Assembly (NCBI RefSeq): GCF_024628725.1
Contig: NZ_CP102411.1
Coordinates: 66,926-130,925, forward strand
From: Ruegeria sp. YS9
Lineage (GTDB): Bacteria > Pseudomonadota > Alphaproteobacteria > Rhodobacterales > Rhodobacteraceae
DNA length: 64,000 nucleotides
Direction: 5' to 3'
The translations under genes were made by a program, and so were the position numbers. The notes beneath the pieces are model-generated. The model worked only from the letters and a program-made list of their open reading frames with translations. It was not told the DNA's origin and made no database searches. Within the stretch, counting starts at the first letter, position 1, and every line of letters begins with the position of its first letter. Shown piece after piece: positions 1-64,000 of the stretch.

Positions 1-90
1 ACGCAGCAAGGCATGTGTGAAAGCACCGCATCTGAGGTTCTTCCAACGTGGCAAGGCAACGCCAAAGGTGCCAAACCAACGCGATATTGT

Positions 91-399
91 TCAAGGTTTG
101 TTGCTATCGATCCAGCGGGACATCAGAGTGCGATCCCGAAAGCACTCGTCCGGAACAGGACTGCGCTTGATCCGGGCGATGCGTTCCGCAAATGCCACCT
201 GCTTCGAGCTTGGCCTTGTATCGCGAACGCGAGGTGCTGATCTCTGCGTGTCGATCCATTGGCTCATCGCGCGCCGATCTTGCTGGATTTCCCAGGGCAA
301 AACGACGTTTTGTTGCTCTGCCAACTTGCGTGCATAAGCAAGTTGCTTTGCCGTTGCTGGCAGTGCTGTCTGTGTCTCTGAAATGGCAGTTTCGGGCAT
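91..399 (-). CDS. Small protein with two KQxAxA...MSxWID repeats
   Basis: A 102-residue protein starting at the ATG preceded by AAGGGG; the frame is open further upstream but without a good ribosome site. It contains an internal duplication: residues about 15-50 and 60-100 each follow the pattern KQ-(L/V)-A-(Y/F)-A ... D-R-x-x-MS-x-WID. Similar short modules occur at the C-terminus of plasmid-type topoisomerases and in small plasmid proteins, from memory of such sequences, but I cannot assign a function. It is transcribed away from the DUF3560 operon. The gene is believable from its start site and internal repeat. Confidence 0.6.
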   Translation of the reverse strand: MPETAISETQTALPATAKQLAYARKLAEQQNVVLPWEIQQDRRAMSQWIDTQRSAPRVRDTRPSSKQVAFAERIARIKRSPVPDECFRDRTLMSRWIDSNKP

Positions 400-456
400 C
401 AGTTTTTCCCCTTGGCAGCTTAGCAAAAGAATAGAACAAAAGGGGTTCAAAAGCAA

Positions 457-994
457 TCATATTGTGGGTGCTTAACGTAAGTATACTAAATATAGTGTTT
501 CCGTCGAGGCAGGATAACACGCGTGCTTTTGTTTTCTGACAAGACCACGCAAACGGTGAATTGAGACCCGCGCGCGGCGCGCGGTTCACATTGATCAATT
601 GACAGGGCTGAGGATCGACGCGCTAAAGCGCGCTCACCCCGGCCCTGGCATTGTCCAATAGTGGGGCTGCTGTGACCGGCAGGCCGGTCCCATCATCCCG
701 ATCCGCCCGCATCCTGCGTCGGGCCGGTCAAGGGGCAAGCGCCGCGCGGTGCGCGTCGTCTCCATGTCAAAAAACCGGTTCCTCCCACGCGCGAGCGCGC
801 GGTTCCCTCCCATTTTTTTGCCACTCCGACCCCGTGACAGTCCCGCCCCAGGCCACAGGCAGGGCTTCGCCCTCCTGTTCTGCCAGCCGATAGATGTGGT
901 CCATCTATCAGCTAACAGATCAGAAGGCCGCGCCCATTGGCGGAAAGCTGGGAAACACCGGCAACCGCATCGCCACGATAAGGAGACGCCACGA
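457..994. other. Intergenic region before the DUF3560 operon
   Basis: No convincing gene in 538 bases. It separates the leftward small protein from the rightward DUF3560 operon, so promoters for both should lie here. I see an A/T-rich stretch around 478-500 containing AGTATACT, GC-rich palindromic sequence near 570-635 (for example GCGC-TAAA-GCGC), and an inverted repeat at 885-913 described separately. No promoter can be named with confidence. Confidence 0.5.
885..913. repeat. Inverted repeat upstream of DUF3560 gene
   Basis: AGCCGATAGAT and ATCTATCAGCT face each other across seven bases, pairing over 11 positions with one mismatch. It lies about 80 bases upstream of the DUF3560 start and has no T-run, so an operator or 5'-leader hairpin is more likely than a terminator. 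Function is inference. Confidence 0.5.
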
Positions 995-2341
995 ATGGCT
1001 GATTTTGATATTAATATCAGTGCAACTTACTCCCCCGAGGACAATAAGATCCGTTTGTATGCCTCGGAGCGATTGGACGCCGACACATACGAGCGCGTCA
1101 AAGCCGCAGGCTTCAAGTGGGCACCTAAACAGGAATTGTTCGTTGCCCCAATGTGGACCGTTGCCCGCGAAAACCTTGCGCTTGAACTGGCAGGCGAGAT
1201 TGAACCCGAAGAAACCACAATGGCCGAACGGGCGCAGATCACAGCGGATCGCCTGGACGGGATCGCACAGAAACGCGCCGAACAGGCAAACGCATTTCAC
1301 CGGGCCGCTGATGAACTGTCCCGTGCATTCGAATTTGGTCAGCCTATCCTTGTCGGGCATCACTCCGAGCGCAAAGCCCGCAAGACACAAGAGCGGATGC
1401 ACAACGCAATGGACAAAGCCGTTAAGGCTCATGGCGCTATCGGTTATTGGCAATATCGCGCGGCAGGTGTCGAGCGTCATGCAAACCGGAAGAATGACCC
1501 CAAGGTGCGCGCGCGTCGGATCAAGAAACTACTGGCCGAGCTGCGCGACCTTCAGCGCCGGTTGAACGCTGCGCATAAAGCCTTGGCAATGTGGGAAAGC
1601 GCGACCACTGACGCGCAAATCAGTTTCATTCTGGGCCGCAGCCCTTCGGTGCCTTGTGGCCTCTATTCGGCAGTTACAGACGGCAAGACCACACCGGCAG
1701 AAGCCCGCGCGCAGTGCATCGAGGCCGCAAAACGCACCATCGAAAGCGACCACCTGTCCCGCTGGATCACTCACACCTTGAACCGCCTTTCATATGAACG
1801 CGAAATGCTGGGCGATGTGCCACGTTTTGAAGGTGAGATTACGCCGACTCTGTTGCAAATGTTTGTCCGCGAACACGGCGCAGACAAACCGAAGGGGAAA
1901 AAGGTCGATGACGATCTGTTTTCTGTGGAATGTGACGCCCCGTTGCCCGCTCATGTGGCCGATGGCAGCACCGTTGAGCTATCCGCCGACGAGTGGCGCG
2001 ACTTGATGCAGTCTTGCGGGTACGTGCCGCCCGAAAAGAAACCGGCAAAGCCGCCTATTCTGAATTTCAAAGCGCAGAGCGGCAAATTTTTGGTTCGCAA
2101 CCCGTGGAATAGAACAGTCGAGTTTGTTCCACAGGTGGAAATGACCAAGGCCGAATTTGCCAAAATTGGCACCGACTACAGGGGAACGCGGCTTTCAGCT
2201 TGCGGCGCTTTCCGGGTGCGGATCGCACCGAACCCGAACCACGAAGGGCCGCGTTTCTCGGCTGGATGGGCTGCTATCCTGATCACCGATCAAAAGCAGC
2301 ATGACGCCCCTGCAGATTTTGACGAGGAAATTGCACAATGA
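995..2341 (+). CDS. DUF3560 domain protein
   Basis: A 448-residue protein. The ATG at 995 is chosen over upstream in-frame starts because AAGGAG lies seven bases before it and the protein then opens with MADFDINIS. After an N-terminal module (residues 1-70) that looks like a small alpha/beta domain, a charged helical region carries the GHHSERK motif at about 121-127, typical of DUF3560, a family I know mainly from plasmids and integrative elements of alphaproteobacteria. Biochemical function is unknown. It is first in a tight operon: its TGA overlaps the next ATG by four bases. It marks the left end of the window as mobile-element backbone. Confidence 0.8.
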   Translation: MADFDINISATYSPEDNKIRLYASERLDADTYERVKAAGFKWAPKQELFVAPMWTVARENLALELAGEIEPEETTMAERAQITADRLDGIAQKRAEQANAFHRAADELSRAFEFGQPILVGHHSERKARKTQERMHNAMDKAVKAHGAIGYWQYRAAGVERHANRKNDPKVRARRIKKLLAELRDLQRRLNAAHKALAMWESATTDAQISFILGRSPSVPCGLYSAVTDGKTTPAEARAQCIEAAKRTIESDHLSRWITHTLNRLSYEREMLGDVPRFEGEITPTLLQMFVREHGADKPKGKKVDDDLFSVECDAPLPAHVADGSTVELSADEWRDLMQSCGYVPPEKKPAKPPILNFKAQSGKFLVRNPWNRTVEFVPQVEMTKAEFAKIGTDYRGTRLSACGAFRVRIAPNPNHEGPRFSAGWAAILITDQKQHDAPADFDEEIAQ

Positions 2342-2646
2342 CCCGTCATTGGGAAACCCACCTTTACACCTACGCTGTCGCGCTCACTCAGGGCGCGGCA
2401 ATCCTGCCCGAGAATTTGCAGGGGAGGCGGCAAAAGGCAATCAGCCACGGTCACACGGAGGGAGAATGCCAGATCGTTGAAGCCGACCCGATGGAATACG
2501 TTCAGGAGGGTTTTTCGCGCCTGACCGTTCTGGGCAAGGCGGTCACAATGCGCCGTTTGATGGAGACCGGAATCGAGGCAAACACGGCGCAACGGATAGT
2601 CAACCAAGCCACGAACGCCCTTGAAGTTGAAAGGCTAGGACGATGA
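2338..2646 (+). CDS. Hypothetical protein in DUF3560 operon
   Basis: A 102-residue soluble protein with no family I recognise. It overlaps the DUF3560 gene upstream and the methylase gene downstream by four bases each (ATGA), so it is almost certainly translated as part of the operon. The C-terminal half (about 60-100) looks helical and charged. There is no signal peptide, membrane segment or metal motif. It could be a partner of either neighbour, but nothing in the sequence shows this. Confidence 0.65.
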   Translation: MTRHWETHLYTYAVALTQGAAILPENLQGRRQKAISHGHTEGECQIVEADPMEYVQEGFSRLTVLGKAVTMRRLMETGIEANTAQRIVNQATNALEVERLGR

Positions 2647-3251
2647 CTCAGAAACGGCCAAGCATCTACTACCGCCCGAACAGGCCCCTAACCATTCCGG
2701 TTAGGGTGCGGCATGACGCGCCCCAACTGGACGAGCTGAAGGCCCCCGAGGTTATCGCCGTTGACAAGTTCACCGAATGCCACGTGACGCCCGATCCTGT
2801 AGCCGCGCGGATGGTTGGTTATCTCGGGCCGCAAGGTGACTATCTGACATTGGAGCCAAGCGCCGGGACCGGCCAGCTCGCAAAGGCGCTGATTGCATCA
2901 GGTCACAGCACTTGCGAATTGACTATGATCGAGCGCCACAACACGCTTGCGGCAAAACTGCGCGCCATTGGCCCCACGATCAACCGTTGTTTTCTTGAGT
3001 ATGCGGAGGAAGTCAGAGGCCGCGCGCAGTTTCCCCGTATCATCATGAACCCGCCTTTTAAGCAGGTACGCGCCCACATCGAGGCGGCTTTGTCCCTGCT
3101 AGGGCAGGGTGGGCATGACGAACCGGCAACCCTTGTTGCCCTGGTCCCTGTCACATTCCACCACGACGAGGCCGAAGAACTCGAAACCTTGCCGCCAAAC
3201 ACTTTTTCGACGGCCAGCGTTCACACGAAAATCATCAGAATCCGCCGCTGA
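2643..3251 (+). CDS. N6-adenine-type DNA methyltransferase
   Basis: A 202-residue class I S-adenosylmethionine-dependent methylase. Motif I EPSAGTG (71-77) forms the cofactor-binding loop and motif IV NPPF (135-138) is the catalytic motif of enzymes methylating the exocyclic amino group of adenine. The order I-IV and small size fit orphan plasmid or phage methylases without a restriction partner. No separate target-recognition domain is visible, so specificity cannot be guessed. It overlaps the preceding gene by four bases. Likely roles are protection of the element from host restriction or epigenetic control. Family assignment is firm, biological role inferred. Confidence 0.8.
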   Translation: MTQKRPSIYYRPNRPLTIPVRVRHDAPQLDELKAPEVIAVDKFTECHVTPDPVAARMVGYLGPQGDYLTLEPSAGTGQLAKALIASGHSTCELTMIERHNTLAAKLRAIGPTINRCFLEYAEEVRGRAQFPRIIMNPPFKQVRAHIEAALSLLGQGGHDEPATLVALVPVTFHHDEAEELETLPPNTFSTASVHTKIIRIRR

Positions 3252-3261
3252 GGGAAAGCCG

Positions 3262-3456
3262 ATGTCTACAAAACCAATTGTCAGGATCGCTTGCGATGCA
3301 ATGCAGTTTTTCGAAATCGACTTGCCGGATGGAACGGACCCGGAAACCTACGCCGATTCAGACGAAGCCCGTGCCCATTTTGCCGATCTGGTTTCGTTTG
3401 GCTTCATAGATTTTCAGCTTGTCCGCCGGTTTGACAGCGACGGAAAGGAGGTTTGA
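3262..3456 (+). CDS. Small acidic hypothetical protein
   Basis: A 64-residue protein beginning MSTKPIVRIACD, ten bases after the methylase stop, with AGGGAAAG as ribosome site. The frame is open further left, but that part overlaps the methylase and has atypical composition. It is acidic, with no transmembrane or signal segment. It is the last gene of the DUF3560 operon: a GC-rich hairpin with a T-containing tail follows at 3466-3496. No family recognised. Confidence 0.55.
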   Translation: MSTKPIVRIACDAMQFFEIDLPDGTDPETYADSDEARAHFADLVSFGFIDFQLVRRFDSDGKEV

Positions 3457-3465
3457 CCACTGCTT

Positions 3466-3496
3466 GCGCGCCGCCATGCGTGGCGCGCGGCTTTCT
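3466..3496 (+). terminator. Hairpin ending the DUF3560 operon
   Basis: GCGCGCC (3466-3472) pairs with GGCGCGC (3482-3488), followed by a moderately T-rich tail. It lies ten bases after the stop of the last gene of the operon, which is where a factor-independent terminator is expected. Confidence 0.55.
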
Positions 3497-3547
3497 TAGG
3501 TCGGCCAACACGCCTACCATTCCACAGTCTCAGATCAGAGGTCGCCT

Positions 3548-3724
3548 ATGAATCAAATTCTTCACCGCATCTATTTGTCAGGGTATGGCGGTTGGACAAT
3601 GCCCCGGCCACTTCGCCGCATACTTGCGCGTTCGTCATTTCATCGCGCATGGCTGAGTGGCCGCAACGGCTGCTTTGTCGAGGCTGGCACACGTTACAGC
3701 CCAGCAAACCCCTATCCGGGCTAA
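3548..3724 (+). CDS. Possible small basic protein
   Basis: A 58-residue open frame starting MNQILHRIYL, with an AGAGG-like site five to seven bases upstream. It is Arg-rich and contains no domain I know. It stands alone between a terminator and non-coding sequence. Length and position make it plausible, but composition alone cannot decide; it could be chance. Confidence 0.3.
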   Translation: MNQILHRIYLSGYGGWTMPRPLRRILARSSFHRAWLSGRNGCFVEAGTRYSPANPYPG

Positions 3725-4169
3725 CCAGCTCATTCGGTTGTGGCGTCCCGGCGAACCGGGGCCACCGCCCCGATTAGCCAGGACTGTGCGCTTCCAGCGC
3801 ACGGGGCCGCATGGCGGCCGGAACGGATCGGCTTTAACGTCCGCTGTTGCCGTGCTAATCTCACTAAGCCGACGGCAATCGGCAAAAACGCTCTTTTGAG
3901 CCAGTCGGCCCGATCGTTGCCGCGAGTCTGGGCCGACTGCCTTTCCCTCAAAACTCTAAGTTCTGCACACACCGCACCAGGTCGCCGGTTCCACTGCGAA
4001 CCTCTGTTTTTTGCGCGCCTGCCTTAGATCCGTCCCGATGAAAATGAGCGGCCAAGATACACGCCGCGCAGACCCGTAAACACCAAGCCCTACGATGCGC
4101 TGCGCGCGTGTTGACTGGTCTGCTTTCCCGGCGTGTTCGGGAGCCGCGAATTTTCAACAGGAGACAGAC
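3725..4169. other. Non-coding stretch with hairpins
   Basis: Frames here look like chance openings. The clearest structure is AGTCGGCCC (3903-3911) facing GGGCCGACT (3930-3938), a perfect 9-bp inverted repeat with an 18-base loop. Shorter GC-rich palindromes occur nearby. I see no RNA gene. Confidence 0.4.
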
Positions 4170-4331
4170 ATGAAATACATTCGCAAAAAATCAAAACAGC
4201 TTCGCAAACTAGCAGCTCGCCGCCTAAAAGCCGTGAGAAAACAGCTTCAGAAAATCGACTTGAGCCTCAGCATCGAGGTCAACTTGATCTTCATTAAAAT
4301 CACTTTCACTGCCAAACGCCGGGAGCCTTAG
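4170..4331 (+). CDS. Small very basic protein
   Basis: A 53-residue protein preceded by AGGAGA at good spacing. The first 25 residues are almost entirely Lys, Arg and Gln with a helical pattern, and the remainder is a hydrophobic beta-like segment ending in a basic tail. It could bind nucleic acid or membranes; neither is shown. It is not linked to a neighbour by overlap. The strong ribosome site is the main argument that it is real. Confidence 0.45.
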   Translation: MKYIRKKSKQLRKLAARRLKAVRKQLQKIDLSLSIEVNLIFIKITFTAKRREP

Positions 4332-4342
4332 CTGTAATGACC

Positions 4343-4472
4343 TGCAAACATAATCAGTTCGGCTTGCAATCATCCTGATTTTCGGCCTGAATTATTTGCA
4401 TCTATCGGAGGGGCCAAACCCGGATTATCTGCGAATGAACCCAGATTATTTGCAACCAGCCTGCAATCATCC
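4343..4472. repeat. Cluster of GATTATTTGCA-like repeats, both orientations
   Basis: Six related elements sit in 130 bases. Direct copies: GAATTATTTGCA ending at 4400, GGATTATCTGCG at 4422-4433, AGATTATTTGCA at 4443-4454. Inverted copies: TGCAAACATAATCA at 4343-4356, and an identical TGCAATCATCC at 4365-4375 and 4462-4472. The consensus is GATTATNTGCA. Such arrays occur at ends of tyrosine-recombinase elements or as iterons; no recombinase or replication gene is adjacent, so the meaning is inference. Confidence 0.55.
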
Positions 4473-4670
4473 GCTCCGGCTCACATTAAATGCGAACAGG
4501 GTTTTCCCCGCGTTTTCAAGTATCTGCCTTCTCATCAAATTATCCAGCCACTGAACGTAGATTGTTGGACGCGATTTCGAGACAATATTATTCAGCGGTT
4601 GTGGCGTCGTGGATGGCCATGCTCTGCTGTCTGGAAATCCCCCGTTTCCCAGATCCGCCGTTCGGACAAA

Positions 4671-4698
4671 GCGCGGCGAAGGCGTTGGGAGAGCCCAA
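4671..4698 (+). repeat. Dispersed hairpin repeat, copy 1
   Basis: A 28-base element starting GCGCGGCGAA and ending in the mini-hairpin TTGGG-AGAG-CCCAA. It matches the element at 10668-10695 at 25 of 28 positions. The two differences inside the hairpin stem compensate each other (T-A here, C-G there). Confidence 0.5.
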
Positions 4699-4872
4699 CC
4701 CGTAAATCCGATTTTCCCGCTACGCGCGCACGCGTCACAAAATAATACGGCATGAGCGAAAAATTCGGTGCCGCCCCGCGGCGCGACTACCCGTCATTCA
4801 TGCAGACCGCGGCTTCGATCATGAATGCTGAATAACAAGCCCACGCAACTTGCATCATTCGAAGCACTCGTT

Positions 4873-5898
4873 CTAAAGCGCCGAAGGAGCCAGCGATAAG
4901 CGTTTCTTCCGATAGGCCGATGCAGGCATGCCCACATATCTCCGAAACGCATTTCGGAAACTTGATGGCTCTGTATATCCAACCTCGGCAGCTATATCGT
5001 CGATGGGCATATCGGTCGTTTCCAGCATCTGTTTAGCCTCTTCGACCCTGAGCGTCTGAATGTACTCAACCGGGGTCTGCCCGGTGGCTTTGCGAAACCG
5101 CCGCAACAGACTTCGCTCGGTCAGACCGCTTCGGGCGGCCATGGCGGCAACTGGGGTTGGCAGGGCATAGTTATCCGCGGCCCAAACCTGGGCATCTGCA
5201 ACCAGCGCATCCTCATGTTGTGCTCCCGCAATCAAAGAAGCGTAGTGCAACTGTCCTTCAGTGTGAGGCTGGAGCAAGTAAATCTTGGCGAGGCGTCGGG
5301 CCTCATCCTGTCCAGCAATTCGGCCGACCAGATACAGAACCAGATCACCCCACGCAGACGCTCCACCAGCGGTCACAATCCGATGCCCGTCACCCGCAGG
5401 TATCAGAATTCGTTCTCGGCGCACGCGGACATCCGGGAATTTCCGGGCGATGACATCACAGAAACTCCAATGACTGGTGGCATCAAGGCCATCCAACAAG
5501 CCCGCCGCCGCGAGTAAGAGCGCACCAGAACAAACAGACGTGATGATTGCGCCGTCAGCGTACGCCTTGACAAGCCACGGGATCACCACGGCGAATTCAT
5601 CTGGCAACGGTGCGTCAGGCGCAAGATGCAGATCAGGAACGATTACCAGGTCAGGTTGACCATAATCGGCCAGTGATCCGTCCGGCGTGATACGTCGTCC
5701 GTTGATGTCGACATAAGGTGCTCCATCTACCGACAACATCTTGGCGTCAAAGATCTTCGCCTTGGGACGGGCCCCATGTAGCATTTCCCAATCCCGGCCG
5801 ACCGAGGCAAGTGCATCGAGAATACTGTAAGCCGTCGAGGTTCCGACGCAGGGCAAAGTCACAACCGTTGTACGACAAGGGGCTTTGAATGTTTGCAT
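4873..5898 (-). CDS. GlxA-family transcriptional regulator (DJ-1/PfpI + AraC)
   Basis: A 341-residue regulator. Residues about 10-190 form a DJ-1/PfpI-type amidotransferase-like domain with the nucleophile-elbow cysteine at C123 (SVCSGA), and about 240-335 form an AraC-type double helix-turn-helix (RSLLRRFRKATG, then VGYTEPSSFRNAFRR). This is the GlxA arrangement, which in known members senses quaternary amines or other small ligands. It is divergent from the methyltransferase gene at 6016 with a 117-base gap, so it probably controls that gene and the following monooxygenase. Ligand unknown. Confidence 0.85.
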   Translation of the reverse strand: MQTFKAPCRTTVVTLPCVGTSTAYSILDALASVGRDWEMLHGARPKAKIFDAKMLSVDGAPYVDINGRRITPDGSLADYGQPDLVIVPDLHLAPDAPLPDEFAVVIPWLVKAYADGAIITSVCSGALLLAAAGLLDGLDATSHWSFCDVIARKFPDVRVRRERILIPAGDGHRIVTAGGASAWGDLVLYLVGRIAGQDEARRLAKIYLLQPHTEGQLHYASLIAGAQHEDALVADAQVWAADNYALPTPVAAMAARSGLTERSLLRRFRKATGQTPVEYIQTLRVEEAKQMLETTDMPIDDIAAEVGYTEPSSFRNAFRRYVGMPASAYRKKRLSLAPSAL

Positions 5899-6015
5899 CG
5901 CTATGTCCGATATTCACCGTTTTGGTCAATCTTGGGCATATCACGACTCGCAACCTTGCGGCAATACCGATGCAGAAACAGACGATATGAACGCCAAAAA
6001 CATCGGAGAAGCCCC

Positions 6016-7095
6016 ATGAACGACCAAACAACAGTTACTTTTGATGAGGCCAAGGCAGAGCGCTTTGGAGAGCAGATGGTCGACACATTGAATAGTGCCG
6101 CGCTCGCGTTGATGACGTCGATTGGCCACCGTACCAACCTATTTGACGCGCTCGCCGGTTTACCCAACGCGACCTCGAAAACTCTGGCCGAGAAGGCTGG
6201 TTTAGCCGAGCGTTACATTCGTGAATGGCTGGCTGTGATGGTGACGTCAGGCGTGGTCGATTACGACCCCGGAGCCGGAACCTACAATCTTCCGCCTGAA
6301 CACGCGGCGCTGCTTACTCGCGCGGCGGAACCCGACAACATGGCTGTAACCTGCCAGTTCATTGGTGTCATGGCCTCGGTCGAGGAGGACATGGTCGCAC
6401 GGTTTCGAGATGGGGCTGGCACCCATTACCATGACTACTGTCGCTTTCATGAAGTCATGGCAGAAGACAGCGCTCAGCTGGTGGTATCGGCCCTGATAGA
6501 GCACATCCTTCCTGTGGAACCCGGTCTGATCGAGCGTCTTGAACACGGGATTGATGTTCTGGACGTGGGCTGTGGCGCAGGCCGCGCGATGATGGAACTG
6601 GCCCAAGCCTTTCCTGCAAGCCGCTTTATGGGGATCGATCTGTGTGAGGACGCCTTTACTGAAACGCAAGTCTCAGCGGCACGCATGGGTCTGAAGAACC
6701 TGACGTTTCGTGCGCAGGACCTTTCCAAGGTCAAGTCTCTGGGACGTTTCGATCTGATCACAGCGTTTGATGCGGTGCACGATCAGAAAGACCCGCAGGG
6801 ATTGCTGGACCTTGTCTACCGCTCACTCGCCGAGGACGGATTGCTTCTGATGCAAGATATAGGCGGATCCCGGAATCTAGAAACCAACATCCAAAATCCG
6901 TTTGCACCCCTGCTTTATTCCCTGTCGCTGATGCACTGCACGCCAGTGTCAATTGGGCAAGGCGGGCCAGGCCTCGGAGCAATGTGGGGCATTGAGACAG
7001 CACAGGAATACCTCGCCAATGCAGGCTTCGGGCAGGTCGAGACCCATCACCTGCCTCATGATCAACTCAACGCATATTTCTTCGCGCGCCGTTAA
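6016..7095 (+). CDS. SAM-dependent methyltransferase with winged-helix N-terminus
   Basis: A 359-residue protein. The start at 6016 follows CGGAGAAG. Residues about 20-95 resemble the winged-helix dimerisation module found before O-methyltransferase-type catalytic domains, and the Rossmann methylase domain starts near 175 with motif I VLDVGCGAGR (181-190) and GIDLCEDA as the acidic loop. The C-terminus (GMWGIETA, then HDQLNAYFFARR) matches the common family often seen as an uncharacterised methyltransferase. It is followed after 24 bases by a flavin monooxygenase, suggesting a shared small-molecule pathway. Substrate unknown. Confidence 0.8.
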   Translation: MNDQTTVTFDEAKAERFGEQMVDTLNSAALALMTSIGHRTNLFDALAGLPNATSKTLAEKAGLAERYIREWLAVMVTSGVVDYDPGAGTYNLPPEHAALLTRAAEPDNMAVTCQFIGVMASVEEDMVARFRDGAGTHYHDYCRFHEVMAEDSAQLVVSALIEHILPVEPGLIERLEHGIDVLDVGCGAGRAMMELAQAFPASRFMGIDLCEDAFTETQVSAARMGLKNLTFRAQDLSKVKSLGRFDLITAFDAVHDQKDPQGLLDLVYRSLAEDGLLLMQDIGGSRNLETNIQNPFAPLLYSLSLMHCTPVSIGQGGPGLGAMWGIETAQEYLANAGFGQVETHHLPHDQLNAYFFARR

Positions 7096-7119
7096 GCGCA
7101 CTGTTTTTGGAGTTCTCAA

Positions 7120-8340
7120 ATGACATTTCCCCATTCAACAACCGCCATCATTATCGGAGCCGGTCTTTCCGGGTTGGCTGCGGCCTCTGAACTGCGCGCC
7201 CGGAACATTCCGTTCACCATTCTGGAAGCGTCCGACAGGGTGGCCGATCCGTGGCGCGCACGGCATCCGAAGTTGCGGCTGAACATTCATCGCCATTTCG
7301 CCAGCCTTCCCGGATATCACGCACCTCGTAACTCGGACACCTTTTTGCCCCGAGATGCTGTTGTCGATTACCTGAGCGAGTATGCGCGTCAGTTTGCTTC
7401 CGATATCCACTTCGAGACCCGCGTCCTGTCAATCCTCCACGAAGACGACATCTGGCAGATTGAAACCAACAGGGGCACCTATTTCAGCGCTCACCTGATT
7501 GTCGCAACGGGGCGGGAGAAAGTGCCTGATATGCCCGTTTGGCCGGGCATGGAGGAGTTTGGCGGTCAAATCATCCACGCCGCCGACTTCGATGACCCCA
7601 GTGAATACGACGGGAAGAAAGTCCTTGTCATCGGGGCCGGCAACTCGGGCACAGATGTGTTGAATCATTTGTCTCGCTGTAACCCGGCGCAGGTCTGGGT
7701 TTCGGTCAGGCACGGGCCATCGATCCTGCCATCCCGCGTCTTCGGCTTTTCGCTACAGCGGCTGGCCAACCTCTTCACGCTATTCCCCAAATGGTCGCTC
7801 GATCCGATCTTTTCGATCATGCAGCGCGCCTTCTTTGGGAACCTGCGCCGCTATGGCTTGCGCCGCCATGTCATGGGCGGTGGTTCCCGGATGCTGAAAG
7901 ACGGAGTAACCTTCGCTCTGGATGATGGTTTTGTCTCTGCGCTGAAGTCTGGTCGGTTTGCGGCCGTCAGCGAAACCGTCGGCTTTTCACCCCACGCCGT
8001 TGAACTGGCAAGTGGTCGAAAAATCTACCCTGACGTAGTGATCTGCGCCACTGGTTATCGAGCAGATCTGGATGAACTCTTCGGGCACATGGGTGCGTTG
8101 GACAACAAAGGTTACCCACTTCATCCGATGGGTCAGGAAGATCCCCGAAATCCCGGTCTTTGGTTCACAGGGTACGGATTGTTGTTTCAGGGATTTTTCC
8201 ACGCGGCGGGTATCAGCGCAAATCGCATCGCGACCCACATCGAAGCGTGTGCCAACGCGTCGTCCCAAGCTCAATCATCAAGGCACCTTTCACAAGGTGT
8301 AAATCAAGGCGTTCGGTCTTTGGAAGAAGCAGCGCGATGA
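7120..8340 (+). CDS. Flavin-containing monooxygenase
   Basis: A 406-residue class B flavoprotein monooxygenase. The FAD-binding GAGLSGLA lies at 13-20, an FMO-type fingerprint FGGQIIHAADF at 147-157, and the NADPH-binding GAGNSGTD at 172-179; the ATGYR motif appears near residue 310. These enzymes use NADPH and oxygen to oxygenate nucleophilic N or S, or ketones. Gene order places it directly after a methyltransferase and before a DUF1127 protein whose ATG overlaps its stop. Substrate cannot be read from sequence. Confidence 0.85.
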   Translation: MTFPHSTTAIIIGAGLSGLAAASELRARNIPFTILEASDRVADPWRARHPKLRLNIHRHFASLPGYHAPRNSDTFLPRDAVVDYLSEYARQFASDIHFETRVLSILHEDDIWQIETNRGTYFSAHLIVATGREKVPDMPVWPGMEEFGGQIIHAADFDDPSEYDGKKVLVIGAGNSGTDVLNHLSRCNPAQVWVSVRHGPSILPSRVFGFSLQRLANLFTLFPKWSLDPIFSIMQRAFFGNLRRYGLRRHVMGGGSRMLKDGVTFALDDGFVSALKSGRFAAVSETVGFSPHAVELASGRKIYPDVVICATGYRADLDELFGHMGALDNKGYPLHPMGQEDPRNPGLWFTGYGLLFQGFFHAAGISANRIATHIEACANASSQAQSSRHLSQGVNQGVRSLEEAAR

Positions 8341-8549
8341 ACTTTTCAAACTCCGCACTGATGCAGCCGCCACCAAAGGGCTGGTGGCTGCATATCACAA
8401 GCATCTGTCAACTCTTTGGGAACCTCCTGCGCCGGAAACGGAAGGTTTATTGCTTGGACGAATTGCCTAACCATCTGTTGCGTGACGTAGGTCTTGAGCG
8501 CCTCATCGAATTGAAACCCAAGGCCAATTTCCAACACCGTCTGCTATAG
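8337..8549 (+). CDS. DUF1127 protein
   Basis: A 70-residue protein starting at the ATG that overlaps the monooxygenase stop by four bases. The C-terminal half contains LDELPNHLLRDVGL, the hallmark of DUF1127, small Arg-rich helical proteins abundant in Rhodobacteraceae and Rhizobiales and implicated elsewhere in RNA binding and phosphate or carbon metabolism. The N-terminus WWLHITSICQLFGNLLRRKRK fits the usual amphipathic helix. Its role in this operon is unknown. Confidence 0.7.
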   Translation: MNFSNSALMQPPPKGWWLHITSICQLFGNLLRRKRKVYCLDELPNHLLRDVGLERLIELKPKANFQHRLL

Positions 8550-8641
8550 CGTTTCTCGGGTCGGCTGTTTCCTGTAACTTAGGGTCAATTGCGGGAGAGC
8601 CTGAAATCCAAAGCTGCATGAGTTGCGGTCGTTCAAGGACG

Positions 8642-8671
8642 GCGCGGCGAATGTTGCCGATGAGCCCAAAG
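8642..8671 (+). repeat. Degenerate relative of the dispersed hairpin repeat
   Basis: The stretch begins GCGCGGCGAA and ends GAGCCCAAA, like the copies at 4671 and 10668, but the middle has diverged and the mini-hairpin is not kept. It lies in the gap before the adenylate cyclase gene. Confidence 0.3.
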
Positions 8672-8747
8672 GTGACGTTAAAAGGCGACCTTGTCGGGCT
8701 GACAGAAGTCGAGTGTCGCGTTAAGTTCCTTAAAACAGGGGGAACGA

Positions 8748-10460
8748 ATGGACAGACGTCTTACGACGGTGCTTGCGGCGGACATTGTCGGCTACTCAGC
8801 ACTGATGGATTATGACCGGGAAGGTACGATTAGTGCGCTCCGATCATTTCGTGAAGATACGCTCCAATTGCTTCTGAAAGCCCATGGCGGGACAATGATC
8901 AAAAGCTTGGGCGATGGTTGGATCGCCGAGTTTAAGTCCACATCAGACGCTGTAGATTGCGCTATCGCAATACAGTCTGCTCAGAAACCAGACAGTATCA
9001 AGCTTCGAATTGGCATTCATACCGGCGAGGTTGTCACCGAAGGCGACGACATTTTTGGTGATGGAATAAATGTCGCCGCTCGTCTCGAAGCAATGGCCGA
9101 GCCAGATCAGGTATTGTTGTCGGATACATCTCACAACAGTCTTGACCGAGGCGATGCATCCAAGTTCGACGGCGGTGAGCAGACGGAACTCAAAAACATC
9201 ACGCGCCGCATTGGTGTTTGGTGCTGGCCTAAGGGCACTTCAGCCAACCTATCTCAAAAAACGGATGCTAGACCTGGGATTGCAGTGCTTCCATTCGACA
9301 ATATGTCTGATGATCCCGAACAGGAATTCTTTGCGGACGGAATCACAGAAGACATCATCACAGAGTTGTCTCGTTTCCGCTGGCTGATGGTCGTGGCCCG
9401 AAATTCGTCCTTCACTTTTAAAGGCAAAAGCACGGATATTCGCGAAGTTGGTCGCATACTTGGAGTGCGCTATGTTCTCGAGGGCTCGGTCAGACGAGCA
9501 GGTCAACGCGTCCGCATTACTGGGCAATTGATTGATGCGGAAAACGGCAGTCATCTCTGGGCAGAACGCTTTGACGGCGTACTTGATGATATTTTCGACC
9601 TTCAAGACAAAGTCACGCTGGAAGTCATTACAGCGATTGAGCCATCGCTACGGCACGCCGAAACAAACCGCGCGCGCGCGAAACCCACGGATAATTTGGA
9701 AGCCTATGAACTTTACCTGCGAGCGCAATCGCACTTCCACCTATTGACGGATGAAGACAATCGAGAGGCCATAAGGCTGACGACCCTCGCACTGGGTCGC
9801 GACCCGGAATATGCGTCAGCATCAGGTTTGTTGGCTTGGTTGCATATTCAACGCATGGTCCAAGGGCTTGAGCCTATTGGCGAAGGGCCGAAAGAGGCCG
9901 TAAAAGCAGCCGAACGGGTGCTGCTTAGCGATCGTGCAGACGGGATCGCACTGGCGTATGCTGCGCATTCAATCTCAATGCTGGCGCGGGATTTACCACG
10001 CGCGCGGGTTGCGTTTAAACAAGCTCTCGAGCAGAACCCAAACGCCGCAACAGTTCACATGCTGGCGTCCATCAACCTGTTTCTGCTTAATCGCCCAGAG
10101 GAGGCACTCAGCCACGCAACTCAATCTGTGGACTTCAGCCCGCACGATCCATTGCGCCATGCTGCTTATCTCGCTCAAGCAAGTGCACTATTCCATCTTG
10201 GGCGCTATGAAGAATCCATTAAGGCTTGCCGAAATGCCTTATCTGTGCGTTCAAACTTCGTAATGAGTCATCTCATGCTGATCGCTGCTCTGGGCCACCT
10301 CACCGATGGTGATGCTGCTCGCGAAGCGGTTGCAAATCTTCAGGCTTTGCGCCCAGGGCTGACCGTAACCTCGGCGCAGACTCAATTACCAATATTCACT
10401 GTCCCATCTTGTGCAAACAATTGGCGTGAAGGTTGGTTAAAAGCAGGGTTACCGCAATAG
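8748..10460 (+). CDS. Class III adenylate/guanylate cyclase with TolB-like and TPR regions
   Basis: A 570-residue soluble protein. Residues 1-150 are a class III nucleotide cyclase domain: metal-binding aspartates in AADIVGYS and SLGDGW, and the transition-state Asn/Arg in NVAARLEA. Residues about 175-305 match the TolB/FlgO-like module usually attached to these rhizobial-type cyclases (IAVLPFDNMSDDPEQEFF). The rest is helical with TPR-like repeats. It probably makes cAMP in response to an input sensed by the TPR part. It has no operon partner, and upstream sequence is non-coding. The family is common in alphaproteobacteria, often in many copies per genome. Confidence 0.85.
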   Translation: MDRRLTTVLAADIVGYSALMDYDREGTISALRSFREDTLQLLLKAHGGTMIKSLGDGWIAEFKSTSDAVDCAIAIQSAQKPDSIKLRIGIHTGEVVTEGDDIFGDGINVAARLEAMAEPDQVLLSDTSHNSLDRGDASKFDGGEQTELKNITRRIGVWCWPKGTSANLSQKTDARPGIAVLPFDNMSDDPEQEFFADGITEDIITELSRFRWLMVVARNSSFTFKGKSTDIREVGRILGVRYVLEGSVRRAGQRVRITGQLIDAENGSHLWAERFDGVLDDIFDLQDKVTLEVITAIEPSLRHAETNRARAKPTDNLEAYELYLRAQSHFHLLTDEDNREAIRLTTLALGRDPEYASASGLLAWLHIQRMVQGLEPIGEGPKEAVKAAERVLLSDRADGIALAYAAHSISMLARDLPRARVAFKQALEQNPNAATVHMLASINLFLLNRPEEALSHATQSVDFSPHDPLRHAAYLAQASALFHLGRYEESIKACRNALSVRSNFVMSHLMLIAALGHLTDGDAAREAVANLQALRPGLTVTSAQTQLPIFTVPSCANNWREGWLKAGLPQ

Positions 10461-10814
10461 GTGACTGGTATAGTTGGTGAACATAGATTAACGCCACTCG
10501 ACGCGAAGTTAGCGAAACCTCAGAAATTTGAAACCAAGAAAACTGAATCCCCGCAGTAAAGTCTTTATTACATTTTGCCACACTCAAAATCCTTACTGTC
10601 CGCTACTTTCCGGTTCGTCAGCGGTTCAGCAAAAGGTAGTTCGTCCCGGACCTGTCGCTCGTGGATAGCGCGGCGAAAGCGTCGGGAGAGCCCGAAAGTG
10701 AGCTATGCCGCGCGTTCAACGAAGGTCAGCTTGACGAAACGAAGCGCCAAACGTTTGCCAGACGAAATTTGAGCATAGGCGCGAAGCCTTCCACCTGCTA
10801 TTTTTAGGAAGGGT
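10461..10814. other. Intergenic region with dispersed repeat
   Basis: No gene in 354 bases. It contains the better preserved copy of the dispersed hairpin repeat (10668-10695) inside a larger GCGCGGC/GCCGCGC stem (10668-10674 with 10707-10713). The last bases carry AGGAAGGG, serving the next gene. Confidence 0.5.
10668..10695 (+). repeat. Dispersed hairpin repeat, copy 2
   Basis: Same 28-base element as at 4671 (25 of 28 identical), ending in TCGGG-AGAG-CCCGA. The outer GCGCGGC pairs with GCCGCGC at 10707-10713, giving a two-level stem-loop. Confidence 0.5.
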
Positions 10815-12572
10815 TTGCAGGACGGGAAGCTGTTGGATCGCCAGCATTCAAAAGAGATTGACCGTGTCTTGAGCGGGTTCGATACAGGGCGAGACCGACT
10901 TGTCGCGGACAGCTGGCAGCGCTGTGTTGAGACCTATGGTATGGATCCCTCACGACAGGAACCAGCGTACATACTGCCTGACACCAAATTCCGTGAACAT
11001 CTGGAACAATCCGAACGTCTGATCGCAACGGCGCGCTCGGGGCTGCAATCGCTGTTTGCGCAGGTGGCAGGGCAGAACTATGTCCTGCTGCTTGCGGATG
11101 CAGATGGCGTCTGCGTCGATTTCTTTGGCGACCGGAACTTCGAGGACGAACTCAGAACTGCCGGTCTTCATCTGGGATTCAAGTGGACGGAAGAGTTGGC
11201 AGGAACGAACGGGGTAGGGTCGTGTATCGTTACAGGTCAGCCGGTGACGATCCATCAGGGGGATCATTTTTCGATCACGCATACGCCGCTGTCTTGTACG
11301 GCAGCGCCTATTTTCGATACCAAAGGTGGTCTTGCGGCTGTTTTGGATGTTTCGTTGTTGCGTGGCCCTTCGCCTAAGGCGTCGCAGAATCTGGCCATGA
11401 CATTGGTGACGAATTCCGCCCGTCGCGTCGAGATGGCAAACCTGATGGCATCGACCAGGCGCGATTGGGTCCTGCGCTTTTCAGCAAGCCCCGAATTTCT
11501 CGAGGTCGATCCTGAAGCGGCGGTTGCAGTGGACGGAAGCGGCAAGATCATTGGTATGACCTCGGGGGCCCGACGCGCACTGGACCCGGACGGTTCGGGC
11601 CACCTGATCGGGTCGCAATTGCAGGACTGGCTTGAAATCAGTGTTGATGACATGCCGGAGTTCATGCGCGGCAGACCGTCCGAAGACCGCGTTCTACACC
11701 TCAAGGACGGGCGAGCGCTCTATGGTCATGCCGTTGCGCCACAGACGTCGCAGATGACGGCGGCCCTGCGCAAGCGAGAACAGGTTCTGCCCGGAGCCCT
11801 TGGCAGTTTTGCGGGGCCGGATGCGGACCTTCAGCAGCTTTTGAACAATGCTGCGCGTCTTGCACCGACCAGCCTGCCGCTTTTGCTGACTGGTGAAAGC
11901 GGCACGGGCAAGACCAAACTGGCGCGTGCGATCCACATGGCCGATCCTGCGAGACAGGATTTCCACACAGTGATCTGTTGCGATACCGAGACATTCGATT
12001 TCTGCCAAACCATCGACCCCGGCACGCTGTTCCTGAGCGGTGTCGAAGACCTGAGCGAGCCTGCACAGGCCTCTCTTTTAGCAGTGCTTGAGCGGCGGGC
12101 TGATCTGAGGATCATTGCCTCATGTCGGCAGCCCCCGGCGGGATTGCAGGGCGGTCTGCGTGAAGATCTGCTGCACCGGATTGCGGGGGCCACATTTTCT
12201 CTGCCGCCTTTGCGCCACCGAGCGGATCTGGATTGGCTAATTGATCGCCTGCTTCGACGGTTTGCAAGCCATGATATTCACCTGTCGACAGTCGCGCGCG
12301 CCGATCTGAAATCACGACTATGGAGCGGCAATATTCGTGAACTGGAACATCTGCTGCACAGCGCGGTCGCCCTGTGTCAGGACAACATCATCGACTTGAC
12401 GGATTTGCCAGCCCCGGCGCTCGCCCCTGCGCAAAAGCTGGACTCAGATGATCTGGAAGCACTGCTGCGTGCTTGCGATTGGAATATGTCTCAAGTGGCG
12501 CGACGCCTTGGCGTGAACCGGTCGACAATCCTGCGCCGTGTGCGAAAGGCCGGGCTTATTCCACCTGCATAA
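10815..12572 (+). CDS. AcoR-like regulator with degenerate AAA+ domain
   Basis: A 585-residue regulator with an N-terminal GAF-type sensor (about 80-215, with the AcoR-like ELAGTNGVGS), a AAA+ domain (about 330-500) and a C-terminal Fis-type helix-turn-helix (MSQVARRLGVNRSTILRRVRKAG). Walker A is intact (GESGTGKT, 360-367), but the segment that should carry GAFTGA, the sigma-54 contact loop, is absent and Walker B reads GTLFLSGVED instead of ending in DE. It should therefore not drive sigma-54 promoters and may not hydrolyse ATP. It starts with TTG after AGGAAGGG. It lies just upstream of a flavin monooxygenase, its likely target. Confidence 0.8.
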   Translation: MQDGKLLDRQHSKEIDRVLSGFDTGRDRLVADSWQRCVETYGMDPSRQEPAYILPDTKFREHLEQSERLIATARSGLQSLFAQVAGQNYVLLLADADGVCVDFFGDRNFEDELRTAGLHLGFKWTEELAGTNGVGSCIVTGQPVTIHQGDHFSITHTPLSCTAAPIFDTKGGLAAVLDVSLLRGPSPKASQNLAMTLVTNSARRVEMANLMASTRRDWVLRFSASPEFLEVDPEAAVAVDGSGKIIGMTSGARRALDPDGSGHLIGSQLQDWLEISVDDMPEFMRGRPSEDRVLHLKDGRALYGHAVAPQTSQMTAALRKREQVLPGALGSFAGPDADLQQLLNNAARLAPTSLPLLLTGESGTGKTKLARAIHMADPARQDFHTVICCDTETFDFCQTIDPGTLFLSGVEDLSEPAQASLLAVLERRADLRIIASCRQPPAGLQGGLREDLLHRIAGATFSLPPLRHRADLDWLIDRLLRRFASHDIHLSTVARADLKSRLWSGNIRELEHLLHSAVALCQDNIIDLTDLPAPALAPAQKLDSDDLEALLRACDWNMSQVARRLGVNRSTILRRVRKAGLIPPA

Positions 12573-12720
12573 ACGCACATGCCTTCGTGTTGCGCCCTTG
12601 TTGCGCGCGCAACAAGTCTTGGGATTTTTGGCCGAGGTCAAGCGTTGAGCCGCCAAATCGACTTGCCCGAAGGGACGCGGATTTGCCAGCCTTTTGCTCC
12701 GTGGAGATAGGGAGGATGAC

Positions 12721-14520
12721 ATGCTCGACACAACACTCTCGGATCAGGTGCAGGGGTTCCTGGATGACTTCGGTACGGCTTTATCCCAAGGCGATATCGA
12801 TGCCGCCTGCGATATGTTCCAGGACGATTGCTATTGGCGCGATCTGGTCAGCTTTACCTGGAATATCAAAACGGTCGAAGGCAAGGCGCAGGTGGCAGAT
12901 ATGCTCGCGCATCAGTTGGCCACAACAAAGCCGAGCGGTTGGAAAATAGCCGAAGGTGAAGTACCCACTGAAGATGGCGGAATAACCACCGCATGGATCG
13001 AGTTCGAAACCGAAGTGGCACGCGGCTTTGGGTTAATCCGCCTCAAGGATGGCAAGATATGGACCTTGCTGACCACGATGGTCGAGCTGAAAGGTCATGA
13101 AGAGCCTAAAGGGTTCAACCGCCCACTTGGGGCCAAGCATGGTGCGGGTAAACACAGGACCACATGGGCGGAAGAACGGGCCCAAGAAGAGGCTGAACTG
13201 GGCAACAAAACACAGCCCTACTGCGTCATCATCGGAGGTGGTCAGGGTGGGATCGCCATGGGTGCGCGGCTGCGACAGCTCGGCGTCCCGACGATCATCG
13301 TTGAACGGAATGACCGGCCTGGCGATAGTTGGCGCAATCGCTACAAATCCCTCTGCCTGCATGATCCGGTCTGGTATGACCATCTGCCTTACATCAAGTT
13401 CCCGGAAAACTGGCCCGTGTTCTCGCCCAAGGACAAGATCGGCGACTGGCTTGAGATGTACACCAAAGTGATGGAGCTGAATTATTGGACGCGCACGACG
13501 GCCAAATCCGCCACCTTCGATGAAGACAAGGGCGAATGGACTATCACGGTGGACCGGGATGGCGAAGAGGTGGTGTTGCGGCCCAAGCAGCTGATCATGG
13601 CGACGGGTATGTCCGGCAAGAAACGCATGCCTGATTTTCCGGGTATGGATGTTTTTAAGGGTGAGCAGGCACATTCTTCGGAACACGACGGGCCGGCCAG
13701 ATGGGCAGGCAAGAAAGTTGTCGTGGTGGGGTCCAACAACTCGGCCCATGACATCTGCGCCGCGCTTTGGGAAAACGATGCCGATGTGACAATGGTGCAG
13801 CGGTCCTCAACCCATATTGTCCGCTCGGACACCCTTATGGAAATCGGACTGGGCGATCTTTATTCTGAACGTGCGGTGCGGTCTGGCATGACGACCGAAA
13901 AGGCCGATCTGATCTTTGCATCACTGCCTTATCGCATTCTGCATGAATTCCAGATTCCGGCCTATGCCGCGATGAAAGAGCAGGACAAAGAGTTTTATGA
14001 CGGTTTGGAAAAGGCCGGGTTCTGGCTGGATTGGGGCGATGACGAAAGCGGGCTGTTCATGAAATACCTGCGCCGCGGATCAGGCTATTACATCGATATT
14101 GGGGCCAGCCAGTTGATCATTGATGGTGAGATCAAGCTGAAACGCGGTCAGGTTACAGCCCTTGATGAAACCGGAGTCATCCTTGATGACAGAACGCATC
14201 TGGATGCTGATCTGGTGGTCTATGCGACCGGGTATAATTCGATGAACGGCTGGGTTGCTGACCTGATGGGTCAGGATATGGCGGATCGGCTTGGGAAATG
14301 TTGGGGTCTGGGCTCTGACACAACCAAGGACCCGGGGCCTTGGGAAGGCGAGCAACGCAATATGTGGAAGCCGACACAGGTTCCAAACCTTTGGATGCAT
14401 GGTGGAAACCTGCATCAGTCCCGGCATTATTCACAGTTTCTCTCGCTGCAGATAAAGGCTCGGATGGAGGGCATCCTGACGCCGGTCTATGGCCTTCAAG
14501 AAGTGCATCACCTCAGTTAA
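12721..14520 (+). CDS. Flavin monooxygenase with N-terminal NTF2/SnoaL-like domain
   Basis: A 599-residue fusion. Residues 1-125 have the pattern of an NTF2/SnoaL-like cone (FLDDFGTALSQGDIDAACDMF, cited here as a partial motif). The remainder is a flavin monooxygenase: FAD loop GGGQGG near 172-177 and NADPH loop VGSNNSAHD near 339-347, then ATGY near 503. The ATG follows GGGAGG. This fusion is a recognised family in bacteria and fungi, without a settled substrate. It sits behind the AcoR-like regulator and is followed by a bidirectional terminator shared with the convergent exporter gene, so it forms its own transcript. Confidence 0.85.
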   Translation: MLDTTLSDQVQGFLDDFGTALSQGDIDAACDMFQDDCYWRDLVSFTWNIKTVEGKAQVADMLAHQLATTKPSGWKIAEGEVPTEDGGITTAWIEFETEVARGFGLIRLKDGKIWTLLTTMVELKGHEEPKGFNRPLGAKHGAGKHRTTWAEERAQEEAELGNKTQPYCVIIGGGQGGIAMGARLRQLGVPTIIVERNDRPGDSWRNRYKSLCLHDPVWYDHLPYIKFPENWPVFSPKDKIGDWLEMYTKVMELNYWTRTTAKSATFDEDKGEWTITVDRDGEEVVLRPKQLIMATGMSGKKRMPDFPGMDVFKGEQAHSSEHDGPARWAGKKVVVVGSNNSAHDICAALWENDADVTMVQRSSTHIVRSDTLMEIGLGDLYSERAVRSGMTTEKADLIFASLPYRILHEFQIPAYAAMKEQDKEFYDGLEKAGFWLDWGDDESGLFMKYLRRGSGYYIDIGASQLIIDGEIKLKRGQVTALDETGVILDDRTHLDADLVVYATGYNSMNGWVADLMGQDMADRLGKCWGLGSDTTKDPGPWEGEQRNMWKPTQVPNLWMHGGNLHQSRHYSQFLSLQIKARMEGILTPVYGLQEVHHLS

Positions 14521-14540
14521 AGCATGCGCTACAACCAAGA

Positions 14541-14577
14541 AGCGGACTTTCAATTTATTCGATTGAAAGTCTGCTTT
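14541..14577. terminator. Bidirectional terminator
   Basis: AGCGGACTTTCAAT (14541-14554) pairs with ATTGAAAGTCTGCT (14562-14575) with one mismatch. It lies between convergent genes ending at 14520 and 14584, and the A/T-rich arms can serve both strands. Confidence 0.7.
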
Positions 14578-14583
14578 GTCCCG

Positions 14584-15444
14584 TTACGCGAAGTGCTTCG
14601 CACCGGCCACGCAAATCACGACGAAAACCGTTACCCCGATCATCGAAGGCGCGACCGGTTCCGCTAGTAAGGCCGCTGCAAGGATCAAGCCGAAAAATGG
14701 CTGAAGCAGTTGTAGCTGCCCAACACCTGCTGTGCCCCCGCGAGCCAGACCGCGATACCAAAACACAAATCCAACCAGCATCGAAAAAATGGAGACGTAT
14801 CCCAAACTGAGCCAGACAGGCATGCTCAAATCGGCAAATGTGTCAGGCCATGTGAAGATTGCGAGAATGACCATGAACGGTGATGACAAGACAAGCGCCC
14901 AGGAAATCACCTGCCAGCCGCCCAATCGACGCGAGAGCAGCGCCCCTTCGGCGTAGCCCAATCCGCAGGCGAGGATGGCCGCCAGCATAAACAGGTCTCC
15001 AATCAGGGACACTTCTGCACTTTGCGTGAGGGCAAAACCAACGACGGCCGCACTCCCCAAGACGGAAAACAACCAGAACATTCCGGCCGGACGTTCGCCG
15101 CCGCGCAACGCGCCAAATGCAGCGGTACTCAAGGGCAAAAGCCCGATGAAGACGATTGAATGCGCAGCCGTGATGTGCTGAAGGGCCAAGGCTGTCAGCA
15201 GAGGAAAGCCGATCACGACGCCCAAAGCCACTGTTATGAGGGATCCCAGATCCGCCAGCGAAGGTTTAAGCTGTTTGAATAAGACCAGCAAACACAGTGC
15301 TAGAGCTGTCGCCAGCACGGCACGAGCCGAGGTCAGAAAAAGAGGGTCAAATCCATTTATGGCCACTCGTGTCGCGGGCAAGGATCCACTGAAGATCAGC
15401 ACACCGATCAATCCACTGCCCCAACCCGAAAATGAAGACGTCAT
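14584..15444 (-). CDS. EamA/DMT-family transporter
   Basis: A 286-residue membrane protein with about ten predicted transmembrane helices in two halves, the drug/metabolite transporter (EamA) layout. Typical features are the small-residue-rich first helix and the PLLTALALQHITAAHS segment closing the first half. The start could be GTG at 15450 or ATG at 15444; AAGGA upstream does not decide. It is divergent from a MocR-type regulator, a frequent pairing in which the regulator controls the exporter. It probably exports an amino acid or related metabolite; the substrate is unknown. Confidence 0.8.
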   Translation of the reverse strand: MTSSFSGWGSGLIGVLIFSGSLPATRVAINGFDPLFLTSARAVLATALALCLLVLFKQLKPSLADLGSLITVALGVVIGFPLLTALALQHITAAHSIVFIGLLPLSTAAFGALRGGERPAGMFWLFSVLGSAAVVGFALTQSAEVSLIGDLFMLAAILACGLGYAEGALLSRRLGGWQVISWALVLSSPFMVILAIFTWPDTFADLSMPVWLSLGYVSIFSMLVGFVFWYRGLARGGTAGVGQLQLLQPFFGLILAAALLAEPVAPSMIGVTVFVVICVAGAKHFA

Positions 15445-15508
15445 CGCCACACAATCCTTTTTGGATCTTGTAGTGGAAGCGCTGTAGTAAATGCAGATAC
15501 AGAACAGT

Positions 15509-15526
15509 ACAGTTCACTCGAACTGT
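15509..15526. promoter_or_regulatory. Candidate MocR operator
   Basis: ACAGTT-N6-AACTGT is a perfect inverted repeat in the 116-base gap between the exporter and the MocR gene, with another ACAGAACAGT element overlapping on its left. Position suggests control of both genes. MocR regulators usually bind direct or inverted repeats in such divergent gaps. Confidence 0.5.
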
Positions 15527-15560
15527 AACGGTAGATGAACCCAAACAGATTGATTGTACC

Positions 15561-16955
15561 ATGGCCAAAGCGACCCGTCGCACACTCGTGATGGACCATA
15601 TCACACGCAGGATACGGTCTCGTACATATAGCACAGGAACCAAGCTGCCGTCTGTCCGGGTGCTCGCACGTAGATTGGGCGTCTCACCCTCGACCGTAGT
15701 TGAGGCCTACGACGTCTTGGCCGCTGAGGGCGTTATCTTTGCCCGACGCGGTTCTGGTTTCTTTGTTTCCGACCGCGTTCAGCCCTTTGTCGTGTCGCAA
15801 ACCGGGCCACAGCTTGAGCGAGAGATTGATCCGCTTTGGGTCGCTCGGCAATCCATTGATGCAGAAGACAGCATGGAGAAGCCCGGATGCGGGTGGATGC
15901 CGTCAGACTGGATGCCTCTGGCGTCACTGCGTCGGGCCATGCGTAATGTGGCACGGGGCAACAGCAATGTGTTGACCGATTATAGCAATGCAAAGGGGCA
16001 CGCGGGCCTGCGCCAACACGTGGCACGCATGTTGGGCGATCAAAACATAGACGTCGACCCAAACACCGTTTTGCTTACAAATTCTGGGTCACAAGCGCTG
16101 GATTTGATCTGCAGATTGCTGCTCAAGCCGGGTGATACAGTTCTGGTGGACGATCCGTGCTATTTCAATTTTCAAGCCCTCTTGCGTGCGCATCAGGTCG
16201 CACTTGTTAGTGTGCCCTACACGCCCAATGGTCCCGATCTCACGATATTCGAAAGCGTTCTACGCAAAGAGCGTCCCCGACTCTATCTGACCAACTCGGC
16301 ATTGCACAATCCAACTGGCGCGACGCTCTCAGCAGCGACCGCGCATCGCGTGTTATCTCTGGCCGAGACCCATGATCTGCTTATCGTGGAAGACGCTATC
16401 TTTGCTGAGTTCGAGCCGGGCCTGTCTCCGCGTCTAGCCGCGTTGGATGGGCTGGACCGTGTTCTTACGATTGGCAGCTTCTCCAAGACGCTTTCGGCGT
16501 CGCTACGATGCGGATACATAGCTGCCAGGCCTAGCTGGATTGCCGCCCTGATCGACCTTCAGGTCGCAATCAGCTTTGGTGGGCCGAGCCCGATGGTGTC
16601 AGAATTGCTGCACGCAGCCCTCACCGATGGGAGCTACCGCAAACATATGGACACGCTGAGGGCCAAACTGGATCGCGCCCGCGCGCGTTCTATCGATGAG
16701 TTGGGCACCCTAAACATCAAGCCCTTCGTGTATCCCAAGGGCGGATTTTACCTATGGTGTGAGCTGCCAGACGGAAGGGATTCGGCCCTGCTGGCACGGG
16801 AAGCTCTCAAACAAGGCGTTGTGCTTGCCCCGGGAAATGTCTTCAGTCCGACCCGGTCCAAGAACTCGTTTATGCGCTTCAACGTGAGCCAGATGACGGG
16901 AGTGACGCATAAAAGGCTGCTTCGTGAGCTGATGAGTGCGGCCGAGCCACAATGA
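15561..16955 (+). CDS. MocR-type regulator (GntR HTH + aminotransferase-like domain)
   Basis: A 464-residue protein. Residues 1-75 are a GntR winged helix-turn-helix (LPSVRVLARRLGVSPSTVV). Residues about 100-460 are a fold type I aminotransferase domain with the NPTG-type motif HNPTGATLS and the pyridoxal-phosphate lysine K309 in GSFSKTLSASLRCGY. Such proteins use the cofactor as a ligand sensor rather than as catalysts. No clear ribosome site precedes the ATG. It is divergent from the EamA exporter, with a candidate operator between them, so amino-acid-responsive control of export is likely. Confidence 0.85.
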   Translation: MAKATRRTLVMDHITRRIRSRTYSTGTKLPSVRVLARRLGVSPSTVVEAYDVLAAEGVIFARRGSGFFVSDRVQPFVVSQTGPQLEREIDPLWVARQSIDAEDSMEKPGCGWMPSDWMPLASLRRAMRNVARGNSNVLTDYSNAKGHAGLRQHVARMLGDQNIDVDPNTVLLTNSGSQALDLICRLLLKPGDTVLVDDPCYFNFQALLRAHQVALVSVPYTPNGPDLTIFESVLRKERPRLYLTNSALHNPTGATLSAATAHRVLSLAETHDLLIVEDAIFAEFEPGLSPRLAALDGLDRVLTIGSFSKTLSASLRCGYIAARPSWIAALIDLQVAISFGGPSPMVSELLHAALTDGSYRKHMDTLRAKLDRARARSIDELGTLNIKPFVYPKGGFYLWCELPDGRDSALLAREALKQGVVLAPGNVFSPTRSKNSFMRFNVSQMTGVTHKRLLRELMSAAEPQ

Positions 16956-17015
16956 CCGCTTTGCGGAAGCCGCATTGCAGCGTTGTTTGATGAAGCAAAT
17001 GTCGGCATTGGGCCG

Positions 17016-18923
17016 TCAGCCGGGCGTATACCAGATCGGGGCCGTATAGGCGCGTTCGGTTGTAACCATCGGCACTTCGGGTGGCATTTCGACGCCAAAG
17101 CGCTTGGCTTCATAGGCGGTCCAGCGCGGCGTGGGGATTTCAATGACCCGTGCGTAATAGAAGGACCGCAGTTCCGGATCAAAGTCGGGATCCGTCCAGA
17201 TACCGATCAGTTCCGGGGCCCCGATGGTATTGGTCCAGGTGGCATTGGTCACGTCGACCGTATTGCCGACATCACCCACTGTTCCATCTTCGTTTGGTTC
17301 CCGATCCCCGGACCAGACCACGTCATAGATCTTTTCCTGTCCGTTTCCATCGGAGTCGATCCAGCCCTTGATGATCTGAATGCGGTCCAGATTGCCCGAG
17401 AGGGGATCGCGCAGGGCAGCCACCAAAAAGGACGGCACCTGGCCCTCCCGAGGTTGCGCTAGATCCCCTCCCATCGGCACGCCCTTGGCGTAACCGATAT
17501 CCGCCGGCAGACGGCTGAGTGTGTCTTCCCCGGAGAATTCATAGCCCCCAAAGAATCGAACCAGCATGCGAGAGCCGGTTGTGCCATAGACCTCGCGCCG
17601 CTTCATCGCATCGAAAATGGCTTCGCGCGTGTTTTCGACAGCCCAGACCGCCGCATAGCCGCCTGCTGCCTGCTGCCAGCCAAGGATCGACAGATCCGGG
17701 TCAGGCGCCTCAATCACAGTATGCTTCCAGCGATGCGGTTCTGGCTCGACGCCGGAATGCTTGCCGAAAAAATTATTCTCTTCGACTGCGGTCAGTCCAT
17801 TATGGGCGTCGGTGCTGCCGATCTGACCAAACTTGAACGGGTTCACTCCAAACTGGGCCTCCAGCTTCATGCCGTTCTTCAGGGCTTCACGGGTGTACTC
17901 ATACTGAAGCATGTCCGGCTCTTTCAGCTCTGTACCGTCCAGATTGGACCGGTCCCAGATGTCTTGATCCGCAAAGGCATCGTCAGGCGACAGCATCGGA
18001 TGTGCCTCGCCTGTGCCTTTGATCTGGGTGACCTCGTAGAGCCGTTCGAACCGGTTGCGCAGCCGAATAATTTCGTCGGTCAAAGGGCCGCCGTCAAAGC
18101 TTTCCACATCGAACATGCGCCCGTTGCTGAGGTTTCCGTTATGCGGAATGGCAATGACATCGCCGCCGGTGCGCTCTTCGAACGCGGCCAGATGGCGCCA
18201 CAGGTCTTCGGGGTTCTTGCTGTCATATTGTGAAAATGGCAGCGTCTGATTGGCTTCGTTCGCATCTCCACGAAAGATCACGTTGCGATGCAGGTTGTTG
18301 CCACCATTGGTGGTGTATTCGTACCCGATCACAGCCGAGAAACGGCCCGGTTCGTTGTAACGGTCTGCCAGTGCGGTGTATTCTCGCCAGGCATTCTTGA
18401 CAGCCGCGCCACTCTCAATCGGAGGTTCGTCATCGGACAATGTGCCGACAATTTCCATCGCAGTGTCAAAGGCCCTTTGGTCATCACCGCTGGTCAGCGC
18501 ATCGTACCATCGCTTACCGGTCTCTGTCGCCAGAATCTCCCGATCACCCTTCAATAGTTGTGGCATCAGCCCGTACATTTCGGCGTGATCGGCAATGACC
18601 ACGAAATCCAGCGGACGCGACAGCTTGGCGCGCAATCCATGAGTGGTGATCACCTCTTCACCGCGCGCAAAGCGAAAAGCATCTTCCTGTGTCAAACGGG
18701 TCATGGTTCCCGCATCAACGGAGACGATGGTGTGCAGATGCGTATCACCCCACATGGGTAGCGTTGGGAAATTGCGCCCGGCATAGGGGGAGAATTCCTC
18801 GGTCCCCAATACCTCCTTTACACTGTCTTCGTGCAGAGTGTGATCTTGGGCGACAACCGGACCTGACGCGATCGCGGTAACGAGAAGGAAACAGGTTAAG
18901 CGGTTTATCCGGGACCATATCAT
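17016..18923 (-). CDS. DUF3604 family secreted protein
   Basis: A 635-residue periplasmic or secreted protein with a signal peptide ending near VVAQ. Metal-binding motifs resembling PHP hydrolases run through it: GDTHLHT near the start, VIADHAEMYG, IPHNGN, and GSTDAHNG. DUF3604 proteins are uncharacterised, but these His/Asp motifs suggest a metal-dependent phosphoesterase or related hydrolase. Two ATGs lie six bases apart; the second (18923) has GAGG at usable spacing, the first is too close. It is divergent from an AraC regulator, probably its activator. Confidence 0.8.
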   Translation of the reverse strand: MIWSRINRLTCFLLVTAIASGPVVAQDHTLHEDSVKEVLGTEEFSPYAGRNFPTLPMWGDTHLHTIVSVDAGTMTRLTQEDAFRFARGEEVITTHGLRAKLSRPLDFVVIADHAEMYGLMPQLLKGDREILATETGKRWYDALTSGDDQRAFDTAMEIVGTLSDDEPPIESGAAVKNAWREYTALADRYNEPGRFSAVIGYEYTTNGGNNLHRNVIFRGDANEANQTLPFSQYDSKNPEDLWRHLAAFEERTGGDVIAIPHNGNLSNGRMFDVESFDGGPLTDEIIRLRNRFERLYEVTQIKGTGEAHPMLSPDDAFADQDIWDRSNLDGTELKEPDMLQYEYTREALKNGMKLEAQFGVNPFKFGQIGSTDAHNGLTAVEENNFFGKHSGVEPEPHRWKHTVIEAPDPDLSILGWQQAAGGYAAVWAVENTREAIFDAMKRREVYGTTGSRMLVRFFGGYEFSGEDTLSRLPADIGYAKGVPMGGDLAQPREGQVPSFLVAALRDPLSGNLDRIQIIKGWIDSDGNGQEKIYDVVWSGDREPNEDGTVGDVGNTVDVTNATWTNTIGAPELIGIWTDPDFDPELRSFYYARVIEIPTPRWTAYEAKRFGVEMPPEVPMVTTERAYTAPIWYTPG

Positions 18924-19031
18924 GATCATACCTCGTGCACGAAAAACGCTGTGATGATAAAATGATGAGGTAGTTTGCAATATGCGATTCTGGCCTGACC
19001 GACGGGATCCCGGTCCGCCCGAGGGGACGCA

Positions 19032-20009
19032 ATGACGGAAAACACCACGAACATGATGGCCGATACCGTTCGGGTTTTGCCCGTGAACGGCATAGAAGCC
19101 ATGCAGGAAGGCGTCAAAGGCGCGTCGGTTGAACCTACACAACTTGGCAAGGGTGCGGTCAGGGGAAAGCTGACCTTTGCGGACCTTGGAGGTTCAGATC
19201 TGACCATCGGGCGACTTAGCGGGTCGCTGGCTATCAACGGACCGCTGTCGCAGGACCGACTTGTGCTTGGCGTATTACTGGAGGCCAACGACACATCGCG
19301 GCAGTGGTCAACCTCCACCCGTACAGGCGATGTCGGAGTGTTCCCGGCTATGACAGAGCATGCATCAAGGTATTCAGGCCAGTCCGGCTATCTGACAATA
19401 TCAGCCGATCTGGACGACATTCGTGAACGTGCCAAATTCCACGAAATACGGCTGCCGCGGAAGTTCTGGCGCAGGGGGCAAATGTATCGGGGATCGATTA
19501 ACGCGATGCGACATCTTTTGAAGACCAGCCAATCAATCGAAGCGGCGTTGACAGATTCACGACATTCGATCTCCATTCCGTCAGCCGCAGCATCTGCAAG
19601 GCGTGAGATTATTGATGCGTTTCTGTATAATTTCGATGGCGCCGTCGGCCTGGAACAACTACGCCATGTCGCTTTCAGGGACCCTCAGCGGGTTGTCCGG
19701 CAAGCACAGGAGTACATCTGGCAACACTCGCATCGCGCCGTCAGCCTGGAGGAGATCTGCGGGGACCTGCGCCTGTCAGGGCGTAGTTTGCATCGCGCCT
19801 TTCATTCGGTTCTGGATATCTCTCCGGCGGCATATGCGCGAAACTGGCGGTTGACGCAGGTCAGACGCCATCTGGCACAATCGAATGGTGCGGATGTAAG
19901 CGTAACTGAAATTGCTACCAGATTTGGCTTTTGGGAGCTCGGTCGGTTTTCCGCGCAATTCAGGGCATTGTTTGGAGAGCTTCCCAGCCAGGTTCTGGCG
20001 CGCCAGTAG
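19032..20009 (+). CDS. AraC-family transcriptional regulator
   Basis: A 325-residue regulator with GAGGGG before its ATG. The C-terminal 100 residues carry the AraC double helix-turn-helix: VSLEEICGDLRLSGRSLHRAF and the second helix around EIATRFGFWELGRFSAQFR. The N-terminal 200 residues resemble the ligand-binding region of ethanolamine-operon or FeaR-like AraC members but I cannot name a ligand. It is divergent from the DUF3604 gene (108-base gap) and likely regulates it. The downstream hydrolase lies 271 bases away and is probably independent. Confidence 0.8.
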   Translation: MTENTTNMMADTVRVLPVNGIEAMQEGVKGASVEPTQLGKGAVRGKLTFADLGGSDLTIGRLSGSLAINGPLSQDRLVLGVLLEANDTSRQWSTSTRTGDVGVFPAMTEHASRYSGQSGYLTISADLDDIRERAKFHEIRLPRKFWRRGQMYRGSINAMRHLLKTSQSIEAALTDSRHSISIPSAAASARREIIDAFLYNFDGAVGLEQLRHVAFRDPQRVVRQAQEYIWQHSHRAVSLEEICGDLRLSGRSLHRAFHSVLDISPAAYARNWRLTQVRRHLAQSNGADVSVTEIATRFGFWELGRFSAQFRALFGELPSQVLARQ

Positions 20010-20280
20010 AAGTTGATCGGTTGTCATTATTGCCTTTCTACAACTCCAAAAGTTGATGATGCGCGAACGTCTGTTATGGGGAAGCTGCACTGCGGCGTTT
20101 AATGACTTGGCCGAGGGCGGCTTTGGGCCGGTTGTTTATGTCCTTGAGAATAGGGCGGGGATGTATGCTGAGACGGTTCCAAGTTCTGCGCTCGAGTCTA
20201 CAAGGGAAGTCGGCTGTGGCAGCATGCATTTGTATAAAGGTCGTGCTAAAATCTGTTCGTCTGTTTGGACGGGGGAAATC

Positions 20281-20997
20281 ATGCCGACAGCCATTCTGAA
20301 CGGCGCGAAAATTTACTACGAAGATACTGGTGGCGAAGGCGAAGCGGTCTTATTCTCGCATGGCCTTCTGTTCAGCGGGGCCATGTTTGAAACGCAGGTC
20401 GCTCACTTGAGGGACCGCTTTCGCTGCATCACGTACGACCATAGGCGTCAGGGACAAAGCAGTGTGACCGAAAGTGGTTATGATATCGACTCGCTGACCG
20501 CCGATGCCGCAGAACTAATCAGAAGCCTGGACGCGGCACCTTGCCATTTTGTCGGCCTGAGCATGGGTGGGTTCGTGGGCATGAGACTGGCAGCTCGTGA
20601 ACCAAGCCTTTTGAAATCGCTGACGTTGCTTGAAACCAGTGCTGATCCTGAAGAGCCAAAAAATGCTCCCAAATATCGAATTTTGAACTTTGTGGCGCGA
20701 TGGATCGGATTATGGGCCGCCATCAATCAGGTCATGCCAATAATGTTCGGTCGCTCTTTTCTTGCCGATCCAGAACGAGCGGAAGAAAGGAAAAGGTGGT
20801 CAAAGGCAATTGTGAGCAGCCATCGGATCGGGATCACACGGGCGGTCAAAGGTGTGATTTCCAGAGAAGGCTGCGCCTCAACGAGAGTGAGAACCGTCAC
20901 CTGCTCACCTACCTCTATGGCCCGGACGGCTATCTCCCTGCTGATCCATCGGTTTACGAAGGCGTACGCGAGACTGCGCGGCGGTATGGGTTTCTGA
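20281..20997 (+). CDS. Alpha/beta hydrolase, truncated at a deletion junction
   Basis: A 238-residue open frame starting after GGGGGAAA. Residues 1-196 are a normal alpha/beta hydrolase: oxyanion region SHGLLFSG, and nucleophile elbow GLSMGGF with S94. It reaches AVKGVISREG, the point where family members continue toward the catalytic acid and histidine, then switches to unrelated low-quality residues for about 40 positions. That tail is the wrong frame of a PhnD-like 3' end. The catalytic Asp and His are therefore missing and the enzyme is expected to be inactive. A deletion joined two genes near 20865-20880. Confidence 0.75.
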   Translation: MPTAILNGAKIYYEDTGGEGEAVLFSHGLLFSGAMFETQVAHLRDRFRCITYDHRRQGQSSVTESGYDIDSLTADAAELIRSLDAAPCHFVGLSMGGFVGMRLAAREPSLLKSLTLLETSADPEEPKNAPKYRILNFVARWIGLWAAINQVMPIMFGRSFLADPERAEERKRWSKAIVSSHRIGITRAVKGVISREGCASTRVRTVTCSPTSMARTAISLLIHRFTKAYARLRGGMGF

Positions 20998-21002
20998 AAT
21001 GA
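20865..21002 (+). pseudogene. phnD: 3' remnant of a PhnD-like substrate-binding protein
   Basis: In the frame ending at 21002 the last 45 codons read as a plausible protein end, with YLYGPDGYLPADPSVYEGV and a C-terminal GFLK. Its TGA overlaps the ATG of the PhnC-like ATPase gene (ATGA), exactly as expected for the binding-protein gene of a phosphonate-type ABC operon. The same bases are read out of frame as the tail of the truncated hydrolase. The rest of the gene is gone. Identity as phnD is inferred from position and the two following genes. Confidence 0.6.
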
Positions 21003-21769
21003 ACCCTGTGATTTCACTCAACGCGGTATCGCAGCACTTTGCCAGTGCGGCAGCTCTTGCAGATGTTTCACTGTCGGTGCAGCCGGGTGAAAGTGTCGCG
21101 CTACTCGGTCCTTCGGGAGCGGGCAAATCAACGTTGCTGGCGTTGTTGGATGGTCGTTCGAGCGGTTGGCAGGGCGAGGCCCAGGTGCTGGGCAAGTCAC
21201 TTTTGGCAACAGGAATTCCATCCCGCGAGGACCGTGCCAATATCGGCTTTGTCTTCCAGGAATTCGCATTGGTTGATCGGCAGAGTGTCTATCAGAATGT
21301 GATGAACGGTCGGATGGGCCGGATGAATATCTGGTCCTCACTCTGGGGGCGGTTCCGGGAAGAGGACCATATGTGCGTGACACGGGCGCTTCAGGATACG
21401 GGGCTGTCCGATCTGGCAAGCCGCCGTGCCGATCAGTTGTCGGGTGGACAACGGCAGCGCGTTGCGATTGCCAGATGTCTGGCACAAGAACCCGAGTTGA
21501 TCCTTGCGGATGAGCCCGTCAGCAATTTGGACCCTGCTCACGCAGAACGCATTCTGAGCCTGATCACCAGCTCTGCACGTAGCCGCGAAATCGGCGTCAT
21601 TTTCAGCTCGCATCAGCCCGACCTGTCACGCCGCTTTGCTGAGCGCATCATAGGCCTGCGAGATGGCGTGGTATTGTTCGACAAACCGTCGGCTCAGTTG
21701 ACCAGCGGGGACATCGATGAACTGTATCACGGTGCCGGTGTCACATCGGGGCTGCGTGTAGTCAGTTGA
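20999..21769 (+). CDS. phnC: Phosphonate-type ABC transporter ATP-binding protein
   Basis: A 256-residue ABC ATPase. Walker A is GPSGAGKS (37-44), the Q-loop FVFQEFAL, the signature LSGGQRQR near 147, and Walker B LILADEP. YQNVMNGRMGR and the residues around it match PhnC rather than generic ABC ATPases. It would power uptake of phosphonate, phosphite or a related oxyanion with the PhnE-like permease that follows at once (TGATG). The partner binding-protein gene upstream is destroyed, so transport probably fails unless another binding protein substitutes. Confidence 0.8.
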   Translation: MNPVISLNAVSQHFASAAALADVSLSVQPGESVALLGPSGAGKSTLLALLDGRSSGWQGEAQVLGKSLLATGIPSREDRANIGFVFQEFALVDRQSVYQNVMNGRMGRMNIWSSLWGRFREEDHMCVTRALQDTGLSDLASRRADQLSGGQRQRVAIARCLAQEPELILADEPVSNLDPAHAERILSLITSSARSREIGVIFSSHQPDLSRRFAERIIGLRDGVVLFDKPSAQLTSGDIDELYHGAGVTSGLRVVS

Positions 21770-22512
21770 TGGGTCGATCCGTCATTTGGGTCATGCTGGT
21801 GCTGGCGATCCTGTGGTCGCTGACCAGCGGAGATATGGGATTGGGCAAGCTGCCAGGCGCGGGACCCCGTCTGGCAGAGTTTTTGGGGCGTATGATCCCA
21901 CCTGACCTGTCCGTTTGGCGCGAGGTTCTGACCGGGCTGGCGGAGACTCTGAGGATCGCCATTCTGGGAACATTGTTCGCCGTGATCCTGTCGGTGGGAC
22001 TGGCCGTTTTGGCCTCTGAAACTATGGTACCACCAGCGATCTGGCGTCCCGTCCGTGCCTTGCTTGCGGTTATCCGGTCGATCCCGCTGATCCTGGTCGC
22101 TATGCTAATGGTGGGCGCTGTTGGGTTGGGTCCGCTTCCCGGTATACTGGCAATCACATTTCACGCGACCGGCATGTTGGCAAAGTTCTATGCAGAAGCC
22201 ATCGACAATGTTGCCACCGCTCCTGTGGCGGCGCTTGAAAGCGCAGGGGCCAACAGAATTCAACAGTTGCGTTGGGCAATCTGGCCGCAGATGGCGCCTG
22301 TGATCATGCGCGATACCGTATTTCGGTTTGAGCTAAATCTGCGCGAAAGCCTGATACTGGGCATTGTCGGTGCAGGTGGCATTGGGTTGTATGTGCAAAC
22401 CTATGTACGGTCGTTTCAGTATGAAAAGGCTGCGACCGTGACGTTGGCAATCATTGTTCTGGTTTTATTGTCAGAGGCGCTGAATATGGCCTTGCAAAAA
22501 CGGTTCAACTAA
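21769..22512 (+). CDS. phnE: Phosphonate-type ABC transporter permease
   Basis: A 247-residue inner-membrane protein with about six transmembrane helices. The ABC permease EAA loop is ALESAGANRIQQLRWAIWPQ, and the C-terminus GAGGIGLYVQTYVRSFQYEKA is characteristic of PhnE. The ATG at 21769 shares one base with the stop of the ATPase gene; TTG three bases earlier is an alternative. It completes the ATPase-permease pair of an operon whose binding protein is reduced to a remnant. Confidence 0.8.
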   Translation: MGRSVIWVMLVLAILWSLTSGDMGLGKLPGAGPRLAEFLGRMIPPDLSVWREVLTGLAETLRIAILGTLFAVILSVGLAVLASETMVPPAIWRPVRALLAVIRSIPLILVAMLMVGAVGLGPLPGILAITFHATGMLAKFYAEAIDNVATAPVAALESAGANRIQQLRWAIWPQMAPVIMRDTVFRFELNLRESLILGIVGAGGIGLYVQTYVRSFQYEKAATVTLAIIVLVLLSEALNMALQKRFN

Positions 22513-22710
22513 GCCGGAATTTCCCAATTCTCTAAAGAAAAGGCTCGTGTCTTTCCTTTTCTTCCATCGCGGTTGAAGGTTGGATGCTTCGCTTGAAACC
22601 GGGCCGGTGTAGCCTGCTACACACGCCCTCGCGCTGGTTTGTTAAGGCCTCAAGCTTGCTAGATTGAAAATCGCCTGCGTTGAGGAAAATTCTTGGTGCC
22701 AATCTAGCGT

Positions 22711-23472
22711 TCAAACGGATTCACCAGAGTTGCCATGGGAATGTGTTGCCGAAACATTTGCCACCAGCCTGCCAGTGCGTAGTGCTCTTACACGTGCGTT
22801 CATCCAATGCCTCACGACGACTCGGTACATCAGTTCACGAAAAAAGCCAAAGTTCTGCCTGTGACGGACATAAAAGGAGTCAGGTGAGTCAAAGTCCCCA
22901 AAATCCTGCACGATGCCGTTTCTTTGAATGTATGTGTCACGGCCTTCCCATTCGACCTGGGGATCGCTCAGGCAATCCGTCCCCACACCATACCCACACA
23001 GGCTTTCTGTTTTGGGAAATGTCTGCTGCAACACGCGTAAGAAAAGCTCATCCAGAATAAAGCCTTCCAGCTTTAGCCACGTACCCTCTGCTTCGACTTC
23101 AACCCATGAATGCACAATCTCCGTCGGCGCCATCGGATAGAAAAGCTCGGGAACCACACCCCTCTGCAACTCTTTGTGGATCGTAAAGCCATGCAAACGG
23201 CATCGGATACCGCTGCCGCGAAACAGTGCCATCAGAAGAGTGCCCTTGGTATTGCATTGCCCATAGCCATTGGCGAGTACCTCTGATGCCGGGATATCGT
23301 CTGCACGGTTGTAACCAAAGGCAATCTCGTTACGCACGAAATCATAAATAGCGCCAATTCGATCCAAGACAGGCAGATCGGGCCAGCGCCGTTCCGTTAT
23401 GAGTCCCAAAATTGCGGGTGTTTCAAAATCAAGCAGAGGTGTGGCGGTTAGCAACGGGTCTCGGTTCAGCAT
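22711..23472 (-). CDS. Transglutaminase-like protein under a MerR-type promoter
   Basis: A 253-residue cytoplasmic-looking protein with a transglutaminase/protease fold: catalytic cysteine C73 in GYGQCNTKG, histidine H121 in IVHSWVEVE, and the third position near WLKLEG. No signal peptide is visible. Such domains act as proteases, peptide N-glycanases or cross-linking enzymes; the substrate here is unknown. It lies downstream of a MerR regulator gene on the same strand, and a separate promoter with a 19-bp spacer (23503-23533) directs transcription into it, so it is probably induced by metal. Confidence 0.75.
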   Translation of the reverse strand: MLNRDPLLTATPLLDFETPAILGLITERRWPDLPVLDRIGAIYDFVRNEIAFGYNRADDIPASEVLANGYGQCNTKGTLLMALFRGSGIRCRLHGFTIHKELQRGVVPELFYPMAPTEIVHSWVEVEAEGTWLKLEGFILDELFLRVLQQTFPKTESLCGYGVGTDCLSDPQVEWEGRDTYIQRNGIVQDFGDFDSPDSFYVRHRQNFGFFRELMYRVVVRHWMNARVRALRTGRLVANVSATHSHGNSGESV

Positions 23473-23502
23473 TTGGTCTCTCGTCGAATCAACTCAGAAA
23501 GA

Positions 23503-23533
23503 CTTGTAATTGCTACAGTGACTATAGCTTCAA
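23503..23533 (-). promoter_or_regulatory. MerR-type promoter of the transglutaminase gene
   Basis: On the minus strand: TTGAAG, 19-bp spacer, TACAAG. The spacer contains CTATAG-tca-CTGTAG, an imperfect dyad. A 19-20 bp spacer with a central dyad is the known hallmark of promoters that MerR proteins untwist. It matches the promoters at 24108, 31030 and 32225. Confidence 0.75.
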
Positions 23534-23569
23534 GGGGCTAATTCCAGTTCGCAACGACGCTGCCCAGGG

Positions 23570-23998
23570 TTACGCGCCGATTTCTTCGTGATCAGTAAGA
23601 CATTCGGAATGATCGCGCAGAACTTCGAGTACACGACAATCCGAGGTGTTGCCGCCACTGCATTCATGCACCATGCGCTCCAGCTCGGTCCGCAACGCTT
23701 CCAGCCGCGCCATTCTTTGCTCAATCTGTTTGAGTTGCCGGCGCGCGATACTGTCGGCTTCATGACAGGGGCGATCCGGATCGTCGGACAAATCAAGCAG
23801 TTCGCGTATCGCCTCAAGCGAAAACCCCAGTTGGCGGGCGTGACGGATAAAAGCCAGGCGATCCAATTCGGTATGGCCATAACGCCGCTGGCCACCTTCG
23901 GTGCGCCCCGGTTCCGGCATAAGTCCGATCTGCTCGTAGTAGCGGATCGTCTGAACCTTGGTTCCGGTCTTTTTTCCAAGCGTTCCGATCGTCAGCAT
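23570..23998 (-). CDS. MerR-family metal regulator (CadR/PbrR/ZntR-like)
   Basis: A 142-residue MerR protein with AAGGAGAC before its ATG. The N-terminal winged helix (IRYYEQIGLMPEP, then GQRRYG) is followed by a dimerisation helix and metal-binding loop. Cysteines C78, C113, C121 and C133 correspond to the divalent-metal sensor pattern; the Cys near 78 is Ser in the copper sensor CueR, so Zn, Cd or Pb is more likely than Cu. It lies between two MerR-type promoters (23503 leftward, 24108 rightward). The near-identical CTCTAG dyads before the P-type ATPase and L,D-transpeptidase genes suggest it controls those too. Confidence 0.85.
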   Translation of the reverse strand: MLTIGTLGKKTGTKVQTIRYYEQIGLMPEPGRTEGGQRRYGHTELDRLAFIRHARQLGFSLEAIRELLDLSDDPDRPCHEADSIARRQLKQIEQRMARLEALRTELERMVHECSGGNTSDCRVLEVLRDHSECLTDHEEIGA

Positions 23999-24107
23999 CT
24001 GGGTCTCCTTGCAAAGTTACAGCTTATGTAGGTTCAGGTCAGCACCGCACAATAGCACCTTCCAGCCGGTGGACCTGTGACACCCAGCCGCAGGCTCGAA
24101 ATCACCT

Positions 24108-24138
24108 TTGAACCTCTAGCAGGTAGAGGGTGTACACG
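24108..24138 (+). promoter_or_regulatory. MerR-type promoter of the sco-dsb operon
   Basis: TTGAAC, 19-bp spacer, TACACG. The spacer holds the dyad CTCTA-gcagg-TAGAG followed by GGGTG, closely resembling the published PbrR/CadR operators with their CTATAG...TAGAGGGTGT layout. It faces the sco gene starting at 24176, away from merR. Confidence 0.8.
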
Positions 24139-24175
24139 CCGTTCTGAACCAAGAATCGCAGGCGGACGGCTAACT

Positions 24176-24775
24176 TTGAAACTGACTGTATTTCAGAAAA
24201 TCTTATGGGTGCTGGCTGGTGTCGCAACGGCGGCATTTGCCTATCTGATGTTGTGGTCAGATAACAGATCCGTACGGACCGAAGAAGGTTCTGTCCCGTT
24301 CGAGGCCAGGTTCGAACTGACAGATCACTCTGGTGTTGTCCGTACTCAGAACGACTTTGCGGGCAAGTGGATGTTGGTGTTTTTTGGGTTCACCAACTGC
24401 CCGGACGTTTGCCCTACAACACTGTCCGAGGTGGCAGCAGTGCAGGAAGGCCTGGGAACCCAATCAAACCAAGTGCAACCCATCTTCATTTCAATTGACC
24501 CCGAACGCGACACTCCGGCCGTCTTGGCCGAGTATGTACCACTTTTCGATGCGGGGATCATTGGACTTACAGGCACGTCAGAACAGATAGCGCAAACGTC
24601 CAAGACTTTTCCGATATTCTACGAACGGATCGAACAAGCCGCTGCACCGGACGGATACACGATGGGGCATACCTCTCATCTGTTTCTGTTCAATGAGGAC
24701 GCTGGATTCGTTCAGTCCTGGTCATATGGCACGCCTCCCGAAGAAATTCTTGCGGATCTGAAACAGAGACTCTGA
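24176..24775 (+). CDS. SCO1/SenC family copper chaperone
   Basis: About 199 residues from a TTG start. The frame is open further upstream but that part lies in the MerR-type promoter, so an earlier start is excluded. One N-terminal membrane anchor precedes a thioredoxin-fold domain with the copper-binding CPDVCP (75-80) and the distal histidine in GHTSHLFLF near 165. Sco proteins deliver copper to, or reduce cysteines of, the CuA centre of cytochrome oxidase. It heads a six-gene run with dsbB-, dsbA-, PCuAC-, sco- and M23-type genes. Confidence 0.85.
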   Translation: MKLTVFQKILWVLAGVATAAFAYLMLWSDNRSVRTEEGSVPFEARFELTDHSGVVRTQNDFAGKWMLVFFGFTNCPDVCPTTLSEVAAVQEGLGTQSNQVQPIFISIDPERDTPAVLAEYVPLFDAGIIGLTGTSEQIAQTSKTFPIFYERIEQAAAPDGYTMGHTSHLFLFNEDAGFVQSWSYGTPPEEILADLKQRL

Positions 24776-24780
24776 GCACC

Positions 24781-25203
24781 ATGTCCTGGTTTTCCAAAGA
24801 TACACTTCTCGGCCTGGCCTGGGCGATTGCCCTGGTTGCTTCTCTTTCTGTTCTGTTCATTGGAGAGATCCTGGGGCAGACGCCCTGTGTGCTTTGCTGG
24901 TTCCAGCGCGCGTTCATGTTCCCATTGGCGATCGTACTGGGGCTTGGCCTGTGGTGGCAGGACCAGAACGTGGGCCGTTACGGGATAGCACTGGCATTGG
25001 GGGGCGCTGCTGTCGCCTTGTGGCACATGGGCCTGTATGCCGGTCTGATCCCCGAAAAAATCCAACCATGCTCAGCTAGCGGTCCGTCCTGCACGGACGC
25101 AAATCAAACTGTTTTGGGCGTCCCGATTCCGCTGATGGCGCTCGTTTCATTCGCGCTAATCGGCGTTCTGTGCGCCCTTTCACTCAAGGAGAAACAAGTA
25201 TGA
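24781..25203 (+). CDS. dsbB: Disulfide bond formation protein DsbB
   Basis: A 140-residue membrane protein with four helices. The two redox pairs of DsbB are present: C36-x-x-C39 in PCVLCW, and C97/C104 in the periplasmic loop. It reoxidises DsbA-type proteins and passes electrons to ubiquinone. It begins five bases after the sco stop and overlaps the DsbA-like gene by four bases, so the pair is co-translated. Here it may keep the thiols of the Sco and DsbA-like proteins in a defined redox state. Confidence 0.85.
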   Translation: MSWFSKDTLLGLAWAIALVASLSVLFIGEILGQTPCVLCWFQRAFMFPLAIVLGLGLWWQDQNVGRYGIALALGGAAVALWHMGLYAGLIPEKIQPCSASGPSCTDANQTVLGVPIPLMALVSFALIGVLCALSLKEKQV

Positions 25204-25859
25204 ACAGACGAGGCCTGATTTTGTCCGTTCTCGCATTTGGTGGCGCTGGTTTTGGAGCCGCCTCCTGGTACGTGAACCGCCCGGCTGCTTCAGGCAACAC
25301 CGAGCCTGTCGCACCCGAAATCGCTGAAACACTTATCCGTTCTTACTCGCCTGTTCTCGGCCCTAAAGACGCACCGGTTACAATTGTCGAATTTTTCGAT
25401 CCGGCTTGTGAAGCCTGCCGTGCCTTTCATCCGGTCGTGAAGGACATCATGGCACAGCATGGAGACGCCGTGCGCGTTGTGATCCGGTACACCCCTTTCC
25501 ATGGCGAAGGCTCAGAGGAGGCGATCCGCGTGCTTGAAGCGGCACGCATGCAGGGGGTCTTTGAACCGGTCCTGGAAGCCGTGCTGCGAGAGCAGCCCAA
25601 ATGGGCCGCGCATGGTGCGCCTGAGCCTGGTCTTATTATTCGAATTGCAGCAGCGGCGGGACTGGATGCCGATGCAGCGCAGGCACAAATGCTCGCGCCC
25701 CAGACAGTCGGTGTTCTTAATCAGGATCGCGCTGATGTCGAAGCGGTCGGTATACGGCAAACTCCGACATTCTTCGTCAATGGCAAATCTCTGGATCCGT
25801 TTGGTGAGGCTGAATTGAGACGTCTGGTCGCTGCAGAAGTTGCAGCACTGCAAAGCTGA
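25200..25859 (+). CDS. DsbA-family thiol-disulfide oxidoreductase
   Basis: A 219-residue periplasmic thioredoxin-fold protein with an N-terminal anchor or uncleaved signal. The active site is C70-E-A-C73 in FFDPACEACRAF, and the cis-proline loop is RQTPTFFVNG. The CEAC dipeptide differs from the CPHC of classical DsbA and is closer to ScsC/BdbD-like proteins linked to copper tolerance. The ATG overlaps the dsbB stop. It probably oxidises or shuffles disulfides in proteins damaged by thiophilic metals. Confidence 0.8.
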   Translation: MNRRGLILSVLAFGGAGFGAASWYVNRPAASGNTEPVAPEIAETLIRSYSPVLGPKDAPVTIVEFFDPACEACRAFHPVVKDIMAQHGDAVRVVIRYTPFHGEGSEEAIRVLEAARMQGVFEPVLEAVLREQPKWAAHGAPEPGLIIRIAAAAGLDADAAQAQMLAPQTVGVLNQDRADVEAVGIRQTPTFFVNGKSLDPFGEAELRRLVAAEVAALQS

Positions 25860-25877
25860 GCAGTAGCGAGAGGTACT

Positions 25878-26357
25878 ATGAGACTCACTACAAAAAATAC
25901 ACTTCTGGCAGGTGTGCTTGCCGCATTCGGCACCACTGCCATTCTATCGGCACCGGTACTGGCAGGGGGCGACGATGTTGTCGTTGAAGATGCCTGGTCG
26001 CGGGCCTCTATCGGCACCAACCGGCCGGGTGCCGCGTACATGACGATCCGCAACACCAGTGATGAGGTCGTCACACTGACCTCTATCCGCACCGATCTTG
26101 CGATGATGCCCGAGATCCACCAGACATCGACCAATGCAGAGGGCGTCAGTTCCATGGCACCAGCTGGCGAGCTGGAAATTGCGCCCGGTGGTTCCGTCGC
26201 GCTTGAGCCCGGCGGGCTGCATGCAATGCTTATGCGGCTGCAACGCCCGATGACTGAAGGCGAGAGTTTTGCGCTGACCCTGATCTTTGCCGATGGAGCA
26301 GAAAAGACCGTCAACATACCGATATTCGGTATTGCTGCACGAGGCCCAGAGAACTGA
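25878..26357 (+). CDS. PCuAC copper chaperone
   Basis: A 159-residue periplasmic protein with a signal peptide ending near VLAG. The Cu(I) site of PCuAC proteins is recognisable: His and Met in PEIHQTS...SSM and HAMLM. In known systems it hands Cu(I) to Sco or directly to the CuA and CuB sites of cytochrome oxidase. Here it lies between two thioredoxin-fold partners and shares a base with the next sco gene (TGATG), which supports that role. Confidence 0.85.
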   Translation: MRLTTKNTLLAGVLAAFGTTAILSAPVLAGGDDVVVEDAWSRASIGTNRPGAAYMTIRNTSDEVVTLTSIRTDLAMMPEIHQTSTNAEGVSSMAPAGELEIAPGGSVALEPGGLHAMLMRLQRPMTEGESFALTLIFADGAEKTVNIPIFGIAARGPEN

Positions 26358-26983
26358 TGCAGCGGCGACGTGTTCTCACATTTGGGGCTGCTGGAATTGG
26401 CGCAATCGGCCTGACACTCTTTGTCGGATGGTGGCAAGTGGATGGGCCGGGAGCGGCTCAATCAGTTCGCCTTCGTCCCCTTGCGTTGTCGGGCATGAAC
26501 TTTCGCATGGTTGATCACGAAGGGACCCCCGTCACCCCGCAATCGCTGGTCGGACGTGCAACAATGGTGTTCTTCGGCTTTACCTACTGCCCGGATGTTT
26601 GCCCGACGACTCTTTCGGATATTTCCCTCTGGCTGGATGATCTGGGCAATGACGCGGACGAATTGAACGTCGTGTTCATAACCGTAGACCCTGAAAGGGA
26701 CACGGTCGATGCCATGACCGATTATGTCAGCTACTTTCATCCAGCTATTCGCGGTTGGGTCGGCGTTTCGGACCAAATCGCGCAAGCCGCAGACGACTTT
26801 CGCGCCACTTATGAAAAAGTTCCTATGGAAGATGGCGACTACACAATGAACCACACCGCAAGTGTTTTTCTGTTTAACCCCACAGGCGAATTTGTCAGCA
26901 CCATCGACTATCATGAGCAGAGAGAGTTTGCTGTACCCAAGATCCGCCGCGCTTTGAAAAGTGGAGCGGATACAACATCATGA
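26357..26983 (+). CDS. SCO1/SenC family protein, second copy
   Basis: A 208-residue protein with a twin-arginine-like start (MQRRRVLTFG) and a copper-binding CPDVCP at 78-83; the distal histidine is in MNHTASVFLF. It is clearly related to the first Sco of the operon but diverged. Two different Sco proteins flanking a PCuAC gene suggest sequential copper transfer or thiol reduction. Its start overlaps the PCuAC stop and its stop overlaps the M23 gene start. Confidence 0.85.
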   Translation: MQRRRVLTFGAAGIGAIGLTLFVGWWQVDGPGAAQSVRLRPLALSGMNFRMVDHEGTPVTPQSLVGRATMVFFGFTYCPDVCPTTLSDISLWLDDLGNDADELNVVFITVDPERDTVDAMTDYVSYFHPAIRGWVGVSDQIAQAADDFRATYEKVPMEDGDYTMNHTASVFLFNPTGEFVSTIDYHEQREFAVPKIRRALKSGADTTS

Positions 26984-28347
26984 GCGCACGGTTTCTAGCA
27001 ACCTCGGCGATCGCGATCAGCAGCGTCTCGATTGCTGCGATCATGTTCATTGCCTCGAACAGGTCTGAAATGACGGTGCCTGCGCCCACGGTCTTTCAGG
27101 TGCCCAAACTTCCTGCGGAACCGCAGACCACATCGGCTCTGTTGCTGAACGTACCATCGGCAGAACTCGCTCCAAGCCCCGTTTCGTTTCGACCTGTTCA
27201 GCCGGAACCCATTCAGGCAGAGGAACCTTTGCCTCCTGTTGAACCACCTTCACGAACATGGACGCGCGAGCTTGCGGTGGGTGACACACTCGACAGTATG
27301 CTGTCTGACGCGGGGATTGACGCAACCGATCGCGCTGAAATCGCACTTGCACTTGGCGCTGAATACGACTTGCGGCGCTTGCGGCCGGGTCACTCGATAA
27401 CAGTCGTTGCAACGGCAGCGGATCAACTGCGGAGTGTGGAGCTCGCCGTGGAAGATGGCGTGAGAATTGAAGTGACACTTAGCGAGACATTGTCCACGCG
27501 CGTGGTCTCACCGGAACCCGACACTGTCATTCTGGCCCGCAAAACAGAGATCGAAACTTCGATCTCAAATGCTCTGAGCACCGCAAAGATCCCGGTTCGT
27601 TTTGCGGTGGATCTCGCTCAGATGCTGAGCGGCACAGTGGATTTTCGACGCGATCTGACCGGTGGCGAAAAACTCCGTCTTCTCTGGCGCGAAGAAAGTA
27701 TCGACGGCGAGAAGGTAGGCCAGCCGCAACTCATTTTTGCAGCACTGGAAGTGGATGACCAACTTTACGAAATAGCATGGCCAGACGCCGAAATTGGCCG
27801 CGCCGCAATCTATGTCGATGGTGAGCTTCTTCGCGTCTTCTCGCAACCAGTTGAGGGCGCGCGCCTGAGTTCTGTCTTTGGTCGGCGGAAACATCCGGTC
27901 TACGGCAATGTGCGGATGCACACCGGTGTCGATTTCGCTGCCGCACGTGGTACTCCGGTACATGCGACGGCTCCGGGGCGCGTGTCTTATGTAGGTTGGC
28001 GCGGGGGGTATGGGCGTGTGGTGGAAATCGCTCATGGATCGGACACGGTCACGCGATATACGCATCTTAGCGCAACCGCCGATGGTCTGGCCAAAGGTCA
28101 GCGCGTGGAGGCTGGCGAGGTGGTTGGTCGTGTCGGGTCGAGCGGCACCGCGACCGGCCCCAATCTTCATTATGAAGTATTGGTCGACGGGCGACCAACG
28201 GACCCGCTTTCTGACGACCGACTTGCTGCCGCTGCGAACAACGAGGTTGAAAACGAAGCAGCGCGAAAACGCTTAAGAAATGCTCGAGCACAGCTTGAGA
28301 AACAGCTGGGCAATCCCGTCGCCAAAAAACGCGAATCTAGTTCGTGA
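26980..28347 (+). CDS. M23-family zinc metallopeptidase (LytM-like)
   Basis: A 455-residue envelope protein: N-terminal anchor, Pro-rich linker (about 30-90), a region resembling the opacity-associated/LysM-like N-domain of M23 enzymes, then the catalytic domain with zinc ligands in HTGVDF (H314, D318) and NLHYEV (near 396). The C-terminal 50 residues form a charged helix. Such enzymes cut peptide cross-links in peptidoglycan. It is translationally coupled to the sco operon by ATGA, an unusual partner for copper-delivery genes. Confidence 0.85.
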   Translation: MSARFLATSAIAISSVSIAAIMFIASNRSEMTVPAPTVFQVPKLPAEPQTTSALLLNVPSAELAPSPVSFRPVQPEPIQAEEPLPPVEPPSRTWTRELAVGDTLDSMLSDAGIDATDRAEIALALGAEYDLRRLRPGHSITVVATAADQLRSVELAVEDGVRIEVTLSETLSTRVVSPEPDTVILARKTEIETSISNALSTAKIPVRFAVDLAQMLSGTVDFRRDLTGGEKLRLLWREESIDGEKVGQPQLIFAALEVDDQLYEIAWPDAEIGRAAIYVDGELLRVFSQPVEGARLSSVFGRRKHPVYGNVRMHTGVDFAAARGTPVHATAPGRVSYVGWRGGYGRVVEIAHGSDTVTRYTHLSATADGLAKGQRVEAGEVVGRVGSSGTATGPNLHYEVLVDGRPTDPLSDDRLAAAANNEVENEAARKRLRNARAQLEKQLGNPVAKKRESSS

Positions 28348-28446
28348 GAGTTTCTTAAAACGGCTTCAGGTGCGCGGCTATCAGTTTGCGGGTATGCGCG
28401 CCTGAAGCGGACTGCACTCCAGAAGAACCAAATCAGAGGATGTAAA

Positions 28447-28611
28447 ATGATGGCAATCGCGGGGGCCTTGGTTGGCGCCGTTTGGGGTGGGGTCTTGGCA
28501 AAGCGCCGGAATGGCAACAGCCTTGATATTCTTCAATACGCTAAAGGATATGCCATCGCTTTTGGCCTGGTGGCGTTTTTTCTTTCAATCGCAGTTGTGC
28601 GCCTGATGTAA
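28447..28611 (+). CDS. 54-residue membrane protein
   Basis: Starts MMAIAGALVGA after AGAGGATG. Two hydrophobic helices (about 1-18 and 34-53) flank a short basic loop with AKRRNGNSLDILQYA. From memory, this family is common in Rhodobacteraceae and is often labelled apolipoprotein acyltransferase, a name too grand for a 54-residue protein; real function unknown. It lies 99 bases after the M23 gene, probably in the same transcript, and before a bidirectional terminator. Confidence 0.6.
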   Translation: MMAIAGALVGAVWGGVLAKRRNGNSLDILQYAKGYAIAFGLVAFFLSIAVVRLM

Positions 28612-28631
28612 CGCGCCAGTAAGCAAGGCGA

Positions 28632-28657
28632 AAGCCGGACACCTTGAAGTCCGGCTT
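28632..28657. terminator. Bidirectional terminator
   Basis: AAGCCGGAC (28632-28640) pairs perfectly with GTCCGGCTT (28649-28657) over an 8-base loop, between the small membrane protein and the convergent P-type ATPase gene. Confidence 0.7.
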
Positions 28658-28663
28658 CCACTC

Positions 28664-30997
28664 TTATGTGGTCGCAGCGCCTATTCCTTGCGAGCCAAGG
28701 GTATTTGCCTTAGTCTGGGCGCTATGATCTTCCGGAGCTTTCAGAAGCCGTAAGGCATTGGCCACGACCAGCAAGGACACTCCGACATCCGCGGCGATTG
28801 CACCCCACATGGATGCCAGCCCAAAACCCGTCAGAGTGACAAACAATGCTTTGGTCGCAAGTGAGAAGCCGATGTTCTGACGGATGATCGACATGGTTCG
28901 ACGTGAATGGTCGATCAGCCAGGGTACTTTACCGATGTCGTCGGTCATCAGAGCAATATCTGCGGTCTCGATAGCAGCGTCGGACCCAACTGCACCCATC
29001 GCAACCGCATAATGTGCCCGAGCCATCGCAGGTGCGTCGTTGACGCCATCGCCGATCATCGCAACCATCTCGTGCTGTTCTGCCAGTTCCTCAATCGCAG
29101 CGACTTTGTCTTCCGGCAGAAGCTGGGCCCGGACTTCGTCGATACCGACTTCGGCTGCTACCGCTCTCGCGGTTTGTTCGTTGTCACCCGTCAGCATGAT
29201 GATCGACTTCACGCCCTGCGCGTGAAGCCGGGCAACGATGCTTCGGGCTTCGGGTCGAATGCGGTCCCGCAGCTCAAGCAAACCGGCGACTCCGTTCTCA
29301 TCCCCGACAACCACAAGTGTGCTTCCCGCGCTCTCGATTTGGTTGCGCAATTCGGCAGGGATGGACGCGCCAAAGCCCTTTTCTTCAGCGAAGCGGTCGG
29401 AGCCAAGCCAGATATCTCCGCGCTCGATGCGGCCTTCAAGACCCCGACCGGGAACGGTTCGGATGTCTTCAGCCGCAGATATCGAAATGTCGGTCTGTTC
29501 TGCCCGGGTCAAAATGGCGCGGGCCAGCGGGTGTGAAGACCGAACCTCGAGGCTGGCAGCGCTCGCCAACAGCTCCTGCTCGGATGGGTCGCCCAGCGGA
29601 TACACATTGGCGACTTCAGGCTCTCCCATGGTGATCGTGCCGGTCTTGTCCATGGCCAGTGCGGTGGTACGCCCGGGAGCCTCGATATATGCGCCGCCCT
29701 TAATCAGAACCCCAGCCCGGGCCGAAGCGGTCAAAGCCGCAACGATTGAAACCGGTGTGGAAATGACGAGCGCACAGGGGCAGGCGATAACCAGAAGAAC
29801 AAGTGCATTGTAAAACCAGAAACCCGACGATGCGCCAAATGCAAGCGGCGGGATCAGGGCGATAGCCACTGCGACGACCATAACGATGGGCGTAAAGATC
29901 CGCGCAAATTTTGTAACCCACTGCTCAACCGGCGCACGGCGAGCATGAGCATCACCGACCATCCGGATGATCTTGGCAAGCACGGTATCGGACGCTGTTT
30001 TCGTCGCACGTATTTTGAGGGTGCCTTCACCATTGATTGTGCCGGCATAGACCTCATCATCCAGCTCTTTGGGAATCAACGCGCTTTCACCTGTGATTGG
30101 AGCCTGGTCAACGGCACCGGCCCCTTCGATGACTTCCCCGTCAAGTGGAATGCGATCCCCACCCCGAACGATGAAGCTGTCACCGACAAAGACATCCGCC
30201 GCCGGGACCGTTGCCTCTGAGCCGTCAGCACGAACCAGCCGAACCGTCGGGGGGGCCAGATCAAGCAGCGCGGATACCGCGTTCCGAGCCCGTCCGACAC
30301 TCCAGCTTTCCAGATAAAGCGAGAGCGAAAAGAAGAATGCCACCGTTGCCGCTTCGAAGAACTCGCCCAAAGCGATAGCGCCACAGACGGCAACCACCAT
30401 CAGCAGGTTCATATCCGGTGAAAGGCGTCGCGCCGAAGACCAGGCCTTGGGCGCCACCAGCCAGACGCCAAACAAGATCGCGACCGCGAACAAAGCTGCC
30501 TCGGGCAAAGGCATCGGAACCTCACCATGTCCCGAAAACAGCCCGAGCGCACCGCCCATGCCTGTTTCGAAAATGTGCCAGCCAAAACCCGCTGCCCAAA
30601 ACCCTCCGCTGAGGATGGTGAACCGCCGCTGACGTGCAATATGCGCCGCCTGGTCCTGAGCGGCATTTCCGTCATCCCATGGTTTGGCGGTCATACCAGT
30701 ACTGGCAACCAGCAGCATGACATCTTCGTCAGACATCTTGGCAGCACTTTCAAGAAGCGTCATTCGACCGTTGATGACATCAAAAGCGAGATGCTCTTCA
30801 CCACCAACTTTCGGGCCGATAACCCGGTTCAGGATCGCAACCTCTTCGGCGCAATCAAGGCCAGAGACCTGAAAGCTTCTGCCACCTTCGGGAATCGGAC
30901 CGACGGGCGCGATGTCACCACACCCGCTACTGCCGCACGCGTTGTGACCTTGTCTATTTTCGTGGTCATGGTCGTGGTTGTGGGTATCGGATGACAT
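28664..30997 (-). CDS. zntA: Zn/Cd/Pb-transporting P1B-type ATPase
   Basis: A 777-residue heavy-metal efflux ATPase. The N-terminus is a His/Cys-rich tail (NHDHDHE, ACGSSGCG) plus a degenerate metal-binding domain with GLDCAEE. The membrane metal site CPC is at 406-408, followed by the phosphorylation motif DKTGT, the SHPLA histidine motif and GDGVNDAP. The last helices read DVGVSLLVVANALRLL, the signature of the Zn/Cd/Pb class rather than copper. Its promoter (31030-31060) has the same CTCTAG dyad as the MerR-controlled sco operon. Confidence 0.85.
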   Translation of the reverse strand: MSSDTHNHDHDHENRQGHNACGSSGCGDIAPVGPIPEGGRSFQVSGLDCAEEVAILNRVIGPKVGGEEHLAFDVINGRMTLLESAAKMSDEDVMLLVASTGMTAKPWDDGNAAQDQAAHIARQRRFTILSGGFWAAGFGWHIFETGMGGALGLFSGHGEVPMPLPEAALFAVAILFGVWLVAPKAWSSARRLSPDMNLLMVVAVCGAIALGEFFEAATVAFFFSLSLYLESWSVGRARNAVSALLDLAPPTVRLVRADGSEATVPAADVFVGDSFIVRGGDRIPLDGEVIEGAGAVDQAPITGESALIPKELDDEVYAGTINGEGTLKIRATKTASDTVLAKIIRMVGDAHARRAPVEQWVTKFARIFTPIVMVVAVAIALIPPLAFGASSGFWFYNALVLLVIACPCALVISTPVSIVAALTASARAGVLIKGGAYIEAPGRTTALAMDKTGTITMGEPEVANVYPLGDPSEQELLASAASLEVRSSHPLARAILTRAEQTDISISAAEDIRTVPGRGLEGRIERGDIWLGSDRFAEEKGFGASIPAELRNQIESAGSTLVVVGDENGVAGLLELRDRIRPEARSIVARLHAQGVKSIIMLTGDNEQTARAVAAEVGIDEVRAQLLPEDKVAAIEELAEQHEMVAMIGDGVNDAPAMARAHYAVAMGAVGSDAAIETADIALMTDDIGKVPWLIDHSRRTMSIIRQNIGFSLATKALFVTLTGFGLASMWGAIAADVGVSLLVVANALRLLKAPEDHSAQTKANTLGSQGIGAATT

Positions 30998-31029
30998 AGT
31001 TAGACCTCAAGAATCTCTGCGGTCCTTTG

Positions 31030-31060
31030 CAAATAGTTCCTACAGCAACTAGAGCTTCAA
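31030..31060 (-). promoter_or_regulatory. MerR-type promoter of the Zn/Cd/Pb ATPase gene
   Basis: Minus strand: TTGAAG, 19-bp spacer, TATTTG. The spacer starts CTCTAG-ttg-CTGTAG, the same dyad as at 24108 and 32225. It lies about 30 bases upstream of the ATPase start. Confidence 0.75.
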
Positions 31061-31185
31061 TACCTTTTTCAATTTTTTTTCAATCCGGTTCGTTGCCCGC
31101 GATATTGATGCTTCATTCCTTCTTGCGGGCTGGCCGCGTGAATGCAATCTAGTCGCAGAAGACGTAAAAAATTTGGAACAGGTCA

Positions 31186-31458
31186 ATGCAGAAACGGATC
31201 GCAATTACCATCACGTTAGTCTCGATTACTGCCGGTTGCTCAGCCCAGTTCACAGGGGGCAAAAGCAAAGCATTCGAACCAGGTAACCTGCCAGATTCGG
31301 TCGTTGCACTGGCAGGGCCGGGGCAGGATCTGGCTACGGCACGCCTTTTACCAGATGACAATTGCTTCTGGTATGAGCACAGCGGACCTGTCGAGACGAC
31401 ATTGGTACCATTGCGCGCGACGAATGGCGCTCCGATCTGCGCCGCGCGCGACGCCTGA
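31186..31458 (+). CDS. Small lipoprotein
   Basis: A 90-residue protein with a lipoprotein signal (lipobox ITAGC, so Cys18 would be lipidated). The mature part contains two cysteines, in DDNCFWYEH and near the C-terminus in GAPICAARDA, with a conserved-looking LVPLRATNG. I know similar small envelope proteins from Rhodobacteraceae but no function. It is a single-gene unit ending in a perfect hairpin at 31469-31495. Confidence 0.6.
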   Translation: MQKRIAITITLVSITAGCSAQFTGGKSKAFEPGNLPDSVVALAGPGQDLATARLLPDDNCFWYEHSGPVETTLVPLRATNGAPICAARDA

Positions 31459-31468
31459 TAAAAAAAGA

Positions 31469-31495
31469 GGGCAGCGACGTCCACCTACGCTGCCC
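31469..31495. terminator. Bidirectional terminator
   Basis: GGGCAGCG (31469-31476) pairs with CGCTGCCC (31488-31495), flanked by an A-tract on the left and A/T-rich sequence on the right, between the convergent lipoprotein and L,D-transpeptidase genes. Confidence 0.75.
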
Positions 31496-31500
31496 AAAAT

Positions 31501-32163
31501 TTATGAGCGGGCTGTGACGCTATCTTCGGCCGAGTATAAGTATGCGGTCGAGCCGATTTTTACATGTGGGTAGAGATCATTGATATGGGCCATGATCATT
31601 CTAACACATCCAGAACTTGCGCGACCACCGATGCTTCTGGGCTGAGGTGTACCGTGGATTCTGAGATAAGTATCTCGATCCCCAACGTATAGATAAAGGG
31701 CTCGAGAGCCGAGAGCATTACTTGGCCCGGGTTCCATGCCATCCCGAAATTCCGCGTATTCGGGGTTGCGCTCGATCATTGAAGCCGTTGGTGTCCAATG
31801 TGGCCACTCGACCTTGCGCCGGATAGCATAGGTACCGGGCTCGTAAAGGTTCCCACGCGCGATCGCTACGCCATAGCGCATTGCTGTCCCGCCTTCCTCG
31901 ATATGGTAAAGATAGCGCGCGACGGCATCGACATGGATGTCACCAGGAACCAAACCATCATTTGCTACGACACGTCGTGGTAAAAAACGGTCATGAACGC
32001 CCCATGGATTTGAGGTCGCTGGATCGTAATCAAATGGCGTGACCTGGCTGTCCCAATAGGTCTTTTGCGACGAGGTTGGCCATGTTTTGGCGATCAATGG
32101 ACTGGCCGCAGACGCGGAGAACAGCGCAGTGGTTGATTGAATGAAATGGCGCCTTGTCAGCAT
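31501..32163 (-). CDS. L,D-transpeptidase (YkuD family)
   Basis: A 220-residue periplasmic enzyme with an N-terminal signal resembling a Tat leader (TRRHFIQS). The YkuD active site is present: H170 in RIHGT and the catalytic C186 in SSGCVRM. These enzymes form 3-3 peptidoglycan cross-links or attach proteins to the wall. It has its own promoter with a perfect CTCTAG-CTG-CTAGAG dyad (32225-32255), so a wall cross-linking enzyme appears to be in the same metal-induced set as the ATPase. Confidence 0.85.
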   Translation of the reverse strand: MLTRRHFIQSTTALFSASAASPLIAKTWPTSSQKTYWDSQVTPFDYDPATSNPWGVHDRFLPRRVVANDGLVPGDIHVDAVARYLYHIEEGGTAMRYGVAIARGNLYEPGTYAIRRKVEWPHWTPTASMIERNPEYAEFRDGMEPGPSNALGSRALYLYVGDRDTYLRIHGTPQPRSIGGRASSGCVRMIMAHINDLYPHVKIGSTAYLYSAEDSVTARS

Positions 32164-32224
32164 AGATCTCGTCCTGGTTCACAAGTTTAATGTATTTGCA
32201 TCGCATTTTCGCGATCAAATTCGA

Positions 32225-32255
32225 GTCTTAAAGCCTCTAGCAGCTAGAGCTTCAA
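32225..32255 (-). promoter_or_regulatory. MerR-type promoter of the L,D-transpeptidase gene
   Basis: Minus strand: TTGAAG, 19-bp spacer, TAAGAC. The spacer contains the best dyad of the set, CTCTAG-CTG-CTAGAG. About 60 bases upstream of the start codon. Confidence 0.8.
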
Positions 32256-32389
32256 GAGGCTTCAGGTAACACTTGGTTTACCTAGTCGACCATGTCGCCG
32301 GTTGCGTGAACCCTACTTCGGTCGAGTCTACTTCGGACTAGGTCGCAAAGACAATTGACAGAAACGAAGCCGCCATTGTAGCGGTGAAT

Positions 32390-32585
32390 TGTTTTCGGTT
32401 CCTGATGGCGGAAGCCAAAAGGATTAAATGGGAATACGGTTCGGTGTTTTTAACGGCGCCAATTCCGTAACTGCCCCCGCAACTGTGAGCGGAGAGCGAT
32501 GCCAAGACACCACTGGTTCGTAATGGAACCGGGAAGGTTGGCGGAGCGAGCACCCGCGAGTCAGGAGACCTGCCGTAAAACGCCG
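32390..32585 (+). promoter_or_regulatory. Cobalamin riboswitch
   Basis: The conserved elements of the adenosylcobalamin riboswitch appear in order: GGGAATACGG (about 32430), CCGTAACTGCCCCCGCAACTG ending near 32483 (core of the binding site; quoted in part), CCACTGG (about 32510), GGGAAGG (about 32531) and the B12 box GAGTCAGGAGACCTGCC (32558-32574). It ends about 80 bases before the cbiM start, so control is probably translational or by early termination. When cobalamin is plentiful it should repress the gene. Confidence 0.9.
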
Positions 32586-32667
32586 GGCTATGCCCAGACT
32601 GTATCTGTCGGCCTTACGGCCGATTCAACCTGACAAGCCGCCGGGTGAGGCGGTAGGGAGAAATAAA

Positions 32668-33351
32668 ATGCACATCGAACCGGGCATCGTGAATGGTGCC
32701 AAAATCGCGCTTTCCTATGTTACCGCCGCAGGCGCGGCTACTTACGCAGCGAAAGAAACGTTTTCCACATTGCGTGCGAATGGACCTGCATCTTTTGTCA
32801 TGCGCTCGGTGCTCGCCACCGTTGGTGTCTTCCTTTTCTTTGAAGTCCTGCCACACTTCCCGGTTGGTGTCTCTGAAGTCCACTTCATTCTGGGGTCGAC
32901 GCTGTTCCTGCTTCTCGGTGCTGCACCCGCGGCTTTTGGATTGGCAGCCGGTCTGCTGATTCAGGGGGTGTTTTTTGCCCCGTTCGATCTTCCGCAGTAC
33001 TTCATCAACCTAACCACTCTGCTGGTGCCGCTATTTGCGCTACAAGCATTGGCCAGCCGCATCATTGCACCCGGTACAGCATATGTTGACCTCAAATATG
33101 GCCAAGCTCTTGCCCTGAGTGCGATGTATCAGGGGGGAGTAGTCGCATGGGTTGCGTTCTGGGCTTTCTACGGCCAGGGATTTGGTGCTGAAACTATGGC
33201 GTCGGTTCTGTCCTTTGGCGGTGCCTATATGCTGGTAATAGTCATCGAGCCGATTGCTGATCTAGCAGTGCTTGCGGCAGCCAAGGCGATGCGCGGTTTG
33301 AACAGCACAGGTCTGGTGACTCCGCGCTTGTACAACGCTGCGGAAGCTTGA
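32668..33351 (+). CDS. cbiM: CbiM-like transporter component under B12 control
   Basis: A 227-residue membrane protein with about seven helices, starting MHIEPG after AGGGAG. The N-terminal His at position 2 and the MHI-P-G-x-VNG opening are the cobalt-binding signature of CbiM, the substrate-capture subunit of cobalt energy-coupling-factor transporters. No cbiN, cbiQ or cbiO is adjacent, so it either works alone, pairs with genes elsewhere, or is a diverged solitary form. The cobalamin riboswitch just upstream firmly ties it to cobalt or B12 supply. Confidence 0.8.
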   Translation: MHIEPGIVNGAKIALSYVTAAGAATYAAKETFSTLRANGPASFVMRSVLATVGVFLFFEVLPHFPVGVSEVHFILGSTLFLLLGAAPAAFGLAAGLLIQGVFFAPFDLPQYFINLTTLLVPLFALQALASRIIAPGTAYVDLKYGQALALSAMYQGGVVAWVAFWAFYGQGFGAETMASVLSFGGAYMLVIVIEPIADLAVLAAAKAMRGLNSTGLVTPRLYNAAEA

Positions 33352-33423
33352 CCAAAGTTTGAAGCGGTGCCCTAAACTGGGGTTGCCGCGAAACAACTGG
33401 TAGTCGCAGGACCAAAGCTTATC

Positions 33424-33458
33424 GTGGCGCGTCTCGAGGGCGCGCCACATTTGCTTTT
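33424..33458. terminator. Terminator after cbiM
   Basis: GTGGCGCG (33424-33431) pairs with CGCGCCAC (33441-33448), followed by ATTTGCTTTT. It lies between cbiM and the convergent cysteine peptidase gene. Confidence 0.75.
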
Positions 33459-34080
33459 AGCCGCTAAAAACCTGCACCCAACGGTCAGGGTGTAGTGGGT
33501 CCTGTATTCTTAGGAATAGATACCTGGTTTCCTTCCACGTTTTGATCCTGTTGGTAACATTGTCCAGAACCAAGTCGCCTTCACTCGAGCGATAGACAAG
33601 AACAGCATGGCCATTGCGATTGGTGTCCAAGACAGTCGCAATTAGTAGCTTCGTAGGATCCAAACCATTCTGCACAAGTTCAAACTTCTTTTGCAAAGCG
33701 AAGTCTTCGCAATCTCCTGACCCTTGCGTCGGCAGTGTCCAGTACTCCTTTGTCCCATATTGGCTTTGATCCGAAACGGCACGAATCCTTCGATTGACGC
33801 GCGTGTTGATCGTTTTAACGATCTGATTTTCTTGCGCCACGGAGAGACCAGAACTACGAGCGCTCGCGCACGCCCACGAATAATCTTTGCATAGTGTTTT
33901 GGCACCCGATGGCGCTTCAATCTTTCTATCAAGACCGATCGAGGGAAGCTCAGATGCTTGCGACGCAGCGGCAGACACAAAAAAGCTGCATATAAAACAG
34001 ACCATTGGGAGATAACCCAGCAGGTTTTTCGATAACACTCCCTGAACTAAAGTGGGATTTGTCATATCTGCCTTCTCCAT
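33457..34080 (-). CDS. Transglutaminase-like cysteine peptidase (BTLCP)
   Basis: About 207 residues from the ATG preceded by AGAGGAAC; another ATG 15 bases inside also has a ribosome site. After a hydrophobic signal or anchor (about 25-42) comes a bacterial transglutaminase-like cysteine proteinase domain: C124 in GSGDCEDFAL, H158 in RNGHAVLVY, and Asp in LVLDNVTNRI. Relatives such as LapG process surface adhesins in the periplasm; no adhesin is seen here. Codon use looks more A/T-rich than the neighbours. A degenerate version of the CTCTAG promoter lies about 80 bases upstream. Confidence 0.8.
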   Translation of the reverse strand: MEKADMTNPTLVQGVLSKNLLGYLPMVCFICSFFVSAAASQASELPSIGLDRKIEAPSGAKTLCKDYSWACASARSSGLSVAQENQIVKTINTRVNRRIRAVSDQSQYGTKEYWTLPTQGSGDCEDFALQKKFELVQNGLDPTKLLIATVLDTNRNGHAVLVYRSSEGDLVLDNVTNRIKTWKETRYLFLRIQDPLHPDRWVQVFSG

Positions 34081-34160
34081 GCTCGTTCCTCTAAAGTATC
34101 CAAACTTCCCCGGCCAATGTGTTTTATTCCAAGCCTTCATGTGCTTAGGGGAATTGCAAC

Positions 34161-34191
34161 AGCTTCTTAGCCTCTAGGGGTAAAGCGGCAA
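34161..34191 (-). promoter_or_regulatory. Degenerate MerR-type site upstream of the cysteine peptidase
   Basis: Minus strand: TTGCCG followed by CTTTACCCCTAGAGGCTAAGAA. The right half (CTAGAGGCT) is identical to the site at 32225, but the left arm is lost and the distance to TAAGAA is only 16 bp. It may be an eroded copy of the same regulatory element. Confidence 0.35.
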
Positions 34192-34427
34192 AAATTTGCA
34201 GATTCTTTGGTATTTCTTCCTTAGTTGACAGCATCAGAGCATCCACGCCATCACCAGCCCGGCATAGCTAACAGAGCGAATTAGAGGGTAAGCTGATCGC
34301 AATTCTCTCATTCAACAAAAATACAACAGAGATCGGCCGTCATCGCTGAGGGTTACGGAATACCGGGACAATGAAGCCGCTCCTCCGCAAGCTGAGATAG
34401 CCAGTTTCGGTTTTCCAGGCGCTGCAA

Positions 34428-34847
34428 TTAGTGGCCGCTAATGACATCTTTGACGAAAGGCTCGTTGAGCAACGCCGTTAGCAGGGGGCATGAGGCCGCA
34501 CCCTCGGTGCAGGTCTGCACAAGTTCTGCCAGTGCTTGCTCCAACCGTTGGAGGGCGGCGATTTTTGACCTGACGTTGTCGAGATGTCTTGTTGCAACGT
34601 CTTCGACGTCACGACAAGCTTGCTCGGGCGCTTTGGACAATTCGCGAAGTGCGCATGCATCCTGAATGGTAAAGCCAAGATCGCGGCAGCGTTTGATGAA
34701 TCTGAGCTCGGAGATTTCCCGTTCCGTGTATGCGCGGCGTCCCGAGGCGGTTCGACCGGCTTTCTCGACTATGCCTTCCCGTTCGTAATAGCGGATCGTC
34801 TCGACCGACAGACCGATCAATCTCGCCGCTTCGCCAATCGCAATCAT
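34428..34847 (-). CDS. MerR-family metal regulator, second copy
   Basis: A 139-residue MerR protein: winged helix with IRYYEREGIVEKAGR and GRRAY, then the dimer helix. Metal-binding cysteines C78, C113 and C120 are spaced 35 and 7, the spacing published for CadR (C77, C112, C119). Two further cysteines, C54 and C65, lie in the HTH-to-helix region. It is divergent from the MerT-like gene, and a 19-bp-spacer promoter with a perfect CCTGTAG/CTACAGG dyad (34863-34893) lies between them. It should sense a thiophilic metal such as Hg, Cd or Pb. Confidence 0.85.
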   Translation of the reverse strand: MIAIGEAARLIGLSVETIRYYEREGIVEKAGRTASGRRAYTEREISELRFIKRCRDLGFTIQDACALRELSKAPEQACRDVEDVATRHLDNVRSKIAALQRLEQALAELVQTCTEGAASCPLLTALLNEPFVKDVISGH

Positions 34848-34862
34848 GTGATGACCTTTCCC

Positions 34863-34893
34863 TTGAACCTGTAGCTACTACAGGATGCATGTT
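34863..34893 (+). promoter_or_regulatory. MerR-type promoter of the merT-like operon
   Basis: TTGAAC, 19-bp spacer, CATGTT, with the perfect dyad CCTGTAG-cta-CTACAGG (34868-34884). It starts 16 bases from the divergent MerR gene and faces the MerT-like gene. The dyad differs from the CTCTAG set, which suggests a separate regulator, the adjacent MerR. Confidence 0.8.
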
Positions 34894-34992
34894 GTCGGTC
34901 ATGATGTCGAATTTCACAAACCGCGCGAAGCAAGAATCGAGGAAGTCGAACCGGCTTCCGTTCGAGTTCGTCAAAGCCGGAGAAAGCTGACC

Positions 34993-35316
34993 ATGAGCAA
35001 GTTTGTTGGCGCGAGTTTTATTGGATCGTTTACCGCACTTGGCGTTGCGACCTGCTGCATCTTGCCGATGGCCTTGATTTTACTTGGCTTGGGAGGGAGC
35101 TGGCTGGCCGTATTCGGCAAGATCGCCGCCGCGAGTTATTACGTGCTCGGCGGTTCGACGGCCCTGCTGTTTCTCTCTGGCATCGTCGCGTATCGCCGTG
35201 GTTCGCTCGACCGCCTCAAATGGTGGCTGACAGGCAGTTTTGCGTTGACGGCCATCGCTTGGGTTATCGTGCTCAACGAAATCCGAATAAATGATTTCCT
35301 GATAACCTTGATGTGA
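34993..35316 (+). CDS. MerT-like membrane transport protein
   Basis: A 107-residue membrane protein with three hydrophobic helices, preceded by GGAGAAAG. The first helix carries the vicinal cysteine pair C21-C22 (ATCCILPMAL) in the position used by MerT and MerF to pass Hg(II) across the inner membrane. The second cysteine pair of classical MerT, in the cytoplasmic loop, is missing. No merP or merA is nearby. With its adjacent MerR and GDCCVxC protein it forms a three-gene unit for metal movement, direction unknown. Confidence 0.75.
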   Translation: MSKFVGASFIGSFTALGVATCCILPMALILLGLGGSWLAVFGKIAAASYYVLGGSTALLFLSGIVAYRRGSLDRLKWWLTGSFALTAIAWVIVLNEIRINDFLITLM

Positions 35317-35320
35317 CGCC

Positions 35321-35539
35321 ATGAGTGAAAAGCGCCCGAACCTTGTCAGCACGATCATCTGCCCGGAATGTGGACATTCAAGGCCTGAAACGATGCCAAC
35401 AGACGCGTGCCAGTGGTTCTACGAATGCACATCTTGCGGAAAAGTCCTGAAGCCACTTCCCGGCGATTGCTGCGTCTACTGTTCCTACGGATCGGCTCCA
35501 TGCCCGCCAATTCAGGCGGGCTACAAATGCTGCGGTTGA
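35321..35539 (+). CDS. GDCCVxC-domain protein
   Basis: A 72-residue protein containing 11 cysteines. The C-terminal half has GDCCVYCSYGSAPCPPIQ, the signature of the GDCCVxC family, whose members are often selenoproteins with Sec in this motif; here every position is Cys. Two CxxC pairs (14/17 and 36/39) suggest a zinc ribbon. The family travels with MerT-like genes and is thought to bind or transfer mercury or related metals; a biochemical role is not established. It begins five bases after the MerT-like stop and ends before a strong terminator. Confidence 0.8.
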   Translation: MSEKRPNLVSTIICPECGHSRPETMPTDACQWFYECTSCGKVLKPLPGDCCVYCSYGSAPCPPIQAGYKCCG

Positions 35540-35563
35540 TACGGCGGCCGGGATGTCGGTTTT

Positions 35564-35609
35564 GTCCGCAAAGCCGGTCATCAGGCTTTGCGGACGCGGG
35601 TATTTTTTC
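35564..35609 (+). terminator. Terminator of the merT-like operon
   Basis: GTCCGCAAAGCC (35564-35575) pairs perfectly with GGCTTTGCGGAC (35584-35595), followed by a T-run ending near 35608: a textbook factor-independent terminator. Confidence 0.9.
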
Positions 35610-35750
35610 ACCGTAAGCTGGAACTTGCCCGGTAGGACAAGGCAGGCGTGAAGTCACGGATCAACTGGTTTGCCGTGAAGAATGTCACGTAAACCGGGCA
35701 GAAGAAGCGAGCGCCGCGTTTTTCAGGATCTTGCCAGCGCCATCGGAACT

Positions 35751-36227
35751 TCATGCGGCCGGGTATCTGGCGAACACCTCTGTGGTTCCATCCTTGCGGA
35801 TCAGGAAGACGTCAAAAGCTTCGCGTTCGCTTTCCGGCCCCATGCCTGGCGAGCCGAAAGGCATTCCCGGAACCGACAGTCCGACGGCATCCGGGTGTTC
35901 GCCCAGCAGGCGCCGAATGTCAGCGGGCGGGACGTGTCCTTCGATCATGTAGCCCTCCACGCGGCCCGTGTGGCATGACATCATGCCCTCCGGAATCCCA
36001 TTGGCAGTTTTGTAAGCGTTCAAGGCCTCCCAAGCACTGTTTTCCACGCCTACTTCAAAACCTTCCGCCCGCATGATTTTGATCCACGATCCGCAGCACC
36101 CGCAATTCGGATCCTTCAGGACATGGATTGAGGGACCGATTTTCGCTAAGGCGGGAAGCGCCGCGCTGCACGCAATTGCCGCGGCTCCTTGCATCAAGCG
36201 GCGGCGGCTCAGGTTATTCATTGTCAT
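35751..36227 (-). CDS. DUF411 metal-binding protein
   Basis: A 158-residue exported protein with a twin-arginine-type leader (SRRRLMQGAAA) and AGAGGG before the ATG. The mature N-terminus has KDPNCGCCGSW (C42, C44, C45), the defining motif of DUF411, small thioredoxin-like proteins found with copper- and mercury-resistance genes. GMMSCHTG and the C-terminal DVFLIRKDG are also typical. It probably binds a soft metal in the periplasm. It is a single leftward gene between the merT-like operon and the third MerR cluster. Confidence 0.8.
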   Translation of the reverse strand: MTMNNLSRRRLMQGAAAIACSAALPALAKIGPSIHVLKDPNCGCCGSWIKIMRAEGFEVGVENSAWEALNAYKTANGIPEGMMSCHTGRVEGYMIEGHVPPADIRRLLGEHPDAVGLSVPGMPFGSPGMGPESEREAFDVFLIRKDGTTEVFARYPAA

Positions 36228-36297
36228 GTTCCCTCTTGGGTAAACTTGTTTTAAACCGACATAAAATCGCACCGGTAGGATTAAAGCTGGACCGCAT

Positions 36298-36522
36298 TTA
36301 CAGGGCCGACTTGTCCGTCACCCTCCGATACTCATCAGATATGGCTTTCTGGGCGACGCAGGGATTTCTCACAATGATCTGACGCAAACTCTGCTCGGAA
36401 ACGGAACCCTCGCTCTCCTTTTTTCGCTGCACCTGCCGCTCTGGGTCCTGCTTGGCAATAACCCGGTTCGCAAGCAACTCCGCTACCCTCCGTTCAAGGC
36501 CGGAATTGCGCCTATTTCTCAC
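36298..36522 (-). CDS. Possible small hypothetical protein after merR
   Basis: A 74-residue frame starting GTG inside the last codons of the third MerR gene (11-base overlap). It is charged and helical in look, without membrane or metal motifs. Composition is acceptable, but the ribosome site is weak and I know no homologue. It may simply be open by chance. Confidence 0.3.
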   Translation of the reverse strand: MRNRRNSGLERRVAELLANRVIAKQDPERQVQRKKESEGSVSEQSLRQIIVRNPCVAQKAISDEYRRVTDKSAL

Positions 36523-36925
36523 TGCTGCGTTCTATGGCACCCACGATCGAACAGTTCTGAATTCCACCACGCCCCGGACACGCCGCGATCAGCTCGTCCA
36601 GATTGTTCCTCAACCGTGCAAGCCCGTCGATCCGTTCCTGAATTTCGTCCCGCTTTTTGCGCGCTCTGGCCTGCATCGCGACGCACTCGGTATTTGGTGC
36701 CGTGCGCAACTCCAGAATTTCCGCGATTTCTGCCAGCGAAAATCCGAGCTTCTTAGCGCCGGATATGAATTTCAGCCGCCAAAGCGTGTCACCACCATAG
36801 TCCCGCGCGCCGCCGTCAATTGGGCGCGGCGGCTGAGTGACAAGGCCCTTCCTTTCATAAAATCGGATCGTCTCGACGCCTATCCCGGTCTCGCGCGCGG
36901 CCTGGCCGATCTTGAGTGGTTGCAT
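36512..36925 (-). CDS. merR: Mercury-type MerR regulator
   Basis: A 137-residue MerR protein (IRFYERKGLVTQPPRP winged helix). The three cysteines C81, C116 and C125 are spaced 35 and 9, exactly the spacing of the Hg(II) ligands C82, C117 and C126 of Tn501 MerR and different from the other two MerR proteins here. The divergent promoter at 36952 carries a dyad nearly the same as the mer operator. Yet the genes it faces are not merTPA but a UPF0104 protein and an MFS transporter. The protein therefore looks like a true mercury sensor with a novel output. Confidence 0.85.
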   Translation of the reverse strand: MQPLKIGQAARETGIGVETIRFYERKGLVTQPPRPIDGGARDYGGDTLWRLKFISGAKKLGFSLAEIAEILELRTAPNTECVAMQARARKKRDEIQERIDGLARLRNNLDELIAACPGRGGIQNCSIVGAIERSSEK

Positions 36926-36951
36926 CGCGGTCTCCCTCCGTCACCGTCATC

Positions 36952-36982
36952 TTGACACCGTATCATGATACGGAGGTTAAAA
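36952..36982 (+). promoter_or_regulatory. mer-like operator/promoter of the UPF0104-MFS operon
   Basis: TTGACA, 19-bp spacer, TTAAAA. The spacer begins with the perfect 16-bp palindrome CCGTATCATGATACGG (36958-36973). The published Tn501 mer operator has arms CCGTAC and GTACGG around ATGA, so the half-sites and centre agree. It lies 26 bases from the divergent merR gene. Confidence 0.85.
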
Positions 36983-37014
36983 CATTGGGGTCTTGGTAGT
37001 TGCGAGGATGTCAA

Positions 37015-38043
37015 ATGCGGACCTTCCTGAAACGGTGGCTGCTGCCGATATTCGGCTCCGCCCTGGCGCTCTATCTGGTGTTTGCGCTCTACGGCAGCCT
37101 CGATTTTGCGCTGTTTCTGCAGGGCCTGCGCGGAGCCAACATGTTCTGGATCGCGATTCTTGCCGCCACCATCCTGCTGGAGCAGCTGATGAGCGGCTGG
37201 AAGTGGCGGCAGATCCTGTTCGACGTGAAACCGGTCGGCACCCTGCGGCTGACGGGGGCGCTACTGGCAGGTTATGGCGCAAATGTCCTTGTCCCGCTCG
37301 GCATCAGCCCGCTGGTCCGGGCCTGGCTGGTTGCCCGGCTCGACCGCCTGAAGATGGCGACCGTGCTTGCAACCGCGATCATCGCCCGGTTCCTCGACGG
37401 CGTCGTTTTCGCCCTTTTTGCCGGAGCGGTGGCCGCCGCCGGCCAGATTCCACAGATCGAGGGTGACCTGCGGCTGGGATTGAGCGTTGCGGGCCTGTTG
37501 AACCTGATGCTTTTCGGCAGCCTGCTTTGGGTTCTGTTCCGGTTCCGCGCGTCACTTCTCAGCGAGGACCCTCTGGTCTGCCGACTCTTCGACTGGGCTG
37601 CCGCCCGCATCGGGGCCGATGGCGCGTATCTGCGCACCGCGCTCGGTGAAGGGATCGTCTGGCCACAGGCACGGGCCCGCCGCATCGCCGCCATTGCCGC
37701 AGCCATTGCGGGTAAGCTGGTGGCGACAACCCATTTCCTGTGGGCCGGGCTGGCGGTTGGCGTGGTGCTGAGCGCGTGGGATTACCTGTTCTTGATGGTG
37801 TTTGCCGGGTTCGCCATGGTTCTGGGTCGTTTCGTGCGCATCCCGGCGAGCTTTGTCTTTGGGGCGGGGTTCGCGCTCAAGGTGCTTGGCGTTCCGGACG
37901 AAACCGCCCTTCTGATGATCCTGTTCAACTATGTGCTGACGATCCTTCTGGTGGTCGGGATCGGCCTGACGGTGTTGTGGCAGAGCGGCATCGACATCCG
38001 CCGCGCCCGGGCGGAGGCAGAGGCGGCGAATGGCAAGGCGTAA
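37015..38043 (+). CDS. UPF0104 / lysylphosphatidylglycerol synthase-like membrane protein
   Basis: A 342-residue integral membrane protein with about eight helices, of the UPF0104 family related to the flippase half of MprF. Family landmarks are LLEQLMSGWKWRQIL and LLAGYGANVLVPLG near residues 55-105. The ATG at 37015 has GAGGA upstream; TTG at 37000 is less likely. There is no synthase domain. Members are thought to move lipids or glycolipids. It is driven by a mercury-type promoter and overlaps the MFS gene by 14 bases. It is visibly GC-richer than flanking genes. Confidence 0.75.
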   Translation: MRTFLKRWLLPIFGSALALYLVFALYGSLDFALFLQGLRGANMFWIAILAATILLEQLMSGWKWRQILFDVKPVGTLRLTGALLAGYGANVLVPLGISPLVRAWLVARLDRLKMATVLATAIIARFLDGVVFALFAGAVAAAGQIPQIEGDLRLGLSVAGLLNLMLFGSLLWVLFRFRASLLSEDPLVCRLFDWAAARIGADGAYLRTALGEGIVWPQARARRIAAIAAAIAGKLVATTHFLWAGLAVGVVLSAWDYLFLMVFAGFAMVLGRFVRIPASFVFGAGFALKVLGVPDETALLMILFNYVLTILLVVGIGLTVLWQSGIDIRRARAEAEAANGKA

Positions 38044-39280
38044 TCCCGAAGACACGAGATTTTGGCGCATCGCCGGTGCTGGTGCGGTGTTTCAGGGCGG
38101 GTCGGCGGCGGTGGACAGCGCGACGGTGGTGGCCAGTCTGGTGCATATGCTGACCGGTAGCGCGCTGGCCGTGGGCTATGCCAGCACGGTCCTGCGTCTT
38201 GGCTGGCTGCTGCCCCAGTTCGCGGTGGGCTACCTCGCCGAGCGCACCGATCGGCGCATGCCGTTCTACGCCCTTGGTGCCTATGGGCGGGCGATCACGG
38301 TCGCGATGATCGGTATGCTTCTGTGGTGGGGGGCCGACTGGCCGCAGGTCGATTGGCCTCCGGTTCCGCTGGCGCTCGGGATGCTGGGGCTGTGGACAAT
38401 CTACGCCTTTGTCAGCGGCGTGGTCGCGGTGCCCTACAACGACATCGTCGGCCGGGCGATCCCGTCCGAGCGCCGCAGCCGTATGTTGGCCTGGCGCTTT
38501 TTCGGCGGCGGTGTTCTGGCGGTTCTGGTGGCGGGCGTTCTGCGACTTGCGCTCGACGTGATGCTGCCGCTCAGGGCCTATGCGCTGATCTTCTGGCTCG
38601 GCGCGGTGCTGATGATCGTCTCTGCGACGCTTTTTGTCGCCGCGGGTGAGCCCGCTACCGCTGCAAGGGCGCCACGGGACCGCCCGGCCAATCTGTCTGG
38701 ATTTCTGCGCGAAGGGGTCTCGACACTACAACAGGATCGCCGGTTCCGGCTGTTCCTGATCTTCCAATGGCTTGGCGCAGCGACGCTGATGGCGTTGCCG
38801 TTCTATGTCGTTGCCGCCAGCCGCAGCGGCCTCGGGGCGGCGGATGTCGGAACGCTGTTGGCGGCGCAGACCGTCGGCGCGCTGGCCTCGAATCCGGTCT
38901 GGGGCCGTATCGGCGACCGGATGGGCAAATTGCGCCTGCTGGGGATAGTGGCACTGGTGCGTCTCGGACCTCCGGTGCTGGTGTTGCTGCTTGTGGTCTC
39001 GAGTTCGGGGCTGACCGGTTTCGCGGCGCTGTTCTTCCTGATCGGCGTGATGATGAACGGGGTGACCATCGGCTATCTCGGCTACCTGCTGGAGATCTCG
39101 CCCGACGACCGCCGTCCGGCCTATTCCGCGTGGTTTAACAGCTTTGCGGCCCCGGCGGCGCTGGCGCCACTTGTGGGCGGCGTGGTGGTCAGCATAATCG
39201 CCATCGAAGCCGTGTTCATCGCTGCGATCCTGGCCGCGCTGGGTCAGGTCGTGATCGCGGCGCGGCTGTCCCAAGTTTGA
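38030..39280 (+). CDS. MFS transporter
   Basis: A 416-residue membrane protein with about twelve helices. The loop between helices 2 and 3 reads GYLAERTDRRMPFY, a variant of the MFS motif A, and the second half repeats it as GRIGDRMGKLRLL. It overlaps the UPF0104 gene by 14 bases, so both are translated together under the mercury-type MerR promoter. It could export a metal complex or a protective metabolite; no known mercury transporter of this family comes to mind. GC content is as high as that of its partner. Confidence 0.8.
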   Translation: MARRNPEDTRFWRIAGAGAVFQGGSAAVDSATVVASLVHMLTGSALAVGYASTVLRLGWLLPQFAVGYLAERTDRRMPFYALGAYGRAITVAMIGMLLWWGADWPQVDWPPVPLALGMLGLWTIYAFVSGVVAVPYNDIVGRAIPSERRSRMLAWRFFGGGVLAVLVAGVLRLALDVMLPLRAYALIFWLGAVLMIVSATLFVAAGEPATAARAPRDRPANLSGFLREGVSTLQQDRRFRLFLIFQWLGAATLMALPFYVVAASRSGLGAADVGTLLAAQTVGALASNPVWGRIGDRMGKLRLLGIVALVRLGPPVLVLLLVVSSSGLTGFAALFFLIGVMMNGVTIGYLGYLLEISPDDRRPAYSAWFNSFAAPAALAPLVGGVVVSIIAIEAVFIAAILAALGQVVIAARLSQV

Positions 39281-39401
39281 TATAGCACTTTGTTTCACCA
39301 CGGTCGCACAATTCGCTGTTCCTCTGTGGGGAACTTAAGATGGGTCAAGGCGAACTTTCTGTTTCTGGCCTAATATTTTGGCATCGTGAATGGAGGCAAT
39401 A

Positions 39402-39836
39402 ATGGCCAATGCAGAATCAACAGCGCGCGTGAAAACCAAGATTTCTGGTAGGGCCATGGCTGTGTTCGGTGTGACCTTTTCCTTTTTGGCCATGCTGGTC
39501 AGCGGAGGCATTTTGTTTTTCGCTCCAATAGGTAAAATCTCCAATGCCACCGACTGGCAGGTGTTGGGCCTTGACCGGCAAGGGTGGGATGACGTCCACA
39601 TCGCCTTGGCGTTGCTGTTTGTCGGATTCTCCCTGTGGCACGCGGCGCTGCATATTCGAACCTTCAAAACGCTGATCCTCGGCAACAGGATGTGTCCACA
39701 GGGGCATCGGATCGAAGCGATGATCGGAGCCGCTTTCGTGATCGCTTTGGTCACATTGACGGTGTTTGGGCTTCCGCCCGCGAATTGGCTGCTCGATCTC
39801 AATGAGTTCTTCAAGCACGAGTTCTGGGCAGGCTGA
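39402..39836 (+). CDS. DUF4405 membrane protein
   Basis: A 144-residue protein from the ATG with GGAGG five bases upstream. Three to four hydrophobic helices include DDVHIALALLFVGFSLWHAALH with regularly spaced histidines, the pattern of DUF4405, a family related to membrane cytochrome b-type domains. It may bind heme and pass electrons. It is a single-gene unit ended by a strong hairpin, next to the PepSY and cytochrome genes. Confidence 0.7.
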   Translation: MANAESTARVKTKISGRAMAVFGVTFSFLAMLVSGGILFFAPIGKISNATDWQVLGLDRQGWDDVHIALALLFVGFSLWHAALHIRTFKTLILGNRMCPQGHRIEAMIGAAFVIALVTLTVFGLPPANWLLDLNEFFKHEFWAG

Positions 39837-39850
39837 CCCAGAATGAACGC

Positions 39851-39879
39851 CCCCACAGCGAGGCTTCGCCGTGGGGGTC
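39851..39879. terminator. Bidirectional terminator
   Basis: CCCCCAC...GCG pairs with CGC...GTGGGGG around the loop AGGCTT, between convergent genes ending at 39836 and 39902. Confidence 0.75.
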
Positions 39880-39901
39880 AAATCATCACAAGAAGTTTCG
39901 A

Positions 39902-40219
39902 TTAGTCGTCGCCTTTCTCGCTGTAGTCGTCATTCGTATCGGACATGTGGGGAACCGGTTCGCCAGTCGCTGCGTCCAGGTAGGCTTCGACTTCGTATCC
40001 ATATACGTCGCGCATTTCGACTTCGTAGTAGCGGTCGTCATCGCGCTCAATTTCCAGAATTTGGTAGCCCTGCGCTTCAAGCTTGGCGGCAACCTCGCCA
40101 ACGGGCATCCAAGTGACGGTCTCAGGTGACGCCGACGTGACCGTATCGGTGGCGGCGTTGACAGCAAAGGCCGCAGCGGTGGCGGTAAGCAGGGTGGCGG
40201 CAAAGAGGATTACTTTCAT
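39902..40219 (-). CDS. PepSY-domain periplasmic protein
   Basis: A 105-residue secreted protein starting at the ATG with GGAG upstream. After a signal peptide ending near VNAA, one PepSY domain runs to the end (VAAKLEAQGYQILEIERD ... YLDAATGEPV). PepSY proteins often accompany two-component systems and bind or inhibit periplasmic partners. It is divergent from a second PepSY gene that begins the regulator operon, and the gap between carries CTGACAG boxes. Both PepSY genes are probably controlled by that response regulator. Confidence 0.75.
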   Translation of the reverse strand: MKVILFAATLLTATAAAFAVNAATDTVTSASPETVTWMPVGEVAAKLEAQGYQILEIERDDDRYYEVEMRDVYGYEVEAYLDAATGEPVPHMSDTNDDYSEKGDD

Positions 40220-40293
40220 GTAGGTCTCCAAGATGAATTGGGCGGGATTGCCCTGTCGATATTCCTTTTTCTCAAATGTCGCCTGATGCCGGT

Positions 40294-40321
40294 CTGACAG
40301 CCCGTGTCAGTGAACTGTCAG
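40294..40321. promoter_or_regulatory. CTGACAG boxes between divergent PepSY genes
   Basis: CTGACAG at 40294-40300, then TGTCAG at 40305-40310 and again at 40316-40321 (11 bases apart, about one helical turn). The same hexamer repeats at 42661-42712 before the cytochrome operon. Tandem boxes at this spacing are typical of OmpR/PhoB-type regulators, as encoded at 40653. Confidence 0.6.
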
Positions 40322-40344
40322 TGGAAAGACGGTAGTTTGCCTAC

Positions 40345-40653
40345 ATGAAACACGCTTTGATCGTTCTGATATGCACACTTGCCAGCACTGTCCTCGCATC
40401 CGAGGACCACGATGCGGCACGTGATGCAGTGCGCCAACATAAGGTCATTCCGCTCTCGAAGATTGTTCCGGACGTTTTAGAGAGATTCGATGCGTCGCTG
40501 CTCGAAGCAGAGTTCGAACGCGAGCATGGCGCGTATGTCTATGAACTGGAGTTGATCACGGGCTCGGGCCGAATGATCGAAGTCATGGTGGATGCCACCA
40601 CGGGTGCGATACTCGAAGTTGAGCAGGAAGGCTGGCAGGAAAGGGACGAATAA
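40345..40653 (+). CDS. PepSY-domain periplasmic protein, operon leader
   Basis: A 102-residue protein with a signal peptide (cleavage near VLAS) and one PepSY domain (about 40-100: VLERFDASLLEAEFER ... VDATTGAILEVEQE). Its TAA shares one base with the ATG of the response regulator, so the three genes PepSY, regulator and kinase are translated together. In such operons the PepSY protein may tune the sensor kinase in the periplasm. Distinct in sequence from the divergent PepSY protein. Confidence 0.8.
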   Translation: MKHALIVLICTLASTVLASEDHDAARDAVRQHKVIPLSKIVPDVLERFDASLLEAEFEREHGAYVYELELITGSGRMIEVMVDATTGAILEVEQEGWQERDE

Positions 40654-41324
40654 TGCGGCTTCTCGCGGTCGAAGACGACCCGATCATTCGCAAGGACGTG
40701 CAATCTGCTTTGGAAGCCTCTGGATTCCGCGTGGAAATCGGCGAGGACGGCGAGGACGCATGGTTTCTGGGGGATACCGAAGATTATGACCTCGTCGTTC
40801 TTGATCTCGGATTGCCGCACATGGACGGATTGAGCGTGTTGAAACGCTGGCGCGCCAACGGCCGGCAGATGCCCGTTCTGGTCCTGACAGCGCGCGGGGC
40901 TTGGCACGAACGGGTCGAAGGGATCGAAGCTGGGGCCGACGACTATCTGCCCAAACCGTTCCGGATGGAAGAACTTGTGACCAGGGCTCGGGCGCTGGTG
41001 CGCCGGTCTGCCGGGCATAGTGCTCCTGTGCAGACGTTGGGCGATTTGACCATCGACACGAACAGGATGTCCGTAGCTGTTCGAGGAGTGCCGATAACGG
41101 TGACCTCCCTGGAATACCGGCTTTTGTCCTACCTCATGCTGCACCGAGACCGCGTGGTGCCGCCAACCGAGCTCTTGGAGCATCTATATGGTGATGACGA
41201 CGCCCGTGAGGCCAATGCGGTGGAGGCCATTCTCACCCGACTTCGCAAGAAGCTTGGGGCCGGCATTATCGGCACCAGACGCGGGTTTGGATACTTTCTG
41301 GAGGCAGTGGAGGGCGATGGGTGA
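40653..41324 (+). CDS. OmpR/PhoB-family response regulator
   Basis: A 223-residue regulator. Receiver domain 1-115 with acidic residues ED at 7-8, phosphorylation site D51 (VVLDLGLP) and conserved lysine in YLPKPF; the C-terminal winged helix covers about 125-220. It resembles the QseB/PmrA group. Coupled to PepSY upstream and to the kinase downstream (GTGA overlap). CTGACA boxes before its own operon and before the cytochrome operon are likely binding sites, making it autoregulated. Confidence 0.85.
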   Translation: MRLLAVEDDPIIRKDVQSALEASGFRVEIGEDGEDAWFLGDTEDYDLVVLDLGLPHMDGLSVLKRWRANGRQMPVLVLTARGAWHERVEGIEAGADDYLPKPFRMEELVTRARALVRRSAGHSAPVQTLGDLTIDTNRMSVAVRGVPITVTSLEYRLLSYLMLHRDRVVPPTELLEHLYGDDDAREANAVEAILTRLRKKLGAGIIGTRRGFGYFLEAVEGDG

Positions 41325-42664
41325 AAACGGGCTCTCTCCGCTTTCGGTTGTTCGTAGCCACTGCGCTGTCGGTTTCCATCGCGCTGATGCTGGCGTTCTG
41401 GGGGCTGGGGCTGCTCTTTGCCTCGCATGTGGAACGGCGTGCAATTGATGACCTCTCCGTCCAGCTCGACCAGATACTCGCAGGAGTGGAGCGGGATGAA
41501 AAAGGGAAAATTCGGATTGGATCGGCTCCGGCAGATGCCCGTTTCTCAAAGCCTTTTGGGGGCCTCTACTGGCAGATCGAAGTTGAGGGGCTTCAGTTAC
41601 GCTCAAGATCGCTATGGGATTTCGCTCTCGATCTTCCTCCGGATCATCTGAAGAGCGGGACCGTCCATGTGCACTATCTCTCCGGGCCCGGGGAAAACCA
41701 GCTGCTTGTCATGGAGCGGAGCATTGTGCTTTCCACACGCCTTGGAGGCGTTCCGATGCGCGCTGCCGTGGCCATGGATGCCTCTCAGCTTGAGAAAAGC
41801 ACCGAAGAATTCCGGGAAGATCTTGTGCCTTTTACGCTTCTTCTGGCGCTTTTTATTGTCTTCGCTGGGGCGGTTCAAGTCATTGTCGGTCTTCGACCGC
41901 TAAATTCCGTCGAGCGGCGGATATCAAGGATCCGAACGGGAGACGTGAACCGGGTGGGCGAGGATTTCCCTACGGAAATTCGTCCCCTTGCAGCCGAAGT
42001 GGATGCCCTGCTCCTACAAAGGGAAAAGGACATCGAGCAGGCAAGGCACAGAGCGGGCGATCTCGCTCATGGCCTGAAAACCCCACTTCAAGCATTACTT
42101 GGAGATGCGCGCCGTGTTCGCGAGGCCGGATTGACTGATACCGCAGCGTCAATCGAAAGCACCGTCAAAAGCATGCATCGCCATGTCGAGCGTGAATTGA
42201 ACAGGGTTCGTATTGCGACGCGAGCCGCCACGTCGAAGGCCGATCTCACCGAGGCTGCAAGTCGCGTTATTGCAGTAGTTCAGAAAGCCAGTTTGAACGA
42301 CGCATTGAAATGGGATTTGGACGCGCCAGCGAATCTCGTGGTTGCGGCAGATATGGAAGATTTATCCGCAATTCTGGGTGCGATTACGGAAAACGCATCT
42401 CGCCATGCGAGGCGGCAAGTCAGGATATCAGCACGCAAACAGGCGACGCATGCAGTTCTGAGCGTTCTTGACGACGGTCCGGGCATTCCACCAGACAAGA
42501 TCGATACTCTCATGCGCCGGGGCGTGCGCGAGGACGAAACAGGAACCGGGCTTGGCCTGGCGATCGCGCGGGAATTGACCGAGGCACTGGGCGGATCGCT
42601 GGAATTGATCTCCCGCGATCCGGGACTGATGGTTCGGATCACTTTGCCTCTGGCTGCTACCTGA
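41321..42664 (+). CDS. Sensor histidine kinase
   Basis: A 447-residue membrane kinase starting with GTG. Two transmembrane helices (about 8-33 and 168-190) bound a periplasmic sensor of about 135 residues; then HAMP, dimerisation domain with phospho-acceptor H250 in DLAHGLKTPL, and ATPase domain with DDGPGI and GTGLGLAIA. It pairs with the regulator at 40653. The signal is unknown; the PepSY protein and downstream heme proteins point to a redox or oxygen-related cue. The first CTGACA box overlaps its stop codon. Confidence 0.85.
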   Translation: MKTGSLRFRLFVATALSVSIALMLAFWGLGLLFASHVERRAIDDLSVQLDQILAGVERDEKGKIRIGSAPADARFSKPFGGLYWQIEVEGLQLRSRSLWDFALDLPPDHLKSGTVHVHYLSGPGENQLLVMERSIVLSTRLGGVPMRAAVAMDASQLEKSTEEFREDLVPFTLLLALFIVFAGAVQVIVGLRPLNSVERRISRIRTGDVNRVGEDFPTEIRPLAAEVDALLLQREKDIEQARHRAGDLAHGLKTPLQALLGDARRVREAGLTDTAASIESTVKSMHRHVERELNRVRIATRAATSKADLTEAASRVIAVVQKASLNDALKWDLDAPANLVVAADMEDLSAILGAITENASRHARRQVRISARKQATHAVLSVLDDGPGIPPDKIDTLMRRGVREDETGTGLGLAIARELTEALGGSLELISRDPGLMVRITLPLAAT

Positions 42665-42712
42665 CAATCACCTGACAGTCCCCATCAGGCTGACATCAGT
42701 GCGCTTCTGACA
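42661..42712. promoter_or_regulatory. Four CTGACA boxes upstream of the cytochrome operon
   Basis: CTGACA occurs at 42661, 42672, 42690 and 42707, all on the same strand, with the first two 11 bases apart. They fill the 81-base gap between the kinase and the cytochrome b561 gene. Matches the boxes at 40294-40321. Confidence 0.6.
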
Positions 42713-42745
42713 AACTTCTGGTGAGATTGATGAGAGGCAGAAGCG

Positions 42746-43885
42746 ATGAGAGAAGTTCCCGCGCCATTTGATGGGCTGGCCTATGACGGACATCTCGTCT
42801 GGGATCGATTCACTCGTGTATTTCATTGGGGGCTGGTAGCGTGCGTTTCCACCGCGTTGGTGTCTGGGTTCCTGCTGGACGCATCTTGGATTCGCCTACA
42901 CCTGGTTTCCGGTTCCCTTGCCATTGCATTGGTTACTGCCAGAACTGTCTGGGGATTTACCGGCCCTACCTACGCGCGGTTTTCGCAGTTCTTACCAAGC
43001 TACCGGCAGGCTATCAGCCATCTGAGGGCCGGAGCGGCTCATGCGCGCCACATCGGGCACAATCCACTTGCTGCCTTGATGGTCTTTGTATTGCTTACCC
43101 TGATCGTCGGGCTTGGTTTGACAGGTGTCGCCAGCTTGGGCAGCGGTCTAAAATCAGGGCCGATGGCTGCCTTTTTGCCAGCATCACAGGGCCACATCTG
43201 GAGCAAAATTCACGAGTTGGCCGCTTTCGCGCTGTTGAGCTTCATTGCCCTGCATATCGGCGGTGTCGTTCTGGAAAGCCGCCGCAGCCGAGAGAACCTG
43301 GCCAGGTCGATGATAAACGGGCGCAAGGAGATGCGCGCCGGGGATTTGACTGCGCCGCCACGGCCTGCGCAGCGGGCGCTTGCCGCCCTTTTCATCTCGG
43401 GTCTTGTCATCATCGCCACCGGCGCGATCAACAGGATGTCACAGAGCCCACTGCCGCTCCCGCCGGTTGGGAGTATGGCACTGGTCTACAGCGATGAATG
43501 CGCCGCCTGCCACATGGCTTATCACCCGTCCCTGCGTCCTGCCGCATCCTGGCAATTGATGATGGACAAGCTGGACAGTCATTTCGGTGAGGACGCCACT
43601 CTGCCAAAGGAGACCGGTGACGAGATTACCGTTTGGCTGGTCAAGCACTCCGCGGAAACTGTGGACAGCAAGCCCGCGACCCTCTGGACGGGTTTGCAAG
43701 AAACCCTGCCGGTTGCCCTACCGAACACAGACATCTGGCAACGTCTTCACGGGTCGCTCGCCGATGGCACATTCACCCGCCGCACCATCCATAGCCGCTC
43801 GAACTGTTTCGCTTGTCACAGGGATGCCGAGAGCGGCTGGTTCAGCCCTTTTCAGATTTCCGTTCCGAAGGAGCCTAAGCAATGA
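42746..43885 (+). CDS. Cytochrome b561 fused to a diheme cytochrome c domain
   Basis: A 379-residue protein. Residues about 15-195 are a cytochrome b561-type four-helix domain with heme-ligand histidines (VFHWGL, HEL, LHIGG). A further helix near 210-230 leads to a periplasmic domain with two c-type heme sites, CAACH at 252-256 and CFACH at 354-358, homologous to the separate DHC protein two genes downstream. It should take electrons from quinol and pass them to DHC and SHP. Its stop overlaps the SHP start by four bases. Confidence 0.85.
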   Translation: MREVPAPFDGLAYDGHLVWDRFTRVFHWGLVACVSTALVSGFLLDASWIRLHLVSGSLAIALVTARTVWGFTGPTYARFSQFLPSYRQAISHLRAGAAHARHIGHNPLAALMVFVLLTLIVGLGLTGVASLGSGLKSGPMAAFLPASQGHIWSKIHELAAFALLSFIALHIGGVVLESRRSRENLARSMINGRKEMRAGDLTAPPRPAQRALAALFISGLVIIATGAINRMSQSPLPLPPVGSMALVYSDECAACHMAYHPSLRPAASWQLMMDKLDSHFGEDATLPKETGDEITVWLVKHSAETVDSKPATLWTGLQETLPVALPNTDIWQRLHGSLADGTFTRRTIHSRSNCFACHRDAESGWFSPFQISVPKEPKQ

Positions 43886-44274
43886 AACCAGTTCTTGTTC
43901 TTTCCGCCATCCTGTTGTCCCAGCCTGTCTTGGCGCAAGACACTTCCCCGCAGGCCTTGGTCGATCAATACAGTGCCGAGGCGGGTGCTGCCCCATCACC
44001 GAAAAACGGACGGGCGCTGTTCACGGTCAACCATGCAAGCGGAAAACCCCATACGCCCTCCTGCGTCACCTGTCATTCGGCAGACCCTACAAAAGGCGGT
44101 CAGGCCCGCACCGGAAAGCCGATCGACCCCCTGGTTCCGCGCGTGAATTCAGAACGGTTCACCGACATGAAATTTGTCGAAAAATGGTTTGGGCGAAACT
44201 GCAACTCTGTTCTCGGCCGCGACTGCAGCGCGCAGGAAAAAGCCGACATCATTTCTTGGTTCATGAGCCTCTGA
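43882..44274 (+). CDS. shp: SHP monoheme cytochrome c (DUF1924)
   Basis: A 130-residue periplasmic cytochrome with signal cleavage after VLA (residue 18). Heme is attached at CVTCH (61-65). Asparagine 106 in GRNCNSV becomes residue 88 of the mature protein, the position of the unusual distal ligand Asn88 in Rhodobacter sphaeroides SHP, and the cysteines at 107 and 115 can form its known disulfide. SHP binds oxygen and nitric oxide in the reduced state. It lies between the b561 fusion and DHC, its electron donors in known operons. Confidence 0.85.
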   Translation: MKPVLVLSAILLSQPVLAQDTSPQALVDQYSAEAGAAPSPKNGRALFTVNHASGKPHTPSCVTCHSADPTKGGQARTGKPIDPLVPRVNSERFTDMKFVEKWFGRNCNSVLGRDCSAQEKADIISWFMSL

Positions 44275-44289
44275 GGAAAGGACACCACC

Positions 44290-44748
44290 ATGAAACGAAT
44301 TCTTGCTGTAGCTGCAATAGCTCTGATTTCGGCGCCGGTTCTTGCCAGCGAAGGTGAGTTTATGCGGCCCGTAACTCACGCCGCAACCAAGGCCGAATGC
44401 AGCGAATGCCACATGGCCTATCCGGCAGGATTCCTGCCCAGCCGGTCGTGGACAAAGATCATGACCACGCTTGATGACCATTTTGGCGAAAACGCCATGC
44501 TGGACGACGCAACTCGCACAGAGATCGAGGCTTACCTGACCCAGAATGCCGCCGACGTCGGAGGGCGTTCGTCCAGCCTCCTCTACCGGATTGCGCCAGA
44601 GGATACGCCTCTGCGGATTTCCGAAATGCCCTGGTTCCGCTCGGAACATGACGGCGAGGTCTCGTCCCGAAAACTCCAGAAAGCAGGTTCCATGTCGAAC
44701 TGCGCCGCATGTCATCGCGGCGCTGATCGAGGGATATTCGAGGACTGA
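44290..44748 (+). CDS. dhc: Diheme cytochrome c (DHC)
   Basis: A 152-residue periplasmic protein with a signal peptide ending near VLAS. Two c-type heme motifs: CSECH (37-41) and CAACH (138-142), with the spacing of DHC. Known DHC proteins reduce SHP and are encoded with it and a b561. The sequence aligns with the C-terminal half of the b561 fusion, so this operon carries two DHC modules, one tethered and one soluble. Last gene of the operon. Confidence 0.85.
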   Translation: MKRILAVAAIALISAPVLASEGEFMRPVTHAATKAECSECHMAYPAGFLPSRSWTKIMTTLDDHFGENAMLDDATRTEIEAYLTQNAADVGGRSSSLLYRIAPEDTPLRISEMPWFRSEHDGEVSSRKLQKAGSMSNCAACHRGADRGIFED

Positions 44749-44796
44749 CAAACGAGCTTGGCGGGCATTTGCCTTTGGACAGAGTTAACCGCGCCG

Positions 44797-45345
44797 TCAC
44801 CCAATTTTGACCCGCGTGTCGGTGACGAACTCGTAGGGGGGCAGATCGAGGTTGCGGGGCGCCGGGCCTTTCCGAATTCTGCCCGACGTGTCGTAATGTG
44901 AACCGTGACACGGACAGAACCAACCGTCCCAGTCTCCGGTGGGTTCGCTGCCGCCCTGCCCGAGTGGTATGCATCCCAGATGGGTGCAAACGCCAATAAC
45001 TACCAGCCATTCCGGTCGCTGTACGCGCTCGGCGTCAGGTTGCGGGTCGATCATTGGTGCATCGTCTTCTGCTATCGCCAGCGCGATCCGCTCTTTAGTC
45101 CGGTGGTCTATAAAGATCGGCTTGCCTTTCCATTTGACAGTGATCCTCGTTCCTGGTCCGACACCTTCAAGATCTATGTCGACAACGGCTTGGGCGGAGA
45201 TGTCTGCACTGGGGTTCATGCTGTTAACAAGTGGCCAGACCGCAGCACCCGTGGCCACTATGGCTGCACTGCCGGTGACATAATACAAGAAATCGCGCCG
45301 AGATTCGGGCTCTGAAGGTACCTTTCTTTCAGAAAAATCAGACAT
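44797..45345 (-). CDS. petA: Orphan Rieske iron-sulfur protein
   Basis: A 182-residue ubiquinol-cytochrome c reductase iron-sulfur subunit. Tat-type anchor RRDFLYYVTGSAA at about 16-30, cluster motifs CTHLGC (120-125) and CPCHGSHYD (144-152). GGGAGGA precedes its ATG. All cluster ligands are present, so it should bind 2Fe-2S. There is no petB or petC beside it, hence an extra copy that may exchange into the chromosomal bc1 complex. It heads toward the DHC gene (convergent), next to copper-handling genes. Confidence 0.85.
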   Translation of the reverse strand: MSDFSERKVPSEPESRRDFLYYVTGSAAIVATGAAVWPLVNSMNPSADISAQAVVDIDLEGVGPGTRITVKWKGKPIFIDHRTKERIALAIAEDDAPMIDPQPDAERVQRPEWLVVIGVCTHLGCIPLGQGGSEPTGDWDGWFCPCHGSHYDTSGRIRKGPAPRNLDLPPYEFVTDTRVKIG

Positions 45346-45405
45346 TTTGTTCCTCCCGTGCGTCAGTACCGGGCTCATCGAATGATAGGACTCGGACGAG
45401 GTGGA

Positions 45406-45561
45406 TCAGTCGCCCTGGTCCTCTTCTTCTTCATCGCGATGCCCCATTCCCTATTCATCAGAGTGATCTTCGTCGGTGTCACCGTGCGAAGCCATTACAG
45501 GCAGTGCACCGGCCGTCAGGGGCAGTGCAATTGCGGCTATCCGTATTGGAGCTGCTAACAT
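45406..45561 (-). pseudogene. Small exported peptide interrupted by TAG
   Basis: After GGAAGGG, an ATG opens a signal-peptide-like segment (MLAAPIRIAAIAL...PVMAS) and an acidic, His-containing tail, stopping at TAG after 36 residues (45451-45453). The same frame continues for 15 more codons of similar acidic composition (GMGHRDEEEEDQGD) to TGA. Either the short form is the product, or a longer peptide has been truncated by a point mutation. It lies upstream of the Rieske gene on the same strand. Confidence 0.35.
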
Positions 45562-45674
45562 GGCAATTTCCCTTCCTTCTTGGATTACGTATTTGCTCTG
45601 CTCAGTTGGCCGTTCCTACTCCTTGTTGCGCAGTGTTCTTGCCGCAAAGCCGCCAGCTATACAGGGCGCCGTTC

Positions 45675-45953
45675 TCAGTGTTTGCCGTGGCCGCGATGCA
45701 TTAAGAAATGCATGCCCACGCAGACCAGCAAGAACAGCAACGGAGAACTGAGCAAAGGATAGAGTGTCTCGCGGTATTCCCAGCCCAGAACAGCGGCGCC
45801 CAACGCGATCGCAATGACAACCGGGAGCCAATTACGCTTGGCACCGTTGGCCGTCTGATCTTCGGTTTTGGGCGCTTCGGGCGTTTCGTCAGAGCTGACC
45901 CTTTCGGTCGTCTCCTGTGTGGCGCGAGTTTCGTCGAAATTTGATTGGGTCAT
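45675..45953 (-). CDS. DUF2933 membrane protein
   Basis: A 92-residue protein: Thr/Glu-rich soluble N-terminus (1-40), then two hydrophobic segments, ending LLLVCVGMHFLMHRGHGKH, the His/Met-rich end typical of DUF2933. Its ATG overlaps the APC permease stop by four bases, so it belongs to the ATPase-permease operon. DUF2933 proteins accompany copper and silver efflux genes; the Met/His terminus may bind Cu(I). A second member lies at 63357. Confidence 0.75.
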   Translation of the reverse strand: MTQSNFDETRATQETTERVSSDETPEAPKTEDQTANGAKRNWLPVVIAIALGAAVLGWEYRETLYPLLSSPLLFLLVCVGMHFLMHRGHGKH

Positions 45954-47284
45954 AGCTGATTTGCCTCCTTTTCGATGATCCATTGTTTGAGAAAGATGCG
46001 CTCGTAGGCGAAGACCAAGCCGACGCCAGCAAGGGCATATACCACGATCATCGGGTCGGAGCGCAGCTTGAGTATTGTGAACGCGGTCAGGACTACGCAG
46101 TCCAGCGCCAGGGCAGTTAACAAGACCCAACCCCGAGCGTTGATCTGACTGCGCAGCCGGTGCCAAACGCCCCAATGCACGGCCATATCCATCACCAGAT
46201 AAAAGAAAGCACCAAGCGAGGCGATGCGCGACAGGTCGAACAACACCGCAAGCAGACCCGCAATCACGACCGTGTAGATCAGCGTGTGAGACTGGATGCT
46301 GCCCGTCATGCCGAAATGGCTGTGCGGGATCATTTTCATGTCGGTCAGCATTGCCAGCATCCGTGATACGGCGAACACACTGGCAATCAGTCCTGAGGCG
46401 GTGGCAACCATCGCCAGCGCAACGGTCAGGTAGAAACCACCCTGCCCCAAGACTGGTCGGGCGGCTTCTGCCAAGGCATAGTCCTGTGCGGCACGGATCT
46501 GGTCGGGTGGCAGGCTGGCACCCACGGCGAAGGCGACCAACAGATAGATCACTGCGCAGATCGCGATCGAGATCATGATGGTGCGCCCGACATTGCGGTG
46601 TGGGTCGACGATCTCGGCACCGCTATTAGTGATTGTGGTAAATCCCTTGAACGCAAGGATCGAAAGAGCCACGGACGCGATGAAACCCAGCGGCCCGGCG
46701 GGGGCGGTGCCTTGCGCCTGCCAGTCGCCGCCCGCGGCCCACAGCGCGGCAACGCCAAACACTGCGATCCCACCGATCTTGAGCACAGACATGACAATGG
46801 ACCACAACCCCACCGAGCGGTTCCCCGACCGGTTGACCGCGTAGGCGAAGACGATCAGCGAAACCGCGACCATCGGCACCAACGGCCCATCTTCGATGTT
46901 GAATGGGCGGAGCGCGTAGGTTGCGAAGGTGCGTGCGACGAGGCTTTCGTTGATCACCATCGACAGCGCCATCAACAACGAAGCCGCTGCCGCTACAGCA
47001 CCCGGACCATATGCTTTTGTCAGGATCATCGCGATCCCGCCCGAAGACGGCCAGGCGTTGGACATGGCAATATAGGTGTAGGCGCTGAACGCCGTCACGA
47101 TGGCTCCGACTACGAAAGACAGCGGAAACCATGGCCCAGCAAGCCCAGCGATCTGGCCTGTCAGCGCAAATATCCCCGCACCGATCATGACACCGGTGCC
47201 CATGGCGACCGCACCCGTCAGCGATATCGAACCTGATTTCAAGTTGCCTACGCCCTCGTGCGTCATATGCTTGTGCGCGCTCAT
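45950..47284 (-). CDS. APC-family amino acid/polyamine permease
   Basis: A 444-residue membrane protein with about twelve helices of the amino acid-polyamine-organocation family: [21 protein letters not shown] in helix 1 (quoted in part) contains the unwound substrate-binding glycine motif. Its start overlaps the stop of the copper ATPase (ATGA) and its stop overlaps the DUF2933 start. The substrate is unknown. The tight coupling to a copper ATPase is unusual and hints at import of a metal-binding amino acid or export of a complex. Confidence 0.8.
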
Positions 47285-49632
47285 ACCTTCGTCCCCCTCA
47301 GGCGCAGCGCATTCAACACCACTGAAATCGACGAAGCACTCATGGCGAAGGCGGCGAACATCGGACTTATCAAGATGCCGAAGAGCGGAAACAGAAGACC
47401 TGCCGCCACCGGAACGCCCGAGGCGTTGTAGACCAGGGCAAAGAATAGGTTCTGCCGGATATTGCGCATGGTAGCGCGGGCCAGCCTACGGGCGCGCACG
47501 ATGCCATCGAGGCTACCGTTGACCAGCGTGAAGCCTGCGCTTTCGATCGCCACGTCGGCACCGGTCCCCATTGCAATGCCCACATCGGCCTGCGCTAATG
47601 CGGGTGCGTCGTTCACCCCGTCACCGGCCATGGCGACCTTGGCGCCTTTCTCCTGCAGTTCGCGAATTATGCGGGCCTTGTCCTCGGGTAGAACGTCGGC
47701 TCGAATCTCATCGATACCCAGACGTTCGGCCACCGCCTTTGCAGTGCGTTCGTTGTCACCAGTCGCCATGATGATTCGGAAACCCAGCTCGTGCAGCGCC
47801 TTGAGGGCGGCGGGTGTTGTTTCCTTGACCGGGTCGGCGACGCTGACCAACCCCGCCACTGAACCATCAAGCATCACGAACATCACCGTTTCGCCGTCAT
47901 CCCGACGCGCATTGGCCTTGACCGTTAGTTCGGTCGCCTCGAGTCCGAGATCGGTGACCAGTTTCAGGTTGCCGAGCGCGACGGGGCGGCCATCCACCGT
48001 GCCTTTCACGCCTTTACCAGTCACCGCCTCGAAGTCACTGGCGTCGGACAGGGCCACGCCACGTTCCTCGGCTCCTGTGACGATTGCCTCAGCTAACGGG
48101 TGCTCCGAGCCCTTCTCCAGCGTTGCGGCCAGCCGCAGCACCTCGACTTCGTCATGGCCAGGTTCGGGTATTACGGCCACAAGCTTTGGCTTGCCCATGG
48201 TCAGGGTGCCGGTTTTGTCGACGATCAAAGTATCGATCTTCTCGAACCGCTCCAGCGCTTCGGCATTTTTGATCAGCACTCCGGCCTGCGCCCCGCGCCC
48301 CGTGGCCGTCATGATCGACATCGGAGTGGCCAGACCAAGCGCGCACGGGCAAGCTATGATCAGTACCGACACCGCTGCGATCAAGGCGTAGGAGAGTGCC
48401 GGAGCCGGTCCCCAAACCGCCCATGCAATGAAGGCCAATACAGCGATGCCAATGACCGCTGGCACGAACCATCCGGCAACTTTGTCGGCGTATTTCTGGA
48501 TCGGTGCGCGCGAGCGTTGCGCGTTGGCCACCATTTCGACAATCTGGGACAGCATTGTGTCAGAGCCCACTCGGGTTGCTTCGATTACAAGACTACCGGT
48601 GCCGTTGATTGTGGCCCCTGTGACCGGCTCGCCTTGTACCTTTTCGACCGGAACCGGTTCGCCAGAGATCATGCTTTCGTCAACAGATGAGCGCCCGTCG
48701 AGTACAATGCCGTCTACTGGCACCTTGTCGCCGGGGCGTACGCGAAGGCGGTCACCTACCTGTACTTCTTCAAGCGGAATTTCCTCTTCACTGCTGTCAG
48801 GGCGGATAATGCGGGCGGTCTTTGCGGCCATGTCCAGCAAAGCGCGGATTGCCTTTCCTGTGCCTTCGCGTGCCCGCAGTTCCATCACCTGCCCGAGCAG
48901 AACAAGTGTAACGATAACTGCGGCAGCCTCGAAATAGACCCCAACATGGCCTTCTGAATCTCGAAAACCGTCCGGAAATATGTGGGGCATCAATACGGCG
49001 ACAACGCTGAACAGCCACGCGGCCGAAACCCCCATGGCAATCAACGAGAACATGTTCAGGTTCATGGTGCGAAACGAATTCCACCCTCGTTCCAGAAATG
49101 GCCAACCGCACCAAAGAACGACCGGAGTGCCAAGTATCAGTTCAATCCATAGGGTTGTTCGCTCACCAAAAATCTCTCGCACACCAGACAGCCCAACGTA
49201 GGGGCCCATCGTGAAAACCAAAAGTGGAAGCGTCAGAACCGCACCTACCCATAGGCGCCGGGTGAAATCCACCAGTTCCGGGTTCGGCCCCTCGTCCACC
49301 ATCGCCGCGCTTTCCAGCTCCAACCCCATGCCGCAGAGTGGACAGGACCCGGGATGGGTTTGCCGCACCTGCGGATGCATCGGGCAGGTATATACGGGTC
49401 CGTCATAGCCTGTCGGAACGATGTCATATTCACCGTTCTCGTCCGCCGCGCCATGATGCGCGGAATGGTGGTGATGCGCATGCGCATCCACCTCGCCCTC
49501 GGGCACAAGGTGCATCCCGCATTTGGGACAGTCGCCGGGCCCAGATTGACGCACGTCAGAATGCATGGGGCAGACGTAAGCGACCTCGGTCGGGCCGTTC
49601 GCGTGGATTCTGATGTCGTGGTCTTCTGTCAT
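47281..49632 (-). CDS. copA: Copper-type P1B ATPase with two N-terminal metal-binding modules
   Basis: A 783-residue Cu(I)/Ag(I) ATPase. In place of HMA domains the N-terminus has two YHS-like heavy-metal-binding modules ([20 protein letters not shown] about 20-40, [20 protein letters not shown] about 82-101), separated by a His-rich linker ([10 protein letters not shown]). The transport site is CPC at 428-430, with [13 protein letters not shown] and GDGVNDAP following. The last helices contain [15 protein letters not shown], the copper-class signature. It exports cytosolic Cu(I). First gene of a three-gene overlapping operon with the APC and DUF2933 genes. Confidence 0.9.
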
Positions 49633-49698
49633 GTTCTGCTCCCTGGTTTAAGCTTTGGTCGTAGAGCCGTTTAATTACACAATGCCGGGCACAGTCCT

Positions 49699-50748
49699 TC
49701 AGGGCAGAACAACCATCTGGTGGCCCTCACCCAGTATCGGCATTTCGGTAATAGCCGTCAGGCTGACTTGATCGACGATCCAGACCTTCGGTTCGGTTCG
49801 GCTTGATACCATCACTTTGCCTGAGTTCGGTATGGTCGTCAGGTGATAAGGTGCCGGTGACAGGTTGGTCGAGCGCTGTTTGCCCGTAGCAAGATCAATC
49901 GACAACAACCGGTCGGTGCCTTTGGCGGCCACGAACAGTACGCCCTCGCGGTCGGACAGGCCGATCCCGTGCAACTCGCCTCCAATGTCATAGGTTTCGG
50001 TGACAGAACCGCTGGCAAGATCTACGCGGAAGGCCTTGCCACCATCACTGTCGGCTACGAAGGCGACGCTGCCGGTGGCGTTAAGTACAAGATGCTCAGG
50101 GCCTTCGCCGACGGGCATGTTGCGTACGACGAAGCCTTTGACGACATCCACTTCGCTAAGTGTACCATTGCCGGTATTGGTGACATAGACCCTGTCGCTG
50201 TCAGGCGCGAATACCGCATAGTTGGGCATTGGCCCGGTTGCTACGAAACCAAGGAAGCTGAGCTTATCGAGATCGACGATCGAAATACCGTCACCGCCCG
50301 GATGGGTCGCCACCGCGAACCGCCCGTCGGGCGACACCGCAGTGTGATGCACCGCACCTGGAACCTCGATCTGGCGGACGACCTCGCGTGTTTCCGCATC
50401 AAGGATCGTCAGCAGGCTCCGCCCCTTGTCTTTGGGCAACGCGGTGACATCGCGCTTGGCGTGGTGCGCAGCGTGTTCATCCTCGGACATACCTTCGGGT
50501 TTTGGTGGCGTTGTGGCCTCGGTTTCTGCGTAGCTGCCCGCGACCAGGTACTTAAAGCCGGGCGCGCCGGCCAGCCCATGGACCGCCACGAGCCTCGGCA
50601 GCCGCTCGACGGTCTTGCCGGTTTCGGAGTCGATCACCAGAACCGAGTCCGCGCTGCCTTCGGGAATGAACACGGTTGCCGCCAGCGTGAGCGAAGGCGC
50701 AGTCAAAGCTGCGACGGACAGGCCTGCGGCCAGATTGAACAGGGTCAT
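49699..50748 (-). CDS. YncE-type beta-propeller protein
   Basis: A 349-residue secreted protein with a signal peptide (cleavage near LTLA). Repeats of about 40 residues with GSVAFVADSD, DRVYVTNTGNGT and similar strands form a YVTN/YncE-type seven-bladed propeller. A His-rich loop (EDEHAAHHAK, about 90-99) interrupts one blade and may bind metal. Function of such propellers is unclear; several sit beside copper genes. Its ATG overlaps the stop of a 39-residue membrane protein gene. Confidence 0.8.
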   Translation of the reverse strand: MTLFNLAAGLSVAALTAPSLTLAATVFIPEGSADSVLVIDSETGKTVERLPRLVAVHGLAGAPGFKYLVAGSYAETEATTPPKPEGMSEDEHAAHHAKRDVTALPKDKGRSLLTILDAETREVVRQIEVPGAVHHTAVSPDGRFAVATHPGGDGISIVDLDKLSFLGFVATGPMPNYAVFAPDSDRVYVTNTGNGTLSEVDVVKGFVVRNMPVGEGPEHLVLNATGSVAFVADSDGGKAFRVDLASGSVTETYDIGGELHGIGLSDREGVLFVAAKGTDRLLSIDLATGKQRSTNLSPAPYHLTTIPNSGKVMVSSRTEPKVWIVDQVSLTAITEMPILGEGHQMVVLP

Positions 50749-50864
50749 TTAGGTTTCCTTTCGTCAACTGAAACGCGCACATTGGCGGGCACGTGCAGAA
50801 AAATCCGGTAGATGACGGCCATCAGGAAGGGCGTCAAAAGCAGGGTCAGAGCGATGGCCTTCAT
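50745..50864 (-). CDS. 39-residue membrane protein
   Basis: A short frame starting MKAIALTLLLTPFLMAVIY after GAAAGGAC, one membrane helix followed by a basic tail ending ERKPK. Its TGA overlaps the ATG of the YncE gene by four bases, and the DUF5676 gene ends 17 bases before it. This coupling makes it very likely real despite its size. Function unknown. Confidence 0.65.
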   Translation of the reverse strand: MKAIALTLLLTPFLMAVIYRIFLHVPANVRVSVDERKPK

Positions 50865-50880
50865 GGCTTTGTCCTTTCAA

Positions 50881-51240
50881 TCAGTTGAGTTTTGTGCGAG
50901 CCGCAAAGACATTGAACAGTCCGCCGAACAGCAACGCGGCGTACCAGCCGTAGAGAAACGCCCATAACAGTCCCAACAGGAATGAGGGCAGGCTGAGCCA
51001 AGTCATTCCGGGCATCAGGCCGATCCAAGCCCGGTACATGGCAAAACTTGGAAAGATCAGGTCAAAGGCCACGCACAGCAGGTAGGTTGCGGCCAGAAAC
51101 AGGCTGAGCGCCCAGCCAAGGGTTGTCACCGGAACACCGGGATGATGTTCTTGTGTCCCCATCACACAGGGGCCACAGGTCAGGCGCAACAGTGCGAATA
51201 GCACCACGCCCGTGACGAAAAAGTACAGAATGGTAAGCAT
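50881..51240 (-). CDS. DUF5676-like membrane protein
   Basis: A 119-residue protein with three or four helices, starting MLTILYFF. The stretch GWALSLFLAATYLLCVAFD followed by PGMTWLSLPSFLLGLL and FLYGWYAALLFGGLFN matches the DUF5676 pattern as I remember it. A vicinal-type CGPC near residue 22 could bind metal. It sits in a run of small membrane proteins between a TVP38 protein and the YncE propeller, within the copper region. Confidence 0.65.
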   Translation of the reverse strand: MLTILYFFVTGVVLFALLRLTCGPCVMGTQEHHPGVPVTTLGWALSLFLAATYLLCVAFDLIFPSFAMYRAWIGLMPGMTWLSLPSFLLGLLWAFLYGWYAALLFGGLFNVFAARTKLN

Positions 51241-51324
51241 GGTAAGTGTCCTGAACTGAGTTGGGCCGCAATCAACGGCTTGGGGCAGACCCCGGAGCGA
51301 TTCCGGAGCCATTGCCGGTCACGT

Positions 51325-51693
51325 TCAGGACAGGTTTGGCGGATGTGGTAGTGGTGCGACCGGCAGGCTTGCGCGTGGCCGGAACCGTTCTGGCGCCACG
51401 GGCGTAGCAATACGCATCGAGAGCAATTCAGGTGCTGCCATAACTGCCATCGCATAACAGCCCGGGTGCACTGAGCAGTCTAATTCTTCTGATGGATGAG
51501 ACGCGGGATACCCACCGCTGTCATCGATAACGAGCTCGGCCTGGGTAGCGGCCTTCGCGATGTCATGCCCGGCATGGGACGGCACAACAGAGATCAGCAT
51601 CGAAACCACCAACGCACAGATCAACAGGACCTGCAGCCGGCCCATGGCTCGGGCCGTCCGTGTCGCAGTTGATATCCATTGTGCGCGGATCAC
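51325..51693 (-). CDS. Hypothetical exported protein
   Basis: A 122-residue protein starting with GTG that overlaps the TVP38 stop (GTGA). A hydrophobic helix at about 18-38 ends PSHAG, a possible signal cleavage. The mature part has two cysteines (LDCSVHPGCYA) and a Pro-rich C-terminus. The layout resembles small secreted proteins of copper operons, but I recognise no family. Confidence 0.55.
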   Translation of the reverse strand: MIRAQWISTATRTARAMGRLQVLLICALVVSMLISVVPSHAGHDIAKAATQAELVIDDSGGYPASHPSEELDCSVHPGCYAMAVMAAPELLSMRIATPVAPERFRPRASLPVAPLPHPPNLS

Positions 51694-52439
51694 TTAGGGT
51701 TTCCTCCATTCTCCAACAGTTTAGGACCGCTTGGATCGGTCGCATTGATCTGGCTCAATTCGTGGTCTGAAGAGCCAACGGGCATCTTGCGTTTCCAAGC
51801 CAACCAAATAAGTGGCGCCCCCGTCAACAGCCCAATCCCGATAACCGCAAGGCTGGTGCCGCCTGTCGCGGTTTCGGTAATCTGGCTGCCCAGATGGGCC
51901 AAAACGAAACTGGCCGGCAAGAGTCCAGCCAAGGTGGCCAGTGCGAACCGCCAAAATTGAAGTCGGGTCAGACCGGCGGCGTAGCTGAGCATGTCGAAAG
52001 AAACGAAAGGCATCAGGCGGCTGGTGAACACGGTCAACATCAGGGCATTCTGCGATCCAAGCAACCCTATGTCCAGCTTGTCGCCGAACCACCGGCGCAG
52101 CGCGTCGCGCCCCAACCAACGGGCTATCAGGAACGCCAGCAGCGCCCCCAACTCCGCCCCGATAGCAACCAATGCGGTTCCCAGCCCATGCCCATATGCC
52201 ACCCCGGCAGCGACAGCGATCGGAGCGCTGGGGATTGGGCTGGCAACCACTGCGGCTGTCATGAAGCCGATGATGACAATGGGTCCGAACGGGCCGGCCC
52301 AATCCACCCACGCAGTAATGACTTCGCGCGATAGTCCTGCGTCCAACGCGCCAGACAGCCACAACCAGATGGTGGCGATCAGCAACGCGATCAAAGCCGC
52401 GATGAAAACCAAACGGCTATTGCTGTGCAGGCCTTCCAG
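51690..52439 (-). CDS. TVP38/TMEM64 (VTT-domain) membrane protein
   Basis: About 249 residues, six or so helices. The VTT core is recognisable: GVAYGHGLGTALVAIGAELGALL and the F-x-x-R loop FTSRLMPFVSFDMLSYAAGLT. These DedA-related proteins are thought to scramble or move lipids. No ATG is available: CTG at 52439 has a strong AGGAGG eight bases upstream, while TTG at 52412 is the next candidate without a good site. It starts the small-membrane-protein run upstream of YncE. Confidence 0.8.
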   Translation of the reverse strand: MEGLHSNSRLVFIAALIALLIATIWLWLSGALDAGLSREVITAWVDWAGPFGPIVIIGFMTAAVVASPIPSAPIAVAAGVAYGHGLGTALVAIGAELGALLAFLIARWLGRDALRRWFGDKLDIGLLGSQNALMLTVFTSRLMPFVSFDMLSYAAGLTRLQFWRFALATLAGLLPASFVLAHLGSQITETATGGTSLAVIGIGLLTGAPLIWLAWKRKMPVGSSDHELSQINATDPSGPKLLENGGNPK

Positions 52440-52498
52440 CTTTCGTTCCTCCTATGACATAGCCCTCCACCCCTATACGGGAGTGACGGATTCCGAGG

Positions 52499-52606
52499 TC
52501 ACTTAGCGATGTATTTGACCAGTGCCACGATCGCCAGAACGATCAACACTGCAATCAGCAACATCCAGATCATGCCAAACCCCATTCCAGCGCCATACCC
52601 CATCAT
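52499..52606 (-). CDS. 35-residue Gly/Met membrane peptide
   Basis: Starts MMGYGAGMGFGMIWM after GAGGAAC, then a single helix of Leu/Ile/Val ending KYIAK. The Gly-Met-rich head and single helix recall the small SHOCT-type proteins found in copper-resistance operons, lacking the SHOCT motif. It lies between the EF-hand protein and the TVP38 gene on the same strand. The good ribosome site and composition support expression. Confidence 0.6.
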   Translation of the reverse strand: MMGYGAGMGFGMIWMLLIAVLIVLAIVALVKYIAK

Positions 52607-52664
52607 CGCTTTGTTCCTCAGTGGTTTGTGGCCGAGTGCGATAACCCGGCTACACGGTTGCGTT

Positions 52665-53207
52665 TCAGTTGTTGGTTTCAGAAGACTTTGTCACAGGTTT
52701 CGAGGACTTCATGCCGTGTTTCGGCGACATCGTCTTTGCGCCTTTCTCGATTTCCCCTGTGGTCACCGCGCCATCGCCATTGGCATCCAGATGCTGAAAT
52801 CGGTCCACCATGGTTTCGCGGATCAGCCCGGAATGCAGCGCTTCGAACTCATCAATCGACAGGTTGCCATCTCCATTGACGTCATGCGCCTGCATCCGGG
52901 CCTTCAGACCTTCGGCGATCTCAGATTCGCTCGGGCGACCGTCCTCGTCCATGTCCAGAACCGCCAGCCAGTTGCCGCCCATCATACCCTTGCCATGCAT
53001 ACCACCCATCATCTGGCCATGCATTTTCACCATCATTTGCATCATGCCTGCGTGATCGCCCATCATGCCGCCGGGCGCACCCTGCATCATGCCGCCCTGA
53101 TGGCCCTGCATCTGCGCGCTGCTGCCATGCTGACCGGCGGCAAACGCGGGCAGCGCCATCAAAGTCGCGGCAATGGCTCCAGCGGCCAGCGTGAACGTGC
53201 GTTTCAT
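52665..53207 (-). CDS. Met-rich EF-hand periplasmic protein
   Basis: A 180-residue exported protein (signal peptide ends near AFAA). Residues 33-77 contain fifteen methionines, many as MM pairs with interspersed His and Gly, a likely Cu(I)/Ag(I)-binding segment. The rest has three calcium-binding EF-hand loops: DMDEDGRPSESE (85-96), DVNGDGNLSIDE (109-120) and DANGDGAVTTGE (141-152). It is divergent from the two-component system at 53380, with a 15-bp perfect inverted repeat between them, and is its probable target. It may buffer copper in the periplasm. Confidence 0.8.
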   Translation of the reverse strand: MKRTFTLAAGAIAATLMALPAFAAGQHGSSAQMQGHQGGMMQGAPGGMMGDHAGMMQMMVKMHGQMMGGMHGKGMMGGNWLAVLDMDEDGRPSESEIAEGLKARMQAHDVNGDGNLSIDEFEALHSGLIRETMVDRFQHLDANGDGAVTTGEIEKGAKTMSPKHGMKSSKPVTKSSETNN

Positions 53208-53289
53208 GAATCTCACCTCTCGGTTTTTTGTTGCGACACCAATCATATGGCTCCTGACAGACCCACCACTACCCCCCTGCCCAGCCTGG

Positions 53290-53338
53290 TTTGTATCGCT
53301 TTGTCGCAATCCACCTGCATGATACAAAGCGATACAAA
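53290..53338. promoter_or_regulatory. Inverted operator between EF-hand and two-component genes
   Basis: TTTGTATCGCTTTGT (53290-53304) and ACAAAGCGATACAAA (53324-53338) form a perfect 15-bp inverted repeat with a 19-base spacer. Each arm itself holds a tandem repeat with 10-base period (GATACAAA-gc-GATACAAA on the right), as expected for an OmpR-type dimer site. It lies 42 bases before the response regulator start. Confidence 0.75.
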
Positions 53339-53379
53339 AAAGCCGGGATTTGCTCAGAGCCGGGGCTTATGATTGAACC

Positions 53380-54105
53380 ATGACAGAAACACCGCATATC
53401 TTGATTGTCGACGACCACCGCGAAATCCGCGATGCGGTCAGCCGCTACCTTGAAAAGAACGGATTACGGGCCAGCACTGCGGGCGACGCTGTCGAGATGG
53501 ACGCGCGATTGGCCGCCGGACGGTACGACTTGATCGTGCTGGATGTCATGATGCCGGGCGAAGACGGGATTTCAGTTTGCCGCCGCCTATCCGCTACCGG
53601 AGGACCACCGATCCTGATGCTGACCGCATTGGGTGAAGACACCGACCGTATCGTAGGGTTGGAAATCGGGGCCGACGACTATCTGCCCAAGCCGTTCAAC
53701 CCTCGTGAATTGCTGGCTCGGATCAAGGCCATCCTGCGACGCACCGAAACCGACGCGCGCCCAGTTAGAGGTCTGGCGGGCAAACGGATCGCATTTGGGG
53801 ACTGGGTTTTAGATACCGACCGTCGCACCTTAACTGCAGCGGATGGAACCGAAGAAATTCTGACAACTGCCGACCTTAAGCTGTTGGCCGAGTTCCTTCA
53901 ACGGCCGCGCAAGGTGATGTCGCGAGATGCTCTACTGGACTTGACCGCAGGTCGCAGCCCGCATCTATTCGATCGTACAATCGACAACCAGGTTAGCCGC
54001 CTACGTCGTAAGATCGAAGCTAATCCAGCGCGGCCGAAACTCATCACCACCGTAAGGGGTGGCGGTTATTGCTTGTCGACTGACGTACGCGAGCTTACGG
54101 GATGA
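53380..54105 (+). CDS. OmpR-family response regulator
   Basis: A 241-residue regulator: receiver with DD at 11-12, phosphorylated D55 (VLDVMMPG) and lysine in YLPKPF; winged helix about 135-235. It overlaps its kinase gene by four bases. The group resembles OmpR/RstA-like regulators. Its likely targets are the divergent Met-rich EF-hand gene and its own operon through the inverted repeat at 53290-53338, and possibly the copper genes on either side. Confidence 0.85.
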   Translation: MTETPHILIVDDHREIRDAVSRYLEKNGLRASTAGDAVEMDARLAAGRYDLIVLDVMMPGEDGISVCRRLSATGGPPILMLTALGEDTDRIVGLEIGADDYLPKPFNPRELLARIKAILRRTETDARPVRGLAGKRIAFGDWVLDTDRRTLTAADGTEEILTTADLKLLAEFLQRPRKVMSRDALLDLTAGRSPHLFDRTIDNQVSRLRRKIEANPARPKLITTVRGGGYCLSTDVRELTG

Positions 54106-55499
54106 AAGCCTTTGCGCAGAGTTTACGCGGTCAGCTTATCCTTTTGATCATCGCGGCGTTGGCTGCGGCGCAACTGGTCAGCCTGTGGCTCTTCGTTGAT
54201 GAACGTTCGATGGCAGTACACATGGCCCTTGGACTGGAAACCGCTGGTCGCGCTGCAAATATCGCGCGACTGATCGAAGAAGCTCCGCCCGAGATGCACG
54301 ATGCGATCTTGCGGGCGGCGAGCTCTCCGCTTGTGCGTTTCAGCCTTACAAATACACCAGCGGTCGACCACACTGGGCACAACGCTGATGGGACGGTCGA
54401 AAATACCATTCGCAGAATTCTGCCAGGCTATGAAAACCGACCGATTAGGGTCGAACTACATGAGTTCTCGCCTGATATGCTGCCGGTCGAAGGATTTCCG
54501 TCTACGATGGCTGAAATGCACATGGCAATGATGCGTGATGACGTATCCGCAGTAGAAATGCAGCTGTCGATCGCTCTGTCGACTGATCAATGGCTCAACG
54601 TGGATACCCGGTTCCACAACCCACCATTGCAATGGCCTTGGCAATCCTTTGTCAGCTTCGGTTTCACAGCAACTCTGATTCTGGGTGCTACCATTTGGTT
54701 TCTACTGACACGGCTGACCGGCCCGTTGCGCCGCCTGTCACTGGCTGCAGACCAGTTTGGTCGCGGTGAAGACGTCCAGGAACTGAAGGTTTCTGGTCCG
54801 ACCGAGGTGCGAGATTTGACACAGGCGTTCAACCATATGCGTGACAGGCTGACTCGCTATGTTGCCGATCGGACCAGGCTATTGGGGGCGCTGGGTCACG
54901 ATTTGCGGTCGCCACTGACGGGATTGCGGGTTCGCGCCGAACTGGTGGAGGAAGAGGACACCCGTGACCATCTGATCGAGACCATCGAGGAAATGCAGGA
55001 GATGGTGGACTCCACCCTGTCATTTGCCAAGGGCGTAGCCACGCGCGAACCTTCCAGTACCGTCCCAATTGGTGAATTCGTAACCAAAACGACCGAAGAC
55101 ATTGTGCAAGCCGGTGACACGGTTGAGGTATCGGTCGCAGACAATCCGGCCGTCACGCTTCGGCCGATACTGATGAAGCGAGCTCTGCGCAATATCATTG
55201 AAAACGCCTGCCGGTATGGTGCCCGGGCCAACGTCTCGGTCATGCAAGAGGGGAATGAGGCAAAAATATTGATCCAGGATCAGGGGCCCGGCATCCCCGA
55301 GCATATGCTCGATGCGGTATTCGACCCATTCGTGCGGCTTGAAACATCCCGCTCGCGAGAGACTGGCGGAACCGGTTTGGGGCTGTCGATCGCACGTACG
55401 ATCATCCAGTCGCACGGTGGCACGATAGAATTGCTAAACGGGGAAACTGGCGGCTTGTGCGCTAAGGTGGTTCTGCCAGTTTTTGAGGGCCAAACGTAA
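54102..55499 (+). CDS. Sensor histidine kinase of the copper region
   Basis: A 465-residue membrane kinase. Helices at about 10-32 and 180-205 enclose a periplasmic sensor containing several His and Met residues (DHTGHNADG, EMHMAMMRDD), which could bind Cu(I) or Ag(I). A HAMP domain follows, then H266 in ALGHDLRSPL, and the ATPase domain with DQGPGI and GGTGLGLSIA. It pairs with the regulator at 53380. Copper or silver sensing is inferred from the Met/His loop and neighbours. Confidence 0.8.
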   Translation: MKAFAQSLRGQLILLIIAALAAAQLVSLWLFVDERSMAVHMALGLETAGRAANIARLIEEAPPEMHDAILRAASSPLVRFSLTNTPAVDHTGHNADGTVENTIRRILPGYENRPIRVELHEFSPDMLPVEGFPSTMAEMHMAMMRDDVSAVEMQLSIALSTDQWLNVDTRFHNPPLQWPWQSFVSFGFTATLILGATIWFLLTRLTGPLRRLSLAADQFGRGEDVQELKVSGPTEVRDLTQAFNHMRDRLTRYVADRTRLLGALGHDLRSPLTGLRVRAELVEEEDTRDHLIETIEEMQEMVDSTLSFAKGVATREPSSTVPIGEFVTKTTEDIVQAGDTVEVSVADNPAVTLRPILMKRALRNIIENACRYGARANVSVMQEGNEAKILIQDQGPGIPEHMLDAVFDPFVRLETSRSRETGGTGLGLSIARTIIQSHGGTIELLNGETGGLCAKVVLPVFEGQT

Positions 55500-55572
55500 C
55501 TTGTGAACACAATCGGCACGTTCTGAAAGCTTATTGGAAGCGCACCGCCTTGGGCCAGTTTCAGGTGTGGGC

Positions 55573-56193
55573 TCAATCGCAGCGGCGGAGAACACTGGCC
55601 TGGAAAGACTGACTTTCCCCCCAAGGGGTTTGGTGCAGGTGATGGCGATGCGCGACGAGTTCAAAGTGTTCCTCGAAAAGCATGGCGATATCGCTCGGAC
55701 TATAGCGGGCGACCGGGAGACCACTGCAAGTCTCCGGCCCATCAAGTGCAAACGTAGCAATGATCACATGGCCGCCAATTTTTACCCCTCTCTTCACGCT
55801 TTCCAGATAGGCCGCGCGTTGCGATGTATCCACGAGAAAGTGAAAAACCGCCCTATCATGCCAGACGTCATATCTGCGATCGGGGACCCAAGAAGTTATA
55901 TCTGCGGAAATCCAAGTGACTGTTTCAGCGGCGCGCCCCAACCTTTCCCGGGACGTGTCCAACGCGACCTGCGATAGATCGAGAACTGTCACGTCATGGA
56001 GCCCCTTCGCAAGCAACGCTCCAGCAAGACGAGATGTACCTCCACCAATGTCGATGACGGATGAAGGCTTAGACACTCTGATCAACTCGATGAGTTCAAG
56101 CGATATCTCTGGATCATCCTCGAGCCAACTCAATTGGGTGTCAAACTTCTCGCCATAGACATCGTCCCAGTGCTCTCTTGTGTTAGCTGTCAT
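55573..56193 (-). CDS. Class I SAM-dependent methyltransferase
   Basis: A 206-residue cytoplasmic methylase; the ATG at 56193 is preferred over an upstream TTG, though the ribosome site is weak. Motif I is VIDIGGGTSRLAG (about 45-57), with VLDLS as the acidic loop and RYDVWHDRAVFHFL as motif post-I. The overall shape (W-x-x-x-Y start, CSGLPVARYSP) matches a widespread small methylase family that acts on metabolites, perhaps thiols or metalloids. It is convergent with the kinase gene. Substrate unknown. Confidence 0.8.
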   Translation of the reverse strand: MTANTREHWDDVYGEKFDTQLSWLEDDPEISLELIELIRVSKPSSVIDIGGGTSRLAGALLAKGLHDVTVLDLSQVALDTSRERLGRAAETVTWISADITSWVPDRRYDVWHDRAVFHFLVDTSQRAAYLESVKRGVKIGGHVIIATFALDGPETCSGLPVARYSPSDIAMLFEEHFELVAHRHHLHQTPWGESQSFQASVLRRCD

Positions 56194-56759
56194 GTCGTAT
56201 CGTTTTCCCAAGTCGTCGCCCTGGAGATATCCTCATTTTGACCGCTCCGCGCTGCGTTTTCGACTGAAGCAAAAACCAACAAGGCAACGCCCCAGACAAT
56301 TCGACGCTGGTCCGTTGAATGGCCGCGTGAAGTCATCTCTGCGACAATGTAGTACACACATTCCAATTGTGAAATGTTTTATGTGGGATTTGCTTGTCGG
56401 TCAGACTTCCACTGGGCTGCGCAAGCAACTCCAGAATTTAGCGCAAGTTTAACTGCAGTGGCGCGGGGCGGAGATACCGAAGCGTTGGCAGTTTGTGTAC
56501 TGCTTGCCTGGATTGCTCTGTTCCTTCAGAACAGCCGGAAGATTTTCTGAGCTTTGGAGCTTCAATCAGTCAACGAATTGCTTATAGCGCCTTTAACCGA
56601 CAATGGACTGATAACTTATGAGCAGAGCCACAGATCGTTAAAATACGATTTGGTTCTTGAGTGGCTCCTACTCCATTTCTCTTAGTTCATAGAATTTCCT
56701 ACGGTCCTTGAAACGGCGAACAATCACATCATTGGTGAATAGCTGCCGCATCAACAGAC
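56194..56759. other. Intergenic region without recognised genes
   Basis: About 560 bases between the methyltransferase start and the CusF stop. Open frames here have unlike-protein composition. I see no terminator with a T-run, no RNA gene and no repeat shared with the rest of the window. It probably holds the methyltransferase promoter at its left end and possibly eroded coding sequence. Confidence 0.4.
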
Positions 56760-57101
56760 TCAGTTTTTCATGATTGCGCCGATCGCATACATACCACCAT
56801 CGCTTTTGACCAACATCAGTGTGACTTCGTCACCGGCGCTAATCTCACCCATCATCTGGGCATTCTCAAGAAGCTGCAAATCCATCGTCATCGCGGGCCA
56901 CCCGATCTCGGGGATCGGATCATGGCTGACGTTGGCGGTTTCGTCGCCAATTGAGTTCACCAAAGCTTTTGCGTGAACCGCCCCTTCCATCTGTTCGGAC
57001 GACATGGACATGTTGGAATGGTCCATGTCGTGGTTCGTTTGCGCGAAGCTGGTTGTCGTAGACACGGCCAATAGGGCCACAATAGCAGTCAAAGTTCTCA
57101 T
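56760..57101 (-). CDS. cusF: CusF-like periplasmic copper chaperone
   Basis: A 113-residue exported protein starting at the ATG with AGGAGC upstream; the signal ends near SFAQ. Met/His-rich linker (DMDHSNMSMSSEQM), then a CusF-fold domain with the Cu(I)/Ag(I) site: His in VSHDPIPEIG and the Trp-Met-Met set in GWPAMTMDL. It hands Cu(I) or Ag(I) to the CusB adaptor. It lies 29 bases after the CusA stop, last in the cus operon. Confidence 0.85.
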   Translation of the reverse strand: MRTLTAIVALLAVSTTTSFAQTNHDMDHSNMSMSSEQMEGAVHAKALVNSIGDETANVSHDPIPEIGWPAMTMDLQLLENAQMMGEISAGDEVTLMLVKSDGGMYAIGAIMKN

Positions 57102-57130
57102 CAGATGCTCCTGTTTCAAGGTTGTGAGTA

Positions 57131-60100
57131 TTATTCTGCCGGAAGCGCAGGGGGCACTTCCTGGATCGTGTGGGAGATCTCTCGGTTCACGCGATTGAGC
57201 GCGAGCCGTTTCCAAATCACGAATATTGCGGGAATGACGAAAAGCGTAAGAAGGGTCGCTGTCACCATGCCCCCAATCATCGGCGCAGCGATCCGCTGCA
57301 TGATTTCAGAGCCTGTACCGGTGCCGTACATGATGGGTATCAATGCTGCAAAGATCGTGGCTACAGTCATTACCTTCGGCCGAACCCGAAGAACGGCTCC
57401 TTCGAACACCGCGTCTTCGATATCGTCACGTGTCAGCTTTCGCTGTTCCGATTGCGCCAGCCCTCGACGTTTCTCCCAAGCAAGATTGAGGTACAACAAC
57501 ATGACAATCGCTGTTTCCACCGCAACTCCCGCCAGCGCGATGAAACCCACGAGTACAGCTATCGAAATATCGAAGTTAAGATACCACAGGAACCAAACCC
57601 CACCTGCCAATGCGACCGGAAGCGCCGCAAGAATTATCCCGACCTCAATCACCCGATTGAACGCCAAGAAAAGCATGAGCGTGATAATTAGTAGGGTTGC
57701 AGGAGCAACGATCGTCAGCCTGTCCTGCATTCTCTCTATGTACTCATACTGCCCCGACCAAGTCAGCGAATAACCTGGAGGCAGGTTGACCTTTTCTGCA
57801 ACCGCCTCTTGTGCTTCGGCTACATATCCGCCCAGGTCGCGCCCCGCTATGTCGATGAACACGAACCCGGTTCGTCGAGCGTTCTCCGATCGTATCATTC
57901 CCGGCCCGTCAACTATTCGAATATCGGCGAGAGCGGACAGTGGCACATGAGCACCCGACGGTGTGACGACAGGAAGATTTTCGAGCCGTTCCGGGCTGTC
58001 TCGCCATGCTTGAGGGTACCGTAGGTTTATCGGAAACCTCTCCAGCCCCTCCACAGATTCCGACACTTGCATACCGCCAATTGCAGTCTGAACTACGTCC
58101 TGAACTTCTCGAACACTCATCATGTATCGGGAGGCGGCATCTCGTTTGACGTCGATTTCGATGAAACGCCCGCCAACAGGTCGCTCTGCGTAGGCGGAAG
58201 CCGTTCCATCAATATCAGCGACCGCACGTTCTACTTCGATCCCGATATCTGTAATGACCTCCAAGTCGGTGCCGGAAATTTTGACACCGACAGGAGTACG
58301 GATACCTGTCGCAAGCATATCGATGCGGTTCTTGATAGGTTGGATCCAAACATTTGTAACGCCCGGAACCTGAACGATACGATCGAGCTCATTCCGGATT
58401 TTCTCCATTGTCATGCCCGGTCGCCATTCTTTTTCTGGCTTGAGTTGGATAGTGGTCTCCACCATTGTTAGTGGTGCTGGATCGGTTGCAGTCTCCGCAC
58501 GCCCAACTTTACCGTGAACAGTTTCGACTTCAGGCACGGTCGCGATCAGGCGGTTGGTCTGCTGCAGCACCTCACGGGCTTTTCCCGTCGAGATCCCGGG
58601 GTAGAAGCTCGGCATGTAGAGAAAATCGCCTTCGTTCAACTCGGGCATGAATTCAGAGCCGATTCTCTGGTACGGGTACCACATGGACGTCACCAGAACG
58701 CCAGCCAACAGTGTTGTTGCCCATGGCCAGGCAATTGCCGCATCCAGAAATGGGCGGTACAGGAACACGACCAAGCGATTAAGCGGATTTTTTCGCTCCG
58801 GTAGAATACGCCCCCTTACAAAGTAACCCATTAAAACCGGAACCAGCGTTATTGAAAGGATGGCGGCTGCAGCCATGGCGTAGGTCTTGGTATAAGCGAG
58901 TGGCGAGAAGAGCCTACCTTCCTGATTTTCCAGCACGAAAACAGGCAAAAAACTAACCGTGATAATCGCCAGAGAATAAAAAAGGGCTGGTCCCACCTCA
59001 GAAGCGCACTCTTGCACAATCCGCCATCGGTTCTCTGCTGTGAGCTTTTCTTTTTCCAACCGCCTGTGCATCGCCTCGATCATCACAATCGATGCGTCGA
59101 CCATCGCACCAATAGCGATGGCTATGCCGCCGAGCGACATGATGTTTGCGTTTACTCCTTGCGCCTTCATCAGAATAAATGCGGCAAAGATTCCCAGAGG
59201 GAGCGACAGAAGAATTACGAGGGATGACCGCAGATGAAGTAGAAAAGCCGCGCACACAAGAACAACGACGATGAATTCCTGCGTCAGTTTCTTCTGGAGG
59301 TTATCGATAGCGCGCTCGATCACACCAGATCGGTCGTAGGTCGTTATGATTTCGACCCCTTCCGGCAGGTTTGAGCGCAACTCTTCGATGCGCGCTTCCA
59401 CCGCTTTGATCGTCGCCAACGCATTCCCACCCCATCGCAGAATGACTACTCCGCCAACCGCGTCTCCTTGCCCGTCGAGTTCTCCGACACCGCGCCGCAT
59501 TTCAGGCCCCAGACGGATTTCAGCGACGTCTCCAAGCGTCAGAGCGGCGCCACGGTCGTTGACCATCAATGGTGCGCTTGCGAGGTCTGACAATTCGTCA
59601 ATGTAGCCCGAGGACCTGACCATGAATTCGGCTTCACCCATCTCAATGACGCTGCCGCCCGTCTCGCGGTTGGCCGCCTGAATAGCCGTCCTCAATTGTG
59701 CAAGTGTTATGTCATAGGCTCGTAGTTTGTTTGGGTCGACGACGACCTGGTACTGTTTGACCATTCCACCGATGGTGGCGACTTCTGAGACGCCTTCCAC
59801 GGCTTGTAATTCATATTTCAGAAACCAATCCTGCAGAGTCCTGAGCTGAGCCAGATCATGATTTCCGGTTCTGTCAACCAGCGCATACTGATAAATCCAC
59901 CCGACCCCTGTCGCATCGGGGCCAAGTTGTGGAGACACGCCCTCAGGTAAGCTACCGGTAATCTGGCCCAAGTATTCGAGCACACGCGACCGAGCCCAGT
60001 AGAGGTCCGTCCCGTCCTCAAAGACGACATATACAAAGCTGTCTCCAAAGAACGAGAACCCGCGAACGTCTTTTGCACCGGGTACGGCCAATAGGGCTGT

Positions 60101-60310
60101 CGCAAGTGGGTATGTGATTTGGTTTTCGACAACTTGAGGTGCTTGCCCGGGATATGGCGTGCGAACAATTACCTGGACATCCGACAGATCCGGGATTGCA
60201 TCAACCGGCGTCTCACGAATGGCCCAAATACCCGCAACTCCTATCATGAATGCGAGGGCCAAGATGACGAACCTGTTGGCGAGCGAAGAACGAATGATGG
60301 CCGTGATCAC
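57131..60310 (-). CDS. cusA: CusA-type heavy-metal RND efflux pump
   Basis: A 1059-residue inner-membrane proton-driven pump of the HME-RND family with twelve helices and two large periplasmic loops. The N-terminal DAIPDLSDVQV is a heavy-metal RND signature, and GAMVDASIVMIEAMHRR in helix 4 supplies the proton-relay Asp and Glu. Similarity is to the monovalent-cation (Cu/Ag) CusA group rather than CzcA. It overlaps the CusB-like gene by four bases. No outer-membrane factor gene is in the window, so it must borrow one. Confidence 0.9.
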   Translation of the reverse strand: MITAIIRSSLANRFVILALAFMIGVAGIWAIRETPVDAIPDLSDVQVIVRTPYPGQAPQVVENQITYPLATALLAVPGAKDVRGFSFFGDSFVYVVFEDGTDLYWARSRVLEYLGQITGSLPEGVSPQLGPDATGVGWIYQYALVDRTGNHDLAQLRTLQDWFLKYELQAVEGVSEVATIGGMVKQYQVVVDPNKLRAYDITLAQLRTAIQAANRETGGSVIEMGEAEFMVRSSGYIDELSDLASAPLMVNDRGAALTLGDVAEIRLGPEMRRGVGELDGQGDAVGGVVILRWGGNALATIKAVEARIEELRSNLPEGVEIITTYDRSGVIERAIDNLQKKLTQEFIVVVLVCAAFLLHLRSSLVILLSLPLGIFAAFILMKAQGVNANIMSLGGIAIAIGAMVDASIVMIEAMHRRLEKEKLTAENRWRIVQECASEVGPALFYSLAIITVSFLPVFVLENQEGRLFSPLAYTKTYAMAAAAILSITLVPVLMGYFVRGRILPERKNPLNRLVVFLYRPFLDAAIAWPWATTLLAGVLVTSMWYPYQRIGSEFMPELNEGDFLYMPSFYPGISTGKAREVLQQTNRLIATVPEVETVHGKVGRAETATDPAPLTMVETTIQLKPEKEWRPGMTMEKIRNELDRIVQVPGVTNVWIQPIKNRIDMLATGIRTPVGVKISGTDLEVITDIGIEVERAVADIDGTASAYAERPVGGRFIEIDVKRDAASRYMMSVREVQDVVQTAIGGMQVSESVEGLERFPINLRYPQAWRDSPERLENLPVVTPSGAHVPLSALADIRIVDGPGMIRSENARRTGFVFIDIAGRDLGGYVAEAQEAVAEKVNLPPGYSLTWSGQYEYIERMQDRLTIVAPATLLIITLMLFLAFNRVIEVGIILAALPVALAGGVWFLWYLNFDISIAVLVGFIALAGVAVETAIVMLLYLNLAWEKRRGLAQSEQRKLTRDDIEDAVFEGAVLRVRPKVMTVATIFAALIPIMYGTGTGSEIMQRIAAPMIGGMVTATLLTLFVIPAIFVIWKRLALNRVNREISHTIQEVPPALPAE

Positions 60311-62502
60311 TGCGTAACACTCCCATCAAGCGCGACCTCTAACAGCGTCATCGAAAAGTCGGGATTGCGGCGAAGGATCAAAGAAACATCAACCCCTACA
60401 GGCAAGTTAGAAACCTCAATCCCCTCCGCAACCGGGAAATCCATGGTCATGCCCGGCATGCCGATCTCAGTCATCGGACCGTGTGTTACGTTCGCAGTAC
60501 GCGCGTTCGGGTCGATACTGTTAATCCGGCCAGAAACCTGAAGCGGCGGCGCAATAGGCGTTGCCGCGGCCAAGATCATTGTCATGCCATCTGCACGCGC
60601 GAAAGTCAGAGTCATTTCAGAACCGACTTCGAGCATGTTTGGGTCCAATGTTGGCTCTATTGGGAAATCCATGGTCATGCCCGGCATCCCAATCTCAGTC
60701 ATCGGCCCGTGAGTGATGGTTGCAGTTCCTGCCTCAGCATTAACGAGGTTGATCGTGCCGGTGACTACAATCGGTGGAGCAGAAGGCGTGATGGTTTCTT
60801 CGGGTTCAACTGAATCCGTCGGCGGCGAGCCCTCTTCGCGAACTGCCACAATCGAGAACAGCCCCCCTTCTCCCTCAGCCAGATCAAACTCAATTGGCAT
60901 GTCGATTGGCACGGTAGTGAGATCTACTCCCACAACAGGCAAATCCATTGTCATGGCGGGCCAACCGAGCTCGGGGATCGGTCCGTGCTCAAGCGTCAAT
61001 TTGCCGTCTGAAGTGACGGCGCGCGCGATTCCGGCTCCAGTTCCGGCAATACCATCGTCTGGTGCAAGCTCCATCAAGCTCAGAAGCCCATCCGCACCCC
61101 GCGCGATCACGAAAGCAACCGCGTCGCCAGCATTCAAACGGTCGAGCGAAACACCAGACCTCACCGGAAACTGCGAAGTCATTGCGGGCCAATCAAGGCT
61201 TTCGAGAACGTCGTGACGAACAGTTGCCATACGATTTTGGGCATCGAGTGAAACCAGGGTACCTGCCCCGCGTGCTGGTTCGGTGTCCGTTGGTGCCATA
61301 CGCGTGAAGCCGGCGCTCAAAGCACTTTCACTGTCGATTAGAAACTGTGCGGATGCGACAACTTCCTCGCCGGGTTCAAGCCCTTGTAGAACTTCTGTTC
61401 GTCCCCCCTCGCCGAAACTGTCTCGAAGACCTGTAGTCACCAGTCTCGGGCGAAAAGTACCATCGCCTGTTTTCAAGATGACGCGTTCCGCCGAACCAGT
61501 ACGAATTAGCGCCTCTGAGGGAACAGTGAGAACATTCCGGCTTTCATCCGGTATAAGGCTAACACTGCCAAACATGCCCGGCCGCAGCACGCCGTCGGTG
61601 TTATCGAAACTCAGTCTGACGGGAAGAGTTCGGGTTTGCGGATCAAGCTCAGGGTAAACATAGTCGATTTCGCCTTCGAAGGTGCGACCGGGTAGGTGCT
61701 CGAACCTTGCTATTGCGCGCATGTCCTCCGACAAACGTGCAATATCTCGTTCGAAAACATCGACGATCAACCATACTTCGGAAAGATCGGTGACCGAAAA
61801 CGCAAGCGTGCCTGGCTGCAGGTACATGCCATCGGCGGCATTCAGAGCTATGACGACACCGTTTTGAGGCGCCTCAATCTCCACATTTCGAACCAACTCA
61901 CCGCCCGCCTCAATCTCAGCAACCTGACGAGCGGACATACCGTGGCTGATCAACTTATTGCGCGCCGCGTCCAAAATCCGCGGGTCACCAGCTTCGACTG
62001 CGCGTACAAGATCGCCGGTCGCAGCTGCGATCAGTGGTGAAAAGAGTTCAAATAAAACTTGCCCCTTCTCAACCCGATCACCGACCGCTCGAACTTTCAG
62101 TTGCTCAATCCAACCTTCAACACGCGTATGAACGTGATTGGTCAGGTGTTCGTCAAAGCCGACGAAACCCACCGTCTCGATGCGAGGTTCGATATCAGTC
62201 ATGCGTGCAACCGCAGTTCGAACACCAATTGCGTTGATTTCCGCAGCGCTCAGGGTGACTTCTTCAGGGTCGCCGGTAGGTTCCTGCCCAGAATAAACCG
62301 GGATCAAGTCCATACCCATCGGCGATTTTCCAGGTCCAGGCTGCCGAAAATTCGGATCCATCGGTGCTACCCAATAAAGGACCTCTGGTTCGTTCGACTG
62401 GCCCTGATCAATTGGATTCAGGTACAGTCTTTCAAGAAAGACACCTCCACCCAGGCCAAACGCCAAGGCAAGTACTGATAGTGCCGCATATCTTCCACGC
62501 AT
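60307..62502 (-). CDS. cusB: CusB-type adaptor with four CusF-like domains
   Basis: A 731-residue membrane-fusion protein, nearly twice the usual length. Anchor helix (5-25), YHS-like metal module (43-70, YWVAPMDPNF...PMGMDLIPVY), then the HlyD-type core (about 90-405). The C-terminus holds four tandem CusF-like domains, at about 412-485, 490-555, 575-652 and 653-731. The second has the full GWPAMTMDL site; the third and fourth have GMPGMTMDF, with Met replacing the capping Trp; the first is degenerate (DWPAMTSQF). AGGAG precedes the ATG. It bridges CusA to an outer channel and can probably load several Cu(I)/Ag(I) ions. Confidence 0.85.
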   Translation of the reverse strand: MRGRYAALSVLALAFGLGGGVFLERLYLNPIDQGQSNEPEVLYWVAPMDPNFRQPGPGKSPMGMDLIPVYSGQEPTGDPEEVTLSAAEINAIGVRTAVARMTDIEPRIETVGFVGFDEHLTNHVHTRVEGWIEQLKVRAVGDRVEKGQVLFELFSPLIAAATGDLVRAVEAGDPRILDAARNKLISHGMSARQVAEIEAGGELVRNVEIEAPQNGVVIALNAADGMYLQPGTLAFSVTDLSEVWLIVDVFERDIARLSEDMRAIARFEHLPGRTFEGEIDYVYPELDPQTRTLPVRLSFDNTDGVLRPGMFGSVSLIPDESRNVLTVPSEALIRTGSAERVILKTGDGTFRPRLVTTGLRDSFGEGGRTEVLQGLEPGEEVVASAQFLIDSESALSAGFTRMAPTDTEPARGAGTLVSLDAQNRMATVRHDVLESLDWPAMTSQFPVRSGVSLDRLNAGDAVAFVIARGADGLLSLMELAPDDGIAGTGAGIARAVTSDGKLTLEHGPIPELGWPAMTMDLPVVGVDLTTVPIDMPIEFDLAEGEGGLFSIVAVREEGSPPTDSVEPEETITPSAPPIVVTGTINLVNAEAGTATITHGPMTEIGMPGMTMDFPIEPTLDPNMLEVGSEMTLTFARADGMTMILAAATPIAPPLQVSGRINSIDPNARTANVTHGPMTEIGMPGMTMDFPVAEGIEVSNLPVGVDVSLILRRNPDFSMTLLEVALDGSVTQ
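60434..60483. repeat. Internal 50-bp repeat of cusB, copy 1
   Basis: Encodes the metal-binding core of the fourth CusF-like domain. It matches 60662-60711 at 47 of 50 bases, in the same frame and 228 bases (76 codons) away, showing recent duplication or gene conversion of the domain. Confidence 0.85.
60662..60711. repeat. Internal 50-bp repeat of cusB, copy 2
   Basis: Encodes the core of the third CusF-like domain; partner of 60434-60483, with three substitutions. Confidence 0.85.
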
Positions 62503-62577
62503 AATAATCTCCTGACGGTCGCATTGCATGCTCGAACCGAAACAACATGAAAACCCGCGCTGACGGGCGTGTGGATG

Positions 62578-62970
62578 TTAGGAGATTTGTGGAGGACGAT
62601 CGGGCGTCAGAGGCGCTTGAGAGTTGTGGATGTCGGAATCCATGTTACGGTTTTTCTGGCCAAAAGCTTCAGCCAAAACCGCAAGTCCTACGTGGGTCGG
62701 ATATTCACCAACACAACAGATACCGGAATGACATTCCCCGCCATGGTTCACGTAGTCATCCGCGTGACGTTGATCAGTTGAAGAATGTAAACGGCTATGG
62801 TCGTGTTTGAATTCTGTTGCTTTTGAAGCGATCGAAACATCGTGTTGGTTGTGTGTGTCTGCGGTCTTAAAATCATTGTTTGCATAAGCAACCGTGCCGA
62901 CGAATGCCACCGTCAAGCAGACGCTTGTCAAAAACGCCATTCTCAAAACAATGATCAGCTTCCGCACCAT
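62578..62970 (-). CDS. Cys/His-rich exported protein upstream of cus
   Basis: A 130-residue protein starting MVRKLIIVL with a signal peptide (cleavage near AYAN). The mature part has many histidines (HNQHD, KHDHSRLHSS, RHADDYVNH) and the cluster HGGECHSGICCVGE with three Cys near residue 85. No known domain. It is 75 bases upstream of cusB on the same strand and probably heads the cus operon, suggesting a periplasmic metal-binding accessory protein. The residues resemble the small exported proteins often seen before cusBA in marine alphaproteobacteria. Confidence 0.6.
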   Translation of the reverse strand: MVRKLIIVLRMAFLTSVCLTVAFVGTVAYANNDFKTADTHNQHDVSIASKATEFKHDHSRLHSSTDQRHADDYVNHGGECHSGICCVGEYPTHVGLAVLAEAFGQKNRNMDSDIHNSQAPLTPDRPPQIS

Positions 62971-63356
62971 TAGGCTCAAGTAGTGCGATCGTGGCTATCG
63001 TGCAAGTCGGTAGTCGATAAAATTATGTGTTGTAGCCCGGTGCACATTAAAACAGGCGGATTGCTGTGAATGAGCTCTTTAGTGCGCCAATAATTGAGGC
63101 AAAAAAGTACAGCAAGCACCTAATGGGATGCTTTCAGAGAAACCATTTCTTTTTTGGGTAAGTGCTCTTTCGTCTTAACTTTGACTGAAGGACCAAAGCT
63201 TTGGACTATGCGTGCCATCAGCATTGTTGCTTCTAGAACTAAAGACAAAACTGATTGTTGCTGGGTTTCAATAACAAACGCAACACTCAAACAGCTTGAC
63301 CTTCCATCGCGGGAAGGCGTTACCAGAGGTCTCAAATCCCAAATTTGGAGTTGAGC
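62971..63356. other. Intergenic region between divergent cus and DUF2933 units
   Basis: 386 bases with no gene I can support. It should contain the promoter of the leftward cus operon and that of the rightward DUF2933 gene. I find no 19-bp-spacer MerR promoter and no clear copy of the inverted operator seen at 53290. Confidence 0.4.
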
Positions 63357-63668
63357 GTGAAAGACAATCAAACCGTAGATACGCCTCAGGCGGCAGCACC
63401 GCTTGCCGGTCGCAAGATCATGAAATGGGGCATGATGGCTTGCTGCATTGCCATGATAACGCCGATCGCTCTCTACTTGATCGCCGGCGGGACGGTTGGC
63501 GGGCTTTCTGAATCCTTGGGTCTTTTCGCACCGTTGATCCTGTGCCTCGGAGCCCATTTCTTTATGCACAAGGCGATGGGAAAATCCTGTCATTCGAACA
63601 AATCTGAATCGGAAAGACCAAAGGCAACAGACGCCGCGGTCGGACCGAACCCAGTACACCGGCAATAA
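63357..63668 (+). CDS. DUF2933 membrane protein, second copy
   Basis: A 103-residue protein starting GTG with GGAG six bases upstream. Two hydrophobic segments: KWGMMACCIAMITPIALYLIAG with a vicinal cysteine pair, and LFAPLILCLGAHFFMHKAMG, which ends with the HFFMHKA motif typical of DUF2933 (compare HFLMHRG in the first copy at 45675). The tail is polar. Probably a small Cu(I)/Ag(I)-related membrane protein in the copper region; function not known. Confidence 0.75.
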   Translation: MKDNQTVDTPQAAAPLAGRKIMKWGMMACCIAMITPIALYLIAGGTVGGLSESLGLFAPLILCLGAHFFMHKAMGKSCHSNKSESERPKATDAAVGPNPVHRQ

Positions 63669-63677
63669 TCTTCAATC

Positions 63678-63881
63678 ATGAAGCTTTGGTACTCAAGGTT
63701 GGCCGCCATGTCGCTGGCCGCTCTTTCGCTGGCGGCTTGCGCACCACGCCCTAAACTATGCCCGCTGCAACCGCCGCAGCCTGAATACGCCCTGCCCCAA
63801 GGTTGCCGGGTTCAATGGGAGGGCGCGGATGGCGGGGCCTATTTCATCTGCGAAGACGGGCGCGAAGGTTTCGTGAGCTGA
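63678..63881 (+). CDS. Small lipoprotein
   Basis: A 67-residue protein with a lipoprotein signal (lipobox LAAC at about 18-21). The mature part is Pro-rich with cysteines in KLCPLQ, GCRVQW and YFICEDG. It starts nine bases after the DUF2933 stop, so they are probably one transcript. No family known. The last 119 bases of the window after it hold no gene I can support. Confidence 0.55.
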   Translation: MKLWYSRLAAMSLAALSLAACAPRPKLCPLQPPQPEYALPQGCRVQWEGADGGAYFICEDGREGFVS

Positions 63882-64000
63882 TCGTGGGGATGTGACATTC
63901 CGGCTCGTTGACCCTCCAGCGCTGGAATCTGGCAGAGACGGGTGCAAAACAACCGATGGCAACGCGCAATGGCGAGAACACTCCTAAATTTATGTATTAT

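Follow-up and report, generated by a model that had tools for sequence, protein, structure and literature searches.

The window, a 64,000-nucleotide stretch of the Ruegeria sp. YS9 genome (4.3 Mb, 6 contigs), contains a compact unit in which a MerR-family regulator is followed by a mer-type promoter and by two overlapping genes for membrane proteins, one of the UPF0104 family and one an MFS transporter. We read this unit, with a probability of about one half, as an autonomous metal-stress membrane module in which a switch of the Tn21/Tn501 type would govern a flippase plus exporter unit. On this reading, the module probably responds to Hg(II), has been drawn into mer loci repeatedly and can persist where merA is missing. 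Its switch would make it work in the manner of a mer unit, but with merA absent it does not count as a mer operon.

A previous sequence-only reading had proposed a two-gene membrane module answering Hg(II) at this place. The anatomy, the conservation of operator, gene overlap and cysteines, and the linkage to mer genes lend that proposal partial support, whereas the spacing of the regulator's cysteines, also adduced for it, turned out not to be specific for mercury.

The module and its neighbourhood in Ruegeria sp. YS9

Direct reading placed the regulator, UPF0104 and MFS genes at the same coordinates as before. The features of the locus are:

34428..34847, minus strand: second MerR, Cys78/113/120 (spacing 35 and 7)
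34863..34884, plus strand: candidate operator of the second MerR, TTGAAC then CTGTAG-N3-CTACAG
34993..35316, plus strand: MerT-like membrane protein, under the Pfam and NCBIfam cut-offs
35321..35539, plus strand: GDCCVxC Cys-rich protein (104.9 bits, cut-off 40)
36512..36925, minus strand: MerR-family metalloregulator, Cys81/116/125 aligned to Tn501 Cys82/117/126
36952..36983, plus strand: mer-type promoter/operator (TTGACA 36952-36957, dyad 36958-36973, -10 TAAAAC 36978-36983)
37015..38043, plus strand: UPF0104/PF03706 membrane protein, predicted MprF-flippase-like fold, without synthase domain
38030..39280, plus strand: MFS transporter, overlapping UPF0104 and probably translationally coupled to it
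38030..38043, plus strand: UPF0104/MFS overlap, 14 nt

The gene order is second MerR (-), MerT-like (+), GDCCVxC (+), DUF411 (-), MerR (-), mer-type promoter, UPF0104 (+), MFS (+) and DUF4405, with the second MerR, MerT-like and GDCCVxC genes ~1-2.5 kb to the left of the module. The MerT-like protein, whose ORF start was set from the annotation of locus L082, reached 23.4 bits in the profile search against a cut-off of 32.9. Members of the GDCCVxC family are found elsewhere between merF and UPF0104 (L053) and beside merP (L085), and the CTGTAG/CTACAG arms of the second MerR's candidate operator also occur upstream of the mer operons of loci L021 and L029. With these three genes present, a window without any mer-like neighbour was rejected. 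The earlier statement that merA, merP and merB are missing was sound in that a whole-genome profile search found no MerA over the cut-off and a genome search no MerB, but it left the mer-like neighbours unmentioned. AIG2_2/GGACT (PF13772) had no match in the window genome either, so that neither it nor MerA is needed there.

Ruegeria sp. R14_0 (L012) is identical to the window in the seven proteins compared, and Ruegeria sp. THAF33 carries the same island on a 214-kb plasmid of mobilizable type. The R14_0 genome, with its identical island, has a MerA over the cut-off on a separate contig; Ruegeria is not uniformly merA-free.

Operator, regulator and inducing metal

The perfect palindrome noticed earlier in the promoter is indeed there: the dyad CCGTATCATGATACGG occupies positions 36958-36973, directly after the TTGACA box. 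It is the single match in the window, where dinucleotide shuffles predict 0.04, and a chance motif was rejected on that count. Across the 4.3-Mb genome, TTGACN+CCGTAN6TACGG has one mismatch-free site; when up to two mismatches are allowed, TTGACN plus the dyad has 6 sites versus 9 for a backward control, so that only the perfect site is meaningful. The promoter combines an over-long spacer with the mer-type operator and is arranged like the annotated mer operator region on an E. coli plasmid (L086). Of the TTGACA-N19-TTAAAA promoter proposed before (-10 at 36977-36982), this mer-type layout stood, but comparison of 21 loci favours N20-TAAAAC as the -10, a reading that has five bases in common with the former: the best match to TATAAT lies at N20 alone in 18 loci, N20 and N18 tie in two, N18 is best in one (L028) and N19 in none. 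MerR proteins hold their promoter off and twist it on when metal is bound, as is established for the family. Here, a Tn21/Tn501-type MerR dimer on the single operator would keep the over-long-spacer promoter off until MerR has bound a thiophilic ion, Hg(II) being the likeliest, and the promoter is twisted on.

We scanned 63 loci, obtained from genome contigs with flanks of up to 6 kb, for strict operators (TTGAC[ACT], 0-1 base, then the dyad with at most one mismatch per arm). This yielded 24 sites in 23 loci (mean of mononucleotide shuffles, 0.2), and the same scan recovered the operator that separates merR from merT on the E. coli plasmid. Twenty-one of the 24 sites, in as many of the 63 loci, precede UPF0104 on its own strand (16/58 once the near-identical L012-L016 and L068 count as one), in Ruegeria, Leisingera, Roseovarius, Marinovum, Sulfitobacter, Roseivivax, Palleronia and Halovulum (8 genera) and in records without genus; the three others (one in L071, two in L073) are downstream of the pair. 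The strict scan found no operator in 40/63 loci and, being built from the window's own site, is silent on other operator types. In Ruegeria intermedia (L017) the operator copy is damaged, and the locus gave no MerR match.

The Tn501-like cysteine spacing of 35 and 9 was confirmed, Cys81/116/125 of the window MerR aligning to positions 82/117/126, which are the Hg ligands of Tn501 MerR according to PMC5027573. Its best PDB match is 5crl, a mercuric resistance operon regulatory protein (6.6e-26). It fails the TIGR02051 equivalog cut-off (114 bits vs 150.85), as does the MerR beside merF-merA in locus L098 (109.6); the L071 MerR passes (156.1). The MerRs that stand upstream of UPF0104 with an operator have a cysteine at each of the three Tn501 ligand positions; in L044, L047 and L072, the first is missing from the MerRs near UPF0104. 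Cysteine spacing alone as proof of Hg was rejected through a counter-example: an annotated Cd(II)/Pb(II) CadR (L104) has Cys79/114/123, likewise 35 and 9, so the spacing does not decide the metal. The operator half-site says more, CCGTA being that of Tn21-type and Pseudomonas mer units, CTATAG that of CadR and CTGTAG that of the L021 and L029 mer operons. In a tree of 38 chosen MerR rows, near-identical ones omitted, the UPF-side rows group with the Hg-MerRs of Tn21, Burkholderia and Pseudomonas at a weakly supported split (77/84), and a Staphylococcus Hg-MerR and another L071 MerR join the same side on long, uncertain branches. The L071 row placed among the UPF-side rows (6836-7243) is better read as a mer-operon regulator, because it is divergent to its own merT/merA.

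It might be that the regulator answers an organomercurial or a thiophilic ion other than Hg(II), as part of a broad soft-metal response often carried along with mer genes. The CadR triad would agree with this, as would the MerRs of the L021 and L029 mer operons, which have the different operator CTGTAG-N3-CTACAG, and the L047 MerR, which scores best as CueR and whose dyad has a different half-site. Two MerRs stand side by side in L029 and in an Indioceanicola plasmid. Since the L029 mer operon has its own MerR, a second sensor would be redundant there unless it senses something else; the operators of the two differ in L029, and the module is therefore wired separately, either for graded responses to one ion or for two different inducers. 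In addition, the window MerR has a Pro after Cys116 where Tn501 has His118, whose Ala mutant loses activation (PMC5027573), but a Staphylococcus MerR annotated as Hg(II)-responsive also has Pro after the same cysteine. Given that the window's half-site is that of the Tn21-type mer unit and not that of CadR, and that its MerR falls on the side of the Hg-MerRs, if by a weak split, we hold a sensor for another inducer to be rather unlikely, and Hg(II) to be the likely inducer of the window's switch.

Recurrence of the module beside mer genes

A synteny search across genomes showed that the merR-UPF0104-MFS module recurs among the 63 loci scanned, and an arrangement unique to one sequence was thereby rejected. 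In six of them (L019, L021, L029, L037, L038, L071) a merA operon includes or borders on the pair or UPF0104 by itself; a rough arithmetic estimate for a random gene falling within 6 kb of merA is 0.0003. Loci L019 and L021 read merR, merT-P-F-A, one small membrane gene and UPF0104-MFS, with no second MerR seen. MerA was confirmed over the NCBIfam cut-off in L021, L029, L037 and L071, and MerF in L053; the UPF0104 genes of L037 and L038 have no MFS match. Two further cases lie outside the 63-locus set. The Indioceanicola profundi plasmid has, in one run, merR, merT, a hypothetical (merP-like) gene, merF, merA, an FAD oxidoreductase, MerR, a hypothetical (DUF7482-like) gene, UPF0104, MFS and GGCT, and L098 has merR, then merF-merA-UPF0104-MFS. 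None of the mer genes sought was found in six MAG loci with UPF-MFS(-GGACT) (L041, L046, L049, L052, L054, L060), some of which are short. The linkage of module and mer genes is strong at the locus level and across lineages, and the module also lives without merA. L037, L075 and L099 are apparently one genome (same MerA coordinates).

At the genome level, MerA over the cut-off was found in 32/45 UPF-holding genomes (covering 45 of the 63 loci, all but L013-L016, L040, L052, L054-L057, L060, L063, L065, L066, L068-L070 and L074), 34/385 genomes of the class and 33/292 of the order. The 45-vs-385 comparison (p=7.5e-20) is not independent and we do not rely on it, because taxa are mixed and genomes related. 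Within the class sample, 3/6 UPF genomes had MerA versus 31/379 others (one-sided p=0.01), whereas the order sample showed no co-occurrence (1/7 versus 32/285, p=0.57), the reason being that six genomes of the same genus, that of the window among them, hold the module without MerA. MerB was present in 2/22 genomes and in none of the six same-genus ones.

These arrangements also bear on whether the pair could be a mercury uptake system for MerA, replacing MerT/MerP. It does stand right after merA in L098, and with one gene between in L019 and L021, but those loci already have MerF or MerT, and uptake would be harmful in the window's genome and the five other same-genus module genomes, because they have no MerA. 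Moreover, at no position of the MFS alignment is Cys or His present in half of the rows, and we regard this role as highly improbable.

The UPF0104-MFS pair and known systems

The 14-nt overlap reported earlier (38030-38043) was borne out, and 24/31 non-redundant pairs (five near-identical Ruegeria loci left out) share an overlap of exactly 14 nt, with the MFS gene starting in frame within UPF0104. Of the 61 loci with a UPF ORF, 36 have a same-strand MFS gene no more than 800 nt downstream and 25 do not, some of the latter being cut by contig ends. Translational coupling would lead to UPF0104 and MFS being made together, probably as one unit. The 342-aa UPF0104 protein belongs to PF03706 (LPG_synthase_TM; 53.5 bits vs a gathering threshold of 33.4, profile 2-302 of 302), the only domain found, and has no C-terminal lysyl-PG synthase domain. 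Searching the PDB with its sequence gave no match, and Foldseek on its model (shallow alignment, mean pLDDT 61) nothing at E<=0.001; a match of this model to MprF residues ~44-272 appeared only in the VIA second look. The MFS protein has both an MFS fold and a Pfam match, and its sequence a weak PDB match to NorA. Its fold matches are unspecific and indicate no substrate, OxlT, SLC37A4 and SotB ranking first and MFSD2A and SPNS2 being among many.

A gamma-glutamyl cyclotransferase-like gene follows the pair in 19/36 cases (PF13772/PF06094, three members checked), and its products mostly keep the FA[YF]GANM and [ST]EG motifs, which we take to be catalytic in such proteins. In a UPF0104 tree without L075-L081 and the near-identical L013-L016, the operator-or-mer label needs 11 changes vs 19.7 when shuffled, L071 and L073 being counted as operator-bearing although their operators are downstream of the pair; the label scored in this way is clustered, yet repeatedly gained or lost. 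G639 is apparently the genome of L073.

From these features, we suggest that the MprF-type flippase half and the MFS exporter half would together clear the cytoplasm or inner membrane of an amphiphilic substrate. Export or flipping as the activity of the pair is about an even call; that its substrate is an adduct is more doubtful, the most plausible candidates being an Hg-carrying thiol/lipid adduct or an Hg-damaged lipid. In many relatives, the cyclotransferase-like third gene would first trim a glutathione-type adduct. Tentatively, the Hg-switched flippase and MFS would be the effector that exports mercury as an amphiphilic adduct in merA-less genomes, and would back up MerA elsewhere. The pair might instead serve lipid homeostasis, UPF0104 flipping a phospholipid or aminolipid and the MFS moving a lysolipid, with metal as a signal of envelope damage. 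PF03706, the MprF fold match of the low-confidence model, MFSD2A and SPNS2 among the MFS matches, and an FA_hydroxylase-type gene near the pair in four loci (L019, L021, L033, L040; PF04116 confirmed for L021) point in this direction. However, the MFS matches are unspecific, the L037 UPF0104 has no MFS match after it and the window's operon contains no lipid enzyme, which makes lipid homeostasis an unlikely function of the pair.

In a search of 5.39 million open papers, among which most subscription journals are missing, no paper was found that tied UPF0104, a flippase-like domain, lysylphosphatidylglycerol or a roseobacter MerR-MFS to mercury. Neither MFS nor UPF0104 is among the mer genes named in the accessible part of Boyd and Barkay 2012 (PMC3466566), and in that of Christakis 2021 (PMC8261052) MFS, UPF0104, flippase and cyclotransferase do not occur as terms. 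A mercury-responsive module would alter how mercury tolerance is scored in merA-less marine genomes, and it poses a concrete, testable question about the substrate of UPF0104 proteins, a poorly understood family.

Among known systems, the module shares with Tn501/Tn21 mer regulation the Cys triad, the divergent merR and the TTGAC-CCGTA..TACGG promoter geometry, with a spacer of 20 in our comparative reading vs 19 in the L086 mer unit, but its effectors are UPF0104 and MFS and the window genome has no MerA. The UPF0104 protein matches the MprF flippase domain over the full PF03706 profile, and its low-confidence model suggests a similar fold, but it differs in its lack of the lysyl-PG synthase domain and its MFS partner. 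CadR/CueR efflux units likewise pair one MerR-family switch with one export function; their neighbour is a P-type ATPase (two reference records), and the CadR half-site differs. In ArsJ-type export, an MFS is encoded beside an enzyme shaping the metalloid adduct, a likeness in idea only. Like the mer accessory genes (merT, P, C, E, F, G, B), the pair is repeatedly found linked to merA and under the control of a mer-type MerR, a recurrence that suggests a hitherto unrecognised accessory component of metal resistance in bacteria. Known mer systems import Hg(II) for reduction. A MerR-switched flippase/exporter that recurs across genomes would bring into mercury resistance an effector of another kind and, on the more tentative reading given above, a second route without mercuric reductase.

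Genes accompanying the pair in other genomes

Several additional genes recur around UPF0104, or around the pair that it forms with the MFS transporter gene, in the compared loci of other genomes (L-numbers). A DUF7482-type protein is encoded between MerR or the mer-type operator and UPF0104 in L029, L030, L033, L037, L039, L083, and L099 (assigned by Pfam in L030 and by similarity in the remaining loci). An FA_hydroxylase-type gene lies near the pair or near UPF0104 in L019, L021 (checked against Pfam PF04116), L033, and L040, and two GGACT-like (gamma-glutamyl cyclotransferase-like) paralogues, one of a different subtype, are found close to the pair in L054, L060, L071, L072, and L073. In L029, L037, L038, L083, and L099, merA is directly followed by a second pyridine-nucleotide-disulfide oxidoreductase, which in L029 scored 307.8 bits, under the MerA cut-off.

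Atypical copies

L029, an Acidimicrobiaceae MAG, and the merA-bearing Indioceanicola profundi plasmid encode identical UPF0104 proteins, which may reflect either plasmid transfer or mis-binning. Ruegeria intermedia (L017) retains the UPF0104-MFS pair; its copy of the operator is degraded, and our search for a MerR match within this locus found none.

Other metal-related genes of the window

The window also carries:

23570-23998, third heavy-metal MerR (top NCBIfam score CueR, under cut-off)
28664-30997, heavy-metal P-type ATPase (TIGR01525), on the same island as the UPF0104-MFS pair
34428-35539, second MerR, CTGTAG-N3-CTACAG dyad, MerT-like gene, and GDCCVxC gene, grouped together

The third MerR adjoins genes that we named by eye as SCO1-like, DsbB/DsbA-like, and PCuAC-like. 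The 34428-35539 group is a mini mer-like unit without merA; gene order is merR-merT-merP-GDCCVxC in L085 and merF-GDCCVxC-UPF0104-MFS in L053.
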